DNA of 64,000 nucleotides. Origin: Amycolatopsis balhimycina FH 1894. Lineage in GTDB: Bacteria; Actinomycetota; Actinomycetes; Mycobacteriales; Pseudonocardiaceae. This document shows, one piece after another, positions 1 to 64,000 of this stretch (its first letter is position 1; every line of letters starts with the position of its first letter). The DNA is taken from NCBI RefSeq assembly GCF_000384295.1, contig NZ_KB913037.1, positions 4,660,868 to 4,724,867 of the forward strand. The letters run 5' to 3'. The notes below the pieces were generated by a model that was given only the letters and a program-made list of their open reading frames with translations, was not told where the DNA came from and made no database searches. Both the position numbers and the translations under genes were made by a program.

Positions 1-241
1 GGCTGTGCGTGCGGTCGGAGAACCAGGTGGCGACCTCGTGGGCGTGGGTGCCGATCTGCTCGCGCCAGGCGTCACTGGCCGGGACCGGACGGCGCCAGGT
101 GAGGTCGTCGCCGTCGGCGAGCGGAGCGGGGTTGACGCCCGGGAGCACCGGCCAGCCACGCCAGGCGAGACCGATCGCCTCCGCCCGCAGTTCGATGCGG
201 AAGGCGCCCCGCCAGCTGTCCGGCCAATTCGCGTCCAACAT
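1..241 (-). CDS. Primase/polymerase-N-terminal-like protein (partial)
   Basis: Only the first 80 codons are inside the window; the 3' end lies to the left. The ATG is at 241-239 with an AGGAAAG ribosome site at 245-251. Near the N-terminus stand WRGAFRIELRAEAIGLAWRG and then WPVLPG, which resemble the opening of actinobacterial proteins annotated as bifunctional DNA primase/polymerase N-terminal domain. In such proteins the WPVLPG segment begins the fold. That assignment is from family memory and the catalytic part is not visible. The reading frame is distinct from the pilus operon that starts 500 bp to the right, so it is probably a separate transcription unit. Confidence 0.55.
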   Translation of the reverse strand, partial: MLDANWPDSWRGAFRIELRAEAIGLAWRGWPVLPGVNPAPLADGDDLTWRRPVPASDAWREQIGTHAHEVATWFSDRTHS

Positions 242-749
242 TGTCTTTCCTGCCTTCAAGTCCGGTTCTCCGCGACCCGCTAGACCCGGTCGTGGTGTCG
301 CACATCTCACTTAACGGCAAGTTGCACATTGCCCGGAACCCCCGCGCGACAACCGGTGGTTACGGGGCGATGAACGCCCGGTGATCCCTACGGCCCGACC
401 GAATCCGGCGGCGCGGATCGACGGTGAACGGCGACCACACACGGACCGTTCGTCGCGCGAAAGGCCAGGACGGACACGCCGCTTCGCGGTCGCGCGCCAG
501 GCGAAACGCTCCGGTCCGGCCCAGGTGAGCAGCCAATTCGACCGCTCGCCGTGCACTGACGACCGCTGCCCGTGACAATCGGCCGCTCATCGCCCGCCCC
601 GGTGGATCTGCCGGTCATCGCCGCATACCGACCGGTCGGCGTCCGCCGGGCGGTGCCGGCCGGGCCGCGGTGGTTGGCCCGGCAGACGGGCGTGACGCTC
701 GCCTGCTTGCTGCTGCCTTGTCTTCGGCACAGGGGGCCGCCCTCAAGGG
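242..749. other. Gene-free stretch of about 500 bp
   Basis: Every frame here reads as Arg/Pro/Ser-rich filler with no recognisable motif, and none has a convincing start with a ribosome site. It should hold the promoter of the leftward gene at 241 and the transcription end of the leftward pilus operon at 750. I see no clear terminator hairpin. Confidence 0.5.
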
Positions 750-1172
750 TCACGGCGGCTGGCCAGTGGGGCCGGCGCGTGCTCGCGCCGACAGTGCGGG
801 CATGCCGCCGAGCCCGGAGGCCGGGACCTGGACTTCGACGAACGCGTCGAGGCGCTGCCATCGGCAGGCGAGGAGCGTGACTCTCATCCGGTCGGCAACC
901 CACCTGGCACGTTCGCACGCCTGGACCGGGCCTTCCGCGGCGTGCGAGGCCGCGGCGAGCGCGCCCAGATCGGCCGCGGACTCGGCGCGGTGCCGGGCGA
1001 CGACCGCGGCGCCGAGCCAGAAGCCGAGTACCGCCACCCCGCTCAGCGCGGCTACCGCCATGGCTGTCCAGATGGTGGCCACCCCGCTGTCGCGGCTGTC
1101 CTGAGGTTGACGCCTGCTTCGTTGGCTGGGCGACGGCGGCCGGGTGGGTGTGCGCCGGTCAACCTGGTGCAT
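750..1172 (-). CDS. Rv3654c-type TadE-like pseudopilin
   Basis: Small protein (140 aa from the chosen start) with one hydrophobic segment right after a short N-terminus. The segment around GVATIWTAMAV has the pattern of a class IVb prepilin cleavage site (Gly followed by a hydrophobic stretch). The usual Glu at +5 is replaced by Trp, as I recall for the Rv3654c family (helicase/secretion-neighbourhood TadE-like). The body holds RHRAESAADLGALAAA, a feature shared by these proteins. The start at 1172 overlaps the end of the upstream TadE gene by 14 nt, which suggests coupling; a later GTG before ATIW is an alternative. It is the last gene of the tad operon and probably acts as a minor pseudopilin in the envelope. 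Confidence 0.75.
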   Translation of the reverse strand: MHQVDRRTPTRPPSPSQRSRRQPQDSRDSGVATIWTAMAVAALSGVAVLGFWLGAAVVARHRAESAADLGALAAASHAAEGPVQACERARWVADRMRVTLLACRWQRLDAFVEVQVPASGLGGMPALSARARAGPTGQPP

Positions 1173-1518
1173 TGGCGGCCTCCGTGCCCGGCTCGGCGAC
1201 CGCGTAGGCCGTGGCGTCCAGGTGGATCGCCGGGAGCAGGCCCCCTGTCGGGCGGGCCGTGACCTGCACCGAGATCGCGTCGCCCGTCTGCTGGACGGAG
1301 AGACTCGCCCCCGATGGCGCTATCCGGTGGACCGCGGCCGCGGCCTCGTGGGGCTGGCCCCTGGCCAGCAGGCGTGCCGCCTCGCGGGCCGCGTCGGTGC
1401 AGCGCAGCTGGCTCGTCAGCACCGTGAGGCCCGCGACCAGCAGCACCGTCACCACGGTCAGGCCGGCCAAGCCGAGCGCTGCCTCGACGGTCACCGAGCC
1501 TTCGTCTCGGCGGCTCAT
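1159..1518 (-). CDS. TadE-like pseudopilin
   Basis: 119 aa. The N-terminus MSRRDEGSVTVEAALGLAGL is a textbook TadE prepilin: a short charged leader, Gly, then S-V-T-V-E with Glu at +5 of the expected mature protein and about 20 hydrophobic residues behind it. The rest is a small extracytoplasmic domain. The ATG (1518-1516) overlaps the stop of the DUF4244 pilin gene (ATGA), so translation is coupled. It corresponds to Rv3655c by position. Processing would need a TadV-type prepilin peptidase, which is not in this window. Confidence 0.85.
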   Translation of the reverse strand: MSRRDEGSVTVEAALGLAGLTVVTVLLVAGLTVLTSQLRCTDAAREAARLLARGQPHEAAAAVHRIAPSGASLSVQQTGDAISVQVTARPTGGLLPAIHLDATAYAVAEPGTEAANAPG

Positions 1519-1694
1519 GACGGCACCGAGAGAGCTTTCATGAGCAGGCTCGTCAGCCATGAGACGACCGAGTCCCCGGTCAGCAGGCCGTAGAGGACAG
1601 CCGCGAAGGCCGCCACGGCGACGGTGACGATGGCGTACTCGACCGTCGTGGAACCGTCGTCCGGGCGGGGCGGCCGCCGGTGGAACGCGCGCAT
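1515..1694 (-). CDS. DUF4244 Flp-like pilin
   Basis: A 59-aa protein, so short that it is easily missed. It reads MRAFHRRPPRPDDGSTTVEY and continues into a hydrophobic helix (AIVTVAVAAFAAVLYGLL) and a short tail. Gly-Ser-Thr-Thr-Val-Glu-Tyr matches the Flp prepilin signature, with Glu at +5 and Tyr at +6 after the cleavage Gly, making this the likely major pilin subunit of the tad system. It corresponds to Rv3656c by position. It starts 24 nt after the tadC stop and overlaps the next gene by ATGA. Confidence 0.85.
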   Translation of the reverse strand: MRAFHRRPPRPDDGSTTVEYAIVTVAVAAFAAVLYGLLTGDSVVSWLTSLLMKALSVPS

Positions 1695-1718
1695 GGGACT
1701 TCCCTTCGGTTGCGGTGG

Positions 1719-2438
1719 TCAGAAGAGCGGGCCGAGCTTTCCGGCCAGGCCGAGGACGATCGGCAGGACGCCCAGGCAGAAGAAGGCGGGCAGGAAACAC
1801 AGGCCGACGGGCAGGGCGAGCGCCACCCCGGCCCGTTCGGCGCGTTCCTCCGCCTCGGTGGCCAGCTCGTCGCGGACGCGTCCGGCGAGGTCGGCGGCCG
1901 CCGCGGCGAAGGCCGCGCCTGAGCGGGACGTCCGGATCGCGGCGGCCGCCAGCTCGCCGAGTCCCGGGACGGCCCGCACCGGCGCCCATGCCTCGCCGGG
2001 CCCGGAGCCGAGGGCGAGCAGCCCGGCGGTCGAGCGCAACGCCGCACCCGCTTCGCCGGGCGCGGTACCGGCCACGGCATCGAGAGCCGAGGGCACCGGC
2101 AGCCCGGCCTGCAGGCAGGCGGCGAGGAGGTCGAGCGTCCCCGCGAGCCGCAGCCTGGTGGCGACGTCCACGGCCGGTGGTCGCGGCCGGCGGGTGCGGC
2201 GGATCGCCCACCACCCGGTGGCGGTCACGATCGCGCCCAGCACCACTCCGGCCACGCCGCCGACCAGCACCGCCACCGAAACGCCGCCCAGGGTCGCCGC
2301 GACGTGAGGTACCGCGCGGGGCCACTTGCGCACGGGCTCGGGGCTGCCGGCCAGCCGGCTGAAGCGCCGCATCACGGCGACGTCGTCCGGCCAGACGAGC
2401 AGGGCTCCGGCGACGAGCAGGAGTGCGGTGGGGTTCAT
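1719..2438 (-). CDS. TadC-like type II/IV secretion F-family membrane protein
   Basis: 239 aa, an inner-membrane platform protein of the tad pilus (T2SS F domain). There is a hydrophobic N-terminal segment (MNPTALLLVAGALLVW), a second near residues 50-75, and a C-terminal membrane helix (LPVGLCFLPAFFCLGVLPIV). Between them is the cytosolic F domain with TLDLLAACLQAGLPVPSAL, typical of TadB/TadC proteins. I start at the ATG 2438, which overlaps the stop of the 32-aa mini-ORF by ATGA. Corresponds to Rv3657c by position. Confidence 0.85.
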   Translation of the reverse strand: MNPTALLLVAGALLVWPDDVAVMRRFSRLAGSPEPVRKWPRAVPHVAATLGGVSVAVLVGGVAGVVLGAIVTATGWWAIRRTRRPRPPAVDVATRLRLAGTLDLLAACLQAGLPVPSALDAVAGTAPGEAGAALRSTAGLLALGSGPGEAWAPVRAVPGLGELAAAAIRTSRSGAAFAAAAADLAGRVRDELATEAEERAERAGVALALPVGLCFLPAFFCLGVLPIVLGLAGKLGPLF

Positions 2439-2533
2439 CGGATGCCCGCCCGTCCGGTCAGGGCACGGCACTCGGCCATCGCCGCCTGAAACCGTCCGCC
2501 GCGCGGGTAGAGCAGGAGCGCTGCCGCGGTCAT
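2435..2533 (-). CDS. 32-aa mini-ORF coupled between tadB and tadC
   Basis: A short frame starting MTAAALLLYPRGGRFQAAMA and ending CRALTGRAGIR. Its ATG overlaps the tadB stop (ATGA at 2530-2533) and its stop overlaps the tadC ATG (ATGA at 2435-2438), so it sits exactly where a translated gene would. Its last residues (CRALTG) copy the C-terminus of TadB, encoded by a 20-bp direct repeat, and its first residues resemble the start of TadC (MNPTALLL). It may be a small coupled peptide or the scar of a local duplication. No function can be assigned. Confidence 0.4.
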   Translation of the reverse strand: MTAAALLLYPRGGRFQAAMAECRALTGRAGIR

Positions 2534-2566
2534 CGGGCACGCACCTGTCCGGTCAGGGCACGGCAC
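2452..2566. repeat. 20-bp direct repeat at the tadB/tadC junction
   Basis: The 20-mer GTCCGGTCAGGGCACGGCAC occurs at 2452-2471 and again at 2547-2566, 95 bp apart. On the reverse strand both copies encode CRALTG, once at the end of TadB and once at the end of the mini-ORF. This is the mark of a small tandem duplication. Confidence 0.85.
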
Positions 2567-3288
2567 CAAGCCGTCCCTGCCCACAGCAGGACGCTTCCGA
2601 CAACCAGCAGCAGCCCGCCCGGTGTGCTCTCCGTCAACACCGCCAGCGGAGCCGCGCCCATGGCTTGGCCGAGCAGGACGCACAGGGCCGGGAGGCCGGT
2701 GAGCACCGCCGCGCTCGCTCGGGGGCCGGCCAGTTTTGCGCGTGTTCGGCGGGCGAAGGCCAAGGCCGCCTCCGCGTCGCGGCGGGCCGCGTTCAGGACG
2801 TCGGCCATCGGTAAGCCGTGGCGCTTGGCCAGTGTCCAGGCCGCCGCCAGTTCCGGTAGTGCCCGTGCGGGCGGCTCCGTGTCGAGCCGGGCTGCCGTTG
2901 CCCATGCCCGGAGGTCGCCCGCCAGCTGTGGGACCACTTCCGCCGCCGCTTCCGCGGCCGTCACCGGGTGGGCTCCGGACCTCAGTTCGGCCACCATCGT
3001 CCGCAACGCCGTCGCGGTGTGCGCCGCCGTCGCGAGGTCGGCGGCCGCGCGGTGGTGGGCTCGCCGCTCCTGGTGCCACGCCAGCGTCAGCACAGCCGCG
3101 GCGATTGCGCCTCCGGCTCCCGCCGGCAGTCCGGCGGCTGCCGCCGGGAGCAGCCAGCGGACCACGCGCCACACCTCGGGAATCCGGACTGTCGTGCGTT
3201 GCTCGACCGCCGCTTGGAGGCGGTTCGGTGGCGCCGGCCAGCACGCCAGAGCCGCGCCCACGCACAGCGGGACCCATGCGGTGATCAT
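2530..3288 (-). CDS. TadB-like type II/IV secretion F-family membrane protein
   Basis: 252 aa from ATG 3288, which has GGAGG at 3297-3301 (a GTG at 3294 is possible). Two N-terminal hydrophobic stretches (WVPLCVGAALACW and LLPAAAAGLPAGAGGAIAAA) are followed by the F domain with LAAAWTLAKRHGLPMADVL and a C-terminal membrane pair (AVLTGLPALCVLLGQAMGAA and GGLLLVVGSVLLWAGTAW). It partners TadC in the inner-membrane platform on which the TadA ATPase acts. There is a 64-nt gap behind tadA. Corresponds to Rv3658c by position. Confidence 0.85.
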   Translation of the reverse strand: MITAWVPLCVGAALACWPAPPNRLQAAVEQRTTVRIPEVWRVVRWLLPAAAAGLPAGAGGAIAAAVLTLAWHQERRAHHRAAADLATAAHTATALRTMVAELRSGAHPVTAAEAAAEVVPQLAGDLRAWATAARLDTEPPARALPELAAAWTLAKRHGLPMADVLNAARRDAEAALAFARRTRAKLAGPRASAAVLTGLPALCVLLGQAMGAAPLAVLTESTPGGLLLVVGSVLLWAGTAWCRALTGQVRAR

Positions 3289-3352
3289 CGACACCTCCTC
3301 CGCACGCGCGGGAACACGTTCACCAGCAAGGAAAAACGCACCAAGAGGAGGC

Positions 3353-4504
3353 TCAGCACGCGATCGCCCCCGACGTCGCGAACAGGTGGCGATCGACCGT
3401 CCACCGGCCGCCGCGCCACACCGGCACGACCCGCGCCCGGCCGTGTTCGGCGCGGAGTACGCCGACTTCGGCGAGCCGTCGCCGTCCGCCGGGTTCGCGA
3501 CGCATGTGCAGCACCACGCGGATCGCGGCGACGAGCTGGCTGTGCACCGCGTCGCGGCCGAGGCCGCCGAGTGCCGCCAATGCCTCGATGCGGGCGGGCA
3601 CCTCGGCCGGGGAATTGGCGTGGACGGTGCACGCGCCGCCGTCGTGGCCGGTGTTCAACGCGGTGAGCAGCGCGCCGACCTCGGCGCCGCGGACCTCGCC
3701 GACCACCAGCCGGTCGGGTCGCATGCGCAGCGCCTGGCGCACCAGCTCGGGCAGGCCGACCGCGCCCGCACCCTCCACATTGGCCGGACGGGTGACGAGG
3801 CCGACGAACTGCGGGTGCGCGGGCTGCAGCTCGCCGGCGTCCTCGACGCAGACGATCCGCTCGCCCGGGTCGACCGCGCCGAGCAACGCGGCCAGGAGCG
3901 TCGTCTTTCCCGCGCCCGTGCCTCCGGTGACGAGAAACGCCATCCGTCGCGAAACGACGTTCCGCAGCAGCTTCGCGCCATCCGTGTCGAACGCGCCGAG
4001 TTCGCCGAGCGTGGCGAGGTCGTGCGTCGCCGGGCGCAGGACGCGAAGGCTCAAACAGGTGCCGCCGGCCGCGATCGGCGGCAGGACGGCGTGCACGCGG
4101 ATCCGGCCGTGCGGGCCGGCGGCGGGCAGCCAGCCGTCCACGTACGGCTGGGCGTCGTCGAGACGACGGCCCGCCGCGAGGGCGAGGCGCTGGGCCAAGC
4201 GACGGACGGACTCTTCGCCGGTGAAGCGGACACCGGTTCGGGTGAGGCCCGCGGGGCCGTCCGTCCAGACCTCGTCCGGGCCGGTGACGAGCACGTCGGT
4301 GGTCGCGGGGTCGTCGAGGAGCGGGGCCAGCGGGCCGGCGCCGACGAATTCGTCGCGGGCTTGGCGAGCCGCGTCGAGGGCCGCGTCATGGCCCAGGGCA
4401 CCGCCCGCTTCGGCGCGGACGGCGGTCGCGACGGCGACCGGATCGGCCCGCCGTCGGTCGCCGGCCAGGCGGTGGCGGACGCGGTCCACGAAATCGGTGG
4501 TCAT
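3353..4504 (-). CDS. tadA: TadA/CpaF secretion ATPase
   Basis: 383 aa, the cytoplasmic hexameric ATPase driving tad/Flp pilus assembly. The N-terminal domain (about 1-160) has the TadA pattern PLAPLLDDPATTDVLVTGPD. The RecA-like domain carries Walker A GGTGAGKTT (194-202), an Asp-Glu box VEDAGELQP near 220-228, Walker B RLVVGEVRG (265-273), and His-box residues in LNTGHDGGACTVHANS. The ATG at 4504 overlaps the stop of the preceding 79-aa gene (ATGA). All catalytic motifs are intact. Corresponds to Rv3659c by position. Confidence 0.93.
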   Translation of the reverse strand: MTTDFVDRVRHRLAGDRRRADPVAVATAVRAEAGGALGHDAALDAARQARDEFVGAGPLAPLLDDPATTDVLVTGPDEVWTDGPAGLTRTGVRFTGEESVRRLAQRLALAAGRRLDDAQPYVDGWLPAAGPHGRIRVHAVLPPIAAGGTCLSLRVLRPATHDLATLGELGAFDTDGAKLLRNVVSRRMAFLVTGGTGAGKTTLLAALLGAVDPGERIVCVEDAGELQPAHPQFVGLVTRPANVEGAGAVGLPELVRQALRMRPDRLVVGEVRGAEVGALLTALNTGHDGGACTVHANSPAEVPARIEALAALGGLGRDAVHSQLVAAIRVVLHMRREPGGRRRLAEVGVLRAEHGRARVVPVWRGGRWTVDRHLFATSGAIAC

Positions 4505-4740
4505 GGGTTCATCCGCCTTGCTCGGAGCGTGGGCCGGGGTGCGTGCGGCCGGTGGCCGGCCGTGACGCGGGTGCCGCGCGACGGGCGCGAGCGCGGCTGC
4601 GGCACCGGGGCCGTCAGCAACGCCAGGAAGTTCTCCGCGCTCATCGGGCCGCGGCTCGCCAGGGTCAAGACCGTGGACAGCAGGAGCTCGCCCACTCTGA
4701 TCGGGCCGCCCGGCGGGCGGAGATCGGCGGCCGCGGTCAT
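4501..4740 (-). CDS. 79-aa unknown protein coupled between ssd and tadA
   Basis: Begins MTAAADLRPPGGPIRVGELL, then a mildly hydrophobic stretch (LSTVLTLASRGPMSAENFLALL), and ends in a basic Pro/Arg-rich tail (RARRMNP). No family recognised. The case for translation is positional: its ATG overlaps the ssd stop by ATGA (4737-4740) and its stop overlaps the tadA ATG by ATGA (4501-4504). It fills the gap between those genes exactly. It could be a small accessory subunit of the tad machinery. Confidence 0.6.
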   Translation of the reverse strand: MTAAADLRPPGGPIRVGELLLSTVLTLASRGPMSAENFLALLTAPVPQPRSRPSRGTRVTAGHRPHAPRPTLRARRMNP

Positions 4741-5810
4741 CGGGACGCCGCCCGGGCTTCGCGGCGGGCCGACGCCAGCACTTCCGCCGCCGCCGAGGCC
4801 AGCGGGCCCGCCGGTTTGGCCGGGAACTCGCCGCGCTCCACGTCGGCGGACAGGCCGCGCTCCGGGAGCATCGAGGCCAGCAGGGGCGGCCCGAGGAGGC
4901 CGGCCGTCCGGATGGCCGAGACGCCGTTCTTGGACCGTCCACAAGAGACCACGCCGGTGCGGGCCGTCAGTTCGGCGAGCCCGCGCAAGACCTGCTTCGC
5001 CGCCATGCACGCGCGCAGCTCCACCGGCACGATCAGCACCACCAGGTCGGCTCGCGCCACCGCTTCCGCCGCCGCGTCGCCGAGTGTCCGGGGGAGGTCG
5101 CACACCACCGTGCGGCCCGAGTGACGGCCCGCGGAGAGAACCGCCGACAGCGACTCGACCGCCGGGCCCTCGCCATCGCGGCCGCACGCCAGCACCGGCA
5201 GGCTGCCGCCGCGATGTCTTCGTTGCGGGAGAGCCGCCGCCAGCGACGACATCGACACCCGGCCGTCCAGCCGCAGGTCCGGCCAGCGCGGTCCGGCCGT
5301 CTTTTCCAAGCCCAGCAGCACATCCAGGCCGCCGCCGAGCGGATCGCAGTCCACCAGCAGGGCACCGCCCGGATCGCGGTCGGCCACCAGCGCCAGCGTC
5401 GCGGCGAAGACGGACGCGCCCGCGCCACCCCGGCCGCCGACCACGCCGAGCACCAACCCGGCTTGCTCCGCCGGTGTCTCGACGATGTCGGCGAACGCGC
5501 CGGCGAGCTCGGTCTCCTCGTCGGGCAACGAGATCACGCGCTCTACGCCGCTGCGGAACGCGTGCTCCCACGTCCGCGGGCCCGGGCTGCCCTTGCAGAC
5601 CAGGAGGATCCCGCCGCGCCGGGGCAAGGTGGGTGGCAGCCGCGCGGTTTCTTCGTCGAGGACCACCAGTGGCGCGCGGGCCCAGTGCCCGCGCGCCGCG
5701 GTCAGGTCCGGTGCGCGGTCGAGCTCGCAGCCCGCGACCGCGGCCACGCGCAGTATCTCGTCGAGCACGGTTTCGTCCGCGGCGACCACCAGCGGTCGTT
5801 CCCCCGTCAT
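4737..5810 (-). CDS. ssd: Septum-site-determining protein Ssd-like (CpaE/MinD family)
   Basis: 357 aa. The N-terminal third is a receiver-like CpaE domain (PLVVAADETVLDEILRVAA, PLVVLDEETARLP). From about residue 135 follows a MinD/ParA-type fold: GVVGGRGGAGASVFAATLAL, then VDCDPLGGGLDVLLGLE and later LVVLIVPVELRACMAA. The Walker A equivalent GGRGGAGAS lacks both the deviant and the standard Lys, so ATP hydrolysis is doubtful, as I recall for Ssd proteins. It heads the tad operon (Rv3660c position). In mycobacteria Ssd affects septum placement; in tad systems CpaE localises the pilus. Confidence 0.85.
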   Translation of the reverse strand: MTGERPLVVAADETVLDEILRVAAVAGCELDRAPDLTAARGHWARAPLVVLDEETARLPPTLPRRGGILLVCKGSPGPRTWEHAFRSGVERVISLPDEETELAGAFADIVETPAEQAGLVLGVVGGRGGAGASVFAATLALVADRDPGGALLVDCDPLGGGLDVLLGLEKTAGPRWPDLRLDGRVSMSSLAAALPQRRHRGGSLPVLACGRDGEGPAVESLSAVLSAGRHSGRTVVCDLPRTLGDAAAEAVARADLVVLIVPVELRACMAAKQVLRGLAELTARTGVVSCGRSKNGVSAIRTAGLLGPPLLASMLPERGLSADVERGEFPAKPAGPLASAAAEVLASARREARAASR

Positions 5811-6188
5811 GGCGTTCCTCCCCCGTCGTCGGTGCGGGCCGTGGGTGGCCCGGCTTCCACCGTCGCGGGCGGGGGCACGGCGGCACAACGGGCCGGACGG
5901 CCGGCTGTGGACAACCGGGGTGTTGTGGACAACTGCCGCCCAGGGACCGGCTCGCGGACCGGTTTTGTCGGTGGGCTGTGGCAGGCTCGCGCGCGCCCGC
6001 GACGCACCTGCGGCGGAAATGGCCGCGAAAACCCGCTTTCGACGATCTCGCCGCGTTGCCGAAACCCGGACCCGGCGCCCGAGAGAAAGGGGCAAAGGTA
6101 AACGGGAGGCAAGACGGCGGCCCCGGCGAGAGGCGCGCGAAAACGGGAATCAAAGCCGGGGCGAAGAAAAGCAAGGGGAAGGTAAGAG

Positions 6189-6224
6189 GGCGGCCCCCGC
6201 CAGGGGGGAGGGACGGGGGCCGCC
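6189..6224. promoter_or_regulatory. GC-rich perfect inverted repeat
   Basis: Arms of 11 bp (GGCGGCCCCCG and its complement) spaced by 14 nt. It sits about 380 bp upstream of ssd and 220 bp upstream of the HAD gene. It could be a leader or attenuator structure for either unit. Confidence 0.35.
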
Positions 6225-6434
6225 GTGGGTTCAGCCCCGGGGGGTCGGACTGAACCGGCCCGGTTGGACACCGGGCTCGTTCACTGTAACTCCGCCCGGC
6301 ACCGGTTCGCGCGCCGGGCGAGGCACACAGTTCGGTAACGGCACAGCGCGCCCGAAGTGCCTGCCTGTCATGGATTTTCCGCCCGCCGCGACGCGCGCGT
6401 GGTGGATCAACGGGACGCGCCTCGATCAAGCTTC

Positions 6435-6440
6435 TATCCT
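6435..6440 (+). promoter_or_regulatory. -10 box of a leaderless start (HAD gene)
   Basis: TATCCT lies 6 nt before the GTG at 6447, so transcription should begin at or next to the start codon. There is no ribosome site. Confidence 0.55.
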
Positions 6441-6446
6441 GGGCGG

Positions 6447-7277
6447 GTGGCCGAACCGAGCAGCGCGCCGTCGCGCATCCGGAAGCCGGGCCCGGAGCAC
6501 GCGGTGGCCGCGTTCTTCGACCTGGACAAGACGATCATCGCTTCGTCGAGCGCACTGGCGTTCAGCAGACCATTGCTCAAAGAGGGATTGATCAACCGTC
6601 GCGCCGCGTTGCGCAGCGCCTACGCGCAGCTGGTGTTCTCGCTCGCCGGCGCCGACGAAAACAAGACCGAACGGCTGCGCGCCGAGGTTTCCGCGCTCTG
6701 CGCGGGCTGGGACGTCGCCCAGGTTTCGGCGATCGTCCGCGAAACCCTGCACGACGTCGTCGACCCCCTCGTGTACGCGGAGGCGGCGGAGCTGATCGCG
6801 CGTCACCACGCGGACGGGCACGACGTGATCGTGCTGTCGGCGACCGGCGAGGAGGTCGTCGCGCCGGTGGCGGAGATGCTCGGCGCGACCCGGAGCGTGG
6901 CGACACGGATGCAGATCGTCGACGGCCGCTACTCGGGCCAGGTCGACTTCTACTGCTACGGCGCCAACAAGGCCGTCGCCGCGAAGCAGCTCGCTGCGAC
7001 CCACGGTTACGACCTCGCCGAGTGCTTCGCCTACACCGACTCGAGCACCGACATCCCGCTGCTCGAGGTCGTCGGGCACCCGCACGCGGTCAACCCGGAC
7101 AAGCTCCTGCGGCGCGAAGCCCTCGAACGCGGCTGGCCGATCCTGGCCTTCGACCGGCCCATGTCGCTGCGGACCCGGCTCCCGACGCGGTCGGCGGGGA
7201 TGGTGGCGCTCGGTGTCGGCGCGGTGGCCGCCGGGGCGACCTGGTACGGCATCAGCCGTCGCCGTCGGTCCCGATAA
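6447..7277 (+). CDS. HAD-IB family phosphatase (SerB-like, Rv3661 type)
   Basis: 276 aa. All four HAD motifs are visible: FFDLDKTI (Asp25 nucleophile, Asp27), VLSATGEE (motif II Ser), Lys in GANKAVAAKQ, and AYTDSSTDIPLLEVVG with the DSSTD acidic pair. The protein ends in one hydrophobic segment (GMVALGVGAVAAGATWYGI) and a basic tail, so it is probably anchored in the membrane facing the cytoplasm. The substrate is unknown; phosphoserine-phosphatase similarity covers the catalytic core only. In Streptomyces, homologues are linked to morphological differentiation. I chose GTG 6447 because the upstream in-frame extension lacks motifs and a -10 box sits 6 nt upstream. Confidence 0.85.
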   Translation: MAEPSSAPSRIRKPGPEHAVAAFFDLDKTIIASSSALAFSRPLLKEGLINRRAALRSAYAQLVFSLAGADENKTERLRAEVSALCAGWDVAQVSAIVRETLHDVVDPLVYAEAAELIARHHADGHDVIVLSATGEEVVAPVAEMLGATRSVATRMQIVDGRYSGQVDFYCYGANKAVAAKQLAATHGYDLAECFAYTDSSTDIPLLEVVGHPHAVNPDKLLRREALERGWPILAFDRPMSLRTRLPTRSAGMVALGVGAVAAGATWYGISRRRRSR

Positions 7278-7439
7278 CCGCGCGCCGGCCACCCACACGG
7301 CCGTAAGGCCTCCACTTTGCTTGGCCCAGCCCCGAATTGTCCGTCGCGCAGGGTGCCCGTGTCACCCGATCCAGCCTCTGTACCGGTGCACCCGTACGCG
7401 CACTTGAAGTGACCGGGCTCACGGCGTAGAAAGTAGGTG

Positions 7440-7685
7440 CGGACGTTCGGTCGGCCAGGGAGCAGGTAGAAGAGAAGCCTGTTCCACCCCGGCAAACCTC
7501 CGTGCGCGGACTCCGGGTACCCACGCGCAGCGCGCCGCGGGAGGCTCGTCGTCTAGGGACTGCGTAGTGGGACGCCACACGCCGAGTCCATGTAGGTACG
7601 ACCAGAGTTGCACGCTTGGTCGCCCGAGAAGTTCGCGCTTGCAGGCGGCGCCCGTGGCCCTCGGCCATGGGCGCCGCCTCGTCTA
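7440..7685 (+). ncRNA. Candidate Ms1/MTS2823-type small RNA
   Basis: Gene-free, less GC-rich than its flanks, and full of stems. Residues 7447-7457 (TTCGGTCGGCCA region) pair with 7617-7627 over 11 positions with one mismatch, closing a long structure. Inside, GGAGCAGG/CCTGTTCC makes a local hairpin, and CGACCA/TGGTCG another. A 16-bp hairpin at 7644-7678 ends the transcript. A possible promoter is TTGAAG (7404-7409), 17 nt, TAGAAA (7427-7432). In M. tuberculosis the abundant sRNA MTS2823 (Ms1, which binds core RNA polymerase) lies directly behind Rv3661, the homologue of the gene just upstream here. Identity is inferred from position and fold, not sequence comparison; the ends are estimates. 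Confidence 0.6.
7644..7678 (+). terminator. Strong hairpin ending the candidate sRNA
   Basis: 16-bp stem (GGCGGCGCCCGTGGCC with its near-perfect complement, one G:U) and a 3-nt loop at 7660-7662, followed by the weakly U-rich TCGTCTATGT. Confidence 0.65.
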
Positions 7686-7789
7686 TGTGGGGGACACACC
7701 GGGGTGGGATCTCGTCGGGGCGGTTGCGCGCGAGATGCGGGATTACGCATCACCCGTGATCAACGGGGCATCTCCTGTGAGCGGGGATG

Positions 7790-7860
7790 GATCTCGCGTG
7801 ATCGGAGCCGTGACTCGCGTGATTGGGCCCGTGACTCGCGTGATTGGGGCCGTGACTCGC
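7790..7860. repeat. 21-bp tandem repeat
   Basis: Units at 7810-7830 and 7831-7851 begin GTGACTCGCGTGATTGGG. They are preceded by a diverged unit (7790-7809) and followed by a 9-bp partial unit (7852-7860). The two full units differ at one position. It lies upstream of the glucosaminidase gene, where there is no terminator or start codon. Confidence 0.8.
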
Positions 7861-8046
7861 CACCCGTTCGGCCTCATCGGCATCTTGCGAACGGCGAATT
7901 TCCTACCGATCCGGGTACGACTGGACCGTTCGCGCGGTCGGTCGATGGACATCACCGGATTCGGTGAGTAGCTTCCCGATACTGGCGCCTCCGAGTGGAC
8001 TTCTGACCTCACCACCGGGCGCCCGCTACTTTCTGGGAGGCTGGTC

Positions 8047-9837
8047 GTGACGACCCGAAATCGGAGGTTCCATGCGCTCGCCCTGCCCGTCGCGGGGGTG
8101 CTTGCCCTCACCGGTGTGGGTGTCGCGACCGCCGCGAGCGCGCCGCGCGTGAGCGCGGACGCCCAGGCCGAGGCCGCGGCGACCCAGGCGCTGCGCGGGC
8201 TGACGCTCGAGCAGAAGGTCGGGCAGCTGTTCGTCACCTGGGTCAACGGCAAGTCGGCCGACGAGGTCAACGCGAAGAACCAGGCGGACTTCGGCGTCGG
8301 CACCCCGGCGCAGGTGATCGAGAAGTACCACCTGGGCGGGGTCATCTACTTCAACAACGACACGCGCGACAACTTCGACGACCCCGTCCAGGTCGCGAAG
8401 CTGTCCAACGGCCTCCAGAAAGCCGCCGTGACGAGCGGGGCGCACATCCCGCTGCAGATCGCGGCCGACCAGGAGGGCGGCACGGTGACCCGGATGGGCG
8501 CGCCGGCCACCGAGTTCCCGAACGCGATGGCGATCTCGGCCGGGCGCGACACCAGCCGCGCGACGAAGGCCGCGACGATCCTCGGCCACGAGCTGCGCGC
8601 CGTCGGCATCAACCAGGACTTCGCGCCCGACTCGGACGTCAACTCCAACCCCGTCAACCCGGTCATCGGCGTCCGGTCCTTCTCCGGGCAGCCGGGCCTG
8701 GCCAGTGACTTCGTCACCGCGGAGGTCAAAGGGTTCCAGAAGACCGTGGCGGCGACCGCCAAGCACTTCCCCGGCCACGGCGCCGCGCCGACCGACAGCC
8801 ACACCGGGCTGCCGCGGATCGACAGCACCGAGGCCTACTGGCGGGCCAACGACGTGCCGCCGTTCAAGGCCGCGATCGCGGCCGGCATCGACTCGATCAT
8901 GACCGCGCACATCCAGTTCCCCAGCCTCGACCCGTCGCTGGAACCGGCGACGCTGTCGAAGCCGATCGTCACCGGCAGGCTGCGCGACGAGCTGGGCTAC
9001 AACGGCGTCGTGATCACCGATTCGCTCGAGATGGAGGGCGTGCGCAAGCTGCACAGCGACGCCGAAATCCCGGTGCTCGCGCTGAAGGCCGGCGTCGACC
9101 AGCTGCTCATGCCGGTGCACCTCGACGTCGCGATCAACTCCGTGCTCGACGCCGTGCGGTCGGGAGAGATCCCGATGCGGCGGATCGACCAGAGCGTGCT
9201 GCGGGTGCTGAAGCTGAAGTTCAAGCGCGGCATCCTGTTCTCGCCGTTCGCCGACGCCGGCAAAGTCATGAAGACCGTCGGCATCCCGGCAAGCCTCAAG
9301 ACGGCCCAGGACATCGCCGACCGCGGCATCACGGCCATCGCGAACGACGCCGGCCTCCTGCCGCTCAAGCAGAAGCCCGCGACGGCGCTCGTCACCGGCT
9401 GGGGCGTCTCGACGACGGCGTCCCTCGCTCAGAAGCTGACCGCCCACGGCACGGCCGCGACGGCGTACCCGACCGGTCAGGCCCCGACGGACGCGCAGAT
9501 CGCGCAGGCGGTCGCCAACGCCAAGAACACCGACCTCGTCGTCGTGCTGACCAACAACATCGCCGCCTTACCCCTCCAGACCAAGCTCCTGGAAGCCCTG
9601 CAGGCCACCGGAAAACCGGTCGTCGCCGTCGCCGCCCAGATCCCGTACGACGCGGGCTTCCCGACCACGGTGAAGACCTGGCTGGCCACCTACGGTTACA
9701 TCGGGCCGACCCTGGAGGCGCTGGCCAAGGTCATCCTCGGCGAGACGAAACCGGTCGGGAAGCTGCCGGTCGACATCCCGGCGGGCGCCGACGTGCACAC
9801 CGTGAAGTACCCATTCGGCCACGGGCTGACGTGGTGA
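8047..9837 (+). CDS. Secreted GH3 beta-N-acetylglucosaminidase (NagZ type)
   Basis: 596 aa with an N-terminal signal peptide (FHALALPVAGVLALTGVGVA, cleavage near ATAASA). The GH3 domain shows ADQEGG (141-145), the NagZ signature KHFPGHG (239-245) with the acid/base pair Asp250 and His252, and the nucleophile Asp325 in VVITDSLEMEG. A C-terminal GH3_C domain follows from about 400. This is the two-domain layout of Bacillus NagZ, which removes GlcNAc from muropeptide chains outside the cell. GTG 8047 has GGGAGG at 8035-8040. It is the first gene of a peptidoglycan-recycling operon, and its stop overlaps the next start. Confidence 0.9.
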   Translation: MTTRNRRFHALALPVAGVLALTGVGVATAASAPRVSADAQAEAAATQALRGLTLEQKVGQLFVTWVNGKSADEVNAKNQADFGVGTPAQVIEKYHLGGVIYFNNDTRDNFDDPVQVAKLSNGLQKAAVTSGAHIPLQIAADQEGGTVTRMGAPATEFPNAMAISAGRDTSRATKAATILGHELRAVGINQDFAPDSDVNSNPVNPVIGVRSFSGQPGLASDFVTAEVKGFQKTVAATAKHFPGHGAAPTDSHTGLPRIDSTEAYWRANDVPPFKAAIAAGIDSIMTAHIQFPSLDPSLEPATLSKPIVTGRLRDELGYNGVVITDSLEMEGVRKLHSDAEIPVLALKAGVDQLLMPVHLDVAINSVLDAVRSGEIPMRRIDQSVLRVLKLKFKRGILFSPFADAGKVMKTVGIPASLKTAQDIADRGITAIANDAGLLPLKQKPATALVTGWGVSTTASLAQKLTAHGTAATAYPTGQAPTDAQIAQAVANAKNTDLVVVLTNNIAALPLQTKLLEALQATGKPVVAVAAQIPYDAGFPTTVKTWLATYGYIGPTLEALAKVILGETKPVGKLPVDIPAGADVHTVKYPFGHGLTW

Positions 9838-11117
9838 ACCTCGACCGCCGGCACTTCCTCGGCGCGGGCGCGCTCGCCGTTCCGATGCTGGCGGGCGGCT
9901 CCGCCGTCGCCGGAGCCCAGCCCGAGCAGGCCGGCCGGCCCGAGCAGGCACAGAACCACGGCCGCGTCCTCACCGGCGCGGAGCAACTGGCGGCGCAGGG
10001 CTGGCAAGCTTTCAAGGGCCGCAAACTGGGCGTGCTGTCGAACCCGACCGGCGTCCTGCTGAACGGTGACCACATCGTCGACTCGATGGTCGCGGCCGGG
10101 GTGAAACCGGTCGCGGCCTTCGGCCCCGAGCACGGCTTCCGCGGCAGCGCGCAGGCCGGCGGCTCCGAGGGCGACTACACCGACCCACGCACCGGCGTGC
10201 CGGTATACGACGCGTACGGCGTCGACGCGACGAAGCTCGCTTCGCTGTTCACCAAGGCGGGCGTCGACACCGTCGTGTTCGACATCGCGGACGTCGGCGC
10301 GCGCTTCTACACCTACATCTGGTCGCTCTACACCGCCATGGTGGCCGCGGCCAGGACCCAGGCGGCCTTCGTCGTGCTCGACCGCCCGAACCCGCTCGGC
10401 GGCCGGGCGGCCGGGCCGGTGCTCGACCCGAAGTTCGCGTCCGGGATCGGGCGGAAGCCGATCGCGCAGCAACACGGCATGACCGTCGGCGAGCTCGCCC
10501 GCTTCTTCGCTGAAGAATTCCTCCCCGGCGAAGGCGTGCAGCTCCAGAAGCTCGACGTCGTCCAGGTACGCGGTTGGCAGCGCGACACGCTCTTCGCGCG
10601 GACCGGCCTGAACTGGGTCCTGCCGAGCCCGAACATGCCGACGCCGGACACGGCGCTCGTCTACCCGGGCACCGGGATGTTCGAAGGCACGGTGTTCTCC
10701 GAGGGCCGGGGCACCACCCGGCCGTTCGAGATCATCGGCGCGCCCGGGCTCGACTGGCGCTGGCGAGAAAAGCTCGAAGACCTCGCGCTGCCCGGGGCGA
10801 GGTTCCGCGAGACCTACTTCGTGCCGACGTTCGGCAAGTTCGTCAACCAGACCTGCGGCGGGGTGCAGGTGAGCGTCGACGACCCGCGGGCCTTCGACGC
10901 GATCCGGACCGCGGTCGCCATGCTCGTCACGGCGAAGGCCCTGCACCCGGACCTCTTCGCCTGGCGTCCCGACACCTACATCGACAAGCTCTCCGGGTCC
11001 GATCGCCTGCGGACCATGGTCGACGCCGGTGCGGGCGTCGACGAGGTCACCGGCGCCTGGCGGGCCGAGCTGGCCGAGTTCGACCGGAAACGTCGCCGCT
11101 ACCTGCTCTACCGCTGA
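9831..11117 (+). CDS. namZ: NamZ-type exo-beta-N-acetylmuramidase (DUF1343)
   Basis: 428 aa from GTG 9831 (GTG 9834 is equally good and overlaps the upstream stop as GTGA). The N-terminus NLDRRHFLGAGALAVPMLAG is a twin-arginine signal, so the enzyme is exported folded. The core has LGVLSNPTGVL, AFGPEHGFRG, YDAYG, FDIADVGARFYTYIWSL and LDRPNPLGG, the DUF1343/YbbC hallmarks. In Bacillus this family releases terminal MurNAc, acting together with NagZ and AmiE, whose homologues flank it here. No inactivating change is visible. Confidence 0.88.
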   Translation: MVNLDRRHFLGAGALAVPMLAGGSAVAGAQPEQAGRPEQAQNHGRVLTGAEQLAAQGWQAFKGRKLGVLSNPTGVLLNGDHIVDSMVAAGVKPVAAFGPEHGFRGSAQAGGSEGDYTDPRTGVPVYDAYGVDATKLASLFTKAGVDTVVFDIADVGARFYTYIWSLYTAMVAAARTQAAFVVLDRPNPLGGRAAGPVLDPKFASGIGRKPIAQQHGMTVGELARFFAEEFLPGEGVQLQKLDVVQVRGWQRDTLFARTGLNWVLPSPNMPTPDTALVYPGTGMFEGTVFSEGRGTTRPFEIIGAPGLDWRWREKLEDLALPGARFRETYFVPTFGKFVNQTCGGVQVSVDDPRAFDAIRTAVAMLVTAKALHPDLFAWRPDTYIDKLSGSDRLRTMVDAGAGVDEVTGAWRAELAEFDRKRRRYLLYR

Positions 11118-11128
11118 GAGGAAGAGTC

Positions 11129-12898
11129 GTGCGTGCTAGGAAGGTCCTCGCCGCGGCCACCGGAGTGCTGGTCGCGCTGACCACGTTGACTGTGTCGGAC
11201 TCGGGAGCCAGCGCCATCACCGGACGCCACGACACCGGCGCCGGCCGGTTCGACCGGCCGCACCAGGGCTTCGCCGCGCCGTGGACGACCCTGCGGGACG
11301 GAAAACCCCAGGATGCCGGCCTCGACCCAGCGCCGATCAAGGCGGCGGAGGACTTCCTCGCGAGCTGGACGAAGCCGGACGCCACCGGGCACCCGCACTT
11401 CTCCGGTGCGGTCGGCCTGCTCGCGCACGACGGCGTGGTCGTCGACCGGTACGCGGTCGGCGGCGCGCTGCGGTACGCCGACGCCAAGGGCACCGAGCTG
11501 CCTGCGGACCAGCAGGTCCCCATGAAGAACGACACGATCTTCGACATGGCGTCGATCTCGAAGCTGTTCACCTCGATCGCCGTGCTTCAGCTGGTCGAAC
11601 GCGGGCAGCTGACCATCGACACCCCGGTCTCCCGCTTCTTCCCGGAGTTCGCCACCGGCGACAAGGCCGCCATCACGGTCAAGATGCTGCTCACCCACAC
11701 CTCCGGGTTCGCCGCCGACCCGATCCCGTCGCTGTGGGCCGGCTACCCGGACATCCCGTCGCGCCGGCAGGCCGTGCTCGACAGCCCGCTGAAGAACAAG
11801 CCGGGCACGACCTACCTCTACTCGGACATCAACCTGCTGACCCTCGGCTTCATCGTCGAGAAATTGACCGGGCAGCCGCTGGACAAGGTCGTCCACGACC
11901 GGATCACCGCGCCGCTCGGCATGACCGACACCGGGTACAACCCGCCCGCGGCGAAGCTGAACCGGATCGCCGCGACGGAGTTCGAAGCGAACCCGCCGCG
12001 CGGGATGGTGCGCGGCAGCGTGCACGACGAGAACGCGTGGTCGCTGGGCGGCGTCGCCGGGCACGCCGGCGTGTTCAGCACCGCGAGCGACATGGCTGTG
12101 CTGGCCCAGACCGTCCTCAACGGCGGCAGCTACCGCGGGCACCGCATCCTGCGCGACGACACCGTGCGCGAGATGCTGACGAACTACAACCAGCAGTTCC
12201 CGGACGACTCGCACGGCCTGGGCTTCGAGCTCGACCAGCCCTGGTACATGGGTGCGCTGGCGTCGCCGGTCAGCGCCGGGCACACCGGTTTCACCGGGAC
12301 GACGCTGGTCATCGACCCGGAGTCGCGGTCGTTCGCCATCCTGCTGACCAACCGGGTGCACCCGACCCGCAGCTGGGGTTCGATCAACACCGCGCGCCAG
12401 GTTTGGGCGACGTCGCTGGCCAGGGCCATGGCCGTCCGGCCGGTGGTCGGCAAGGACGCCTGGACGAGCACCCTGGGTAACGTCGGCGTCGCCACCCTGA
12501 GTACTCGGCCCTTTACTACGCATAGTGATCAAGCAAACGTTTCCTTCTTCGCTTTCGTGGACACCGAGGGCAGCAGTGATCCACTTCAGCTGCAGGCCAG
12601 CACCGACGGCGTGAACTGGCAACCGATCGCCGTATCGGTATCCGGACCGGGCGCACCCTCCGGAAGCGTGACGTCGCTCTCCGGACACGGGCACCGTGCC
12701 TGGTGGAAGGTGGTGGCCGCGGTGCCGCAGGGCTCGGCGGTGAGCCTGCGGTGGCGTTACAGCACCGACCCGAGTTACACAGGACGAGGGGTTTCCGTGG
12801 ACGGTGTGAAAGTCACCGAGAGCGGCCGATCACTCCTCGACGGTGAACGAGACCCCGCCTTTTTCGTCGCAGAGGGTTGGCAATTGAGCTCTCGGTGA
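11129..12898 (+). CDS. Secreted beta-lactamase-family serine hydrolase (AmiE/YbbE-like)
   Basis: 589 aa from GTG 11129 (GAGAGGAAGAG just upstream). A signal peptide is followed by a class C-like serine hydrolase fold: SISK with nucleophile Ser142 and Lys145, the Tyr motif in TTYLYSDINLL, and the HTG box in SAGHTGFTGTTL. In the Bacillus MurNAc cluster the equivalent AmiE strips the peptide from MurNAc-peptide. Beyond about residue 450 it carries an extra domain of some 140 residues (VSFFAFVDTEGSSDPLQLQA and following) that looks like a beta-sandwich, perhaps for wall binding. It is downstream of namZ in the same operon. The substrate is inferred from context. Confidence 0.8.
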   Translation: MRARKVLAAATGVLVALTTLTVSDSGASAITGRHDTGAGRFDRPHQGFAAPWTTLRDGKPQDAGLDPAPIKAAEDFLASWTKPDATGHPHFSGAVGLLAHDGVVVDRYAVGGALRYADAKGTELPADQQVPMKNDTIFDMASISKLFTSIAVLQLVERGQLTIDTPVSRFFPEFATGDKAAITVKMLLTHTSGFAADPIPSLWAGYPDIPSRRQAVLDSPLKNKPGTTYLYSDINLLTLGFIVEKLTGQPLDKVVHDRITAPLGMTDTGYNPPAAKLNRIAATEFEANPPRGMVRGSVHDENAWSLGGVAGHAGVFSTASDMAVLAQTVLNGGSYRGHRILRDDTVREMLTNYNQQFPDDSHGLGFELDQPWYMGALASPVSAGHTGFTGTTLVIDPESRSFAILLTNRVHPTRSWGSINTARQVWATSLARAMAVRPVVGKDAWTSTLGNVGVATLSTRPFTTHSDQANVSFFAFVDTEGSSDPLQLQASTDGVNWQPIAVSVSGPGAPSGSVTSLSGHGHRAWWKVVAAVPQGSAVSLRWRYSTDPSYTGRGVSVDGVKVTESGRSLLDGERDPAFFVAEGWQLSSR

Positions 12899-12988
12899 CC
12901 CCTCCGTCGCCGAACGTCGACCAACCGCCGGAATTTACCGTCCTCTTGCTGCTTGCACCGCGACACTAAGTTGCCAAGTCGTTAGCTT

Positions 12989-13006
12989 GACCTCGTTAAC
13001 AAGGTC
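12989..13006. promoter_or_regulatory. Candidate operator upstream of murR
   Basis: GACCTCGTTAACAAGGTC is an 18-bp palindrome with one mismatched pair, centred on GTTAAC. It lies 104 bp before the murR start in an AT-richer 210-bp gap between amiE-like and murR. It could bind MurR itself. Confidence 0.45.
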
Positions 13007-13095
13007 GACCCTGTTGGCGACTTTCTGGTCAACGATTAATCGCAAATCTAGATCCGCAGACACGGACGGGTTGCGATCGTACCGAAGGGTGTGGG

Positions 13096-13101
13096 TAGCC
13101 T
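13096..13101 (+). promoter_or_regulatory. -10 box of murR
   Basis: TAGCCT, 8 nt before the ATG at 13110, without a ribosome site. It indicates a leaderless or near-leaderless murR-murQ transcript separate from the hydrolase operon. Confidence 0.5.
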
Positions 13102-13109
13102 TGTCGCAA

Positions 13110-14111
13110 ATGCCAACGGTTAGTAACTTTCCGACGGTGAGTGATACCGAATCCGTAGTCGGCCCGGCACCGTCCGAGCCCGTATCGGTCCAGACGGCCG
13201 TGCGAGACGCCGACTCCAGCCCGCTGGTGCGGATCCGGTCCCTGCTCCCCGGTCTGGCCCGCGCCGAACAGCGCGTGGCCAAGGTGGTGCTGGAAGATCC
13301 CGCGCACGTGGCGCGGCGCAGCATCACCGAGGTGGCCCTGGCCGCCAACACGAGCGAGACCACGGTGACGCGGTTCTGCAAGGCCGTCGGCGTCGGCGGG
13401 TACCCGCAGCTGCGCATCGCGCTGGCCGCGGACACCGCCCGCACCGAGGCGCGGACCACGCGCAACCTCGGCGGCGAGATCGGCCCGGAGGACGACCTGG
13501 CCGCCGTGATCGGCAAGGTCAGCTTCGCCGACGCGCGGGCCGTCGAGGAGACGGCCGACCAGCTCGACGTCGCCACGCTGCAGCGCGTGATCGAGGTCGT
13601 CGCGAACGCCGGCCGGGTGGACGTCTACGGCGTGGGCGCCAGCGCGTTCGTCGCCGCCGACCTGCAGCAGAAGCTGCACCGCATCGGCCGCGTGTGCTTC
13701 GCGTGGTCGGACACGCACATCATGCTCACCTCGGCCGCGGTGCTGAGCCCCGGTGACGTCGCGATCGGCGTCTCGCACACCGGCGCGACCACCGACACCG
13801 TCGAGGCGCTGCGCGTGGCGCGCGAGCACGGCGCGAACACCATCGCCGTGACGAACTTCCCGCGCTCGCCGATCACCGAGGTCGCCGACCACGTTTTGAC
13901 CACCGCGGCGCGGGAAACCACCTTCCGTTCGGGCGCCACGGCAAGCCGCATCGCCCAGCTGACCGTCATCGACTGCCTGTTCATCGGCGTCGCCCAGCGG
14001 CACATGGACGCGTCGGTCAACGCCCTGGACGCGACGAGGGACGCAGTCGGCTCGCACCGCTTGGGGGTCAGGCCGGACGGTCGTCGCCGTCCGCGGGAAA
14101 CCGGCAAGTAA
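13110..14111 (+). CDS. murR: RpiR-family regulator (MurR type)
   Basis: 333 aa. An N-terminal HTH_6 domain (about 40-115: LLPGLARAEQRVAKVVLEDP, then NTSETTVTRFCKAVGVGGYP) is followed by a SIS sugar-phosphate-binding domain (VDVYGVGASAFVAADLQQKL, AIGVSHTGATTDTVEALRVA). The first ~35 residues are an unstructured extension. RpiR proteins sense phosphosugars; next to murQ the likely ligand is MurNAc-6-phosphate. The stop overlaps the murQ start by one base (TAATG). Expected target: its own operon and the hydrolases upstream. Confidence 0.88.
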   Translation: MPTVSNFPTVSDTESVVGPAPSEPVSVQTAVRDADSSPLVRIRSLLPGLARAEQRVAKVVLEDPAHVARRSITEVALAANTSETTVTRFCKAVGVGGYPQLRIALAADTARTEARTTRNLGGEIGPEDDLAAVIGKVSFADARAVEETADQLDVATLQRVIEVVANAGRVDVYGVGASAFVAADLQQKLHRIGRVCFAWSDTHIMLTSAAVLSPGDVAIGVSHTGATTDTVEALRVAREHGANTIAVTNFPRSPITEVADHVLTTAARETTFRSGATASRIAQLTVIDCLFIGVAQRHMDASVNALDATRDAVGSHRLGVRPDGRRRPRETGK

Positions 14112-15064
14112 TGACCGACGAAAATGTGAGGCGCATGATGACCGTCCCCGTGCAAGCGGTGCACGTCGATTCGCCGACCGAGACCCGCAATCCCCGCACC
14201 ACGGACATCGACCTGATGTCCACCGCGGGGATCCTGGGCGCGATCAACGCCGAGGACCGCACGGTCCCCGGTGCCGTCGCCGCCGTGCTGCCCCAGGTGG
14301 CGCGCGCGGTGGACTACGCGGTGGACGCGCTGCGGGCCGGGGGCCGGGTGCACTACGTCGGCGCGGGCACGTCCGGGCGCCTGGCCACCCTGGACGCGGC
14401 CGAGCTCGTGCCGACGTTCAACGTGCCGGGCGACTGGTTCATCGCGCACCACGCCGGCGGCGAGCGCGCGCTGCGCCAGGCCGTCGAAAACGCGGAGGAC
14501 GACTCGGCGGCCGGGGCCGCCGAGATGGCGGCGATGGTGCAGCCGGGTGACTTCGTGCTGGGGCTGACGGCGTCGGGCAGGACGCCGTACGTGCTGGGTG
14601 CGCTGCTCGCGGCGTCGCGCCAGGGCGCCCGGACCGGGCTGGTCTCGGGCAACGCCAAGGCCGCCAAGCCCGCCGGGGTGGACGTGCTCATCGCCGTCGA
14701 CACCGGCCCGGAGGCGATCGCCGGCTCGACCCGGATGAAGGCGGGCACGGCGCAGAAGATGATCCTGACGTCGTTCTCCACGGCGACGATGATCAAGCTC
14801 GGCCGGACCTACTCCAACCTGATGGTCAGCATGCGGGCCACCAACGCGAAGCTGCGCGGCCGGACCATCCGGATCCTGCAGGAAGCCACCGGCATGACGA
14901 TGGCGGACTGCTCGGACGCACTGACCGAGGCCGGGGGCGACCTCAAGGTGGCGCTGGTGCACCTGCTCTCCGGCGAGGACGTCAAGAGCGCGGCGAAGGC
15001 GCTGCACGTGTCGGGCGGGCACGTGCGCAAGGCGCTGGACCTGGTCCGCGTGCGGGCAAGCTAG
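14111..15064 (+). CDS. murQ: N-acetylmuramic acid 6-phosphate etherase
   Basis: 317 aa. MurQ cleaves the lactyl ether of MurNAc-6-phosphate to GlcNAc-6-phosphate and D-lactate in the cytoplasm. Signature segments are TETRNPRTTDIDLMS, the SIS motif YVGAGTSGRLATLDAAELVP, the acidic GGERALRQAVENAEDD, and SGRTPYVLGAL. The C-terminal part has the HTH-like three-helix bundle of the family (MTMADCSDALTEAGGDLKVA). Start ATG 14111 overlaps the murR stop. No MurNAc transporter or kinase gene is next to it. Confidence 0.93.
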   Translation: MTDENVRRMMTVPVQAVHVDSPTETRNPRTTDIDLMSTAGILGAINAEDRTVPGAVAAVLPQVARAVDYAVDALRAGGRVHYVGAGTSGRLATLDAAELVPTFNVPGDWFIAHHAGGERALRQAVENAEDDSAAGAAEMAAMVQPGDFVLGLTASGRTPYVLGALLAASRQGARTGLVSGNAKAAKPAGVDVLIAVDTGPEAIAGSTRMKAGTAQKMILTSFSTATMIKLGRTYSNLMVSMRATNAKLRGRTIRILQEATGMTMADCSDALTEAGGDLKVALVHLLSGEDVKSAAKALHVSGGHVRKALDLVRVRAS

Positions 15065-15085
15065 ACCTTTATCTGTTCATCTGTC

Positions 15086-15091
15086 TAACCT
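15086..15091 (+). promoter_or_regulatory. -10 box of the Ni/Co transporter gene
   Basis: TAACCT, 7 nt before GTG 15099; no ribosome site, so probably leaderless. Confidence 0.5.
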
Positions 15092-15098
15092 CTCAGGT

Positions 15099-16187
15099 GT
15101 GAGGGACACGGGCGAGGACTCGCGGCGTGGGCTGTCGCGCCGCGAGTGGGTGTCGATCGGCGGGATGGCCGGGTTCGTCCTGCTGCTGAACGTCGTGGGC
15201 TGGGGCGTGCTCACGGCGTTCGTCGCGCCGCACCACTACGCGCTGGGCACGTCCGGCGTGTTCGGGATCGGCCTCGGCGTAACCGCGTTCACGCTGGGCA
15301 TGCGGCACGCGTTCGACGCCGACCACATCGCCGCGATCGACGGCACCACGCGCAAGCTGATGGCCGACGGACGGCGGCCGCTGTCGGTCGGGTTCTGGTT
15401 CTCGCTCGGGCACTCGACGGTCGTCTTCGCGCTGTGCTTCCTGCTCTCCCTCGGCGTCCGCGCGCTCGCCGGGCCGGTCGAGGACGGCTCCTCGGCGTTG
15501 CACGAAACCACCGGCCTGATCGGGACGTCGGTGTCCGGCGTGTTCCTGTACGTGATCGCGATCCTCAACCTCGTGGTGCTCGTCGGGATCCTGCGAGTCT
15601 TCAAAAAGATGCGCCACGGCGAGTTCGACGAAGCCGCGCTCGAACGCCAGCTGGACAACCGCGGCGTGCTGAACCGGTTGCTGCGCGGTGCGACGAAGGC
15701 CGTGCGCAAGCCGTGGCACATCTATCCGGTCGGGCTGCTGTTCGGGCTGGGCTTCGACACTGCGACCGAAATCGGGCTGCTCGTGCTCGCCGCGGGCGCC
15801 GCGACGTTCGCGCTGCCGTGGTACGCGATCCTCGTGCTGCCGGTCCTGTTCGCCGCCGGGATGACCCTGTTCGACACGGCGGATGGCTGCTTCATGAACT
15901 TCGCCTACGGCTGGGCGTTCGCGAAACCGGTGCGCAAGATCTTCTACAACATCACGGTGACCGCGCTGTCGATCGCGGTGGCACTGGTCGTCGGGACCAT
16001 CGAACTGGTGTCGATCCTGGCCGAGCAGCTGGACATCACGTCGGGTCCGCTGGCCGCGATCGCGTCGGTCGACCTCGACTACGTCGGCTTCGGGATCGTC
16101 GGGTTGTTCGTGCTGACCTGGGTCATCGCGCTGGCGGTGTGGCGGTTCGGGCGGATCGAGGAGAAGTGGTCGGCGAAGCTGACCTGA
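15099..16187 (+). CDS. NiCoT-family nickel/cobalt transporter
   Basis: 362 aa, about eight membrane helices. It carries the NiCoT signatures: HAFDADHIAAIDGTTRK (the HX4DH metal motif), FSLGHSTVVF, LFGLGFDTATEIGLL and MTLFDTADGCFMNFAYGWAF. The family imports Ni2+ and/or Co2+ for urease, hydrogenase or cobalamin; no such enzyme is in the window. Its last 65 nt overlap the 3' end of the opposing MFS gene, so the two are convergent with no terminator between them. Confidence 0.92.
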   Translation: MRDTGEDSRRGLSRREWVSIGGMAGFVLLLNVVGWGVLTAFVAPHHYALGTSGVFGIGLGVTAFTLGMRHAFDADHIAAIDGTTRKLMADGRRPLSVGFWFSLGHSTVVFALCFLLSLGVRALAGPVEDGSSALHETTGLIGTSVSGVFLYVIAILNLVVLVGILRVFKKMRHGEFDEAALERQLDNRGVLNRLLRGATKAVRKPWHIYPVGLLFGLGFDTATEIGLLVLAAGAATFALPWYAILVLPVLFAAGMTLFDTADGCFMNFAYGWAFAKPVRKIFYNITVTALSIAVALVVGTIELVSILAEQLDITSGPLAAIASVDLDYVGFGIVGLFVLTWVIALAVWRFGRIEEKWSAKLT

Positions 16188-17325
16188 GAGCGGCGCCCAG
16201 CGCGGCGACGGCGGCGAGCGCGCCGACCGGCCCGACCCAAGCCGGCCCCGCGGCGGCGAGCACGACCCCGCCCAGTGCCGAGCCGAGTGCGCCACCGACG
16301 TAGATCGCGGAGCCGTTCAGTCCCAATGCGACGGTCGGAGCGTCCGGCGCGAGCGTGAACAGCCGGTGTTGCTGCGGCACCATCAGCATTCCGCCGAAGA
16401 CACCCGAGAAGAGCGCGAGCAGCAGCGTGCCGGGCAGGGACCGCACGGCCAGGTCCAGGACGGCGAGCACCACCGCGGTGCCCGCCAGCGAAAGCGCGAG
16501 GACGCGGGCCGGGCCGAAGCGGTCGGTGGCGCGCCCGGTGACGGTCGTCCCGATCACCTGGCCGAGCCCGGACCCGACCAGCACCCACGACAGCACGGCG
16601 CCGGTCGCAACCGGCGCGACCAGCACCGGCAGGTAGACGAACACGGTGAAGCCGGCGAGCGTGCCGGAGATCGTCACGAGCAGGACCCGGGCGACCGGGC
16701 GCCGGCGGACCACCTCGAGCCGCGCGCGCAGCCCGGCCGCGGGCAGCCGGACCTCGGGGATGACCGGGATCAGCGCCGCGACGACCACCGCGACCACCCC
16801 GATCCCCCACATCACCGCGCGCCAGCCGAACCAGGTCCCGGCCAGCACGCCGATCGGGACGCCCAGCACCATCGACACGCTCATCCCGGCGGCGACCGTG
16901 GCGAGCGCGCGGCCACGGCGTGCTTCGGACGAGAGTGCGCCGGCGAGGACGTAGGCGTTGGACTGGAAGGCGGCCGCGCCGATCGCCGCGAGCAACCGCG
17001 CGAGGGCGACCACCGCGAACGACGTGCCGAGCGCCTGCCCGGCCATGCCGGCGGTGAACAGCGCCATGCCGCCCGCCAGCAGCCACCGGCGGTCCCAGTC
17101 ACCGGTGAACGCGGCGATGAGCGGCGACGCGATCGCGTACGTCAGGGCAAAGACCGTGGTCAGCTGGCCCGCGACGGACTCCGTCACGTGCAGGTCGGCG
17201 GCGATGGCCGGCAGCAGGCCGTTGAGCACGAACGCGTCGGTGCCGACAGTGAACGTGCCCACCGCGAGGACGAGCAGGACCCCCAGCCGATCATTAGATG
17301 ATCGTCGAATCGTCATGTGGCCCAT
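16123..17325 (-). CDS. MFS transporter, DHA1/Cmx type
   Basis: 400 aa, twelve predicted helices. LNGLLPAIAADLHVTESVAGQL and the motif A-like loop TGDWDRRWLLAGG are typical of drug-type exporters. ATG 17325 or the later ATG 17316 (MTIRR) could be the start. The C-terminus is basic and low-complexity and runs 65 nt into the opposing NiCoT gene. It is divergent from an ArsR regulator 46 bp away, which very likely controls it. Substrate unknown. Confidence 0.85.
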   Translation of the reverse strand: MGHMTIRRSSNDRLGVLLVLAVGTFTVGTDAFVLNGLLPAIAADLHVTESVAGQLTTVFALTYAIASPLIAAFTGDWDRRWLLAGGMALFTAGMAGQALGTSFAVVALARLLAAIGAAAFQSNAYVLAGALSSEARRGRALATVAAGMSVSMVLGVPIGVLAGTWFGWRAVMWGIGVVAVVVAALIPVIPEVRLPAAGLRARLEVVRRRPVARVLLVTISGTLAGFTVFVYLPVLVAPVATGAVLSWVLVGSGLGQVIGTTVTGRATDRFGPARVLALSLAGTAVVLAVLDLAVRSLPGTLLLALFSGVFGGMLMVPQQHRLFTLAPDAPTVALGLNGSAIYVGGALGSALGGVVLAAAGPAWVGPVGALAAVAALGAALRSASPTTSPRSARTATPPAR

Positions 17326-17337
17326 GATGGGGGTACA

Positions 17338-17363
17338 CTTCGATTGTTGTCAAATAGTCGAAG
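17338..17363. promoter_or_regulatory. Candidate ArsR operator between MFS and arsR genes
   Basis: CTTCGA and TCGAAG form an inverted repeat 14 nt apart inside the 46-bp divergent gap. This is the usual layout for an ArsR autoregulator that also represses the facing exporter. Confidence 0.45.
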
Positions 17364-17371
17364 GGAAGGTC

Positions 17372-17677
17372 GTGGCCCGGACACTGCCGCAGCCGGCGCG
17401 CGAGGCGATCGAGATCGTGCCGGTGCTGCAAGCGCTCGCCGACCCCGTGCGCCTGGAACTGGTGCGCGAACTGGCGAAGGTGATCGAGCCGCGCAGCTGC
17501 GCGCTCGGCGAGTACGACGTCGACATCACCGCACCGACGCTCTCGCACCACTGGCGCGTACTGCGCGAAGCCGGTTTGACGACGACGTTCGTCGAAGGCC
17601 GGACGCGCTGGGTCGAACTACGCCGCGAAGACGTGCAGGCGCGGTTTCCCGGGCTGCTGGACGCCGTCCTCGCCTAG
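17372..17677 (+). CDS. ArsR-family transcriptional regulator
   Basis: 101 aa winged helix: VLQALADPVRLELVRELAK, then the recognition helix TAPTLSHHWRVLREAGL and the wing TTTFVEGRTRWVELRRED. There is no obvious cysteine pair for arsenic; the single Cys is in PRSCALGEYD, so the effector is unclear. GTG 17372 has AAGGGAAGG upstream. It is divergent from the MFS exporter and likely represses it. Confidence 0.85.
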   Translation: MARTLPQPAREAIEIVPVLQALADPVRLELVRELAKVIEPRSCALGEYDVDITAPTLSHHWRVLREAGLTTTFVEGRTRWVELRREDVQARFPGLLDAVLA

Positions 17678-17682
17678 CTGCT

Positions 17683-18549
17683 TCATGAACTCCGGCTCGG
17701 CGGAACTGTCGTGACGCACCGGTGCTGCGGGCCGAGGACGCGCAGCATGTCCAGGGCGTCGGTGCCCCCGGGCGGCGGGGTGAAGATCCGCAGCCGCTGG
17801 TCCGTCGCGGGCGTCGCCAGCACTTCGCAGTCGAACTCGATCGTGCCCAGCTCGGGGTGCACCAGCCGGTAGCGGTGGGCCCGGCGGACCGCGACCTCGT
17901 GCCGGTCCCACAGCGCCGTGAACTCGGCGCTGGCCGTGCGCAGCCGCGCGACCAGCGCGCGGGACGCCGTGTCGCCGCCGCGGTGGGCCACCGCGGCACG
18001 CAGGTCGGCGACCAGCTCCCGGCCGTGCTCCTCGTGCTCCTCGGCCGCGAAGTGGTCCCGCACGGCCGGCTCGGTGAACCAGCGCAGCACGACGTTGCGG
18101 TCGCCGGCGGCCACCGAGCAGACGCAGCCGAACAACGCCAGCGCCAGGTCGTTCTGCGCCAGCAGGTCACCGAGGTCGCTCAGCACCTGGACCGGGACGC
18201 CGTCGAGCCGGTCGAGCAGGTACAGCAGGCCCGGCCGCAGGTGCTCGCCCGCCCGCGTGCCCTCCGGCGGGCGGTGCCCGGCGAGCAGGTACAGGTGGTC
18301 GCGCTCGTCCTCGGTCAGCCGCAGGGCCCGCGCCAGCGCGGCCAGCAGCTGCCCGGACGGCTGCGGGCTTCTGGCCTGCTCGAGCCGCATGTAGTAGTCG
18401 GGCGACATCCCGGCGAGGGCCGCGACCTCCTCCCGGCGCAGGCCCGGCGTACGCCGCCGCGGTCCCTCGACCAGTCCGACGTCCCGCGGGCCCAGCCGTT
18501 CGCGGGACCGGCGCAGGAAGCCGGCGAGGTCGGCGCGCTGCATTCCCAT
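17683..18549 (-). CDS. XRE-family regulator with MmyB-like ligand domain
   Basis: 288 aa. N-terminal HTH (about 5-75): LAGFLRRSRERLGPRDVGL, RREEVAALAGMSPDYYMRLE. The rest matches the MmyB-type effector domain common in actinobacteria (LYLLDRLDGVPVQVLSDLGD, LAQNDLALALFG, LVADLRAAVAHRGGD, LVHPELGTIEFDCEVL). Start at ATG 18549 or the next ATG 18543. It is divergent from the oxidoreductase at 18667, its probable target. Its stop is only 6 nt from the stop of the opposing ArsR gene. Confidence 0.85.
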   Translation of the reverse strand: MGMQRADLAGFLRRSRERLGPRDVGLVEGPRRRTPGLRREEVAALAGMSPDYYMRLEQARSPQPSGQLLAALARALRLTEDERDHLYLLAGHRPPEGTRAGEHLRPGLLYLLDRLDGVPVQVLSDLGDLLAQNDLALALFGCVCSVAAGDRNVVLRWFTEPAVRDHFAAEEHEEHGRELVADLRAAVAHRGGDTASRALVARLRTASAEFTALWDRHEVAVRRAHRYRLVHPELGTIEFDCEVLATPATDQRLRIFTPPPGGTDALDMLRVLGPQHRCVTTVPPSRSS

Positions 18550-18586
18550 GTGTCCATGGATAGCACCGTTCACCGGGCGCAGCCTC

Positions 18587-18599
18587 GGACCGCCGGTCC
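18587..18599. promoter_or_regulatory. Candidate XRE operator
   Basis: GGACCGCCGGTCC, a 13-bp perfect palindrome, in the 117-bp gap between the XRE gene and the oxidoreductase gene. Confidence 0.4.
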
Positions 18600-18666
18600 T
18601 AGGCAGACCGCTCCGTTCCCGGGCCGGCCGCGAAGCGGCACGGTCGAGGGGACGAAAGGAGCACAG

Positions 18667-19584
18667 ATGAAGGCGGTGCGGTTCCACGAGTACGGCGGGA
18701 TCGACGTCCTGCGGGTGGCGGAGGTGGCGCGTCCGGTGCCCGGCCCCGGGCAGGTGCTGGTCGAGGTCCGCGCGGCCGGGATCCAGCCCGGCGAGACGAT
18801 GATCCGGCAGGGCGCCCGGCACGGGCGCTGGCCGGCGACGTTCCCCTCCGGGCAGGGCACCGACCTGGCCGGCGTCGTCGTCGAGACCGGTCCGGAGGTG
18901 CGCGGGGTCGCGGTGGGCGACGAAGTCATCGGCTTCACCCACGAGAGGGCGAGTCACGCGGAGTTCGTCGTGGTCGAAGACGTCCGGCTGACCCCGCGTC
19001 CGAAGGGGCTGTCCTGGGAGGTGGCCGGGTCGTTGGCCGTGGCGGGCACGACCGCGTATGCCGCGGTCTTCGCGGTCGACCTCGAACCGGGCGACACGGT
19101 CGTCGTGTCGGGGGCGGCAGGCGGTGTCGGCTCCCTCGCCGTGCAGCTGGCCCGGCGGCGCGGCGCCACGGTGATCGGGCTGGCGAGCGAGCGGAACCAC
19201 GCCTGGCTGGCCGGTCACGGCGTCACCCCGATCGAGTACGGGAGTGGCGTGGCCGAGCGGATCCGGCAGGTCTCCGGCGGCAGGGTCGACGCGTTCATCG
19301 ACACGTTCGGCGAGGGCTACGTCGAGCTGGCGATCGAGCTGGGCGTGCGGCCCGAGCGGATCGACACGATCCGCGACTGGGCGGCCGCGGCACGGGTCGG
19401 CGCCCGTACCGACGGCGAAGGTTCGGCGGCCTGCGCGGTCGTGGTCGGCGAGCTGGCCCGGCTCGCCGCGCGCGGACAGCTCGAAGTACCGATCGCCCGC
19501 ACCTATCCCCTGGAGCGGGTCCGGGACGCCTTCCGCGAACTGGAGAGGCGGCACACCCACGGCAAGATCGTGCTCAAGCCTTAG
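18667..19584 (+). CDS. Zinc-free MDR oxidoreductase (NADPH:quinone reductase type)
   Basis: 305 aa. MKAVRFHEYGGIDVLRVAEV opens the GroES-like domain; QGTDLAGVVVETG and AGTTAYAAVFA follow. The Rossmann fold carries VSGAAGGVGSLAVQLARRRG, matching the NADPH-binding AAGGVG motif of quinone reductases. No zinc ligands are seen. ATG 18667 has GAAAGGAG upstream. It is the likely target of the divergent XRE regulator, an arrangement common for electrophile-responsive pairs. Its stop overlaps the stop of the opposing Fic-like gene. Confidence 0.88.
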   Translation: MKAVRFHEYGGIDVLRVAEVARPVPGPGQVLVEVRAAGIQPGETMIRQGARHGRWPATFPSGQGTDLAGVVVETGPEVRGVAVGDEVIGFTHERASHAEFVVVEDVRLTPRPKGLSWEVAGSLAVAGTTAYAAVFAVDLEPGDTVVVSGAAGGVGSLAVQLARRRGATVIGLASERNHAWLAGHGVTPIEYGSGVAERIRQVSGGRVDAFIDTFGEGYVELAIELGVRPERIDTIRDWAAAARVGARTDGEGSAACAVVVGELARLAARGQLEVPIARTYPLERVRDAFRELERRHTHGKIVLKP

Positions 19585-20303
19585 GAAGCTGCGTCCGAAA
19601 TGCTCTTCGCTTCGCGCGCACCGGCTTCGAACGCTTCGCAGCAGAAGAGCAACCACGCGCGGACGCCTTCGGGCGTCCCGCTCGCGAAGCCGTCCGACGC
19701 CGCCAGGTACTGCGGGACACGCCGGAAGAACGCGACTTCGGGCACGCTCAACGACTTCGGGTCCAAACCGGACGCGACCATCGTCAGCCGCGCGGCCGCT
19801 CGCGCGACGACGCCGTCCGCGCTGCCGAACGGCTTGAGCGACAGCAGTTCCCCGTGCACCACGGCCGTCAGGACCGGGCCGGGGACCGACGTCGCGCCGG
19901 TCACCAGCTGGGCGAGCAGTTCGAGACGGCCGCCGCCGGAATGCGGGCGCCCCAACGCATCCGGGTGGTCGACGAGGTCCGCCGCGGCCAGGACGTGCAG
20001 CCGCGCCAAGGCCTGCATCGGCGCGCGGCGCCAGGTCGGCAGCAGCGACTCCAGCGTCTCCGCGACGCGCAGCGCGCCCGCGAGGACCGGGTCGGCGACC
20101 GCGCCGTCCGCGGGCAGTTCGGGGTTCGCACCCTCGATGCCGGCGGACGCGCGGGCGGCCCGCACCGACGCCTCCGCCGCCGTCGCCGCACCGCCGCGGA
20201 GGTTGGCCGGGAGACGGTGGACCGCGAAGACGGCGTCCTGCGCGGACTTCGCCGCCGCGGCGACGCCTTCGAGGTCGAGCAGAGGCTTGAGCGGATCAGT
20301 CAT
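19581..20303 (-). CDS. Fic-fold protein with degenerate active site
   Basis: 240 aa, a conserved actinobacterial protein often labelled oxidoreductase. It keeps the Fic inhibitory-helix pattern S-x-x-x-E-G (Ser53-Glu57-Gly58 in RASAGIEGAN) and the helix leading to the active site (VVHGELLSLKPFGSADGVVA). The catalytic HPF is KPF here (Lys157), and the DGNGR phosphate loop reads SADGVVAR. AMP transfer is therefore unlikely. Its ATG overlaps the stop of the phosphoribosyltransferase gene (ATGA). Position suggests the Rv3662c homologue. Role unknown. Confidence 0.75.
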   Translation of the reverse strand: MTDPLKPLLDLEGVAAAAKSAQDAVFAVHRLPANLRGGAATAAEASVRAARASAGIEGANPELPADGAVADPVLAGALRVAETLESLLPTWRRAPMQALARLHVLAAADLVDHPDALGRPHSGGGRLELLAQLVTGATSVPGPVLTAVVHGELLSLKPFGSADGVVARAAARLTMVASGLDPKSLSVPEVAFFRRVPQYLAASDGFASGTPEGVRAWLLFCCEAFEAGAREAKSISDAAS

Positions 20304-20797
20304 GCGTCGAGCACCTGTCCTTCGCGCCGGACCACGGGCGGCAGGACCGACCACGGGAAGTTGATCCACTTTTCGGTGTGCCGCCAGACGTACTCGCACT
20401 TGACCGTCGAATGCGGCTTCTCGTAGACGACCGCCGAACGCACCTCGGCGACGTGCTCGAGGCAGAAGTCGCGGACCAGCTTGAGCGTGGCGCCGGTGTC
20501 GGCGACATCGTCGGCGATGAGCACCTTCTTGCTCGTGAGGTCGACGAGGTTGGGCACCGGCGGCAGCATCACCGGCAAGTCGAGGCGCTGGTCGACGCCG
20601 GTGTAGAACTCGACGTTCATCACGTGCAGGTTCTTCACGTCGAGCGCGTAGCCGAGCGCGCCGGCGACGAAGAGCCCGCCGCGGGCGATGGACAGGATGA
20701 GGTCCGGCGCGAAGCCGTCTTCGGCGATGGTGTGAGCCAGTTCACGGCTCGCCGTGCCGAACAGCTCCCAGCTCAGCTCTTCCCGCTCTTCGGCCAT
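20300..20797 (-). CDS. Phosphoribosyltransferase-family protein
   Basis: 165 aa from ATG 20797 (AAGGGCGAG ribosome site; -10 TATGCT further up). It has the PRPP loop KVLIADDVADTGATLKLVRD and the upstream ILSIARGGLFVAGAL, as in xanthine/hypoxanthine phosphoribosyltransferases. The C-terminus ends in WINFPWSVLPPV, a pattern of the XPRT-like subgroup. It probably salvages a purine base with PRPP; the exact base is unknown. It is coupled to the Fic-like gene. Confidence 0.8.
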   Translation of the reverse strand: MAEEREELSWELFGTASRELAHTIAEDGFAPDLILSIARGGLFVAGALGYALDVKNLHVMNVEFYTGVDQRLDLPVMLPPVPNLVDLTSKKVLIADDVADTGATLKLVRDFCLEHVAEVRSAVVYEKPHSTVKCEYVWRHTEKWINFPWSVLPPVVRREGQVLDA

Positions 20798-20897
20798 CGA
20801 TCTCGCCCTTCGTCGTGGTCCGCCGAGCATAGGCAACGGGGAAGTGGTACCTGAAGATGCTCGAAAATTGGCTATCAGAGACGGCCATTATCGGCTT

Positions 20898-20903
20898 TAC
20901 GGT
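20898..20903 (+). promoter_or_regulatory. -10 box of the GNAT gene
   Basis: TACGGT, 6 nt before GTG 20910, with no ribosome site. Confidence 0.45.
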
Positions 20904-20909
20904 GATCCC

Positions 20910-21512
20910 GTGAGCGACTGGAGCACCCTCCCGACCCTGTCCGGCGAGCACGTCCGCCTGGAGCCGTTGACCCGCGAGCACGCCAAGGGCCTGTTCGAAG
21001 CCGGCACCGACCCGGGCATCTGGGCGTGGCTGAGCACCCGGCAGCCCGCGGACGTCCCGGCCGCCGAACGGCTGGTCGAGCAGGCGCTCGCCGACCCCGA
21101 CCGGCGGCCCTTCGCGCAACTCGACGCCGCCTCCGGGCGCGTCGCCGGGACGACGTCGTACTACCAGGTCGTCGAGAAGCACCGGATCCTGTCGATCGGG
21201 CACACCTGGATCGGCGCGGACTGGCAGCGCACCGGGCTGAACACCGAGTCGAAGCTGCTCCTGCTCGGCCACGCGTTCGAAACCCTTGGCGCGCAACGGG
21301 TCGCCTGGGAGACCGACATCCGCAACCTGCGCTCGCAACGCGCCATCGAACGGCTTGGCGCGCTTCGCGAAGGCGTGCTGCGTGCGCACCGGATCCGGCC
21401 GGACGGTTCCTCGCGCGACACCGTCACCTATTCGATGCTGGCGCCCGAGTGGCCTGCGGCGAAGGCACGGCTGAACGAACGCTTAGTCACCGCCGCTCGC
21501 CTGCCACGGTGA
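20910..21512 (+). CDS. GNAT-family N-acetyltransferase (RimJ/RimL type)
   Basis: 200 aa. LSGEHVRLEPLTREHAKGLF at the start and IGHTWIGADWQRTGLNTESK followed by LLLLGHAFETLGAQRVAWET form the RimL-like acetyl-CoA fold; the end has NLRSQRAIERLGALREGVL. The acceptor is unknown; proteins like this acetylate N-termini or small amines. Start chosen at GTG 20910 for the N-terminal domain pattern and the -10 box. Divergent from the phosphoribosyltransferase. Confidence 0.85.
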   Translation: MSDWSTLPTLSGEHVRLEPLTREHAKGLFEAGTDPGIWAWLSTRQPADVPAAERLVEQALADPDRRPFAQLDAASGRVAGTTSYYQVVEKHRILSIGHTWIGADWQRTGLNTESKLLLLGHAFETLGAQRVAWETDIRNLRSQRAIERLGALREGVLRAHRIRPDGSSRDTVTYSMLAPEWPAAKARLNERLVTAARLPR

Positions 21513-21611
21513 ACCGGCCGAGCCACGTGGGTGCAACCTTTTACAAGGCGGACTAACGTCGCTAGCGTGCCGCTAGCCGTCGTTTCGGCGCACTACAGGA
21601 GGCCTTGCACC

Positions 21612-23594
<1,983 letters not shown>

Positions 23595-23736
23595 GCTAGC
23601 GTTCACCCCGTCAGGGCCCTTCCGGTTTCGAGCTGGGAGGGCTCTGTCATGACACCCCGAGTGGCGCGGCTCGAACGCATGTTCTACGCTGTGCCGCGAA
23701 CCACACCCCCTTCCCGGGCAAGGAGACGACACGACG

Positions 23737-24198
23737 ATGACCGTGGATGTCCTGACGCACGACGAGGAAACGGCCGAAGCCCCGGCTCCGGAGGTCTCCC
23801 CCGCCGAGGCGACCGTCACCGAGTCCGCGTCCCCCTCCCCGGAGGGCTCGCCCGAGCCCGCCGAGGACGAGGCCCCCAAGCCCAAGCGCGGCCGCCCGAA
23901 GGGTGCGACCGCGTCGACGGCGAAGAAGACCCGCACGGTCGAGCTGATCCTGACCGTCACCGGCACCGCCGACGGCGAGTGGCAGGCCGAGCTGAAGAAC
24001 GGCAGCAAGTGGGTCGCGAAGGGTCTGGAGATCCCCGCCGCGGCGGTCTCGCGCGCGGCGAAGGAGCTGCACGCGGACCTGTCCGGCCCGATCGACGAGG
24101 TGATCAACCAGGCCCGCGAGGCGCAGGCCGCGAAGGTCGCCGCCTTGGAGGCCGAGCTCGAGAAGGCCAAGCAGGCCCTCGCCGAGCTCGACGGCTGA
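23737..24198 (+). CDS. DUF6319-like basic/acidic protein
   Basis: 153 aa. The first third is an acidic, Pro/Glu-rich linker (residues 8-47), then the AT-hook-like KPKRGRPKG, then a small folded part (VELILTVTGTADGEWQAELK, KWVAKGLEIPAAAVSRAAKE), and a C-terminal helix rich in Ala, Glu and Lys that should coil. It matches my memory of DUF6319 proteins of Amycolatopsis and relatives. AAGGAGA precedes the ATG. The RGRP core suggests binding to the minor groove of AT-rich DNA, but no function is established. Confidence 0.7.
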   Translation: MTVDVLTHDEETAEAPAPEVSPAEATVTESASPSPEGSPEPAEDEAPKPKRGRPKGATASTAKKTRTVELILTVTGTADGEWQAELKNGSKWVAKGLEIPAAAVSRAAKELHADLSGPIDEVINQAREAQAAKVAALEAELEKAKQALAELDG

Positions 24199-24228
24199 GC
24201 TTCACCGAAGGCTGAGCTTCATTTCAGG

Positions 24229-24265
24229 AAGCGCCCGGGTCCGCGTTTGGCGGGGCCGGGCGTTT
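24229..24265 (+). terminator. Terminator behind the DUF6319 gene
   Basis: Nested hairpin: AAGCGCCCGG pairs with CCGGGCGTTT (one mismatch) and CCGC/GCGG inside. Trailing sequence contains TTTCCGCCTTTT. Confidence 0.6.
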
Positions 24266-24317
24266 CCGCCTTTTCCGGGTAAGCCGCCCGGAAGCCGGAA
24301 GTCCACAGAGGACCGGC

Positions 24318-24336
24318 TTAGGTAAGGCATGTGTTA
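24318..24336. promoter_or_regulatory. Possible iron box (IdeR/DtxR-like)
   Basis: TTAGGTAAGGCATGTGTTA matches 12 of 19 positions of the DtxR/IdeR consensus, with the left half (TTAGGT-AGGC) nearly complete and the right half poor. A second TTAGGC follows at 24338-24343. Its location 66 bp before an iron/manganese transporter gene makes it worth testing. Confidence 0.4.
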
Positions 24337-24401
24337 TTTAGGCGCACCTGACTGAAATGGCAGGTCTCGCCACGATTCCTCGTTCGTGTTTCACTGTCCT
24401 G

Positions 24402-25130
24402 GTGACCGAAACGATCGACGGGGATGCCGTGGAGCACGCCCACGAACCACACCAGGGCGTTGGCGGCAAGCTGAACTGGCTGCGGGCCGGGGTTCTCGGG
24501 GCGAACGACGGGATCGTGTCGGTCGCCGGGATCGTCGTCGGCGTGGCCGGGGCGACCACCGAAAACACGACGATCCTCACCGCCGGAATCGCCGGGCTCG
24601 TCGCCGGTGCCTTTTCCATGGCCGGTGGGGAATACGTCTCCGTGAGCACCCAGCGCGACACCGAACAGGCCTTGCTCCGGCTCGAAACGCAGGAACTCAA
24701 GGCCATGCCGGAGGCCGAGGAGCGCGAGCTCGCCGAGATCTACGAAGACAAGGGCCTTTCGCCGGAGCTGGCGAGCCAGGTCGCCCGCGAGCTGACCGAA
24801 AAGGACGCCCTGCACGCGCACGCCGAGGCCGAGCTGGGCATCGATCCGGACAACCTGACCAGCCCGTGGCAGGCCGCGTGGGCGTCGCTGCTCGCCTTCT
24901 CGGTCGGTGCGCTGCTGCCGATCCTCTCGATCGCCTGGGCCGGCGTCTCCCTGCGGGTGTGGGCGTGCGCCGCCGCGGTCGTCGTCGGCCTCACGCTGAC
25001 CGGGTGGGTCAGCGCGAGGCTCGGCGACGCGAACGTGCGGCGCGCCATCTTCCGGAACGTCGGCGTCGGCGCCCTCACCATGGTCGTGACCTACTTCGTC
25101 GGGGTGATCTTCGGGGTCACCGTGGGCTAA
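24402..25130 (+). CDS. VIT1/CCC1-family Fe/Mn transporter
   Basis: 242 aa from GTG 24402. The VIT family moves Fe2+ or Mn2+ across membranes. Helix 1 motif LRAGVLGANDGIVSVAGIVVGVAGA and SMAGGEYVSVSTQRDTEQAL are diagnostic. A cytoplasmic helical insert rich in Glu (LRLETQELKAMPEAEERELAEIYEDKGL region) is the metal-buffering part, and three more helices end the protein. A possible iron box stands upstream. It is convergent with the peptide transporter, overlapping by 4 nt at the stops. Confidence 0.9.
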   Translation: MTETIDGDAVEHAHEPHQGVGGKLNWLRAGVLGANDGIVSVAGIVVGVAGATTENTTILTAGIAGLVAGAFSMAGGEYVSVSTQRDTEQALLRLETQELKAMPEAEERELAEIYEDKGLSPELASQVARELTEKDALHAHAEAELGIDPDNLTSPWQAAWASLLAFSVGALLPILSIAWAGVSLRVWACAAAVVVGLTLTGWVSARLGDANVRRAIFRNVGVGALTMVVTYFVGVIFGVTVG

Positions 25131-26596
25131 TGGACGCCCTTCATCAGCTTGCGGATGAAGGGGATGCCCAGGAACAGCACCACGCCGACGCCGATGGCGA
25201 CCCCGCCGACCGTGCCGAAGTACGGCGCTTCGTCGTCGACCGAGTAGTACTCGGCGAGCTTGCCGGACATCGCCGTGCCGAACGAGATCGACAGGAAGTT
25301 CAGCGCGACCATCTGCGTCCGGAACGCTTCCGGCGCGAGCTTCGTCGACAGCGACAGCCCGACCGGCGAGAGGCAGAGCTCGGCGATCGTGAAGACGAAC
25401 AGGATGCCGACCAGCGCGAGCATCGGGCTCGCGTTCTTGCCGCTGCCCACCATCGGCAGGAACAGCAGGAATGCCGCGCCCATCAGCACCGTGCCGAGGA
25501 CGAACTTCATCGGCGTCGACGGCTGGCGCTCGCCGAGCTTCGTCCACAGCGCCGCCAGCACCGGGGCGAACACGATGATGAACACCGGGTTGATCGAGTT
25601 GACCCAGGGCACCGGCAGCTCCCAGCCGAACAGGCTCCGGTTCAGCCGCTGGTCGGTGTAGGCCGCGACGACCGTGAACTGCTGCTGGTACAGCGAGAAG
25701 AACACCGCGCTGGCGATGAACATCGGGATGAACGAAAAGACCCGGCTGCGCTCGTCCGAGGTGATCTTGCGGCTGGTCAGGATGACGAGGAAGTAGCTCA
25801 CCGAGATCACGCCGACCACGATGACGACGACGTCGGCCAGGTTGCCCGGGTTGACCACGCCGGTCAGCACCAGCGCCACGATCGCGGCGACCAGCACGAC
25901 GGTGGCCCCGACGGCCGGCAGGCGCTGCGACGACGGCAGCGGGTTCGGCACCTCCTTGGCCTTCTCGCCGAGGTTCTTCCGGCCGATCGCGTACTGGCCG
26001 AGGCCGAGCGCCATCCCGATCGCGGCGAGGCCGAAGCCGAGGTGGAAGCCGACCTCGGTCTGCGCGAGCCCGGTCAGCAGCGGACCGACGAAGCCTCCGA
26101 GGTTGATCCCCATGTAGAAGATCGTGAAACCGGCGTCGCGCCGCTCGTCGCCTTCGGCGTAGAGCGTGCCGACGATCGCCGTCGCGTTGGACTTCAGCCC
26201 GCCGCTGCCGACCGCGACGCACACCAGGCCGACGCCGATGCCGGCCAGGCCCGGCAGCAGAGCCAGGCTGACGTGGCCGATCATGATCAGCACGGCGCTG
26301 TAAAAGAGCGTGCGTTCCGAGCCGAGCAGGCGGTCGGCCACCCACGCGCCGACGACGGCGGAGAGGTACACCAGGCCGCCGTACGCGCCGACGATGCCGA
26401 GCGCCGATTCCTGCGCCAGGCCCAGGCCGCCCTGTTCGACCTTGTAGTAGAGGTAGATCGGCAGGATGCCGAGCATCCCGTAGTAGGAGAACCGCTCCCA
26501 CATCTCCACGCCGAAGAGGTTCGCCAGTCCTCGTGGGTGCCCGAAGAACCTCGTGTCCTGCTGGACCTCGGTTGAGGTGCTCACGACTCTCGTCAT
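25127..26596 (-). CDS. POT-family proton/peptide symporter (DtpT-like)
   Basis: 489 aa, 12-14 helices. The POT signature WERFSYYGMLGILPIYL (helix 1 ExxERFxYYG equivalent) and FYMGINLGGFVGPLLTG (PTR2 motif) are clear. Imports di- and tripeptides with protons. The N-terminal tail has RFFGHPRGLANLFGVEMWER. The 177 bp upstream, shared with nhaA, contains TGTGACAGCGGTCATGA at 26669-26685, an imperfect Crp-like site. With the secreted wall hydrolases in this region it could take up muropeptide stems, but that is speculation. Confidence 0.92.
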   Translation of the reverse strand: MTRVVSTSTEVQQDTRFFGHPRGLANLFGVEMWERFSYYGMLGILPIYLYYKVEQGGLGLAQESALGIVGAYGGLVYLSAVVGAWVADRLLGSERTLFYSAVLIMIGHVSLALLPGLAGIGVGLVCVAVGSGGLKSNATAIVGTLYAEGDERRDAGFTIFYMGINLGGFVGPLLTGLAQTEVGFHLGFGLAAIGMALGLGQYAIGRKNLGEKAKEVPNPLPSSQRLPAVGATVVLVAAIVALVLTGVVNPGNLADVVVIVVGVISVSYFLVILTSRKITSDERSRVFSFIPMFIASAVFFSLYQQQFTVVAAYTDQRLNRSLFGWELPVPWVNSINPVFIIVFAPVLAALWTKLGERQPSTPMKFVLGTVLMGAAFLLFLPMVGSGKNASPMLALVGILFVFTIAELCLSPVGLSLSTKLAPEAFRTQMVALNFLSISFGTAMSGKLAEYYSVDDEAPYFGTVGGVAIGVGVVLFLGIPFIRKLMKGVH

Positions 26597-26773
26597 TCCT
26601 TTGTCCGGGGACTTCGTTGTTGGTTGGCATGCTATGAGCCCACCGTGTTACCTGCCACCGGCACGACGTGTGACAGCGGTCATGACATTCCGTGACAAAG
26701 GGCAGTTAAAGTGACGTCAAGGTGCGCCGGGAAGCCTGGTCGGCAACAGTGATCAGCGACCCCGGAGCCGCCC

Positions 26774-27961
26774 GTGACCCGTCCCTTGACCGAGTTCGCC
26801 CGCTACCTGCGCACCGAAACGACCGGCGGGTTGATCCTGCTCGGCGCGAGCGGGGTCGCGCTGCTCTGGGCCAACTCGCCGCTGCGGGACAGCTACCACG
26901 CCCTGCGCGACTTCCGGCTCGGCCCGGAGTTCCTCCACCTGAACCTGACGCTCGGCGACTGGGCGAAGGACGGCCTCCTCGCCCTGTTCTTCTTCGTCGC
27001 CGGGCTCGAACTCAAGCGCGAACTCGTCATCGGCGAGCTGTCGCGCTTCAAGCAGGCGGTGCTGCCGGTCGTCGCCGCGATCGGCGGCATGGTCGTGCCC
27101 GCGCTCGTCGCGCTGGCCGTCGGCTGGGGGACGCCGGGGATCGACCGGGCGTGGGCGATCCCGGTCGCCACGGACATCGCGTTCGCGCTCGGCGTCCTCG
27201 CGCTGACCGCGTCGAACCTGCCCTCCAGCGCGCGGGTCTTCCTGCTGTCGCTGGCCGTGGTGGACGACCTCGGCGCGATCGTCGTCATCGCCGTGCTGTT
27301 CACGACGGGCTTCGACCTGGTCGCGGTGGCCGTCGCCGTCGTGGCGCTCGCGCTGTACGCGTTCCTGCAGCACCGCCGGGTCCGGACGCCGTGGCTGTAC
27401 GTGCCCCTGGCGCTGGTCACCTGGGTCGCGGTGCACTCGGCGGGCATCCACGCGACGATCGCCGGCGTCGCGCTGGGCCTGCTCACCCGCGTCCGCGCCG
27501 ACGAAGGCGAGGCCGAAGCTCCGGCGCTGCGGCTCGAACACCGGCTCCAGCCGTGGTCGGCCGCCGTCGCCGTGCCGGTGTTCGCGCTCTTCGCGGCCGG
27601 GATCTCGCTCGACGGCGACGCGCTGGGCGCGGTCTTCACGACGGCGTTGCCGCTGGCGGTGCTCGCCGGGCTGCTCGGCGGCAAGGTCGTCGGCATCCTC
27701 GGGGCCAGCCTGCTCGCCGTGAAGCTGCGCGTGGCCGAGAAGCCGCGCGGGATGGGCTGGCGGGACCTGGTCGCGTTGTCCGTGCTCGGCGGGGTCGGGT
27801 TCACCGTCAGCCTGCTGATCGCCGAGCTCGCGCTGCCCGGTGAGACGAGTGAACTGGCCAAGGCCGCGGTGCTGATCGCATCGGCGACGGCGTCCCTCCT
27901 GGCGGCGGCCCTGCTACTCCGTCGCAGCAAGGTTCACGCGCAAATCTCCGACACACTGTGA
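26774..27961 (+). CDS. nhaA: Na+/H+ antiporter NhaA
   Basis: 395 aa, the usual length. Motifs: TTGGLILLGASGVALLWANS, FFFVAGLELKRELVIGEL, and the paired aspartates in SLAVVDDLGAIVVIAVLFT that bind the ions, plus ATDIAFALGVLAL. Exchanges internal Na+ for external H+ in the membrane. GTG 26774 is used; the first ten residues fit the family. Divergent from the peptide transporter. Confidence 0.94.
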   Translation: MTRPLTEFARYLRTETTGGLILLGASGVALLWANSPLRDSYHALRDFRLGPEFLHLNLTLGDWAKDGLLALFFFVAGLELKRELVIGELSRFKQAVLPVVAAIGGMVVPALVALAVGWGTPGIDRAWAIPVATDIAFALGVLALTASNLPSSARVFLLSLAVVDDLGAIVVIAVLFTTGFDLVAVAVAVVALALYAFLQHRRVRTPWLYVPLALVTWVAVHSAGIHATIAGVALGLLTRVRADEGEAEAPALRLEHRLQPWSAAVAVPVFALFAAGISLDGDALGAVFTTALPLAVLAGLLGGKVVGILGASLLAVKLRVAEKPRGMGWRDLVALSVLGGVGFTVSLLIAELALPGETSELAKAAVLIASATASLLAAALLLRRSKVHAQISDTL

Positions 27962-28003
27962 CGCCGCCGCGCCCGGTTTCGGGCCACATGGCACGATGAC
28001 CCG

Positions 28004-28504
28004 GTGAGCAGCCCCAAGCACGAACGCATCGGCCCCGACGGCGTGGGGGCCGTGCCTTACCTCCCGCTGTCCTCCGCCACCGACGTCCCCGGTGACCAGT
28101 CGATCGGCCGCCTGGTCGGCGACGCGACCCAGCACATCTCGACCCTCGTCCGGGCCGAGATGGAGCTCGCGAAGTCCGAGCTGATCGGCGAGGTGAAGAA
28201 GGGCCTCAAGGGGGCCGTCTACTTCATGATCGCACTGACGGTCGTCCTGTACAGCACGTTCTTCCTCTTTTTCTTCCTGTCCGAGGGCCTGGCCGAGTGG
28301 TTCCGGGGCCTCCACCGCTGGGGCGCGTTCGGCGTCGTGCTCCTGCTGATGTGGGCGGTCGCGGCGGTGGCCGGCTTCCTCGGCTACCGCAAGGTGAAGA
28401 AGTTCAAAGCACCCGAGCGGACGATCGCCAGCGTCAAGGAGACCGCCGCCGCGCTCAAGCCGCAGCGCGCGCCCGAAGCCGACTTGACGACCACGCGCGA
28501 CTGA
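28004..28504 (+). CDS. Holin-superfamily-like membrane protein (Rv3669 type)
   Basis: 166 aa with two central helices (AVYFMIALTVVLYSTFFLFF and FGVVLLLMWAVAAVAGFLGY) flanked by an N-terminal amphipathic segment (DATQHISTLVRAEMELAKSE) and a basic tail. This is the pattern of PF07332-type actinobacterial proteins named phage holin family. There is no prophage around it; it is a housekeeping membrane protein of the acs-marP region. CACGAT lies 6 nt before the GTG. Followed after 9 nt by the hydrolase gene, so probably co-transcribed. Confidence 0.8.
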   Translation: MSSPKHERIGPDGVGAVPYLPLSSATDVPGDQSIGRLVGDATQHISTLVRAEMELAKSELIGEVKKGLKGAVYFMIALTVVLYSTFFLFFFLSEGLAEWFRGLHRWGAFGVVLLLMWAVAAVAGFLGYRKVKKFKAPERTIASVKETAAALKPQRAPEADLTTTRD

Positions 28505-28513
28505 GTCTCTTCG

Positions 28514-29437
28514 TTGCACGCGTCCCCCGACCCGTCGATCGTCCGGATCGACGGTCCGTGGGTCCATCGCGACGTGTCCGCGAACGGCATCCGCCTGCAC
28601 GTCGCCGAGCTCGGCGACGGACCCGTCGTGGTGCTGCTGCACGGGTTCGCCGAGTTCTGGTGGACCTGGCACCACCAGCTGGGGGCACTGGCCGAAGCCG
28701 GCTTCCGCGCGGTCGCCGTCGACCTGCGCGGCTACGGCGACTCGGACAAGCCGCCCCGCGGCTACGACGCGTGGACGCTGGCCGGTGACGTCGGCGGGCT
28801 GATCAAGTCGCTCGGGGCGCGCCGCGCGCACCTCGTCGGGCACGCGTGGGGCGGCATGCTCGCCTGGACGGTCGCGGCCCTGCACCCGCGGCTCGTGGCG
28901 TCGGTGACGGCGATCGGCGCCGCCCACCCCCTCGCGCTGCGCTCGTCGGTCCGCCCGTGGCGTGGGCAGGGCCGTGCGGCCGGGCACCTGTTCCGCTTCC
29001 AGGTGCCGATGGCCCCGGAGAAGTGGCTGCTCAAGGAGGAGGCGAAGGCCGTCGAGGACCTGTTCGGCGGCTGGGCCGGCCACCGCTGGCGGTCCACTTC
29101 GGACTTCACCGAGAGCGTCGAGGCGTTCCGGCAGGCGATGCTCGTGCCCGGCGTCGCGCACAGCGCGCTCGAGTACTACCGCTGGGCCTTCCGCGCCCAG
29201 TTCCGCGGCGAAGGCCGCCGGTTCACCGACGCCGTCGGCACCCGGATCACTGCGCCGACCCTGCAGCTGCACGGCGCCGACGACACCTGCATCCTGCCCG
29301 AAACGGCGACGTCGTCGGTGCGCTGGGCGGGCCCGCACGCCGAGCCGGAGTTCTGGCCGGGCGTCGGGCACTTCCCCCATCTCGAGGTGCCGGACCGCAC
29401 GTCGGCGGCCCTGGTGGACTTCCTCAAGCGAGACTGA
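28514..29437 (+). CDS. Alpha/beta hydrolase, EphE-like, nucleophile replaced
   Basis: 307 aa, epoxide-hydrolase-like. The oxyanion segment VVLLHGFAEFWWTWHHQL, the RGYGDSDKP strand and the C-terminal acid and base (HGADDTCILP, GVGHFPHLE) are present. The nucleophile elbow reads LVGHAWGGM, so the position normally held by Asp (GHDWGG) is Ala111 (GCG at 28844-28846). As read, it cannot form the alkyl-enzyme ester of epoxide hydrolases. It is the positional homologue of Rv3670 (ephE). Its last 14 nt overlap the convergent monooxygenase gene. Confidence 0.82.
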   Translation: MHASPDPSIVRIDGPWVHRDVSANGIRLHVAELGDGPVVVLLHGFAEFWWTWHHQLGALAEAGFRAVAVDLRGYGDSDKPPRGYDAWTLAGDVGGLIKSLGARRAHLVGHAWGGMLAWTVAALHPRLVASVTAIGAAHPLALRSSVRPWRGQGRAAGHLFRFQVPMAPEKWLLKEEAKAVEDLFGGWAGHRWRSTSDFTESVEAFRQAMLVPGVAHSALEYYRWAFRAQFRGEGRRFTDAVGTRITAPTLQLHGADDTCILPETATSSVRWAGPHAEPEFWPGVGHFPHLEVPDRTSAALVDFLKRD

Positions 29438-30512
29438 TGGCGTTCTTCGCCCGCTCCACCGACTCCTCCGCCGCCGGTCCTTCGGGGTTTTCGGTGGCCA
29501 GCGCCTGGTTGAGCGCGACAAAGGGCCGCATCCGCCGCTCGTAAGCCGCGAAGGCGTCTTCGTGGGCCGCGCGGCCGAGCTCCTGAGCCAGCACGTACGC
29601 GCCGACGAGCGCGAGGCTCGTCCCCTGTCCGGACAGCGCCGACGCGCAGTATCCGGCATCGCCGACCAGCACGACCCGTCCCGCCGACCAGCGGTCGAGG
29701 TGGATCTGGGCCATGGCGTCGAAGTAGAACACGTCCGCGTCGGCCATCGCCTCCAGCAGTTTCGGCACCTCCCAGCCGACCCCGGCGAGCCGCTCGGCGA
29801 TCAGCCGCTTCTGTTCCGGAACGGCCATGCGCGGCAGCGGATCCGAACCGAAGCCGAGGGTCACGCGGAGCTCGGTGTTGTTCCGGACGGGGTAGGCCAC
29901 GCCGCCGGTGTGCTCGTGCCGGAACCAGACCTGCCAGTCCTCGAGCCCCAGGAAGTTGGCCGTCGGGAAGATCGCCAGGTACTGCCCGAGGTGGCGGGTG
30001 AAGTCCTCCTCCGGGCCGAAGGCCAGCCGCCGCACCGCCGAGTGCAGGCCGTCCGCCCCGACGACCAGGTCGAACGTCCGGAAGCCGCCGCGCTCGAAGT
30101 CGACGCGCACACCGTGCGCCTCCTCGGTCAAGGCGGTGATGGAGTCGCCGAAGACGTATTCGACGCCGGGTGCCTCCAGCAGCATCGCGACGACGTCGTC
30201 GCGCAGGATCTCGAAGTCGGCGCTGTCCAGCCGGCCGCTGCTGAAGGTGTGCTCCTCCGAGCGGAACAGTTCGTGGCCATCACCGTCCACCATGGACATT
30301 CCGCGCATCCGGGTCCGCAGCGCGCGCATCCGGTCGCCGAGTCCCAGTTCGCCGACGACGTCGAGCGCGGCGCCGCGCACGTCGATCGCCTGGCCGCCGG
30401 TGCGCGGGCCGGGCGCCCGCTCCACCACGGTCACGGTGAAGCCCTGGCGCGCCAGGAACCAGGCCAAGGTGCCGCCGGCGACACCGGCGCCGGAGATCAG
30501 GACGTTCCGCAT
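29424..30512 (-). CDS. FAD-dependent monooxygenase (PHBH/TetX type)
   Basis: 362 aa. NVLISGAGVAGGTLAWFLAR is the FAD Rossmann motif, FDLVVGADGLHSAVR the DG motif, and RVVLVGDAGYCASALSGQGT the GD motif, so FAD and NADPH binding are intact. Such enzymes hydroxylate aromatic compounds, including antibiotics (TetX, Rox). The substrate is unknown. It is divergent from a GntR-TetR regulator 109 bp away, suggesting induction by its substrate. Confidence 0.88.
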   Translation of the reverse strand: MRNVLISGAGVAGGTLAWFLARQGFTVTVVERAPGPRTGGQAIDVRGAALDVVGELGLGDRMRALRTRMRGMSMVDGDGHELFRSEEHTFSSGRLDSADFEILRDDVVAMLLEAPGVEYVFGDSITALTEEAHGVRVDFERGGFRTFDLVVGADGLHSAVRRLAFGPEEDFTRHLGQYLAIFPTANFLGLEDWQVWFRHEHTGGVAYPVRNNTELRVTLGFGSDPLPRMAVPEQKRLIAERLAGVGWEVPKLLEAMADADVFYFDAMAQIHLDRWSAGRVVLVGDAGYCASALSGQGTSLALVGAYVLAQELGRAAHEDAFAAYERRMRPFVALNQALATENPEGPAAEESVERAKNAISLA

Positions 30513-30576
30513 GTTTCCTCCAGAGTTGTACGCTGTTGTGCACTACCATGGAGTCCATGCAGCTCCAATGCCATTT

Positions 30577-30590
30577 CTGTACTAGTACAG
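30577..30590. promoter_or_regulatory. Perfect palindromic operator for the GntR-TetR regulator
   Basis: CTGTACTAGTACAG, a 14-bp perfect palindrome with GT-N-AC spacing fitting GntR-type operators, in the divergent gap. A half copy (CTGTACTAG) follows at 30599-30607, and GTTGTACGCTGTTGTGCAC lies nearer the monooxygenase start. Confidence 0.65.
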
Positions 30591-30621
30591 ATGGCTCGCT
30601 GTACTAGGTCAGGGGGCCATC

Positions 30622-31503
30622 GTGAAGTACTTAGCCATCGCCGACGAGCTGCGGGGCCGGATCGCGCGCGGCGATCTGCCGCCGGGCGCGCGAGTCCCGT
30701 CGACCAGGCGGCTCGCCACCGACCACGGCGTCGCGATGGCGACGGCCGCGAAGGCACTCGCCCTGTTGGGCCAGGAGGGCCTGGTGCACGCGGAGCCTCG
30801 GTCCGGCACGGTCGTCGCGGGCCGGGAGCACCGCGGCGGGCGGCGCGGGCTGACGCGGGAGCAGCTCGTGCGGACCGCCATCGCCATCGCCGACACCGAG
30901 GGTCTCGGCGCGCTGTCCATGCGCGGGGTCGCGGCCCGCCTCGGGGTCGCGGCGATGGCGCCGTACCGGTACGTGCGCGGCAAGGACGAACTGGTGCTGC
31001 TCATGGCCGACGCCGCGTTCGGCGAGCGCGGCTACCCGGCGAAGCCGTCCGGCGACTGGCGCGAACGGCTGACCCTCGGCGGCCGCACGCTCTGGTCGCT
31101 CTTCCGGCGTCACCCGTGGCTGGCGCAGCTCGGCCCGATCACGCGTCCGCTACCGCTGCGCAACCTCGCCACGCACGGCGAGTGGGCATTGTCCGCGCTG
31201 GCCGAACTCGGCGTCGACGCCGCGACGCTGTGCAACCTGCACGTCCTGTTCTTCAGCCACGTCCAGGGCATGGCTGTCCACCTGGAGCGCGAGCAGAACG
31301 CGCTGGCGTCGTCCGGGCTGACCGAAGAGGACTGGATGGACCACCAGGGCCCCGCGGTGACGGCGATGGCGGCCGGGCACCCGACGTTCGCCAGGATGCT
31401 CGCCGACCTGACCGAAACCGGCTACGACCTGGTGCTCGACGACATCTTCGAACTGGGCATGCGGGCGCTGCTGGACGGGCTCGCGCTGCGGTTCGGGCGC
31501 TAG
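30622..31503 (+). CDS. GntR-TetR fusion transcriptional regulator
   Basis: 293 aa with two DNA-binding domains. Residues 1-70 are a GntR winged helix (YLAIADELRGRIARGDLPPG, STRRLATDHGVAMATAAKAL, GLVHAEPRSGTVV). Residues 76-125 are a TetR helix-turn-helix (LTREQLVRTAIAIADTEGLG, MRGVAARLGVAAMAPYRYVR), followed by a TetR_C-type ligand domain. GTG 30622. The stop overlaps the marP stop by 4 nt (CTAG). It should control the divergent monooxygenase through the TGTACTAGTACA palindrome. Confidence 0.85.
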   Translation: MKYLAIADELRGRIARGDLPPGARVPSTRRLATDHGVAMATAAKALALLGQEGLVHAEPRSGTVVAGREHRGGRRGLTREQLVRTAIAIADTEGLGALSMRGVAARLGVAAMAPYRYVRGKDELVLLMADAAFGERGYPAKPSGDWRERLTLGGRTLWSLFRRHPWLAQLGPITRPLPLRNLATHGEWALSALAELGVDAATLCNLHVLFFSHVQGMAVHLEREQNALASSGLTEEDWMDHQGPAVTAMAAGHPTFARMLADLTETGYDLVLDDIFELGMRALLDGLALRFGR

Positions 31504-32684
31504 GCCGCGCAGGAGCCGGTCGACGCGTCCACCGTCTGCGACGGGGCCGCGTCCACCTCGGCGCGCACCTGCTCGGCCGTCAGCGTGAAGCCGGTCTCCG
31601 GGTCCTCCACCGCCGCGCCGAACACGACGCCGATGACCCGGCCGTCCGGGGTCACCATCGGACCGCCCGAGTTGCCGCTGCGGATTTCGGCACGGACCGT
31701 GAAGACGTCCCGCTGCACGGTGTTCGCCTCGTAGATGTCCGGGCCGCGCAGGTTGATCCGGCCGCGCACGCGGGCCGGTGTCGCCCGGTACGGGCCGTCG
31801 AGCGGGTAGCCGAGGACGATCGCGCTGTCGCCCGCCTTGGCCGTCTCCGGCGCGAACTGCAGTGCCGGGGCCCGCAGCCGCGGCACGTCGAGCACGGCGA
31901 TGTCGACCTCGGGGTCGAAGTAGACGACGTGGGCCGGGTAGTCGCCCTGGGTCGTCTCGATGCCGACGGTGTCGGTTCCGGCCACGACGTGCGCGTTCGT
32001 CATCACCCGCTGCGGCGCGACGACGAACCCGCTGCCCTCGAGCGACCGCGAGCACGAACTGGCGGTGCCGCGGATCTTGACCACGCTGCCGTGCAGCTGC
32101 TGGACGATTCCGCTGCGCTGCAGCGCGGGATCCGGCGGCGAGGTGTCGGCCGTCGGAGCCTTCTGGAACGGGGGCAGGATCGACGGGAAGCCGGAGGCGT
32201 CGAGGAGCTTGCGCAGCTCGTTCGGAAAGCCCTGCGCGGCCTCGGGCATCGCGTCGTTGACCTTGCCGAGCACCACCGAGTTGTTGATCGCCTTCGGTAG
32301 CCACGGCAGGCTGGACACGGTGGTCAGCGGCGTCGCGATCAGCCACGCCACCACGAACACGACCAGGGCCTGCACGACCGCGCCGAGCGTCTTGTCGATG
32401 CCGGAGAGCTTGTCCGGGTTGATCTTCTGCCGCAGCCGCCGGCCCACGTAGACGCCGATCGCCTCGCCGAAGGCGACCAGGAAGACCACCGTCGCCACCG
32501 CGAAGGCCACCTTCCAGACGGGGTCGTCGAAGAACGAGACCACCACCGGCGCGAGCTTGACGCCGGCGACCGCGCCGAGCACGACGCCGACGAGCGACGG
32601 CAGCGCGATGATCACGCCCTGGTATGCGCCGGACACCGCCGCCAGCACGGCCAGCAGCAGCACCAGTACATCGACCCAGTTCAC
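31500..32684 (-). CDS. marP: MarP-type membrane serine protease
   Basis: 394 aa. Four N-terminal helices form a CvpA-like membrane domain (1-125). A trypsin-like periplasmic domain follows with His232 (MTNAHVVAG), Asp261 (DPEVDIAVLD) and Ser339 (RSGNSGGPM). Cys211 and Cys392 sit where the regulatory disulfide of mycobacterial MarP is found. In M. tuberculosis MarP (Rv3671c) protects against acid and oxidative stress, partly by activating a peptidoglycan hydrolase. GTG 32684 is 4 nt behind the Nudix gene, so it closes the nth-tlpA-nudix-marP operon. Confidence 0.93.
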   Translation of the reverse strand: MNWVDVLVLLLAVLAAVSGAYQGVIIALPSLVGVVLGAVAGVKLAPVVVSFFDDPVWKVAFAVATVVFLVAFGEAIGVYVGRRLRQKINPDKLSGIDKTLGAVVQALVVFVVAWLIATPLTTVSSLPWLPKAINNSVVLGKVNDAMPEAAQGFPNELRKLLDASGFPSILPPFQKAPTADTSPPDPALQRSGIVQQLHGSVVKIRGTASSCSRSLEGSGFVVAPQRVMTNAHVVAGTDTVGIETTQGDYPAHVVYFDPEVDIAVLDVPRLRAPALQFAPETAKAGDSAIVLGYPLDGPYRATPARVRGRINLRGPDIYEANTVQRDVFTVRAEIRSGNSGGPMVTPDGRVIGVVFGAAVEDPETGFTLTAEQVRAEVDAAPSQTVDASTGSCAA

Positions 32685-32688
32685 CGTG

Positions 32689-33387
32689 TCATTCCTTCCC
32701 CACCAGCCGTGCCTTGAACGCCGCGAGCGCTTCGTCGAGGTCCCGGACGTCGCCCGGGTCCCATTCGCGCTCCCAGCCTCCCAGGCTCAGGAGGACCGAA
32801 AGCAACCCGGCGGTGAACCCCCAGACGAAGAGCCCGCCGACCTCGAAGGCCGGCCCCTTCCACGGCATGCCTGCCTTCTTGACCGTGAACCGGTTGGCCG
32901 GGTCGGCCAGGTCGGCGATGGCGACGCGGGCGACGGACGCCGTCTCCCCCGGGTCGACCGCGTGCACCGGCGACGGCTCCGCCCAGTGCGCCAGCACCGG
33001 CGTCACGGCGAACTTCGACACCGGGACGAACAGCTCCGGCAGCACCGCGACCGGCCGGACCCCGGACGGGACCACCCCGGTCTCTTCCTCGGCCTCGCGC
33101 AGCGCGGTGCCGACCGGGCCGCCGTCGCCATCCTCGGCGCCGCCGCCCGGGAAGGCGACCTGCCCGGCGTGCGAGCCCAGCGTGTCGGCGCGGCGCTGCA
33201 GGAGGACGTCCGGCTCGCCGTCGGCTTCGCGTTCGCCGAAGAGGATGAGCACCGCGGCGGGCCGCGTGTAGGCGTCTTCGGGCGGGCTGAACCGCGTGAA
33301 GGTCTTCGAATCGACTTCGCCGCTCACCTTGACCAGCGGCCGGAGCCACTCCGGAACCGACTCCGGCTCGACCAGTGGTCCGATCAC
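32689..33387 (-). CDS. Nudix hydrolase, CoA pyrophosphatase-like
   Basis: 232 aa. GSHAGQVAFPGGGAEDGDGG and ALREAEEETGV form the Nudix box in the arrangement of the CoA-pyrophosphatase (NudL) subgroup, which is marked by an upstream LLQRRADTLGSHAGQ. Probable reaction: cleavage of CoA or acyl-CoA to 4'-phosphopantetheine and ADP. GTG 33387 overlaps the upstream stop as GTGA. Rv3672c by position. Confidence 0.88.
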   Translation of the reverse strand: MIGPLVEPESVPEWLRPLVKVSGEVDSKTFTRFSPPEDAYTRPAAVLILFGEREADGEPDVLLQRRADTLGSHAGQVAFPGGGAEDGDGGPVGTALREAEEETGVVPSGVRPVAVLPELFVPVSKFAVTPVLAHWAEPSPVHAVDPGETASVARVAIADLADPANRFTVKKAGMPWKGPAFEVGGLFVWGFTAGLLSVLLSLGGWEREWDPGDVRDLDEALAAFKARLVGKE

Positions 33388-33983
33388 GATGCCCCCTCGA
33401 CTGCCGCGCGCACCTGGTCAGTGTTCACGAACGTGCGTGGATTCGCGATGAACCGCACCTCGCCCGCGGCGGTGACCAGATACGACGCCGGGAGCGACGA
33501 AGGCACCTTCAGCGCCGTCCGGACGGGCCCGCTCTGCCCGTCCCCGTCGAACACCGACGGTAGGTGCACGCCCAGCCGGGCGAGGAGGTTCAAGCCGTCC
33601 TTCGCCGGGCTCTGCACCTGGACGCCGAGGACGCGCACCGCCCCTGGCTGTTTCGCGTACTCCTGGAGCACGGGCAGCTCGGTCCGGCACGGCTCGCACC
33701 ACGACGCCCACACGTTGACCAGCACCGGGGCGCCGGCGAGGGCCTTGCCGACGTCGACGCTCGCGCCGTCGCCCAGGCAATCCGCCGTGATCCCTTCGAG
33801 CTGCTTCACCGGCTGCGCCGTGCCCGGCGCCGGGCACGGCTGGAGCGCCGCCGCGGACCGGGCGGGCGCGAGGTCGCCGGACGGCTTCGCGGCGGTGTCG
33901 TCACCTCCGCGCGGCAGCAGCGCGACGATCAGCGCCACGGCCAGCACGGCAGCGGCCAGTGCCCACTTGGTGACTCTCGTCAC
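33384..33983 (-). CDS. TlpA/ResA-like membrane-anchored thioredoxin
   Basis: 199 aa. The N-terminal signal anchor ([18 protein letters not shown]) puts the thioredoxin fold outside the membrane. Active site [18 protein letters not shown] (CxxC). Insert Cys residues ([16 protein letters not shown]) before the fold resemble those of other actinobacterial members. Likely keeps extracytoplasmic disulfides reduced. GTG 33983 overlaps the nth stop (GTGA). It is next to marP, whose activity depends on a disulfide. Rv3673c by position. Confidence 0.88.
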
Positions 33984-34741
33984 CGGGGCGCCACCAGCGC
34001 CAGGATGTGGTCCTTTTCGACGCCTTTGACCAGCTTCGCGGCTTCCTCGAACCCGGTCGGGCCGGTGCCGTACGACGGGCAGTCCTTGGCCAGCGGGCAG
34101 GCGCCGCAGGCCGGCTTCTTGGCGTGGCAGACGCGGCGGCCGTGGAAGATCACCCGGTGCGAGAGCATCGTCCACTCCTTGCGGGGGATCAGCTCGCCGA
34201 CCACGTGCTCGACCTTGACCGGGTCCTCCTCCGCCGTCCAGCCCCAGCGCCGGACCAGCCGGCCGAAGTGGGTGTCGACGGTGATGCCCGGGACGTCGAA
34301 GGCGTTGCCGAGGACGACGTTGGCCGTCTTGCGGCCGACGCCGGGCAGGGTGACCAGGTCGGCCAGCTTGTTCGGGACCTCGCCGTCGAAGCGCTCGACC
34401 AGCGCCGCGCCGAGCCCCATCACGGAGTTCGCCTTGGCCCGGTAGAAGCCGGTGCTCCGGAGGTACTCCTCGAGTTCGGTGCGGTCGGCGCCCGCGTAGT
34501 CGGCGGCGGTCCGGTAGCGCTTGAACAGCGCGGGCGTGACGAGGTTCACCCGGACGTCGGTCGTCTGCGCGGACAGCACGACCGCGACCAGCAGTTCCAG
34601 CGGCGTGGTGAAGTCGAGCTCACAGTGGGCGTCCGGATACACGTCGTCCAAGCAACGCTTCATCCGCCTGGCGCGTCTCACCAGAGCTAACCGGCTTTCA
34701 CCAGCGCCCTCACGGGGGGCGTTCGTGGTGGCAGGTGGCAC
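33980..34741 (-). CDS. nth: Endonuclease III
   Basis: 253 aa. DNA glycosylase/AP lyase for oxidised pyrimidines. Helix-hairpin-helix [17 protein letters not shown] contains the catalytic Lys, [11 protein letters not shown] the Asp, and [18 protein letters not shown] the four Cys of the 4Fe-4S cluster. The first 20 residues are an extension. GTG 34741 is used; a later start is possible. First gene of the four-gene operon ending in marP. Rv3674c. Confidence 0.94.
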
Positions 34742-34889
34742 CCCGATAGCCTACGGGCGCCGTCGGACGAGCCGGGCACTGCACCGGTGGACGACCGACA
34801 CGCCAGAGCACCACCTCGGCGCGTTTTCCGGCCGCCATGAGCGAGGATCTGGAGTAGATGCTTTTCATCGAGTGTTTCGGGGTCCGGTC

Positions 34890-35141
34890 ATGACTGTCTG
34901 GTTCGTCATCCTGGTCCCCCTGGTGATCATGTTCTTCGCGCTGTTCATGGAGCGGGTGGAGAGCAGGCTCAAGCACGTCGCGGTGCAGGAGAACGAGGTC
35001 GAAGAGTTCCTCGAGCAGGCGCAGCCCAACGAGGTCAGAGCGCTCTACGGGCACGGCATCGGCCGCGCGCTGGAGCTGTTCCGGCTGCGTAGGCTGGGCG
35101 GACGGGCAGCCAGGCTACGCGCGCGTCGCGTGCGGAGTTAG
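34890..35141 (+). CDS. Rv3675-like small membrane protein
   Basis: 83 aa. One N-terminal helix (VWFVILVPLVIMFFALFM), then a charged coil (ERVESRLKHVAVQENEVEEF) and a basic tail of Arg repeats (RLRRLGGRAARLRARRVR). It resembles the conserved protein between nth and crp in mycobacteria by position only. Function unknown. Its start at ATG 34890 lies 148 bp from the divergent nth start. Confidence 0.6.
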   Translation: MTVWFVILVPLVIMFFALFMERVESRLKHVAVQENEVEEFLEQAQPNEVRALYGHGIGRALELFRLRRLGGRAARLRARRVRS

Positions 35142-35223
35142 GCTCCACGTTCGAACGAGATCGTTTCCGCCATGTGCGAGTCCGGCGAGCGATCTCGGGA
35201 GTACGCCCTAGACTGACGCGCAA

Positions 35224-35237
35224 GTGATCGGCGTCAC
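35224..35237. promoter_or_regulatory. Candidate Crp autoregulation site
   Basis: GTGATCGGCGTCAC is GTGA-N6-TCAC, the core of the Crp/GlxR consensus. It lies directly downstream of a TAGACT -10 box (35209-35214) and 54 bp before the crp start, an arrangement suited to autorepression. Confidence 0.6.
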
Positions 35238-35290
35238 GCTCCTCCAGCCAAGGGGGAGCGTGATCGTTTCTCGACGAGGAGGCACCCGAG

Positions 35291-35965
35291 GTGGACGAAA
35301 CCCTGGCCCGTGCGGGCATTTTCCAGGGTGTGGAGCCGGCAGCGGCGGAGGCGCTGGCCCAGACCTTGGAATCCGTGGAGTTCCCCCGCGGCCATGTCAT
35401 CTTCAACGAGGGCGAGCCCGGCGACAAGCTGTACATCATCCAGTCCGGCAAGGTGAAGATCGGGCGCAAGTCCCCGGACGGCCGCGAGAACCTGCTGGGC
35501 ATCTTCGGCCCGTCGGACATGTTCGGCGAGCTGTCCATCTTCGACCCCGGCCCCCGGACGTCGAGCGCGACCACGGTCACCGAGGTCCGCGCGGTCACCA
35601 TGGACCGCCCGGCCCTGCGCCAGTGGATCTCGACCCGCCCGGAGATAGCGGAACAGCTGCTGCGCGTGGTCGCGCGCCGTCTGCGCCGGACGAACAACAT
35701 GGTCGCGGAGCTGATCTTCACCGACGTCCCGGGTCGCGTGGCGCGGGCACTGCTGCAGCTCGCGCAGCGGTTCGGCAGCCAGGAGGCGGGCCTGCTGCGG
35801 GTCACGCACGACCTGACGCAGGAGGAGATCGCCCAGTACGTCGGCGCCTCCCGCGAGACCGTCAACAAGGCGCTCGCCGACTTCGCCCACCGCGGCTGGC
35901 TGCGGCTCGAGGGCAAGAGCGTGCTCATCCTCGACCCGGAGCGGCTGGCCCGCCGGGCCCGCTAG
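35291..35965 (+). CDS. crp: Crp/Fnr-family global regulator
   Basis: 224 aa. cNMP domain with [18 protein letters not shown] (phosphate-binding cassette) at about 80-97 and [20 protein letters not shown] before it. The C-terminal HTH is [38 protein letters not shown]. Rv3676/GlxR orthologue by order and sequence; it binds cAMP and controls carbon and starvation genes. GTG 35291 has GAGGAGG upstream. A long hairpin ends the gene. Confidence 0.94.
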
Positions 35966-35976
35966 TCCTCTTCACG

Positions 35977-36012
35977 ACAGAAGGCCCCTCGGCTTGCCGA
36001 GGGGCCTTCTGT
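35977..36012 (+). terminator. crp terminator
   Basis: 17-bp perfect stem (ACAGAAGGCCCCTCGGC and complement) with a 2-nt loop, followed by GTTTCTTC. A 13-bp tandem pair TTTCTTCATGATG follows at 36014-36039. Confidence 0.9.
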
Positions 36013-36065
36013 GTTTCTTCATGATGTTTCTTCATGATGCTGCCTTCATGACGGCGTCTTCACAT

Positions 36066-36200
36066 AACGAAGAGCCGGGCGCCACCCCCGACGTGGCGCA
36101 CCGGCTCCTCGTTGTCGCGCGGACCATCCCCCGACGATCCGCGCTCCCCACCCTCCGGGCCAGGCCCCGACCCGCGTGCCGGAGGGAGTTGGGTTTTTCT
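36066..36200 (+). ncRNA. Candidate small RNA of three hairpins
   Basis: Three consecutive stems behind the crp terminator: 36066-36113 (13-bp outer stem with one mismatch, plus an inner 7-bp stem GCGCCAC/GTGGCGC), 36117-36144 (GCGCGGA/TCCGCGC), and 36151-36186 (CCCTCCGG/CCGGAGGG) followed by five T. The last is an intrinsic terminator, although no protein gene ends here. The next gene has its own promoter 210 bp on. No promoter for this RNA is certain. No known family recognised. Confidence 0.45.
36151..36198 (+). terminator. Intrinsic terminator of the three-hairpin element
   Basis: CCCTCCGG (36151-36158) pairs with CCGGAGGG (36179-36186); TTTTT at 36194-36198. Confidence 0.55.
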
Positions 36201-36386
36201 GCTGTTGTTCAACCATCACGGCCCATACCCACGAATTCAAGGCCATTCACTCTCAAGGACGCCGCCTGGGCCGTTTCGTTGCAGGAGTCCACAGAGAATA
36301 TCCCCGGTGTTACCCGATCGAGACCTCCGGCGCCGAACCAAGATCGACTTCCCGGTCGATGGTGACACACACGACCCGGAAATAAC

Positions 36387-36402
36387 TGGTACTGACGTAC
36401 CA
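36387..36402. promoter_or_regulatory. Palindromic operator at the MFS promoter
   Basis: TGGTACTGACGTACCA: 6-bp perfect arms with a 4-nt centre, placed where the -35 region of the CATACT -10 box (36411-36416) would be. No regulator gene is adjacent. Confidence 0.5.
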
Positions 36403-36410
36403 TTCTGCGG

Positions 36411-36416
36411 CATACT
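36411..36416 (+). promoter_or_regulatory. -10 box of the MFS gene
   Basis: CATACT, 7 nt before GTG 36424. Confidence 0.45.
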
Positions 36417-36423
36417 GGTTCTC

Positions 36424-37677
36424 GTGTCCCAGTCTGCCTCGAACCACGAAAGCCGCACGTCCCTTGCCGATTACCGCACCGCGCTGACGACCAGGGCGGC
36501 CCGGCGGCCCGCCGTCGCGTCCGTGCTCGCCCGCCTGCCGATCGCCATGATCGGCATTTCGGCCCTGCTCTACGTCCAGCGCGAGACCGGTTCCTTCGCG
36601 ATCGCCGGGCTCGTCTCGGCCGGTTCACTCGTCGGTGTGTCGGTCGGCGCCGTGGTGCAGGGCAGGCTGATCGACCGGTTCGGGCCGACCCGGCCACTGC
36701 TGACCGTCGCGCTCCTGCTGACGATGGCGATGACCGCCTTGGTCACGGCCATCGAGTCGCACGCCGCGACCCCCGTGCTGGTCGCGCTCGGCGCGGTCAC
36801 CGGGCTGACGGAACCGATGGTCGGGTCGGCGTCGCGGGCGCTGTGGGGACGGCTGCTGCCCCCGGGTGGCGCGCGCAACGCCGCGTTCTCGTACGAGGCG
36901 ATCAGCATGGAGGTCTTCTTCATCCTCGGCCCCGGTGTGGCCGGGCTGCTGGTCATGGCGCCGTGGGCGGGGACCGGCCTGGTGCTGGGCGTCGTGCTGC
37001 AGTGCACCGGCGCGGTGCTGTTCGCGTTGAGCCCGGCCGTGCGGGCGTGGGGTCCGTCGTCCGGCTCGCACGGGTCGCTGCTGGGCGCGCTGGCGAGCCC
37101 GGGCATGCGGACACTCGCGCTCGCCGCGCTCGGCTTCGGCGTCGTGATCGGGTTCGTCGAGGTCGCCGTGCCGGCGTCGGCCACGGAAGCGGGCCAGGCG
37201 TCCGTGGGTGGCTTGCTGCTGTCGGTGTGGTCGCTGAGCTCGGTCGCGTTCGGCGTCGCGTACAGCCTGCGGCCGTGGCCGCGGCGGATGGGACTGCGGC
37301 TGCCGGTGCTGCTCGGCGGCTTCGGGGCGCTGGTGGCGCTGCTCGCGTGGCCGTCGTCGCTGTGGGGCCTGGCGCTGATGATGCTGCTGGCGGGCGCGTT
37401 GATCACACCGCAGTCGACGGCCCACTCGGCGGCGATCGAGGTGGTCGCGCCGGCCGGGACGGCGGCGGAGGCCTTCGGCTGGGTGCTCACCGCCGTGACG
37501 CTGGGGCTGGCCATGGACCAGTCGGTCAGCGGGTACGTCGTCGAGCACGCCGGGCCGGGCGCGGCGTTCCTGGCGGCGAGCGTGGCCGGGGTGGTGCTCG
37601 CGCTGGTCGTGTGGCTGTTGCGCGGCACGGTCCGGACGCCCCAGTCCGCTCCGGTGCCTGAGCTGGTCAACGCCTAG
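36424..37677 (+). CDS. MFS transporter
   Basis: 417 aa, twelve helices. LPIAMIGISALLYVQRETGS opens helix 1, and GRLIDRFGPTRPLL is a motif A-like loop. The sequence does not match a named drug exporter that I recognise; the subgroup is common in actinobacteria and is often linked to small-molecule export. Start at GTG 36424 is set by the -10 box and the first conserved helix; upstream frame extensions lack motifs. A palindrome overlapping the promoter suggests regulation by a factor encoded elsewhere. Confidence 0.82.
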   Translation: MSQSASNHESRTSLADYRTALTTRAARRPAVASVLARLPIAMIGISALLYVQRETGSFAIAGLVSAGSLVGVSVGAVVQGRLIDRFGPTRPLLTVALLLTMAMTALVTAIESHAATPVLVALGAVTGLTEPMVGSASRALWGRLLPPGGARNAAFSYEAISMEVFFILGPGVAGLLVMAPWAGTGLVLGVVLQCTGAVLFALSPAVRAWGPSSGSHGSLLGALASPGMRTLALAALGFGVVIGFVEVAVPASATEAGQASVGGLLLSVWSLSSVAFGVAYSLRPWPRRMGLRLPVLLGGFGALVALLAWPSSLWGLALMMLLAGALITPQSTAHSAAIEVVAPAGTAAEAFGWVLTAVTLGLAMDQSVSGYVVEHAGPGAAFLAASVAGVVLALVVWLLRGTVRTPQSAPVPELVNA

Positions 37678-37705
37678 GTTTCCGGTTTTTGTCGGTGCCG
37701 GCCGC

Positions 37706-37711
37706 TAGCTT
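37706..37711 (+). promoter_or_regulatory. -10 box of the dnaN-like gene
   Basis: TAGCTT, 6 nt before ATG 37718; leaderless. Confidence 0.5.
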
Positions 37712-37717
37712 GCGGGC

Positions 37718-38779
37718 ATGGACGTCACAGCGCCTGCCCACCGCCTCTCGGCGGCCGTCTCCGCCGCGTCGCGCCTGCTGCCGGCCCGCGCCGGGCTTCG
37801 CCTGCACGCGGACGCGGCCGGGCTGACGGTCGCCGGGAGCGACCCGGATCTCGCCGTCCGGTTCGACTGCCCGGCGACCACGCACACGGACGGCTCGGTC
37901 GTCGTCCCCGCGGCACCACTGGCCGAGACGCTGAAGGTGCTCGACGCCGAGTCGGTGCGCTTGGTCGTCGAAGGCAGCCGCCTGGCGTTGCGGCTGGACA
38001 ACGCCCGGTTCGCGCTGCCACTGCTGCCGGACGCTCTTGCCGCTGCCGACCCGCCGGTCCGCGTGGCCGAAGTGGATGGCTCGGCGTTCGCGCCGGCGCT
38101 GCGGATCGTCGCGGGAACGGCGGCGAAGGACGACCCGCTCCCGCTGTTCACGGGCGTCCGGGTCCAGGCGGCCGGCTCCCGGCTGACGTTGACGGCGTCG
38201 GACCGCTACCGGATGGCGGTGGCGCGGCTGCCGCTGCGCACACCGGGCGCGCTGGACGTCCTGGTCCCAGCGGCCCTGCTGTCCGAGGCGGCGCGCCAAG
38301 CGAGCGGCAACGTCGGGCTCCACCTCGGCCCGGGCCGCTTCGGGCTGAGCTGGCGAGGCGGCCTGGTCGCCACGGCGGTGCTGGACGCGGGCTTCCTGTC
38401 GGAGGAGTCGATCGCCTCGGGCGCGACGGACACAACAGTGTCAGTGGAGGCGGACGCCCTGGCGGCAGCGGTCCGCCGCGTCGGGGTGTACGCGGAGGAC
38501 CGCCGGGTGCTGACCCTGGAGGTCGGCGACGCCCAGGTCCTCCTGGCAAGCGCCCGTCAGAACACGGGCGAAGCGGAGGAGACGCTGAAGGCAGAGATCA
38601 GCGGCGGCCGGACGTCGCCTTCGTTCCAGGCCCGGTATCTGCTCGACGCGCTGGCGGCGTTCGCGGGCGAGCGGGTGACGCTGGCGATCCAGCCGGGGAT
38701 GCGGGCCTGTGTCCTGCGGGCCGCCGAGCCCGGGGAGGTGGAGCTGACGTACTACCTGATGCCGATGCTCAGCCGATGA
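37718..38779 (+). CDS. DnaN-like sliding clamp paralogue
   Basis: 353 aa, slightly shorter than housekeeping beta clamps. Three beta-clamp domains can be followed: LSAAVSAASRLLPARAGLRL, then LPLFTGVRVQAAGSRLTLTA with SDRYRMAVARLPL (domain 2, matching the clamp ASDRYRLA motif), and domain 3 ending in FQARYLLDALAAF and ELTYYLMPMLSR, which mirrors the clamp C-terminus (YLIMPxR). The housekeeping dnaN normally sits beside dnaA at oriC; here there are no replication genes nearby, so this is a second copy. It may serve a repair or mutagenic polymerase. Confidence 0.82.
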   Translation: MDVTAPAHRLSAAVSAASRLLPARAGLRLHADAAGLTVAGSDPDLAVRFDCPATTHTDGSVVVPAAPLAETLKVLDAESVRLVVEGSRLALRLDNARFALPLLPDALAAADPPVRVAEVDGSAFAPALRIVAGTAAKDDPLPLFTGVRVQAAGSRLTLTASDRYRMAVARLPLRTPGALDVLVPAALLSEAARQASGNVGLHLGPGRFGLSWRGGLVATAVLDAGFLSEESIASGATDTTVSVEADALAAAVRRVGVYAEDRRVLTLEVGDAQVLLASARQNTGEAEETLKAEISGGRTSPSFQARYLLDALAAFAGERVTLAIQPGMRACVLRAAEPGEVELTYYLMPMLSR

Positions 38780-38780
38780 T

Positions 38781-38796
38781 CACCGTCGCGACGGTG
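38781..38796. terminator. Perfect palindrome between convergent genes
   Basis: CACCGTCGCGACGGTG, 16 bp, 1 nt after the dnaN-like stop and before the end of the facing glutaredoxin gene. Possible bidirectional terminator without T-tract. Confidence 0.4.
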
Positions 38797-38833
38797 CCGG
38801 CCGCCTTCCTCCACGGAGAGCGGCCCGGCGCAC

Positions 38834-39088
38834 TCACCCCGCCGAAGCAGCCTTGACCGCCGCCTCGACCTCGGCGAAAGAGGGGTTGACCATGGCCGTC
38901 GACCCGACGATCACCGTCGGCACGGTCTCGTTGCCGTTCGCCACCTCGCGCACCCGCGCAGCCGCCGCCGGGTCCTCCCAGATGTTGATCGCGCGGACGG
39001 TGAAGCCGCTCTTCGACAGCGGCCGCTCCAGTGCGGCGCAGAACCCGCACCCCGGCCGCCAATAGAACTCGACCTCGACGTTGCTCAT
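38834..39088 (-). CDS. Mycoredoxin/glutaredoxin-like protein
   Basis: 84 aa. EVEFYWRPGCGFCAALERPL holds the CGFC active site, NETVPTVIVGS the cis-Pro loop, and FAEVEAAVKAA the last helix. In mycothiol-containing actinobacteria such proteins reduce S-mycothiolated proteins. ATG 39088 overlaps the stop of the metallo-beta-lactamase gene (ATGA). It ends an operon nudix-MBL-grx. Confidence 0.88.
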   Translation of the reverse strand: MSNVEVEFYWRPGCGFCAALERPLSKSGFTVRAINIWEDPAAAARVREVANGNETVPTVIVGSTAMVNPSFAEVEAAVKAASAG

Positions 39089-39855
39089 CCGTTCTCCTCC
39101 GACCGCAAGTAGTCCAGCTGCGCCTGCACGCTCCACTCGGCGGGTGCCCACAGCGCCCGGTCGACGTCGGCGTAGACGACCTCGACGACCTGGCGCGGGG
39201 TGGCGTCCGCCCCGAGTGTCTTCAAGGCCGAACGCACCTGGTCGAGCCGCTGTTCCCGGTGGGCGAGGTACTCACGCGCCGTGGCCGCCAGGTCGGGCAG
39301 CTCCGGACCGTGCCCGGGCAGCCCGATCGTCCCGGCCGGCAGCTCGATCAGCTTCCGCAGCGAGCGCAGATAGTCGCCGAGGTCGTGCAGGACGGTGGTG
39401 CCGCGCCCGAGGATGGTGTCGCCGGTCAGCACTTGCGAACCGACCACGAAAGACACCGAGTCGCCGGTGTGCCCCGGCGTGTGCAGCACGCGGAGCGAAA
39501 GACCGCCCGCCGAGAGCACCTCACCGTCTACAAAGGACGACGCGTCGACACACAGGGAAGGGTCGAACGCCCGCACCGGCGCGCCGGTGCGCTCGGCGAA
39601 CCACGGCGCGCCCTCGGCGTGGTCGGGGTGGCAGTGCGTCAGCAGGATCAGCTCGACCGCGCCCACCCCGGCCAGCAGCTCCAAGTGCTCGAGATCACGG
39701 TAGCCGGGGTCGACGACGACAGCCGGGGTGTCCGGCGTCGCCCGCAGCACCCAGCTGTTGGTGCCTTCGAGCGTCATCGACGACGGGTTGTTCTCCAGCA
39801 GCACCGACGCCGTCTCGCTCACCTGGCGCAGCACGCCGTACGCGGGGGCAGTCAT
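39085..39855 (-). CDS. Metallo-beta-lactamase-fold hydrolase (Rv3677c type)
   Basis: 256 aa. LTHCHPDHAEGAPW is the HxHxDH zinc motif, HTPGHTGDSVSF and LTGDTILGRGTTVL supply the other ligands, and GLPGHGP the last His. LACTB2/RNase-like subgroup with a C-terminal helical domain (HREQRLDQVRSAL). Substrate unknown. Coupled to both neighbours by ATGA overlaps. Same order as in mycobacteria (after crp). Confidence 0.88.
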   Translation of the reverse strand: MTAPAYGVLRQVSETASVLLENNPSSMTLEGTNSWVLRATPDTPAVVVDPGYRDLEHLELLAGVGAVELILLTHCHPDHAEGAPWFAERTGAPVRAFDPSLCVDASSFVDGEVLSAGGLSLRVLHTPGHTGDSVSFVVGSQVLTGDTILGRGTTVLHDLGDYLRSLRKLIELPAGTIGLPGHGPELPDLAATAREYLAHREQRLDQVRSALKTLGADATPRQVVEVVYADVDRALWAPAEWSVQAQLDYLRSEENG

Positions 39856-40670
39856 CGCTTCTCCAGGACGACGCGGACGTGGTCGTTCTCGCGGATCAGC
39901 GTCGGCGCGATCCGGACGATCTCGCGGGGCGCGTTCAGCACGTCGTCGGCGGTGGCGAACTCCGCCAGCTCGCTCAGCGTCAGCCACGTCGGCGGCATCA
40001 GCATCCGGCGGCCTTCGCGCGCGTCGGCGATCGCGTCTTCGGGACGCTGCCAGCCGGAACTCGACGCCTCGGACGTCGCGCCGTCCGCCTCCTGGCCTTC
40101 GGGCAGCCTCGCGACGAAGAAGCGGGTGTCGTACCGGCGGGGCTCCTGCTCGGGCGTGATCCAATGCGCCCACGGGCGCAGCAGGTCGGCCCGCAGCGTC
40201 AGCCCCGCGTCGGCGAGGAACCCGGCCAGCGACACCTCGCGCGTCTCCAGGGCCTGGCGGGCCGCCGCATACGGCGTGACGTCGGTGAGCACCGAGTCCG
40301 GGCCGCCCGCGAGCAGCACTCCGGACTCCTCGAACGTCTCGCGCACGGCCGCGCAGGTCAGCGCCCGGGCGAGGGCCTCGTCGCAACCGAACCGCGAAGC
40401 CCACCACGACGGGTCAGGCCCGGCCCACGCCACCGACGCATCGGCGTCGCGCTGGTCGACCCCGCCGCCGGGGAAGACGGTCATCCCGCCCGCGAACGGC
40501 ATGCCCTTGACCCGGTGCTGCAGGAAGATCTCGACGCCGTCCGCGCCGTCCCGGACCAGGATGACGGTGGCCGCGTCCTTCGGCGTCGCCGGCGGGCCGT
40601 CGGCGTTGGCGCGCGTAGCCACCCCCGCACCGACCGGGATGTCGAAGACGAACTCCTTTGGCTGCTCCAC
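39852..40670 (-). CDS. Nudix hydrolase
   Basis: 272 aa. ATVILVRDGADGVEIFLQHR, FAGGMTVFPGGGVDQRDAD and CAAVRETFEESGVLL form a Nudix domain with a long insert between the GG turn and the REXXEE helix, a pattern of the NUDT19-like/RNA-decapping-like group. I start at GTG 40670; the TATGTT sequence 6 nt upstream could be a -10 box (leaderless), or GGAGG 12 nt upstream the ribosome site. Its stop overlaps the MBL start. Confidence 0.82.
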   Translation of the reverse strand: MEQPKEFVFDIPVGAGVATRANADGPPATPKDAATVILVRDGADGVEIFLQHRVKGMPFAGGMTVFPGGGVDQRDADASVAWAGPDPSWWASRFGCDEALARALTCAAVRETFEESGVLLAGGPDSVLTDVTPYAAARQALETREVSLAGFLADAGLTLRADLLRPWAHWITPEQEPRRYDTRFFVARLPEGQEADGATSEASSSGWQRPEDAIADAREGRRMLMPPTWLTLSELAEFATADDVLNAPREIVRIAPTLIRENDHVRVVLEKR

Positions 40671-40735
40671 CTCGGCAACATACCTCCGCCACCCGACGTC
40701 CCGTCGCGCAGTTGTGGCACGCCGGACACGGAAAA

Positions 40736-40764
40736 GACGGCACCTCCCGGAGGGGAAGTGCCGC
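40736..40764 (-). terminator. Terminator of the leftward 40783-43194 unit
   Basis: On the reverse strand GGCGGCACTTCC pairs with GGGAGGTGCCGTC over about 12 bp with G:U pairs and is followed by TTTT (40732-40735). Confidence 0.6.
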
Positions 40765-40782
40765 CTTCTCGCGAACAGTGTC

Positions 40783-41910
40783 TTACGGCGCGGTCCAGCC
40801 GCGCTGTTCACCACCGGAACGGGACGCGCCGTTGAGCCGCATCTTCGCCGCCTCGGCCCGCTCGCGCTCAGCCAGCTCGGCGTGCAGCTCGCGCAGCAGC
40901 GCCCGGTCGCGCTCGCTCAGGCTCGGGTCGTCCAGGTCCAGCGCGGGCAGCTCGACGACCTCGTGCATCGACGGCTTGCCCGCGGCGATCTCGCGGCCCT
41001 TCTCCGGATCCTCGGCCAGCGCCTGCCGCAGCTGCGCCACCTCGGCCGGGGTCAGGTCGGCGGTGCGCTCCGCCCGCGTCTCCGACCGCGCCTTGCGGGG
41101 CAGCTCGGTGGCGGGCGGCGGCGAGACGATCGGCACCACCGGGGCGACCGGCTCGGCCGGCGCCGTCGTGGTGCTGCCCGACCGCATGCTGTGCCTGCTG
41201 CCCGACTCCGCGAGCGACTCCGACGTCACCGGCGCCTTCGGCTTCACGGGCTCCGACCGGTACGACGACGCGCTCGACGTCGTGCTCCCGGTCACCCAAG
41301 CCGGCGACGCGGCCGCCGAAGCGGCCTGGTGGTACTCGGAGTGCGCGACGCCGGGGCCGCTGACCTCGACGACCGAGTGGATCCCGGCCCGGCGCAACGC
41401 CGTGTCGACGCGGAACGCGACGGCCGGCGGGTTGCCCTCCGGCCCCAGCTCGACGAGCACCACGCGCTGCGGCAACGCGCCCGGCACGCTGCCGGCCGGG
41501 GTGTTGCGCCACACCGCGTGCACCGAACGGACATCCGGCAGCACCTGCAGCGTCCGATCGAGCGCCTCGGCGATGCCGAACTCCGGGGAGTTCTCGCCGC
41601 TGAACCGGTGCGTGTTCACCGGCTCGGTCTCGTCGACCAGCAGGTCGTTCGCCAGCGTCGCGTCCGACCGGCTCATCTCGAGGACCAGCGCCAGCTCGCG
41701 TTGCTCGGCGGAGCTGACCGGGATCCGGCCCGCGATGAGCGTGCCGGTGGTCAGCTCGACCGCCTCGTCGATGTGGGCCCGGGCGATCAGCTCACGCGCC
41801 TCGGTGAGCGCGCTGTCGTCGATCCGGCCCGCCAGGGCCAGCAACAGGTTGTGCAGGCGCAGGGGCACCGAGAACCCGTCCATGGGCGGGCCGTCGTGGA
41901 CCTCCACCAT
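40783..41910 (-). CDS. Unknown protein, paralogous N-terminus to its neighbour
   Basis: 375 aa; family not recognised. The first ~110 residues are helical (PLRLHNLLLALAGRIDDSAL, ARELIARAHIDEAVELTTGT) and resemble the upstream gene's start. Residues 110-200 look like an alpha/beta fold (QRVVLVELGPEGNPPAVAFR). A low-complexity linker of Ser/Thr/Pro follows (about 210-290). The C-terminus is charged and helical (SLSERDRALLRELHAELAER). No signal peptide. Separated by 36 nt from the upstream gene, so co-transcribed with it and ridA. Confidence 0.65.
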   Translation of the reverse strand: MVEVHDGPPMDGFSVPLRLHNLLLALAGRIDDSALTEARELIARAHIDEAVELTTGTLIAGRIPVSSAEQRELALVLEMSRSDATLANDLLVDETEPVNTHRFSGENSPEFGIAEALDRTLQVLPDVRSVHAVWRNTPAGSVPGALPQRVVLVELGPEGNPPAVAFRVDTALRRAGIHSVVEVSGPGVAHSEYHQAASAAASPAWVTGSTTSSASSYRSEPVKPKAPVTSESLAESGSRHSMRSGSTTTAPAEPVAPVVPIVSPPPATELPRKARSETRAERTADLTPAEVAQLRQALAEDPEKGREIAAGKPSMHEVVELPALDLDDPSLSERDRALLRELHAELAERERAEAAKMRLNGASRSGGEQRGWTAP

Positions 41911-41946
41911 TGCCTTGCTCCCTCCCAGCTCGCTGGCGGGCGAGCG

Positions 41947-42573
41947 TTATGCGGCTACTAGCCGGGTCCCCGCCACCGCGCCCACGCAGACCAGCTCTGA
42001 GTCGGCCAGCGCGGCCCGGTGGTATCCCGGCAGGTCGAAGCGCGGCGGAATGAGCTCGACGCTGGGCTCTTCGTCGCCCAGGACCCGCAGCACCCGCTGC
42101 AGTTCGCCGGTCAACCTCGGTAGCCCCGCCAGCGCCGTGATCAGCAGGACGCGCTTGGCGGTTCCCTGCCCGACCACACCGACGTGTCGCCAGCTCTGCC
42201 GCACTTCCCCCACGTCCGGGCGACCTCGCAACGTTGCGTGGATCAACACGGACACGGAGTCGACCGAGTTAACCCATTCGGGCGCACTCGACGTGAATGT
42301 GTACCGGTTCTCGGTGACGTCGTCTACCCCCAGCGTCGAACTGACCTGGTGCCAGTCGGCGCCGTGCGGGATGAGACCGGCCACGAGCAGGCGGTACTCC
42401 GTCTGGTCGAGGTCGATCCTGTGCTTAAGCAAAGACCTCGGCAGGGTCCGGGCGAGCGTGCCCATGGCGCCCTCGCCGAGCCAGTCCCGGAACCGCCACA
42501 GCAGCTGGTCGGGCAGCCGCCCGGCCAGCCGGAGCAGCAGCTCGTGGGTGGACTGCTCGATGTCCGGATCCAT
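41947..42573 (-). CDS. Unknown protein of the ridA operon
   Basis: 208 aa; family not recognised. Residues 8-60 (STHELLLRLAGRLPDQLLWR and following) align in pattern with the N-terminus of the downstream gene. A middle beta-rich part (NRYTFTSSAPEWVNSVDSVS) precedes an alpha/beta segment (AKRVLLITALAGLPRLTGEL). Start at ATG 42573 overlaps the ridA stop (TGATG); GTG 42576 is an alternative. No catalytic motif is visible. Confidence 0.65.
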   Translation of the reverse strand: MDPDIEQSTHELLLRLAGRLPDQLLWRFRDWLGEGAMGTLARTLPRSLLKHRIDLDQTEYRLLVAGLIPHGADWHQVSSTLGVDDVTENRYTFTSSAPEWVNSVDSVSVLIHATLRGRPDVGEVRQSWRHVGVVGQGTAKRVLLITALAGLPRLTGELQRVLRVLGDEEPSVELIPPRFDLPGYHRAALADSELVCVGAVAGTRLVAA

Positions 42574-43028
42574 CACTGCACCTCCACGATCAGTTCGACC
42601 TCCACCGGCGAGCCGATGGGCAGCTCCGCGACGCCGACGGCCGAGCGGGCGTGGATGCCCGCGTCACCGAAGACCTCGCCGAGCAGTTCGGACGCGCCGT
42701 TGACGACCGCGGGCTGACCGGTGAAGCCCTCCGCGGAAGCCACGAAGCCGACAACCTTGACGATCCGCGTGACGTTGTCAATGCCCACCAGCGCGTGCAC
42801 GGCCGCGAGCGCGTTGAGCACCGACGTGCGGGCGTGCCCCTTCGCCTCTTCGGGGCTGATCTCCGCGCCGACCTTGCCGGTCGCGGCGAGGACGCCGTCG
42901 ACGAAGGGCAGCTGGCCGGAGGTGTAGACGTGGTTGCCGCTCTGGACAGCGGGCACGTACGCGGCCAGCGGGGCCGCGACGCCGGGCAGCTCGATGCCGA
43001 GCTCCTTCAGCCGTTCGCTCCAGCTCAC
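42573..43028 (-). CDS. RidA-family protein
   Basis: 151 aa. YVPAVQSGNHVYTSGQLPFV and ARTSVLNALAAVHALVG are typical of the YjgF/RidA fold; the C-terminal half has SAVGVAELPIGSPVEVELIV, with the conserved position before ELP occupied by Ala-Val-Gly-Val-Ala rather than the usual Arg-xx-V pattern of deaminating RidA, so imine deaminase activity is uncertain. GTG 43028. Rv3678c by position. Confidence 0.85.
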   Translation of the reverse strand: MSWSERLKELGIELPGVAAPLAAYVPAVQSGNHVYTSGQLPFVDGVLAATGKVGAEISPEEAKGHARTSVLNALAAVHALVGIDNVTRIVKVVGFVASAEGFTGQPAVVNGASELLGEVFGDAGIHARSAVGVAELPIGSPVEVELIVEVQ

Positions 43029-43032
43029 GGGG

Positions 43033-43194
43033 TCAGCCCTTCGGACGCTTGAGGTACGCGACGTGCTGCTCGCCCGTCGGGTTCGGCAGCACGGTGACCA
43101 GCTCCCAGCCGTCCTCGCCCCATTGGTCGAGGATCTGCTTCGTGGCGTGGATCAGCAGGGGGACGGTCGAGTACTCCCACTTGGTGGCGCTCAT
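43033..43194 (-). CDS. DUF4177 small protein
   Basis: 53 aa starting MSATKWEYSTVPLLIHATKQ, then ILDQWGEDGWELVTVLPNP. The KWEY and GWELV motifs are the DUF4177 hallmark. It lies 4 nt before ridA, matching the tiny gene next to Rv3678c in mycobacteria. Function unknown. First gene of the leftward operon. Confidence 0.8.
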   Translation of the reverse strand: MSATKWEYSTVPLLIHATKQILDQWGEDGWELVTVLPNPTGEQHVAYLKRPKG

Positions 43195-43285
43195 GAACCG
43201 GGAGCGTAGCCAAGCGGGCAAGGGCGCCGGGGGGCCCCGCCGGAAAAGGGCCCGCGACGCGCCGGGCTGTGGCCGACTTCACAAA

Positions 43286-43340
43286 GTCCATGAGGGGCAC
43301 CCTCATGGCTCTTAAGTCAATGAGGGTGCCCCTGATGGAC
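43286..43340. repeat. Nested palindrome element A
   Basis: Two 21-bp arms (43286-43306 and 43320-43340) are complementary at 20 of 21 positions. Each arm contains a smaller palindrome of the form TGAGGG-N3-CCCTCA. It sits in a divergent promoter region, not at a gene end. See elements at 45740 and 52675. Confidence 0.85.
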
Positions 43341-43343
43341 CGC

Positions 43344-43349
43344 TAGCGT
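43344..43349 (+). promoter_or_regulatory. -10 box of the 82-aa membrane protein gene
   Basis: TAGCGT, 6 nt before GTG 43356, starting 4 nt after the palindrome. Confidence 0.5.
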
Positions 43350-43355
43350 GAGTGG

Positions 43356-43604
43356 GTGGAAACGTGGCGGGTGATCGCGGCCGCGCTGCTCGCGGCGGCC
43401 GGGCTGCCGTTGGTGCTGGTCGTGATGGCGAAAGTGCGCGACCGGACGCAGAGCTCCGGCCAGGTCGCGCTCGGCGGCGTGATCACCTTCACGCTGCTGG
43501 TCGTGGTGGGCGTGCTCACCCTCACCGTGCTGCCCGGCGTCGTGAGCTGGGTGCTCGTCGCGGCGGTCGCCGCTGCGGTCAGCGTCATGCTGCTGGCCAG
43601 CTGA
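43356..43604 (+). CDS. 82-aa membrane protein
   Basis: Two or three hydrophobic helices (VIAAALLAAAGLPLVLVVMA; GGVITFTLLVVVGVLTLTVL; SWVLVAAVAAAVSVMLL) joined by a short charged loop (KVRDRTQSSGQ). No family recognised. Leaderless GTG start. It is 22 nt upstream of the ArsA-like pair, so it may be co-transcribed, although the pair has its own -10 box. Confidence 0.65.
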   Translation: METWRVIAAALLAAAGLPLVLVVMAKVRDRTQSSGQVALGGVITFTLLVVVGVLTLTVLPGVVSWVLVAAVAAAVSVMLLAS

Positions 43605-43613
43605 GCGCTGATT

Positions 43614-43619
43614 TAGGGT
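43614..43619 (+). promoter_or_regulatory. -10 box of the ArsA-like pair
   Basis: TAGGGT, 6 nt before GTG 43626. Confidence 0.45.
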
Positions 43620-43625
43620 GAAGAA

Positions 43626-44633
43626 GTGACCACTTCCCATGCCGGCTGGACCGACGAGCTTGCCCGCGCCCGGCTGCACTTCGTCACCGGCAAGGGCGGG
43701 ACCGGCAAGACGACGCTCGCCGCCGCGCTCGGCCTCGCGCTCGCCCGCGAAGGCCGTCGGGTGCTGCTCATCGAGGTCGAGGGCCGCCAGGGCATCGCCC
43801 AGCTCTTCGACACCGAGCCGCTGCCCTACGCCGAGCAGCGCATCGCCGCCGTCCCGGGTGGCGGGGAGCTGCGCGCGCTGCACATCGACGTCGAAGCCGC
43901 GCTGCTCGAGTACTTCGAGATGTTCTACAACCTGGGCTTCGCCGGCCGGACGCTGCGGCGGATGGGCGCGATCGAGTTCGCGACCACGCTCGCGCCCGGC
44001 CTGCGTGACGTCCTGCTCACCGGGAAGATCAAGGAGTGCGTCGGCCGGACCGAGTCGGACGGGCGGCACACCTACGACGCCGTCGTCGTCGACTCGCCGC
44101 CGACCGGCCGGGTCGTCAAGTTCCTCGACGTTACCAAGGCGCTGACCGACCTCGCGAAGACCGGCCCGATCCGCGGCCAGGCCGACGGCGTCGTCCGCCT
44201 GCTGCACTCCGGGGAGACCGCCGTGCACCTGGCCACGCTGCTGGAGGAGATGCCGGTCCGGGAGACCGTCGAGGCCGTGGCCGAATTGGACGGCGCCGAC
44301 CTGCGCCCGGGCGCGGTGCTGGTCAACCGGGTGAGACCGCCGCGGTTGCCGGCCCGTTCGGTGACCGCCGCCGCAGACGGCCGCGTCGACGCCTCCCGCG
44401 TCCGCGACGGACTCGCCTCCGCCGGGCTGAAGCTGCCGCAGGCGACGCTGGAGGCGCTGGTCGACGAGACCGTCGAGCACGCCGTGCGGGTCGCCGCCGA
44501 GCAGCGGGCGCGCGAGCAGCTCGCCGAGGCCGACCTGCCCACCCTCGAGCTGCCGGACCTGACCGACGGCGTCGACGTCGCCGCCCTGTACGACCTGGCC
44601 GAGGCCCTGACCGACCAGGGGGTGCGGTTGTGA
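43626..44633 (+). CDS. ArsA-like ATPase (Rv3679 type)
   Basis: 335 aa. [19 protein letters not shown] is the P-loop with the signature Lys of ArsA/Get3, and [19 protein letters not shown] the Switch II/DTAP equivalent. No arsenite Cys triad is visible. In mycobacteria the pair Rv3679/Rv3680 is an anion-transporting ATPase-like complex reported to aid survival under metabolic stress. Its stop overlaps the partner's GTG (GTGA), indicating a fixed stoichiometry. Confidence 0.9.
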
Positions 44634-45739
44634 CCACCATCGACATCGACGCGCTGCTCGACGACCCGGAGAGCCGCGTGATCGTCTGCTGCGGCTCCGG
44701 CGGCGTCGGCAAGACGACGACCGCCGCGGCCCTGGCACTGCGGGCGGCCGAGCGCGGCCGCCAGACCGTGGTGCTGACGATCGACCCCGCGCGCCGCCTC
44801 GCCCAGGCGCTCGGCCTGCGCGAGCTGGGCAACCACCCGAAGCAGGTGCAGGTCGAGGGGTTCGAGCCCAAGGGCGAGCTGTGGGCGATGATGCTCGACA
44901 TGCGCCGCACCTTCGACGACATGGTGCGCGTGCACGCCGGACCGGAACGCGCCGAGCAGCTGCTGCAGAACCCCTTCTACCAGACCATTTCCACGTCGTT
45001 CTCCGGCACGCAGGAGTACATGGCGATGGAGAAGCTGGGCCAGCTCGCGGCCACCGGCGACTGGGACCTGATCATCGTCGACACCCCGCCGAGCCGGTCC
45101 GCGCTGGACTTCCTGGACGCGCCGACGCGGCTTTCGTCCGCTTTGGACGGCCGGATGATCCGGCTCCTGACGGGCCCGGCCAAGGCCGGCGGCTGGGGCC
45201 TGCGCAAGGTCGTCAACGCGGGGTTCTCGATGTTCGCCAAGGCCGTGTCGACGATCATCGGCGGCCAGCTGCTGACCGACGCGTCGGCGTTCATGCAGGC
45301 CTTCGACAGCATGTTCGGCGGCTTCCGCGAGCGCGCCCGCAAGACGGCGGAGCTGCTCCGCTCGTCCGGGACGTCGTTCCTGGTCGTGGCCGCACCGGAG
45401 CCGGACGCGCTGCGCGAGGCGTCCTACTTCGTGGAGCGGCTCTCGGCGGAGTCGATGCCGCTGGCCGGGTTGATCGCGAACCGGACGCACCCGGTGCTCG
45501 CCCCGCTGTCCGGGACCGAGGCGCTGGCCGCGGCCGAGTCCCTGCAGAACGCGCCGCTGGCCGAGGCCGTACTTCGGCTGCACGCGGACCGCGTCGGCCT
45601 CGCGGCCCGCGAGGAACGGCTGCTGGCCCGGTTCACCCGGGCGCACCCCGAGGTGGCGCTGGCCCGGGTTCCCGCGCTGGCCGGCGACGTCCACGACCTC
45701 GACGGCCTGCGCGACATCGGCGTGAAACTCGCCGACTGA
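44630..45739 (+). CDS. ArsA-like ATPase (Rv3680 type)
   Basis: 369 aa. [20 protein letters not shown] (P-loop), [16 protein letters not shown] (Switch I region) and [20 protein letters not shown] (Switch II) are complete. A C-terminal part has [20 protein letters not shown], typical of Get3/ArsA. The central methionine-rich helix segment ([20 protein letters not shown]) is where Get3 binds client helices. Forms a heterodimer with the upstream ATPase by inference from coupling. Confidence 0.9.
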
Positions 45740-45792
45740 GCGCCACTTTCACGTGAAAGTGGCGCCCGCGGGTGGTCGCTTTCACGTGAAAG
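45740..45792. repeat. Double CACGTG palindrome (element B)
   Basis: A 26-bp perfect palindrome (45740-45765, centre CACGTG, arms GCGCCACTTTCAC) and a second 14-bp copy CTTTCACGTGAAAG (45779-45792), between the convergent ends of the ATPase gene and whiB4. Probably a bidirectional terminator; the same motif is familiar from Amycolatopsis intergenic DNA. Confidence 0.85.
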
Positions 45793-45799
45793 TGGCGGC

Positions 45800-46096
45800 T
45801 CAGCCGACCTCGACCCGCTCCTGTGCGTTCCGCTTGGCCGCTTCGAGCAGGACAGCCCAGCTCTCCACGTCGGGGCGGCGGCGCAGCAACGCGCGCCGCT
45901 CGCGTTCGGTCATGCCTCCCCACACGCCGAAGTTGATCCGGCCGTCGAGTGCTTCGGCGAGGCATTCCGTGCGGACCGGGCAGCCCATGCAGACGGCTTT
46001 CGCCCGGTTCTGCTCCGCACCCCGGACGAACAGGCCGTCCGGATCGGCGTCCCGGCAGGACGCGTTGATTCGCCAGCTCGACTGGTTGGTTTCCAT
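45800..46096 (-). CDS. whiB4: WhiB-family iron-sulfur regulator (WhiB4 type)
   Basis: 98 aa. Cluster ligands Cys14, Cys36, Cys39 and Cys45 (SCRDADPDGLF, KAVCMGCPVRTECLAEAL), the turn GVWGGMTERERRAL, and a basic C-terminus. WhiB4 in M. tuberculosis (Rv3681c) senses oxygen and redox state. The order ArsA pair, whiB4, ponA2 is that of mycobacteria. Confidence 0.93.
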   Translation of the reverse strand: METNQSSWRINASCRDADPDGLFVRGAEQNRAKAVCMGCPVRTECLAEALDGRINFGVWGGMTERERRALLRRRPDVESWAVLLEAAKRNAQERVEVG

Positions 46097-46439
46097 ACCC
46101 CCAGCTCCCTACCCTGGTGATCGACGCACCAGCGGGGAAAGGCACTGCGCTCCTTGCCCCCGCGAGCGTGTCTCCCTCAGCTCACGTCGGTTACCCGGGC
46201 ACCTCCCCGGTGCCGGTGCCGCCGTTCGGACCAAGCGGACTCCCACCCGCGTTGATCCATCCGACGGCTTGTCTTCGTGAGACGTTGACGGACTGTAGGG
46301 GCCTTCGGTTCCCCCCGCCAAGCCCAGAATGCCTTCCGTTACCAGTTGTCACCAAAGGGGGTCGGTTTTGTCACTGATCCCGCACCTGCGGGGACACGGC
46401 GTCACCGGCGCCCGGTTCACTCCGGGTAGCCTGGCCCTC
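46097..46439. other. Divergent region whiB4-ponA2
   Basis: 343 bp without a credible gene. It holds both promoters; the ponA2 -10 box is at 46427-46432. A small GGGG/CCCC hairpin with a CCTTCGGTT loop lies around 46297-46313. Confidence 0.5.
46427..46432 (+). promoter_or_regulatory. -10 box of ponA2
   Basis: TAGCCT, 7 nt before GTG 46440. Confidence 0.5.
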
Positions 46440-48620
46440 GTGCGAAAAGCGGATGGTTTGTTCAAGCTCATCGGCCTCTGCCTGCTCGCGGGGGTGCTCG
46501 TCGCCGGCATGCTCTTCCCGGTCGTGGGGGCCGCCGGTGTCATGTCCAACCAGGCCAGCGAGACGGTGGAGAAGACGTCGTCCGACCTCGCCGACATCCC
46601 TCCGCCGCTGGTCACGACGGTCACCGACAACGCCGGCCAGCCGATCGCGACCCTCTACGACCAGTTCCGGCTGCCGATCAACGAGAACCAGATCAACGAG
46701 GCCATGAAGTGGGCCCTGGTCTCGGTCGAGGACAAGCGGTTCTACGAGCACCACGGCGTCGACTGGCAGGGCACGCTGCGCGCGGCCGTCAGCAACAGCA
46801 CCGGAGCCGACACCCAGGGCGCCTCGTCGCTGACCCAGCAGCTCACCAAGAACTACCTGATCAACGTCGTCTACCGGAACGACCCGATCGGGCAGAAGAA
46901 GGCCCAGGAGCAGTCGATCTCCCGCAAGCTGAAGGAAGCGCGGATCGCGATCAACCTCGAGACGAAGCTGACCAAGCAGCAGATCCTGGCCAACTACCTC
47001 AACATCGTCGAGTTCTCCCGGCAGATCTTCGGCATCGGCGCGGCCGCGCACGCGTACTTCGACACGACCCCGGAGAAGCTCACCGTGCCGCAGGCCGCAC
47101 TGCTGGCCGGCCTGGTGAACAACCCGATCAACAACGACCCGTGGAAGCACCCGGACAAGGCCACCGCGCGCCGCAACCTGGTGTTCGACCGGATGGTGGA
47201 GAACAAGAAGCTGGCCAAGGCCGACGCCGACCGCTTCAAGGGCGAGCCGCTGGGCGTCGTGGCGGACGGCCCGAAGAAGGGGGCGGCCAACTGCATCGGC
47301 GCGGGCGCCGAGGACGGGTTCTTCTGCCAGTACGTCGAGGACTACCTGATCAAGGCCGGGTTCACCAAGGACCAGCTCTACACCGGCGGCTACACGATCA
47401 AGACCACGCTCGACCAGCGCGCCAACCACGAGGCGAAGGCGTCGGCCGAGGCGCAGGTCGACAAGACCCAGCCGTACATCGCGAACACGTTGTCGCTGAT
47501 CAAACCGGGCAAGCAGCGGCACGAGGTGGTCGCGCTGGCGGCGAACCGCGACTACGGCCAGAACCCGGACGCCGGCCAGACGACGTACACCCTGCCCGCC
47601 GGCGTCTACAACTCCGGCGGTGCCGGCTCGTCGTACAAGGTCTTCACCACCGCCGCGGCGATGGAGAAGGGGATCGTCGGGATCTACACGCCGGTCGACG
47701 TGCCGGAAAACTACGTGTCGCACGTGTTCACCGGTGGCGGCGACAGCTGCCCGCAGACCGGGCCACCGTTGCGCTCGCGCTGGTACTGCGTGGGCAACGC
47801 CGGTGACTACAGCCGGGTCGCCCAGGGCGCGAACATCCAGACCGCGCTCGCGACGTCGCCGAACACCACGTTCGTCGAGCTGGAGGATCGGCTCGGCAGC
47901 ACGGCGCCGGCGATCGACATCGCCCGGCGGCTCGGGATGCGCGACACGATGGCGAGCACGATCGGCGGTGGCACGGCCGACCCGAAGTCCCAGGACGAGA
48001 AGAAGCGGCTCAGCCAGGCGCAGGTCTACGGGCCCAACGGCAACAACCCGGGCTACGGCGCGTTCACCCTCGGCTTCAGCCCGCTCAGCGGCTTGGAGCT
48101 GGGCAACGTCGGGGCGACCATCCTGTCCGGTGGCGTCTGGTGCCCGCCGACGCCGATCGGCGCGGTGACCGACCGGAACGGCAAGCCGGTGCCGGTCAAG
48201 GAAGCGCCGTGCGAACAGGCCGTGCCCGAGGGCCTGGCGAACACCCTGGCCGTCGGCATGTCGAAGGACGACCAGCCGGGCGGCACGTCGTTCAAGGCGG
48301 CCAGCGGGGCAGGCTGGAACCGGCCGAGCATCGGCAAGACGGGCACGACGCAGGCCAACGTCTCGGCGGCCTTCTTCGGCGGCACCCCGCAGCTGGCGGG
48401 GGCGGCGATGACGTTCAAGTTCGGCGGCGGCCGGGGCGGTATCTGCGATGGCGGCCCCGGGCAGGTCAGCCTCTGCGGCGGCGGCCGCGACGGCAACATC
48501 TTCGGTGGTCACGCGCCGGCCCGCACGTTCTTCGGCGCGATGAAGAACATCCTGGACGGCCAGCCGCCGGCGGACCTCCCGCAACCGGACCCGCAGTACA
48601 TGGGCGGGGGCGCCCGCTAG
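46440..48620 (+). CDS. ponA2: Class A penicillin-binding protein (PonA2 type)
   Basis: 726 aa. One N-terminal anchor (LIGLCLLAGVLVAGMLFPVV), a GT51 transglycosylase domain (VEDKRFYEHHGVDWQGTLRA with the catalytic Glu, TQGASSLTQQLTKNYL), and a transpeptidase domain with the SSYK nucleophile motif, SPN (TALATSPNTTF) and GKTGTT. It polymerises and cross-links peptidoglycan outside the membrane. The C-terminus ends in a Gly/Pro-rich tail; I see no PASTA domain, which mycobacterial PonA2 has. A leaderless GTG is used. Rv3682 by position. Confidence 0.93.
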   Translation: MRKADGLFKLIGLCLLAGVLVAGMLFPVVGAAGVMSNQASETVEKTSSDLADIPPPLVTTVTDNAGQPIATLYDQFRLPINENQINEAMKWALVSVEDKRFYEHHGVDWQGTLRAAVSNSTGADTQGASSLTQQLTKNYLINVVYRNDPIGQKKAQEQSISRKLKEARIAINLETKLTKQQILANYLNIVEFSRQIFGIGAAAHAYFDTTPEKLTVPQAALLAGLVNNPINNDPWKHPDKATARRNLVFDRMVENKKLAKADADRFKGEPLGVVADGPKKGAANCIGAGAEDGFFCQYVEDYLIKAGFTKDQLYTGGYTIKTTLDQRANHEAKASAEAQVDKTQPYIANTLSLIKPGKQRHEVVALAANRDYGQNPDAGQTTYTLPAGVYNSGGAGSSYKVFTTAAAMEKGIVGIYTPVDVPENYVSHVFTGGGDSCPQTGPPLRSRWYCVGNAGDYSRVAQGANIQTALATSPNTTFVELEDRLGSTAPAIDIARRLGMRDTMASTIGGGTADPKSQDEKKRLSQAQVYGPNGNNPGYGAFTLGFSPLSGLELGNVGATILSGGVWCPPTPIGAVTDRNGKPVPVKEAPCEQAVPEGLANTLAVGMSKDDQPGGTSFKAASGAGWNRPSIGKTGTTQANVSAAFFGGTPQLAGAAMTFKFGGGRGGICDGGPGQVSLCGGGRDGNIFGGHAPARTFFGAMKNILDGQPPADLPQPDPQYMGGGAR

Positions 48621-48629
48621 CGCACCGTT

Positions 48630-48663
48630 CGAAGGCCCTCGCGCTCCGGCGCGGGGGCCTTCG
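48630..48663 (+). terminator. ponA2 terminator
   Basis: 15-bp stem (CGAAGGCCCTCGCGC with complement, one mismatch) and a 4-nt loop TCCG. No clear T-tract. Confidence 0.75.
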
Positions 48664-48869
48664 GCGTGTCGGCGACGTTCGAGTCCGCGCCGCGGGGACG
48701 CGTCGCCGCAGGTGGCGTTTCCGTTGTACGCCTGGGAAATCGCGTCGTGCAGTTTCGTGTCGTGCGGCGACGCGGTCGTGCGGCTGGTCACCCGGGACAT
48801 CCGGGCCGACGCAGATGCCAGGCGGCACGTTCCCGGAACGGGGGCGGAGTCACCCAACTGTTGAGCACG

Positions 48870-48875
48870 TATCCT
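48870..48875 (+). promoter_or_regulatory. -10 box of the metallophosphoesterase gene
   Basis: TATCCT, 7 nt before GTG 48883. Confidence 0.5.
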
Positions 48876-48882
48876 GGGTTTC

Positions 48883-49863
48883 GTGAGCACGCTCAGTAAC
48901 ACAAGCACGTCGGGGGCGACCGCGAAGCGCCTCGCCGTGGGGACGCTGGCGCTCGGCGCCGCGACCCTCGGTTACGCCGTCGGCATCGAACGGCGCCACT
49001 GGACCCTCCGCACCGCACAACTCCCGGTGCTGGCACCCGGGTCGCGGCCGTTCACCATCCTGCACGTCTCGGACCTGCACATGCTGCCCGGCCACCGGAG
49101 CAAGCAGCGCTGGGTGGCCGCGCTCGACGAGCTGAACCCGGACCTCGTCGTCAACACCGGCGACAACCTGTCGCACCGGCAGGCCGTCCCGGCCGTGCTG
49201 CGCGCGCTGGGCCCGCTGCTCGACCGGCCCGGCGTGTTCGTCTTCGGCAGCAACGACTACTACGCGCCCAAGCCGAAGAACCCGGCCCGCTACCTGATGC
49301 CGCACGGCAAGAAGAAGCGCATCCACGGCGTCCAGCTGCCGTGGCGCGACCTGCGCGCGGCGTTCGTCGAGCACGGCTGGACCGACCTGACGCACGTCCG
49401 CCGCACGATCGACGTCGGCGGGCAGCCGGTGTTCGCGGCCGGCGTCGACGACCCCCACCTGCGCCGCGACCGCTACGCCGACATCGCGGGCCCGGCCGAC
49501 AGCGCCGCCGCCGTCCGCCTCGGCGTCACGCACTCGCCCGAGCCGCGGGTGCTGGACACCTTCGCCACGGACGGTTACGACCTGGTGCTGGCCGGCCACA
49601 CCCACGGCGGTCAGCTCCGCCTCCCGGGCTACGGCGCGCTCGTCACCAACTGTGAGCTGGACCGCAGCCGGGCCCGGGGCGCCTCCCGGTGGGGAGCGCA
49701 CATGTGGCTGCACGTGTCGGCCGGGCTCGGGACTTCGCCGTGGGCGCCCGCGCGGTTCGCCTGTCCGCCCGAGGCCAGCCTGTTGACGCTGGTCCCGCGC
49801 GGATCGGGGTCCGACGAACCCCGTAAGTCGGCCCCCCGGAAAGCCCGCGACAGTGTCCGCTAG
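48883..49863 (+). CDS. Membrane-associated metallophosphoesterase (Rv3683 type)
   Basis: 326 aa. A hydrophobic N-terminal stretch (LAVGTLALGAATLGYAVGI) anchors it. Metal motifs: ILHVSDLHMLPG, VNTGDNLSH, FVFGSNDYYAP (GNHD equivalent with Ser-Asn) and LAGHTHGGQLRLPGYG. YkuE-like group, possibly acting on lipid or UDP-linked substrates. The basic C-terminus is variable. Leaderless start. It runs up to the tRNA-Pro gene 29 nt further. Confidence 0.88.
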   Translation: MSTLSNTSTSGATAKRLAVGTLALGAATLGYAVGIERRHWTLRTAQLPVLAPGSRPFTILHVSDLHMLPGHRSKQRWVAALDELNPDLVVNTGDNLSHRQAVPAVLRALGPLLDRPGVFVFGSNDYYAPKPKNPARYLMPHGKKKRIHGVQLPWRDLRAAFVEHGWTDLTHVRRTIDVGGQPVFAAGVDDPHLRRDRYADIAGPADSAAAVRLGVTHSPEPRVLDTFATDGYDLVLAGHTHGGQLRLPGYGALVTNCELDRSRARGASRWGAHMWLHVSAGLGTSPWAPARFACPPEASLLTLVPRGSGSDEPRKSAPRKARDSVR

Positions 49864-49892
49864 ACTTCTCCACGACCCGTTAAGCAGTACCT

Positions 49893-49966
49893 CGGGGTGT
49901 GGCGCAGCTTGGTAGCGTGCCTCGTTCGGGTCGAGGAGGTCGTGGGTTCGAATCCCGCCACCCCGA
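49893..49966 (+). tRNA. tRNA-Pro (CGG)
   Basis: 74 nt. Acceptor CGGGGTG pairs with CACCCCG, discriminator A at 49966. Anticodon stem CCTCG/CGAGG with loop TTCGGGT, giving anticodon CGG at 49927-49929 (reads CCG). T arm GTGGGTTCGAATCCCGC. No encoded CCA. Confidence 0.96.
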
Positions 49967-49971
49967 CGAGT

Positions 49972-50001
49972 AAGAGCCGGTGTCTTCGGACACCGGCTCT
50001 T
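49972..50001 (+). terminator. tRNA-Pro terminator
   Basis: 13-bp perfect stem AAGAGCCGGTGTC with complement around a TTCG tetraloop, followed by CTGGTTT. Confidence 0.92.
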
Positions 50002-50007
50002 CTGGTT

Positions 50008-50787
50008 TCAGCGGGTCGCCGTCACCTCGACCCAGCACTGGCTGAAATCACCGTCGCCGCCGCGGGTCCACACCAACGCCGACCGGGCCGCGCTCGCCAG
50101 CTGGTCGCGGTCGCGGCCGAACTCCGGGTCCGCGATCGCCTGGTCCAGGCGGGATTCCACGTACTTCGCCAGGTCCCGGTAGCTCATGTCCTCGCGGTAG
50201 CGGGCACGCGAAACCACCTCCGTGAAACCCGCCCGCGCGCACTCGTCCGCGATGTGACGGCCCGCGAACGGGTCGCCGCCCGCGCGACGGCGCAGCAGGT
50301 AGTGGCCACGCAGGGCCGCGTCGACGTTCGCCGTCTTCGGCCTCAGCCGCGCCTTGCTCCAGTCCGAAGTGGACAACGCCAGCCTGCCACCCGGCCGCAG
50401 GATCCGGCGCAGCTCCGCCAGTGCGTTCGCGGGACGGGAAAGGTGCTCGAACAACCCGTGGGAAAACGCCACGTCGACGCTCGCGTCGGCGAACGGCAGG
50501 TCGTACGCCGACGCCACCAGGAAGTCCACTGTGGACCTTCCGGCGCGGCGGGCGGCCGCGCGGGCCAGCGCCACCTGACCGGCGTCGAGGTCGACGCCCG
50601 CCACCCGCGACTCGGCGGCCAGGCCCAGGGTGATCGAGCCGGGACCGCAGCCCAGGTCGACCACCCACGTGCCCGGCCGGAACAGGGGCTGGGCGAACGT
50701 CGCGCGCTCCGCGGCCGTGCGCGCGGCCATCATCGAAACCGCGTCTCGCCCGTAGCCCGGCGCGTAACCCTCCAGCACCCCGCACAC
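50008..50787 (-). CDS. SAM-dependent methyltransferase
   Basis: 259 aa. Class I fold: VVDLGCGPGSITLGLA (motif I), AGVDLDAGQVALARAA (motif II), ASAYDLPFADASVDVAFSHG and LRRILRPGGRLALSTSDW. Methyltransf_11/25 type; acceptor unknown. Start at GTG 50787 or GTG 50778 (upstream of LEGYAPGY). Divergent from the S9 peptidase, 30 bp away. Confidence 0.85.
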   Translation of the reverse strand: MCGVLEGYAPGYGRDAVSMMAARTAAERATFAQPLFRPGTWVVDLGCGPGSITLGLAAESRVAGVDLDAGQVALARAAARRAGRSTVDFLVASAYDLPFADASVDVAFSHGLFEHLSRPANALAELRRILRPGGRLALSTSDWSKARLRPKTANVDAALRGHYLLRRRAGGDPFAGRHIADECARAGFTEVVSRARYREDMSYRDLAKYVESRLDQAIADPEFGRDRDQLASAARSALVWTRGGDGDFSQCWVEVTATR

Positions 50788-50817
50788 AGTACGGCCAGAA
50801 GGTGGCAGGATCGAGGG

Positions 50818-52668
50818 GTGAGCACGCAGTCAGCCAAGCAATATCCGCCCGCGGTGGTCCCGGACCGGCTGTTCGACGACGCCGAAGCCGAGAACCGCTG
50901 GCGCGCCCGCTTCCACGCCCCACGCATCTCCGTGCCCGAATGGGCCCGCGATGCCCCCGAAGCATGCGTCTACGCCTCCAACGCCAGCGGCGTCTGGGAG
51001 GTCTACGCCTGGAACCGCGCGACGGACGAGCACCGCCGCGTCACCGACCGGCCCAACGGCACCCTGCATGCCACGCCGTCGCCCGACGGCGAGTGGATCT
51101 GGTGGTTCGACGACACCGACGGCGACGAGTTCGGCTCCTGGGTCCGCGAGCCGTTCGCCGCGACCGAGGGCAGCGAGCCGGAGAAGGCCGTCCCGGACGT
51201 CCACGACGGCTACCAGGCCGGGCTCGAGATCGGCGCGAAGATCGTCGCGGTCGGCGTCTCTACCGACGACGGCAGCGAACTGTTCGCCCGCGTCGCGGGC
51301 GAGACGCACCGCTTCTACAGCCACCCGGACGACGCCGGCATCTCGTCGCTCTCCCGTGACGAAAGCCTGATCGCCATCTCGCACTCCGAGCACGGCGACT
51401 CGCGGCACCCCGCGCTGCGGGTGCTCGCGACCGACGGGTTCGAGACCGTCGCCGAGAAGTGGGACGGTGAGGGCAAGGGCCTCTCCGCACTCGAATTCTC
51501 CCCGCTGCCCGGCGACCAGCGGCTGCTGGTGCTGCACGAACGCCGCGGCCGCGAGGAGCTGCTCGTCTGGGACGTGCGGGCCGCCACCGAGACCGAAATC
51601 GAGCTGGACCTACCCGGCGAGGTCGTCGCGGGCTGGTACCCGGACGCGCGCGCCCTGCTGGTCGTCCACTTCCACGAGGGCCGCAGTTCGTTGTACCGCT
51701 ACGATCTCGACACGGCCGAGCTGTCCTCTGTGGACACTCCGGCCGGGCGGATCGGCGGTGCCGGCGTCCGTCCCGACGGGACGGTCGAGTACTCCTGGTC
51801 CAGCGCCGCCGAGCCGGCCGCGGTCCGGGCGCGGACGACCGACGGCACCGACGCGATCCTGCTCGAGCCGCCGGGTGAGCGGGCGCCGGGGTCGGAGCCG
51901 GTGACCGACGCGTTCGTCGAAGGCGTCGGCGGGCGGATCCACGCGCTCGTCTCGCGGCCTTCGGGCGCGCCGGACGGCCCGCTGCCCACGGTGTTCTCCC
52001 TGCACGGCGGCCCGCACGCGGCGGACGAGGACCGCTTCTCCGCCTACCGCGCGACCTGGCTCGACGCGGGGTTCGCCGTGGTCGAGGTCAACTACCGCGG
52101 CTCGACCGGCTACGGCTCGGCCTGGCGCGACGCCATCGAGGGCCGTCCCGGCCTGACCGAGCTGGAGGACGCCGCCGCCGTCCACGACTGGGCCGTCCAG
52201 AGTGGACTGAGCGACCCCGCGAAGTGCGTCGTGAACGGCGCTTCCTGGGGCGGCTACCTGTCTCTGCTCGCGCTCGGCACGCAGCCGTCGCGGTGGGCGG
52301 CGGGCGTCGCCGGGGTGCCGGTGGCGGACTACGTCGCCGCGTACGAGGACGAGATGGAGCAGCTGCGCTCGTTCGACCGCGGGATCTTCGGCGGCTCGCC
52401 GGAGGACGTGCCCGCGGTGTACCGGGAATGCTCGCCGATCACCTACGTCGACGCGGTCAAGGCGCCGGTGCTCGTGCTGGCCGGCGACAACGACCCGCGC
52501 TGCCCGATCCGGCAGATCGAGAACTACCTCGACCGCCTCGGCGGCCGTGACCTGCACCACGAGTTCTACCGCTACGACGCCGGCCACGGCTCGCTGGTGA
52601 TCGCCGAGACGATCAAGCAGACGTCGATCGAGGTCCACTTCGCGCTCCGGGCCCTCGGCCTGCGCTGA
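50818..52668 (+). CDS. S9 family peptidase (prolyl oligopeptidase type)
   Basis: 616 aa. A beta-propeller of about 370 residues (repeats such as HATPSPDGEWIWWFDD, RLLVLHERRGREELLVWDVR) precedes an alpha/beta hydrolase domain: SLHGGPHAADEDRFSAYRAT, catalytic Ser in NGASWGGYLSL, Asp in LAGDNDPRCPIRQ, and His in DAGHGSLV. Cytosolic, no signal peptide; acts on short peptides, often acylaminoacyl or Pro-containing. GTG 50818 has CAGGAT 6 nt before it, so it may be leaderless. Confidence 0.9.
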   Translation: MSTQSAKQYPPAVVPDRLFDDAEAENRWRARFHAPRISVPEWARDAPEACVYASNASGVWEVYAWNRATDEHRRVTDRPNGTLHATPSPDGEWIWWFDDTDGDEFGSWVREPFAATEGSEPEKAVPDVHDGYQAGLEIGAKIVAVGVSTDDGSELFARVAGETHRFYSHPDDAGISSLSRDESLIAISHSEHGDSRHPALRVLATDGFETVAEKWDGEGKGLSALEFSPLPGDQRLLVLHERRGREELLVWDVRAATETEIELDLPGEVVAGWYPDARALLVVHFHEGRSSLYRYDLDTAELSSVDTPAGRIGGAGVRPDGTVEYSWSSAAEPAAVRARTTDGTDAILLEPPGERAPGSEPVTDAFVEGVGGRIHALVSRPSGAPDGPLPTVFSLHGGPHAADEDRFSAYRATWLDAGFAVVEVNYRGSTGYGSAWRDAIEGRPGLTELEDAAAVHDWAVQSGLSDPAKCVVNGASWGGYLSLLALGTQPSRWAAGVAGVPVADYVAAYEDEMEQLRSFDRGIFGGSPEDVPAVYRECSPITYVDAVKAPVLVLAGDNDPRCPIRQIENYLDRLGGRDLHHEFYRYDAGHGSLVIAETIKQTSIEVHFALRALGLR

Positions 52669-52674
52669 CCCGCC

Positions 52675-52733
52675 AAGTCCGTGAAGGCCACCTTCAGGAA
52701 CTCTATGTTCCTGAAGGTGGCCTTCACGGACTT
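52675..52733. repeat. Perfect 27-bp inverted repeat (element C)
   Basis: Arms 52675-52701 and 52707-52733 are exactly complementary with a 5-nt loop (TCTAT). Each arm contains the palindrome TGAAGG-CCA-CCTTCA. It sits between convergent genes and touches the stop of the tautomerase gene. Likely a bidirectional terminator and the same family as element A. Confidence 0.92.
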
Positions 52734-52918
52734 CAGCGCTCGGAGTGCAGGACGCCTCCCGTGGCCCAGTGGTCCGCGCCGACCTCGACGAGCGTCACCT
52801 GGACGCCTTCCGGCTTGCCGCCGCAGGTGCGGACGAACGCGTCAGTCAGTTCCCGGACCAGGGCGCTCTTCTGGGCGGGCGTTCGGCCGGGGAACATGGC
52901 AACGCTGATCATCGGCAT
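52733..52918 (-). CDS. 4-oxalocrotonate tautomerase-family protein
   Basis: 61 aa, the typical length. It starts MPMISVAMFPGRTPAQKSAL with the catalytic Pro right after the initiator Met, then LVRELTDAFVRTCGGKPEGV. Tautomerases of this size ketonise enols; the substrate is unknown. The gene is leftward and 16 nt behind the last gene of the acyltransferase operon, so it may be part of that transcript. Confidence 0.85.
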   Translation of the reverse strand: MPMISVAMFPGRTPAQKSALVRELTDAFVRTCGGKPEGVQVTLVEVGADHWATGGVLHSER

Positions 52919-52934
52919 GGCGGGGCTCCTGCTG

Positions 52935-53963
52935 CTAGGCGTGACGCCGCGAAGCTAGCACCGGGACGGCCGCCGCGTACTGCGGGACGAGCCGCGCGCC
53001 GAGTGTCGCCTTCAGCTCGGCCATGCCCTTGCCGAACAGCACCGACGGCCGGCCGTTCGCCAGCGCCCACCGCACCGCTTCGCCGTAGAAGTGGAAGTAG
53101 AGGTTGGGCCGCCCGCCGTCCTCGCGTTCCACCGCGCCCCAGTGCCGGGCGATCGGGAGCCCGGGGTGGTCGAACAGGCTCCCCACCGCCAGCAGCCTGC
53201 CGGTGGCGGTGTCGTGGTACTCGACCACCGAGACGTCCGGCTGCCGCAGCAGGGCCGTCAGGTAGCCGACGAAGTGCGGCAGCGCGACGATCGGCACGTC
53301 ACGGTGCTTGCGTTCGTTGTGCCGCAGGACCTCCGCGACGGCGACCGGATCGGCCTCCTTGCCCGGGACGAGCCGCACCGCGATCGACGGGTCGGCGTCG
53401 ACGGTGCGGAAGATCTTGCGCAGGTTCTGCTTCCGCTTCCTGGCCAGTGACTGCATCCAGTCGTCGCGGGAGGCGAACCGGGCGACGTCGAGCACGGCGA
53501 CGTCCTCGGTGCGCCGGACCAGCCGCACCCGGCCGCCCGCCGCCGCCGGCTCGCCGAGCTGGCGGACCAGCATCGCGCGGAACCCGGGCCCGAGCTCGGC
53601 CCGCATCGCCGGGACGTACGTCTCGAGCAGGCGGCTCAACCCGCCGTCGGCACCGGCGTCCGCGAACCACCAGCCGGGCAGGGAACTGACGCCGGGCGCC
53701 CGGACGACCAGCCCGCCGAGCCGCCCGCGGCCCGTGCCCGCGAACCGGTACCGGCGGGTCCGGCCGGTCACCCACGCGGCGCCGACCACGCCCCGCGGTT
53801 CGCCGCCGTCCCGGAACACGGTGACCGGCTGCGGGGTCCGCGCGGCCCACGCCTGGGTGGCGAGGACCTCCCAGCTCCAGTCGGCCCGGAGCCCGGCCCG
53901 CTCCCGCAACGCCGTCCAGTACGCCGGTTCCGCGTCGTGGCGCGGGTCGAGGACGTCGATCAC
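52935..53963 (-). CDS. FemAB/BioF2-like acyltransferase 3
   Basis: 342 aa, GNAT-superfamily (PF13480-like). It begins VIDVLDPRHDAEPAYWTALR. The basic helix LARKRKQNLRKIFRTVDADP, the core LFDHPGLPIARHWGAVERED and the end GMAELKATLGARLVPQYAAA parallel the two genes upstream. This family moves acyl or aminoacyl groups onto amines or sugars, e.g. in capsule and wall assembly. GTG 53963 overlaps the previous stop (GTGA). Donor and acceptor unknown. Confidence 0.75.
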   Translation of the reverse strand: MIDVLDPRHDAEPAYWTALRERAGLRADWSWEVLATQAWAARTPQPVTVFRDGGEPRGVVGAAWVTGRTRRYRFAGTGRGRLGGLVVRAPGVSSLPGWWFADAGADGGLSRLLETYVPAMRAELGPGFRAMLVRQLGEPAAAGGRVRLVRRTEDVAVLDVARFASRDDWMQSLARKRKQNLRKIFRTVDADPSIAVRLVPGKEADPVAVAEVLRHNERKHRDVPIVALPHFVGYLTALLRQPDVSVVEYHDTATGRLLAVGSLFDHPGLPIARHWGAVEREDGGRPNLYFHFYGEAVRWALANGRPSVLFGKGMAELKATLGARLVPQYAAAVPVLASRRHA

Positions 53964-54985
53964 CACCGCGTCACCGGCCTCGGCACGACCACGCCGCGCA
54001 GCGGGCTCGGCGTGAACCCCAGTGACTCCTTGAGCGGGACGACTCCACCGCCCAGCGACAGGAACTTCCGGTTGTGCTCGATCATGTGCCGCACCCCGCC
54101 CGCGATGATGCCGAAGTAGAGGTGCTTCGGCCGTCCCTCGGCGAGTGGCCGCGCGGCCCAGTGCTGCTGCAGCGGCATCACGGGGTGGTCCAGCAGGTTG
54201 GTGAAAGCCAGCAGCCGCCCCCGATCGTCGTGGTAGGTCGTGGTGACGACGTCCGGGCGGCGGACGAGCTCGCCGAGGTAAGCGGCGGTGACGGGCCCGC
54301 GTGGGTCGAACTTCAGCGGCCCCTTGGCTTCGCGGTGGGCGCGCAGCATCGCCGCCAGCTCGGCCGGGTCGAGGTCGTCGCGGGCGGGGCCGGTGCGGAC
54401 CACCACGCCGGGGTCGGCGGCGATCTTGCGGAGCTGGCCGCGCAGGCTCGACCGCCGTTTCCTGCTCAGGGACGCGAGCCAGTCGTCGAGTTCGGTGAAG
54501 GTGTTCTCCAGCACCAGGTCCGGCTGGACCTCGCGGACCTGCCTGCCCCGCCCGGACACCAGGCCGACGACGTCCGGGGCGATCCCGCGGTACACGACGC
54601 CGAGGCAGCCCGGCCCGGTGAACCGGCAGACCGCCCGTTCGAACCGCCGCAGGATTTCGCGGCACGCGGCCGCGTCCAGCTCTTCGGCGAACAGCCAAGC
54701 GGGGTGACACGGCGCCCAGGCGTGCCGCACTTCCAGCCAGCGTGGCCCCCACCGGGCCGGCCCACGCCACCGGCCGGGACCGCACAGCATCGCGAGCACC
54801 GCGCCGACCAGGGTGTCCCCTTCGGTGACCACCGTCAGCAGGTCCGGGCTGCGGGAGCGTTCCGACTCCGTGCGCAGGAGGCCGTAGTCCCAGGTCAGCG
54901 GGGCCTGCTGCGCCCGCAGGAACGCGGCCCAGCCGGCGGGCTCGGGATCCGTGCGCGGATCGAGCACCCGGACGGTCCAGGTCAT
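53960..54985 (-). CDS. FemAB/BioF2-like acyltransferase 2
   Basis: 341 aa, paralogue of its neighbours: VRVLDPRTDPEPAGWAAFLR at the start, LSRKRRSSLRGQLRKIAADP in the middle, FTNLLDHPVMPLQQHWAARP in the acceptor domain, and PLKESLGFTPSPLRGVVV at the end. ATG 54985 overlaps the stop of copy 1 (ATGA). No signal peptide, so it acts in the cytoplasm, on a lipid-linked or nucleotide-linked intermediate by inference. Confidence 0.75.
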   Translation of the reverse strand: MTWTVRVLDPRTDPEPAGWAAFLRAQQAPLTWDYGLLRTESERSRSPDLLTVVTEGDTLVGAVLAMLCGPGRWRGPARWGPRWLEVRHAWAPCHPAWLFAEELDAAACREILRRFERAVCRFTGPGCLGVVYRGIAPDVVGLVSGRGRQVREVQPDLVLENTFTELDDWLASLSRKRRSSLRGQLRKIAADPGVVVRTGPARDDLDPAELAAMLRAHREAKGPLKFDPRGPVTAAYLGELVRRPDVVTTTYHDDRGRLLAFTNLLDHPVMPLQQHWAARPLAEGRPKHLYFGIIAGGVRHMIEHNRKFLSLGGGVVPLKESLGFTPSPLRGVVVPRPVTRW

Positions 54986-56016
54986 CGGCCCAGCACCGGT
55001 CGCGGCACCGCGGCCGTGTAGATGGTGCGGGTCCGGAAGCCCAGCTGCTCCTTGAGCTCGACCATGCCACGCCCGGCGGACAGCTCCTTCGCCCCGCGCT
55101 CGGTGAGCAACCGCACCGCGAGGACGTAGGAGTCGAAGTACAGGCCCTGCGGACCGCGCTCGTCCAGCGGCAGCGCCGCCCAGTGCTGCATGGTCGGGCT
55201 GTCCGGGTGGTCGAGCAGCGTGTTCACCGCGAGCAGCCTGCCTTCGGCACTGGTGTAAGTCAGCGTGTGCACGTCCGGCCGCAGGAGGAACCGGTGCAGA
55301 AAACCCGCCGACGGCAGCGTGCGCGTGTCCATCTTCAGCGCTCCGTAGCGCGCGCGGTGCTCCCGGATGAGCCCGGCGACGACGGCGCTGTCGACGTCGT
55401 CGCGGCCCGGGCCGCTTCGCACCACCAGGTCCGGGTTCTCCTCGATCCGCCGGCGGCGGCGCCGCAGCGCGGACCGCCGGGCGCTCGGGAGCGAGGCGAA
55501 CCAGTCCTCTTCGGACTCGAACCGGTTCTCCAGCACGGTCGTCGGGTCCACGCGCTTGACCACGCGGCCGCGGCCGCCGATCCCGGTGGCCAGGTCCTCG
55601 CCGATCGAGCGGTAGACCACGCCGAGCAGGCCCGGCCCGAGGTGGCGGCCCAGCTGCCGTTCGAACTCCCGCACCAGCGCGTGGCGGCCGGAAAAGCCCG
55701 GGGCGAACACGATCCCGGGGAACCCGCTCAGCCACGGCTGGTACACCTCGGCCCAGAACGGCCCGAGCGGCCGCCGCCGTCCCGGCACGGGCGCGAACCG
55801 CGGCGACAACCGGGGACGGCAGAGCATGACGGACAGGCCGGCGACGAGCTCGTCGCCCTCGGCCGCGACGACCAGCAGCTGCGGGTTGCGGGCGCCCCAG
55901 GCTTCGAGGCCCATCACCTCGTAGTCCCACACCGGGTGCAGCCGCGCGTCGCGGGAGAACCCGGCCCAGCCGGCGGGTGCCGGATCCACGCGGGGATCGT
56001 GGAACTCGAACTTCAT
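54982..56016 (-). CDS. FemAB/BioF2-like acyltransferase 1
   Basis: 344 aa, first of the three paralogues: FHDPRVDPAPAGWAGFSRDA, SARRSALRRRRRRIEENPDL, VNTLLDHPDSPTMQHWAALP and MVELKEQLGFRTRTIYTAAV. The basic helix is unusually Arg-rich (five consecutive Arg). ATG 56016 overlaps the stop of the preceding gene. Divergence among the three copies is high although the layout is constant, so the duplications are old. Confidence 0.75.
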   Translation of the reverse strand: MKFEFHDPRVDPAPAGWAGFSRDARLHPVWDYEVMGLEAWGARNPQLLVVAAEGDELVAGLSVMLCRPRLSPRFAPVPGRRRPLGPFWAEVYQPWLSGFPGIVFAPGFSGRHALVREFERQLGRHLGPGLLGVVYRSIGEDLATGIGGRGRVVKRVDPTTVLENRFESEEDWFASLPSARRSALRRRRRRIEENPDLVVRSGPGRDDVDSAVVAGLIREHRARYGALKMDTRTLPSAGFLHRFLLRPDVHTLTYTSAEGRLLAVNTLLDHPDSPTMQHWAALPLDERGPQGLYFDSYVLAVRLLTERGAKELSAGRGMVELKEQLGFRTRTIYTAAVPRPVLGR

Positions 56017-56789
56017 GTCAGGACGACCGGGGTGCCGTGCCGCGGGCAGGACGCGATTTCGCCGTGGACGCCGCCGGCCGGGATGACGTCCACGAACCGC
56101 GGGGAATCCTGGCGCAGCAACGTGAACGCGAGCCCGCCGGACGTCCGCCGCGCGTAGACGTGCGGCCAGTCGAGGTGCCACCGGCCGCAGTTGCCCAGCG
56201 CGCCGAGGTAGCCGAGCGCGGGGTCGTGGAGCACGCCGTACGGACCGGCGTCCACTGAGTCCAGTTCGCGGTGCGGCACGGCTTCGACGCGGTGCGCGAG
56301 GTCGTCGGGCACCGCGGCGGTGAACGTGGTGAGTGCCTTGTCGTCGCCGACCGCGAGCACCCGGTGGCCTCGCCGCAGGACGGCCGTCACCTCGCCGAGC
56401 ACCGCCGCGGACGGCGTGTCCGGGTCGGTGACACAGCCGTGCACGCCCTTCGGCAGGTCGGCCGGCGGGCGCAGACCGTCCGGTCCGAGAAGGACGACGA
56501 GGCTGTCGCGCCCGGGCACCCGGGCCGTGCGCAGCACCCGCCCGAGCCCGCGGCCGGGCTCGGTCCGCTGGGTGCCGCCCGCCAGCGGGACCAGGTCGAC
56601 GACCTGGCGCAGGGCCTCGGCGAGCGGGGCCGCGCCGCCGTCGGTCCCGGTGCGGCCGGGCACCAGGACCGGATCTTCACGACCGTCGAGCGCCCAGCGC
56701 TCGCGGTAGAACGGCACCGTGGCGAACGCCGACCGCACCGCGCGCAAATAGGCGGCGCGCCAAAGCACCGCCACCCCCGGATTCCCCAT
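56013..56789 (-). CDS. Unknown protein heading the acyltransferase operon
   Basis: 258 aa from ATG 56789 (MGNPGVAVLWRAAYLRAVRS). The first 30 residues (YLRAVRSAFATVPFYRERWA) resemble the start of PaaK/CapK-type adenylating enzymes, but the AMP-binding motifs are absent: no TSGTTG and no GxTE. The rest includes LVVLLGPDGLRPPADLPKGV and RRTSGGLAFTLLRQDSPRFV. It could be a remnant or a scaffold protein. It overlaps copy 1 by ATGA and is the first gene of the leftward operon. Confidence 0.6.
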   Translation of the reverse strand: MGNPGVAVLWRAAYLRAVRSAFATVPFYRERWALDGREDPVLVPGRTGTDGGAAPLAEALRQVVDLVPLAGGTQRTEPGRGLGRVLRTARVPGRDSLVVLLGPDGLRPPADLPKGVHGCVTDPDTPSAAVLGEVTAVLRRGHRVLAVGDDKALTTFTAAVPDDLAHRVEAVPHRELDSVDAGPYGVLHDPALGYLGALGNCGRWHLDWPHVYARRTSGGLAFTLLRQDSPRFVDVIPAGGVHGEIASCPRHGTPVVLT

Positions 56790-57048
56790 GGCGCAGCAGT
56801 CTGTGTCACCCGGCCCGGCTTGGGAAGCGGTCCCGAGGAAGAACACGCCGAATGCCGTAGCAACCCGACCTCCTCCCTGGGCTGAAAGGACGAATTCCGG
56901 TCTTTGCCGTCCCCAAACCAAAGGTTTTCTGCTTATAACTCGCACGTCGCACAGCTTTATCGGATCCAGGTGGGGGATTCATGAGGAGTAATACCACGGT
57001 CGGTGACCGTGCGGACACAAGACCGCGTCCACGGCCTTGGTCCACCCG
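56790..57048. promoter_or_regulatory. Shared promoter region of two facing operons
   Basis: 259 bp, clearly AT-richer than its surroundings near 56900-56960. TTATAA at 56933-56938 can act as a -10 on either strand. Two facing operons start from it, so a common regulator is plausible. There is a GAGGAG motif at 56982-56987 too far from the rightward start to be its ribosome site. Confidence 0.45.
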
Positions 57049-58059
57049 ATGACCAGTACTTTCCCCGGACCCGGCCAAGGTGGACTCAGCGTAGTCATTC
57101 CGTGCTTCAACGAAGTCGACAACGTCGAACCGTCCTATCGGGAAATTATCAACGAACTAGGTCACTACTCGCTTGAACTGTTTTACGTCGATGACGGGAG
57201 CAGCGACGGAACACTCGAGAAGATCACTGCCCTCGCCGCGGCCGACCCGCGCGTGCGGTATGTGTCCTTTTCGCGCAACTTCGGTTTCGAGGCCGCGTTC
57301 TCGGCCGGCTACCGGTACGCGACGAAGCCGTGGATCCTGCACATCGACGCCGACCAGCAGTTCCCCGCCGCGGAGGCGGAGAAGCTGATCGCGGCCGCCG
57401 CACACGGCCACGACGCGGTCTTCGGCGTCCGCACGAACCGCCAGGATCCGCGGCTGCGGCGGTGGGGCACCGCCGCGTTCCACTTCCTCGGCCGCCGCGT
57501 GCTGCGCATCGAGATCCCGCAGGGCGCCACGGCGTTCCGGCTGGTCCGCGCCGAACTGGCCCGCAAGATCGTCGACCTGAAGCTCGGCACGCCGTACTTC
57601 CTGGCCACGGTCCCGCGGCTGACCAGCCGGTACACCTGCGTCCCGGTCGCACACCGGGCTCGCGAGCGCGGCGAGTCCAAAGTGGGCATGGGCTTCCTGA
57701 CCTCGCACGCCATCGAGCTGTTCGTCGGCTTCACCCGCAGGCTGACGACGGCGGCGTCCGCGACGGCCCTGTTCGCCGCCGGCCTCGGCGTCCTGGCGGC
57801 CGGCACGGCGGCGTTCGGGCTGCTCGGGGCGAGCGCCTCGGCCGCGGTGCTGTTCGCGCTGCTCTCCGTGCTGCTGCTGGTCCTCTCCCTGACCGTGCGC
57901 TACCTCGTCGTGGTCGGCGCCGGGCAGCCGAGGCCGCGCCAGTTCTACGTCCGGGAAGCGAACGTCGTCGTCGACGCCGAAGACCGGCTCTTCACGGCCG
58001 AGGACCAGGGGGGTCCGCGGCTCATCGATGTCCATCTGGGGAAAGGCGTTTCAGCGTGA
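57049..58059 (+). CDS. GT2 glycosyltransferase, polyprenyl-phosphate type
   Basis: 336 aa. LSVVIPCFNEVDNVEPSYRE, FYVDDGSSDGTLEKI and HIDADQQFP (DxD) define family GT2; FSRNFGFEAAFSAGYRYA fits the ArnC/GtrB/DPM1 group that transfers a sugar to undecaprenyl phosphate. Two C-terminal helices (ALFAAGLGVLAAGTAAFGLL, AAVLFALLSVLLLVLSLTV) anchor it to the membrane. ATG 57049 has no strong ribosome site. Its stop overlaps the next start as GTGA. Confidence 0.85.
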   Translation: MTSTFPGPGQGGLSVVIPCFNEVDNVEPSYREIINELGHYSLELFYVDDGSSDGTLEKITALAAADPRVRYVSFSRNFGFEAAFSAGYRYATKPWILHIDADQQFPAAEAEKLIAAAAHGHDAVFGVRTNRQDPRLRRWGTAAFHFLGRRVLRIEIPQGATAFRLVRAELARKIVDLKLGTPYFLATVPRLTSRYTCVPVAHRARERGESKVGMGFLTSHAIELFVGFTRRLTTAASATALFAAGLGVLAAGTAAFGLLGASASAAVLFALLSVLLLVLSLTVRYLVVVGAGQPRPRQFYVREANVVVDAEDRLFTAEDQGGPRLIDVHLGKGVSA

Positions 58060-59297
58060 CGAGTTCCAAAAAGGACCCGACGAGAACCCTGGTGATCCTG
58101 GGGGGCGCGGACGGTTCGGTCAGCACCTACGAGCGGGCGAGGGAGCTGGGGTTCCGCACGATCTGCGTCGACGTCCGGCCCGGCGCGCCCGCGGTGGCCT
58201 GTGCGGACGAGTTCCTGCAGGTCAGCGTCCGCGCGCCGGAGCAGATCGCGGCGGCGCTCGACGGGCGCCGCGACCTGGCCGGCGTGCTGTGCCCGGCCAG
58301 CGACGTCGGGTTGCCGACGCTGGCCTGGCTGACCCGGCACTGGGGCATGCCGGATCCGCTGCCGGAGTACGCGGTGAAGGCGTCGACCGACAAGTCCGTG
58401 TTCCGCGCGCTGTGTGACCACCTCGGACTGCCGAGCTACCGCAGTGTCGGCGGCCGGCCGGGGCCGGAACTGGTGGCCGCCGCCCAGCAGCTGCGCTTCC
58501 CCACGCTGGTCAAGCCGGTCGACTCGTCCGGCAGCCGGGGTGTCGTCTCGTGCTCCGGCCCCGGCCGGCTGACCGCGGCGTTCACCGAGTCCCTCGCGTT
58601 CTCGCCCTCGGGCCGCCTGGTGGTGGAAGAACACCTCGACGGCGCGCACTTCACCATCGAGGCACTGGTCGTCGACGGCCGGATCGTCTTCCACGCCGTC
58701 ACCGACCGCACGCTGACGCCGCCGCCGTTCTTCGTGACGTCGTCGCACCTGCTGCCCGGCGAGCTGCCGGCGGACGTCGAGCTGCAGCTGATCGAAGCGC
58801 TCGACCTGATCTGCACCGAGCTCGGCTACCGCACCGGCCCGCTCACCCTGGACGCCGTCCTCGGCCGGGACGGGCGGCTCTACCTCATCGAGATGGGTGC
58901 CCGGATGGGCGGCAACGGCCTGGCGGAGGCGATCGAGCACTGCTACGGCGCCGACCTGATCGCCGCCGGGATCGCGGCCGCCACCGGCGGCGAGGTGCGG
59001 CTGGACCTGCACGAGCCGAAGCCGACCCTGGTGCACATTCTCGCCTCCGACCGCGGCGGCCACCTGTCCCGTGTGGACGGTGTCGACGACGTGCGCTCGC
59101 TGCCCGGCCTGGTCGGGCTGCACCTGTTCGCCGAGGAGGGTTCCTTCGTCCGGCCCTACGAGCAGGCCGGCTACAAGCTGGGTTACGTCGTGCTCACCGC
59201 CGATTCGGTGCCCGAGCTGCTCGCCGTGGAGAACGCCGTGCGCGGCACGCTGAAGTTCCTGCTCCACGAGCAGGACATGGCGGTACCCCTGCCGTGA
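58056..59297 (+). CDS. ATP-grasp ligase
   Basis: 413 aa. Pre-ATP domain (LVILGGADGSVSTYERAREL), the ATP lid VKPVDSSGSRGVVSCS, LVVEEHLDGAHFTIEALVVD and the metal site LTLDAVLGRDGRLYLIEMGA then RMGGNG. The PurK/biotin-carboxylase-like fold forms amide or carbamoyl-type bonds with carboxylates and ATP. Here it probably joins an amino acid or similar group to a sugar. GTG 58056 overlaps the GT2 stop; its stop overlaps the flippase start. Confidence 0.85.
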   Translation: MTSSKKDPTRTLVILGGADGSVSTYERARELGFRTICVDVRPGAPAVACADEFLQVSVRAPEQIAAALDGRRDLAGVLCPASDVGLPTLAWLTRHWGMPDPLPEYAVKASTDKSVFRALCDHLGLPSYRSVGGRPGPELVAAAQQLRFPTLVKPVDSSGSRGVVSCSGPGRLTAAFTESLAFSPSGRLVVEEHLDGAHFTIEALVVDGRIVFHAVTDRTLTPPPFFVTSSHLLPGELPADVELQLIEALDLICTELGYRTGPLTLDAVLGRDGRLYLIEMGARMGGNGLAEAIEHCYGADLIAAGIAAATGGEVRLDLHEPKPTLVHILASDRGGHLSRVDGVDDVRSLPGLVGLHLFAEEGSFVRPYEQAGYKLGYVVLTADSVPELLAVENAVRGTLKFLLHEQDMAVPLP

Positions 59298-60541
59298 CCG
59301 TGCCGTCCACCGCGCCGGCGGTCGCGGCCTCGCCGCGGCCGGCGGTCGTGCTCCGGCTGCTCGCCGGCCGGGGCGCGTTCCGGTTGTCGGTCCAGCTGAT
59401 GGGGCTGGTCCTGATCACGGCGTGGGGTGCCCACGACTACGGGCGGTTCGCCAACGCGCTCGGCCTGATGGGCTGGCTGAACTTCGTGCCGTCCGCGGTG
59501 GAGAAGTCCGCGCTGAAGTGCCTGCCGCGGCTGCGGCTGACCCGGGACGCCGTCGCGGCGCTCGCGGTCCGGCTCGCCGCGGCGCCGGTGCTCGCGGTGC
59601 TGGCCGCGATGGTCGTCGCGCTGGTGGCGGCCCCGCGGTCGGACGCGGCGCTCTACCTGACGGCGGCGGCCTGGTCGATCTGCGGCGGACTGCTGATGAC
59701 CGTGTCCGGGCTGCACCGGTTGCGCGAAAAGTCCACTTTGGACGCTCTCGCGTTCACCGCAGGCGCGGTCGTGGTCGGCATCGCCACCTGCGTGACGTGG
59801 GCGGTGCGCTGGTCCCCCGAGACGCACCTGGTGCTGCTGCTCGGCGGGCTCCTCGTGCTCCTCGGCGCTTCGGTGGCCCTGCTGCCGAGACCGTGGCTGC
59901 GCGGCGGCGGGGTCCCCGGGCACCGGTTGCTGCCCGCGTTCGGGCGCAGCACCGTCCTGCTCGGCGCCACCGAGCTGCTCGACGTGATCTCGACATCGGT
60001 GGTGTTCGCCGTGCTCGCGCTGTCCGGGCGGACCACCGACAGCGGCCCGTTCTACCTGGCACTGCTCGTTTCCAGCGCGTTCTGCTCGCTGCTGTTCTAC
60101 CAGCTCAGGCTGCACCAGCCGGCGGCGTCGCGGCGGATGCGCGGCACCGGCGCGGCCGCCGGGCGCGCGCGGGCGGCGGACCTGCTGCGGTTCGTCGAAC
60201 GGGCCGGGATCGTGTTCGTGGTGCTGCTGGGCGCCGGTCTCGCCGTGCCCGGTACCCGGACGTTGCTCACCGCCGAAGACGCCTACCTCGCCCTCGGGGT
60301 GCTCGTGCTCGTCGAAACGACGTTGTACGCGATCGGCCTGTACGCGGGCTTCCTCATCGAAAACACCAACAGCAAGGTGCTGACGCTGACGTCGGGCACC
60401 GCCGTCGTGTCACTGGCCGCCACCGTCGTGGCCGCGGTGCTGCTCGTCCCCCCGCTCGGCCCGGTGGGCGGCTTCGCCGCGCTCGTCTTCGCCATCGCGG
60501 TCAAGGCGGCAGTCCTGCGACGCCTGCTCCGCCGCCACTGA
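59294..60541 (+). CDS. MOP-superfamily flippase-like membrane protein
   Basis: 415 aa, about twelve helices with no large loops, e.g. LSVQLMGLVLITAWGAHDYG, FANALGLMGWLNFVPSAVEK, FGRSTVLLGATELLDVISTS. Wzx/MurJ-like topology and N-terminal sequence pattern suggest it flips the lipid-linked product. No PF domain signature is decisive. GTG 59294 overlaps the ATP-grasp stop. The gap to the next gene is 26 nt. Confidence 0.75.
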   Translation: MTVPSTAPAVAASPRPAVVLRLLAGRGAFRLSVQLMGLVLITAWGAHDYGRFANALGLMGWLNFVPSAVEKSALKCLPRLRLTRDAVAALAVRLAAAPVLAVLAAMVVALVAAPRSDAALYLTAAAWSICGGLLMTVSGLHRLREKSTLDALAFTAGAVVVGIATCVTWAVRWSPETHLVLLLGGLLVLLGASVALLPRPWLRGGGVPGHRLLPAFGRSTVLLGATELLDVISTSVVFAVLALSGRTTDSGPFYLALLVSSAFCSLLFYQLRLHQPAASRRMRGTGAAAGRARAADLLRFVERAGIVFVVLLGAGLAVPGTRTLLTAEDAYLALGVLVLVETTLYAIGLYAGFLIENTNSKVLTLTSGTAVVSLAATVVAAVLLVPPLGPVGGFAALVFAIAVKAAVLRRLLRRH

Positions 60542-60567
60542 AGTTTGACTCACCGGGAGAGAAAGTC

Positions 60568-62385
60568 ATGTACGTACTGGGCATCAGCAGGGTCCACGAC
60601 TCGGCGGCGGCACTCGTGCGCGACGGCGAGATCGTCGCGTTCGCCGAAGAGGAACGCTTCACGCGCGTGAAGCACGACGGCGGCTTCCCCGCCGAAGCCA
60701 TCAAGTTCTGCCTGGAGCGCGGCGGGATCACCCTGGCCGACGTCGACCACGTCGCCTACTACTGGCAGCGCTGGAAGGAAGGGATCCACGCGGCCAAGGT
60801 GTTCGCGCGGTACTTCCCCGGCACCCTGGACGTCTTCCGCAACGCCAACGGCGACGAGGGCGGCAAGTCCGCGGGGATGCTGGACACCTTCAAGACCGGC
60901 GGCGGCACGGGCAGCGACGACTACCACGTCGGCGGCGCGGTGCTCGCGCACCTCAAGCGGTCCTACACGCTGGAGAAGGACGTCAAGGAAGCCGCCGGCT
61001 GGACCGGCCCGACGAAGTTCAAGACGCACCTGGTCGACCACCACCGCGCGCACGCGGCCAGCGGGTACTTCATCTCGCCGTGGGACGAGTCGGCCGTGCT
61101 CACCTTCGACGGCATCGGCAGCGACGGCACGGCGACCTACCTCGCGCACGGCCGCGGCGACAAGATCGTCGACCTGCGGCGGATCAAGTTCCCGCACTCG
61201 CTCGGCGCGATGTACGCCGGCGTCACCGGCTACCTCGGCTTCTACCCGACCCGCGACGAGGGCAAGATCATGGGCCTCGCGCCGTTCGGCGAGGACACCT
61301 ACGTCGACGCGTTCAAGCAGCTGATCCACCTGAACGACGACGGCGGCTTCGAACTCGACCTGAGCTGGTTCGGCCACCACCGCACCGGCAAGCACGTGAT
61401 GTCCGCGAAGTTCACCGACACCTTCGGCCCGGCGCGGCCGAAGACCCGCGTCACGGCGGAGAACCCGGTGCCGCAGCACTACCGCGACATCGCCTACGCG
61501 CTGCAGGTGACGCTCGAGGAGGCGGGTCTGCACCTGGCGCGGTGGCTGCAGCGCGAGACCGGCTCGAAGCGGCTTTGCGTGGCCGGCGGTGTCGCGCTGA
61601 ACAGCGTGATGAACGGCCGGATCCTGCTGGAGACGCCGTTCGAGGACTTCTTCGCCCAGCCCGCGGCCGCCGACGACGGCTGCGCGCTCGGTGCCGCGCT
61701 CGAGGTGTCGGTCGGCAAGTACGGCAGGCCGCGGCCGCGGGACGGCTACACCTACACCGGCCCGGACTACACCGAAGCCGAGATGGAGCAGGCGCTGCAG
61801 GACGCCGGCGTCGAGTACACGCGCGTCGAGGACATCGCCGCGCACACCGCGGCGAAGGTGGCCGAGGGGCGGATCGTCGGCTGGGTGCAGGGCCGGATGG
61901 AATGCGGCCCGCGGGCGCTGGGGAACCGGTCGCTGGTCGCCGACCCGCGCGACCCGGAGTCGAAGACGCGGATGAACGAGAAGGTCAAGCACCGCGAGGC
62001 GTTCCGGCCGTTCGCGCCGTCGTGCCTGGTGGAGCGCGCGGGCGAGTACTTCGTCAGCGACTACCCGTCGCCGGTGATGCTGCTGGTGTTCGACGTGCTG
62101 CCGCACAAGCGCGACGAGGTCCCGGCGATCACCCACGTCGACGGCACCGCGCGCGTGCAGACGGTGAGCGAGGAGGACAATCCGCTGTACTGGCGGATGA
62201 TCAGCGAGTTCGACCGGCTCACCGGCGTGCCGATGGTCGTCAACACGTCGTTCAACGACAACAACGAGCCGATCGTCGCGAGCCCGCAGGACGCCATCGC
62301 CTGCTACCTGAAGACCGACGTCGACGCGCTGGCCCTCGGCCCGTTCTGGGCGGAGAAGCCGCGGCTGGAGGAAGACACCGAATGA
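60568..62385 (+). CDS. Carbamoyltransferase (NodU/CmcH family)
   Basis: 605 aa. The N-terminal Kae1-like ATPase domain has YVLGISRVHDSAAALVRDGE, the His pair VDHHRAHAASGYF, LTFDGIGSDGTATYLA and DEGKIMGLAPFGE; the C-terminal YrdC-like domain has VQGRMECGPRALGNRSLVAD, NEKVKHREAFRPFAPSCL and VVNTSFNDNNEPI. It transfers a carbamoyl group from carbamoyl phosphate to a sugar or alcohol hydroxyl. GGGAGAGAAAG precedes ATG 60568. It is the best-defined catalytic function of the operon and implies a carbamoylated product. Confidence 0.93.
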   Translation: MYVLGISRVHDSAAALVRDGEIVAFAEEERFTRVKHDGGFPAEAIKFCLERGGITLADVDHVAYYWQRWKEGIHAAKVFARYFPGTLDVFRNANGDEGGKSAGMLDTFKTGGGTGSDDYHVGGAVLAHLKRSYTLEKDVKEAAGWTGPTKFKTHLVDHHRAHAASGYFISPWDESAVLTFDGIGSDGTATYLAHGRGDKIVDLRRIKFPHSLGAMYAGVTGYLGFYPTRDEGKIMGLAPFGEDTYVDAFKQLIHLNDDGGFELDLSWFGHHRTGKHVMSAKFTDTFGPARPKTRVTAENPVPQHYRDIAYALQVTLEEAGLHLARWLQRETGSKRLCVAGGVALNSVMNGRILLETPFEDFFAQPAAADDGCALGAALEVSVGKYGRPRPRDGYTYTGPDYTEAEMEQALQDAGVEYTRVEDIAAHTAAKVAEGRIVGWVQGRMECGPRALGNRSLVADPRDPESKTRMNEKVKHREAFRPFAPSCLVERAGEYFVSDYPSPVMLLVFDVLPHKRDEVPAITHVDGTARVQTVSEEDNPLYWRMISEFDRLTGVPMVVNTSFNDNNEPIVASPQDAIACYLKTDVDALALGPFWAEKPRLEEDTE

Positions 62386-63092
62386 CGACGACGTCCGCTC
62401 CCGCGCCGGTCACCCCGCGCGGGAGCTGGGTGGGGGCCCTGTACCGGCAGCGGCGGTGGCTGTGGCTGGTTGCGGCCGTGCCGGCCGTGGTGACCGCTCT
62501 GCTGATCATGGTGGTCCTGCCGCCGGACCAGACGCTGGACAGCATCGGCGAATGGGCGTTCAAGCTGTGCCCGTTCGTCTTCTCGGTGCTCACGGTGTCG
62601 CTGTTCCCGCGCGGCCGGTTCGGTCCCGCGTTGATCGTGTTCGCCGTTTTCGTCTACATGTCCTATTTGGACACGGAACTGGTGCTGCGGATCCAGGACT
62701 TCGCGCGGTCTCCCGACGACTTCCAGCCGGTGTACCAGTTCGAGCTGTTCGTCACGACGTTCATCGTGCTGTTCGCGCTGCTGGCCTACCGCCTCGGCGG
62801 CGGCCGCACGGCCAACGTGCTCAAGACCGGCGTCGCGGCGATCCTCGTGGTCATCTCGGGCGTCAACGACCTGACGTTCTGGCTGCTCAACGACGTCTGG
62901 TCGGCGGGCGCGAAGCCGGCCGAGCTGAAGTGGGCGTCGCACATGATCGTGTTCCTCGGCGGGCCGCCGAGCGTGCCGGCCGCGGTGGTGTTCATGGCGG
63001 TGCACCTGGTGCTGGCCGCGGTCGTCGTCGCGCTGCCGGTCGGCCGGTGGGTTTCGGTCAGAGTCCCCGGTTCACCGACTGCAGCTTCGTGA
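62382..63092 (+). CDS. Unknown membrane protein closing the operon
   Basis: 236 aa, four or five helices (WLWLVAAVPAVVTALLIMVV; FVFSVLTVSLFPRGRFGPAL; FELFVTTFIVLFALLAYRLG; AAILVVISGVNDLTFWLLND; AAVVFMAVHLVLAAVVVALP). No family recognised. ATG 62382 overlaps the carbamoyltransferase stop (ATGA), so it is tightly tied to it. The last 35 nt overlap the opposing TIGR03085-type gene. Confidence 0.7.
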   Translation: MTTTSAPAPVTPRGSWVGALYRQRRWLWLVAAVPAVVTALLIMVVLPPDQTLDSIGEWAFKLCPFVFSVLTVSLFPRGRFGPALIVFAVFVYMSYLDTELVLRIQDFARSPDDFQPVYQFELFVTTFIVLFALLAYRLGGGRTANVLKTGVAAILVVISGVNDLTFWLLNDVWSAGAKPAELKWASHMIVFLGGPPSVPAAVVFMAVHLVLAAVVVALPVGRWVSVRVPGSPTAAS

Positions 63093-63684
63093 CGGCGGTC
63101 GCGTCGCCTTCGAACTCGAGGCGGACGGCGTCGCGGCCGAAGACGAACAGCAGCAGGTCCACCGGCTCGCCGACGATCGTGACCGGGTCGGGCCCGGTCT
63201 TGACCGCGGCCTCTTGACCGGTCTTGGTCCGGAGGGTGACGCCGACCGGCGCCTTGCGCAGGTTGAGCTTGGCGGCCTGCTTGACCGACTTCCAGGCGGC
63301 GGCGTCCCGGGTCGGGTCGGCGGCCCGCGGCTGCCAGTCCGGCTGCGCGCGCCGGACGTCTTCGTGGTGCACGAGGAACTCGGCGGCGTTGGTCAGCTCG
63401 TCGAGCGGGCCGATCGCGGTCGGCCAGAACTTCGACGGCCCGGTCCGCACCTGCTCGACCAGGCTCGCCCACGGCTTGGCGGCGTAGCGGTCCTGGACCT
63501 TCCGGGTGTACCCGGCGAGCGCGGGCACGAGGATCCCCGGCGCGGCGTCCGGCCGGTGCTCGCGCACGACGAGGTGAGCGGCGAGATCCCGCGTGGTCCA
63601 GCCCTCGCACAACGTCGGCGCGTCGGGCCCGAGGTCATCGAAAAGCGCGCTCAGCGCCCGGCGTTCGTCAGCAGCGACACCCAT
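63058..63684 (-). CDS. TIGR03085-type mycothiol-dependent-like protein
   Basis: 208 aa. RRALSALFDDLGPDAPTLCE, GWTTRDLAAHLVVREHRPDA and LVHHEDVRRAQPDWQPR are the DinB/mycothiol-maleylpyruvate-isomerase-like pattern with the His ligands of this actinobacterial family. Its exact role is unknown. Convergent with the membrane protein gene and overlapping its 3' end by 35 nt. Confidence 0.85.
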   Translation of the reverse strand: MGVAADERRALSALFDDLGPDAPTLCEGWTTRDLAAHLVVREHRPDAAPGILVPALAGYTRKVQDRYAAKPWASLVEQVRTGPSKFWPTAIGPLDELTNAAEFLVHHEDVRRAQPDWQPRAADPTRDAAAWKSVKQAAKLNLRKAPVGVTLRTKTGQEAAVKTGPDPVTIVGEPVDLLLFVFGRDAVRLEFEGDATAVTKLQSVNRGL

Positions 63685-63732
63685 GAGGACGACGTTACCC
63701 GGCGGTAGACCCCGCTGGCGACGAGATGTGAG

Positions 63733-64000
63733 CTAGTGGTGGAACGCCGTCACCTTCGAAGTGTCCTTCGGACGGCCGCCGAGCTGCTCCAGTTCCGGGA
63801 GCACCCGGGCCAGGTCCGCCAGCAGGAGGTCCGCGAGGTCGTGGGTGAAGCCGTTGCGGACCACGATCCGCAGCACCGCCAGATCGGCCCGGTTCTCCGG
63901 GAACGTGTACGCGGGCACCAGCCAGCCCCGCTCGCGCAGGCGCCGGGACACGTCGAAGACGTCGAAACCCGCGTCGGCGCGGGTCGTGAACGCGAACACC
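63733..64000 (-). CDS. Glutamate decarboxylase-like C-terminus (partial)
   Basis: Last 88 codons and a stop; the 5' end lies to the right of the window. VFAFTTRADAGFDVFDVSRR, LRERGWLVPAYTFPENRADL, and LRIVVRNGFTHDLADLLLAD match the C-terminal domain of PLP-dependent glutamate decarboxylase (GadB type), and it ends SKVTAFHH, similar to the GadB tail that closes the active site at neutral pH. The PLP lysine is outside the window. Confidence 0.8.
   Translation of the reverse strand, partial: VFAFTTRADAGFDVFDVSRRLRERGWLVPAYTFPENRADLAVLRIVVRNGFTHDLADLLLADLARVLPELEQLGGRPKDTSKVTAFHH

Follow-up and report, generated by a model that had tools for sequence, protein, structure and literature searches.

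Nine genes in two divergent operons of Amycolatopsis balhimycina FH 1894 raise the question of whether they constitute a single system and, if so, what that system makes. They occupy positions 52935-63092 of the window, the 64,000-nt stretch of DNA analysed here (assembly GCF_000384295.1, contig NZ_KB913037.1, positions 4,660,868-4,724,867 of the forward strand), to which all gene coordinates below refer.

Organization of the nine genes

Re-reading of the reading frames confirmed both the extent of the block and the count of nine genes given in an initial annotation. The minus strand carries the gene for protein U (56013-56789, 258 aa) and three genes for Fem/GNAT-like acyltransferases, namely fem1 (54982-56016, 344 aa), fem2 (53960-54985, 341 aa) and fem3 (52935-53966, 343 aa). 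The plus strand encodes a GT2 glycosyltransferase (57049-58059, 336 aa), an ATP-grasp ligase (58056-59297, 413 aa), a flippase-like protein (59294-60541, 415 aa), a carbamoyltransferase (60568-62385, 605 aa) and the membrane protein mem (62382-63092, 236 aa). Most genes within each operon overlap, as had been claimed: ATGA overlaps join fem1 to its neighbours at each end (U and fem2) and the carbamoyltransferase gene to mem, and GTGA overlaps join GT2 to the ATP-grasp gene, the ATP-grasp gene to the flippase-like gene, and fem2 to fem3, the last with the second of two GTGs. The flippase-like and carbamoyltransferase genes, 26 bp apart, are the only pair within an operon separated by a gap.

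The operons diverge from a 259-bp intergenic region between U and GT2 (56790-57048). The length given earlier for this promoter region holds, and it also contains a leader ORF that had been overlooked, with 23 codons on the plus strand (56981-57052), located after GGGGGATTC and with a stop that overlaps the GT2 start. Leaders of 20-24 codons were present in 20 of the 24 sources scanned, and such a leader arose in 110 of 5000 shuffles of the window's gap. Alignment of 11 orthologous regions revealed conserved blocks, among them CTGAA.GGA and TGC.TATAAC; no sigma-70-type site was found in the divergent intergenic region.

Co-inheritance and empty sites

All gene classes, in unchanged order, are found in 27 of 38 related loci, and the chromosomal surroundings of the conserved block are of at least six different kinds. 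Among 160 genomes of the family, U occurs in 24 and mem in 23, with all 23 mem genomes among the 24 containing U (hypergeometric 7e-27, a value that ignores shared ancestry). Given the intact loci and this co-occurrence, the grouping of the nine genes is far beyond chance. The presence of mem is patchy within the genus: of the 14 Amycolatopsis genomes in the order sample, with that of this strain counted, 7 carry it. In a close relative (genome G282, locus L051), blastn identified an empty site, where the sequences matching 50000-52922 and 63060-64000 of the window lie 8 bp apart. The stretch missing there, 52923-63059, corresponds almost exactly to the nine genes; its right-hand junction (63059/63060) falls at the 3' end of mem, so that the last 33 nt of this gene are target-site sequence. 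In a second Amycolatopsis clade the block occupies another chromosomal site, again with an empty site opposite. The nine genes are thus gained or lost as one precise block of approximately 10,000 bases at different chromosome sites in relatives. The earlier view of the block as foreign to its surroundings was borne out, and the proposal of one functional system is supported by a block that is present or absent as a whole and keeps all its classes in most loci.

The constituent steps are not all obligatory, since eight of the 38 loci and locus L031 have no carbamoyltransferase hit and one locus (L028) has no flippase hit. Carbamoylation in particular is optional to the module, because the eight loci, all from Actinokineospora or Labedaea, had no carbamoyltransferase hit in the fetched stretch, and both of those examined by Pfam contain an epimerase. 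Related clusters also occur more distantly. L061, from another family of the phylum, has adjacent genes for a Polysacc_synt flippase, a FemAB-like protein, a GNAT, an ATP-grasp protein and a mem homologue, while L066, from another family of the order, combines a HalD-type halogenase (HWG motif) with GT2, ATP-grasp, mem, a flippase-like protein, an epimerase and longer CapK-type proteins.

Predicted functions of the encoded proteins

The labels originally given to GT2, the ATP-grasp ligase and the carbamoyltransferase agree with Pfam. GT2 resembles polyprenyl-phosphate glycosyltransferases of the GtrB/ArnC type, having a PF00535 domain (2.8e-31), two predicted transmembrane (TM) segments and similarity to the solved structures 5ekp (sll0501, GtrB; 1e-22) and 9bhc (ArnC; 2.9e-22); NCBIfam equivalog cut-offs were not reached. 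The ATP-grasp enzyme appears to be L-amino-acid-ligase-like, with PF13535 (ATP-grasp_4, 45.8 bits) and PF18603 (LAL_C2, the L-amino acid ligase C-terminal domain, 55.8 bits) both over cut-off and PDB matches to 4dim (9e-21) and BL00235 (3vot, 5.3e-18). In all 10 of the orientalis-clade loci, GT2 and the ATP-grasp ligase are fused in a single open frame. The carbamoyltransferase belongs to the NodU/CmcH O-carbamoyltransferase family, with N and C domains (PF02543, 202.7 bits; PF16861, 237.2 bits) over cut-off. Its matches include GdmN (9e-102), NovN and TobZ, and its HDSAA, HH-x-AHA, GPRALG and C-terminal VNTSFNDNNEPIV stretches align with GdmN.

Protein U, previously listed as unknown, has a recognizable predicted fold, a shortened version of that of the PaaK/CapK-type adenylate ligases. 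It matches the PaaK N-domain, the match stopping at residue 319-326 of the 422-434-residue chains of PaaK1, PaaK2, AjiA1, NatL2 and BT_0428, and it has no C-terminal lid domain. No ATP-binding P-loop motif was present in any of 69 aligned members, and C201, H205, C248 and H251 of U are invariant. Unlike U, all three CapK-type proteins of L066 contain TSGS[ST]G. Profile comparison between U and CapK-type proteins was weak. U is apparently a non-adenylating PaaK-type protein.

For the Fem-like proteins, PF13480 was detected in fem2 at 22.1 bits against a cut-off of 22 and in fem1 below cut-off (19.4 bits), and fem3 has no Pfam match by itself; in an alignment of 27 family members, PF13480 was detected in 12 and FemAB_like in 6 at E 0.1 or better. 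The genes stem from four old paralogues that have been retained differently between species, with fem1 and fem2 each in its own clade and fem3 representing the paralogue found in all 27 complete loci. This uneven retention fits variable decoration. No credible PDB relative of the Fem proteins was found by sequence, so their use of aminoacyl-tRNA is unsupported.

The label of MOP flippase fared less well, as a MOP-superfamily Pfam model matched none of 19 flippase-like family members, and profile comparison with the Polysacc_synt protein of L061 gave no useful match. The label derives from automatic names, some relatives being called O-antigen/teichoic acid export protein. Based on hydropathy only, the protein has 10 predicted TM segments (family average 11), compared to 12-14 in the MOP topology, and this polytopic protein is presumed to be a MOP/Wzx-type flippase. 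The window's mem has six predicted TM segments, and neither a Pfam match nor a significant PDB fold match was found for it.

A candidate pathway and its alternatives

The enzyme set is consistent with lipid-linked sugar synthesis, acylation, carbamoylation and export, as originally suggested, and we consider it an even proposition that the block encodes a self-contained, transplantable pathway in which a polyprenyl-phosphate sugar is made, decorated in these ways and flipped. On the cytoplasmic side of the membrane, GT2 would load polyprenyl phosphate with a sugar taken from a housekeeping nucleotide-sugar. Acting on that lipid-bound product, the ATP-grasp ligase would convert an amino acid, or some other carboxylate, to its acyl phosphate and couple it to an amine, either on the sugar or on a residue added earlier, after which each of the tandem Fem-like transferases could attach one more acyl or aminoacyl unit. 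U may serve as a non-adenylating, PaaK-derived partner, holding a substrate or a transferase. The carbamoyltransferase would cap a hydroxyl, with carbamoyl phosphate as donor, and the MOP-like protein would flip the finished unit. Finally, mem may help flipping or hand the unit to its final acceptor, probably a wall or surface glycan.

Several known systems share parts of this scheme. GtrB/ArnC pathways, which underlie O-antigen glucosylation and lipid A Ara4N, use GtrA or ArnEF together with a GT-C transferase. The block resembles them in its GT2, and its lipid-monophosphate sugar would likewise be made inside and then flipped; however, its flippase-like protein is larger, it has additional genes for ATP-grasp, Fem-like and carbamoyltransferase enzymes, and nothing in it was recognized as a GT-C transferase, ligase or polymerase. 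Carbamoylated amino-sugar and glycolipid antibiotics include the products of the streptothricin, moenomycin and tobramycin pathways; the block's carbamoyltransferase is TobZ-like, but scaffold-building, resistance and nucleotide-sugar genes were not recognized among the nine. ATP-grasp/GNAT amidoligase systems, reportedly treated by Iyer in 2009, likewise join ATP-grasp and acetyltransferase-type domains with acyl-CoA-ligase folds. That work is cited in PMC12419801, in whose accessible text a nine-gene set of this kind was not found. According to the accessible text of PMC3684757, the exopolysaccharide cluster of Rubrivivax gelatinosus with a PEP-CTERM-associated FemAB also brings CapK-type and FemAB-type genes into one glycan locus; wza, wzx, wzy and several glycosyltransferase genes belong to it as well, whereas in the block the CapK-type fold is shortened and a polymerase is not recognizable.

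There are several potential explanations for such a gene set. The nine genes might be two unrelated operons lying back to back by accident, as their two transcription directions and the U-fem pair of L031, which stands without the other half, would allow. This is extremely improbable, and as a general statement it is refuted by the 27 intact loci and the empty sites, which lack both halves together; in addition, one strand in Kribbella (L040) carries ATP-grasp, flippase-like, carbamoyltransferase and mem genes from one half together with U and fem3 from the other. The initial annotation had named separable halves in other genomes as evidence against a single system; both halves stay together in the 27 loci, but not in L031, so the U-fem part is modular. 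It is also rather unlikely that the block is a reduced remnant of an ordinary locus for capsule, O-antigen or teichoic acid, with the remaining genes located elsewhere. Such loci commonly include flippase, GT2 and Fem-like genes, which have counterparts here, and both the export names of some flippase relatives and the Polysacc_synt flippase of the divergent L061 cluster point the same way. However, the block looks complete as it is, because the set recurs in 27 loci and no further glycan gene is common to nine complete loci whose neighbours were judged by eye. Furthermore, its single GT2 is of the monophosphate-lipid type, and the absence of nucleotide-sugar genes and a recognizable polymerase, stated earlier, holds among the nine genes: with one GT2 and zero polymerase matches, they do not constitute a Wzx/Wzy capsule or O-antigen set.

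It is possible, if somewhat doubtful, that the block is instead the biosynthetic gene cluster of a small specialized metabolite: not a wall component but a sugar that is assembled on a lipid carrier, amino-acylated and carbamoylated, and secreted. L066 has a halogenase of the type of HalD, an enzyme that acts on amino acids, beside the related module, and the L031 U-fem pair lies next to genes for NRPS, MbtH, ATP-grasp and aspartate decarboxylase proteins; both observations suggest a metabolite and speak against a structural glycan. The island-like, patchy distribution within the genus is in keeping with this, as are the carbamoyltransferase relatives GdmN, NovN and TobZ, which are known from antibiotic pathways. 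On the other hand, a free metabolite would not usually be made with a membrane polyprenyl-phosphate glycosyltransferase, none of the nine genes was recognized as a regulator or resistance gene, and neither HalD-like nor NRPS genes were seen, by eye, near nine of the complete loci. A secreted amino-acyl glycolipid metabolite nevertheless fits nearly as well as a surface glycan.

Returning to the pathway for a decorated lipid-linked sugar, a bolder version is offered tentatively: the block may be a genomic island of a previously undescribed class that carries a complete "decorate-on-lipid" pathway, in which a GT2-ATP-grasp machine, a species-variable Fem bank, U as an ATP-less ligase relic acting as partner, carbamoylation and flipping yield a strain-variable glycolipid, and sister clusters would use halogenated amino acids (HalD) or longer ligases of the CapK type instead. 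If the proposed pathway is correct, antibiotic-producing actinomycetes would possess a route, compact, transferable and open to testing, to a lipid-linked sugar that is amino-acylated and carbamoylated; in it, Fem-like transferases are paired with a protein of the PaaK type that is apparently non-adenylating. The natural empty sites, the GT2-ATP-grasp fusion and the species-specific sets of Fem paralogues would provide ready comparisons for the pathway chemistry, and the related clusters that contain HalD or NRPS genes suggest metabolites that have yet to be explored.

Conservation of the nine genes as a unit

The window occupies 4.66-4.72 Mb of a single-contig genome of 10.86 Mb, and the closest named relative found was A. 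vastitatis (95% identity in U, the shortened PaaK/CapK-type fold protein). The nine genes of the initial annotation were borne out at window positions 52935-63092, with fem3, fem2, fem1 (Fem/GNAT-like acyltransferases) and U on the minus strand and GT2, ATP-grasp, flippase-like, carbamoyltransferase and mem (a small six-TM membrane protein) on the plus strand, most junctions having four-base overlaps. Domain searches upheld its GT2, ATP-grasp and NodU/CmcH carbamoyltransferase labels and weakly backed the Fem-like GNAT labels; they gave no supporting family match for U, mem or the flippase-like protein, leaving the flippase label without domain backing. Away from the block, the window's own genome holds one more NodU/CmcH carbamoyltransferase gene (G000:C1:10130902-10131864), which aligns in two pieces at 41-49% identity, and a 6C RNA (RF01066, 63.8 bits) lies on the minus strand at window positions 6185-6259.

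A U profile, run against a single genome from each species, picked out 38 loci, where gene classes were called by tblastn with the window's proteins. All classes, from both halves of the block, are kept together in 27 of the 38 (L004-L027, L030, L035 and L039, where U matches in two pieces). In addition to U and at least two fem genes on one strand, each of these complete loci has GT2, ATP-grasp, flippase-like, carbamoyltransferase and mem genes on the opposite strand, in the window's order. Neighbours listed for nine complete loci differ by clade, amounting to at least six neighbourhoods when the window's own clade is counted. Locus L028 (5052-13852) is of the complete type with the flippase match alone missing by tblastn, while a Kribbella locus (L040) carries ATP-grasp, flippase, carbamoyltransferase, mem, U and fem3 all on one strand, with no GT2 match by tblastn and with frameshift-broken matches. 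No carbamoyltransferase match was found in the fetched stretches of eight loci from Actinokineospora and Labedaea (L029, L032-L034, L036-L038 and L041); seven of these, L029 being the exception, have a second U-like match, an epimerase precedes GT2 in the two examined (L038 and L029), and ATP-grasp was not found in L033 up to the end of its fetched stretch. An Actinophytocola MAG has additional genes next to its complete locus (L064:10890-15089): another ATP-grasp, another U and two genes of fem1 type.

Among 160 family genomes, 24 have U; mem occurs in 23, every one of them U-positive, and the exception without mem (G204) has a weak U match. A U match lies on mem's contig, at most 8 kb away, in all 23 mem genomes, although in G431 this match is in two pieces and the best U match is on another contig. 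The block is rare outside its family: of 397 genomes sampled across the order, 20 have mem (19 belonging to the family); at the phylum level mem occurs in 4 of 396 (counting the window's genome, two at only ~1e-4), and at the class level the flippase-like protein occurs in 2 of 394, again counting the window's genome. These samples miss some carriers, since protein matches also occur in Nonomuraea, Actinomadura and Plantactinospora. In G014 a strong mem match and a weaker one lie on separate contigs, and a flippase match shares a contig only with the weaker.

Empty sites

We interpret the nine genes as a transplantable block, gained or lost as one. In G282, a genome whose S9 peptidase is 93% identical to the window's and where no mem was found, window positions 50000-52922 and 63060-64000 are separated by 8 bp; the absent stretch of 10,137 bp comprises the nine genes minus the last 33 nt of mem (63060-63092), which belong to the target site and run antisense to the neighbouring gene's end. 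In eight of nine other Amycolatopsis genomes tested (G330 being the exception), no more than 0.4 kb separates the S9 peptidase from the gene at 63.1-63.7 kb; in G069 and G076, both among those eight, the block sits at another site, between HemW-like and TetR-like genes (names by eye). This second site is also found empty in relatives: the sequences bordering the block in A. keratiniphila (L009, 3731 and 13947) are directly adjacent in L071, 65 bp apart in L070 and 144 bp apart in L069. The HemW-like and TetR-like genes are at most 161 bp apart in G278, G168 and G055, ~1 kb apart in G282 and G350, 1.5 kb apart in the window's genome, and on different contigs in G118. None of the nine genes was recognised as a recombinase, the flanks showed no telling repeats, and the block's composition gave no foreign signal. 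Just after the S9 peptidase gene comes an inverted repeat with two perfect 27-nt arms and a 5-nt spacer (52675-52733), probably the terminator of that gene.

A leader ORF between the operons

Within the 259-bp gap between the divergent operons (56790-57048), a plus-strand leader ORF of 23 codons (56981-57052) is preceded by a strong ribosome-binding block, GGGGGATTC, and its stop overlaps the GT2 ATG. Leaders of 20-24 codons are present in 20 of 24 sources scanned, including all 16 that are named Amycolatopsis or are the window itself, and were not found in L018, L028, L035 and L039; shuffling the window's gap yielded such a leader in 110 of 5000 shuffles. The peptide sequence is not conserved across genera, and therefore translation or coupling, rather than the peptide, may be what counts.

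Proposed product and its decoration

The gene set fits polyprenyl-monophosphate sugar synthesis with acylation, carbamoylation and flipping, although we infer the chemistry, donors, order and acceptor. GT2 would make a polyprenyl-monophosphate sugar, this lipid-linked sugar would undergo ATP-dependent acylation and serial acylation by the Fem-type proteins, and carbamoylation would be followed by flipping of the decorated unit. Literature searches found no publication on the nine-gene locus.

Related assemblies bear on both this pathway and a rival. L061 comes from a different family within the phylum; its Polysacc_synt, FemAB_like, GNAT and ATP-grasp genes are adjacent and accompanied by a mem homologue, and its flippase gave no match to the flippase profile built here. 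In L066 (1504-13566), from another family of the order, one strand carries a HalD-type halogenase gene (PF23169, 5e-100, HWG motif), GT2, ATP-grasp, mem, a CapK-type gene, a flippase-like gene (profile E 2e-49), an epimerase and two more CapK-type genes, with a fem-like gene ~2 kb away on the opposite strand. Because mem thus accompanies the enzyme set beyond the family, these loci support a specific role for it. The HalD context also keeps alive the rather unlikely reading that the block's product is a secreted metabolite, which is likewise favoured by the block's patchy presence and by the NRPS context of L031 (3-11808), one of the 38 loci and a possible unexplored metabolite cluster where, of the block's genes, only U and fem1 lie beside NRPS, MbtH, ABC transporter, ATP-grasp and aspartate decarboxylase genes.

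The Fem proteins were compared in a quick ML tree of 127 of the 133 rows found (six under 240 aa were excluded), which carries a long-branch warning and places L061 and L066 unsurely. They fall into four groups, fem1, fem1b, fem2 and fem3. While fem3 was found in all 27 complete loci, fem1b is missing from the window, L004 and L008, fem2 from L005 and L007, and fem1 from L009-L012 and L059. Four fem matches each occur in L006, L013-L019, L021-L027, L030, L060 and L062, and other sets in L020, L028, L035, L039 and the carbamoyltransferase-free loci. This differential retention of fem paralogues suggests that decoration may vary between species.
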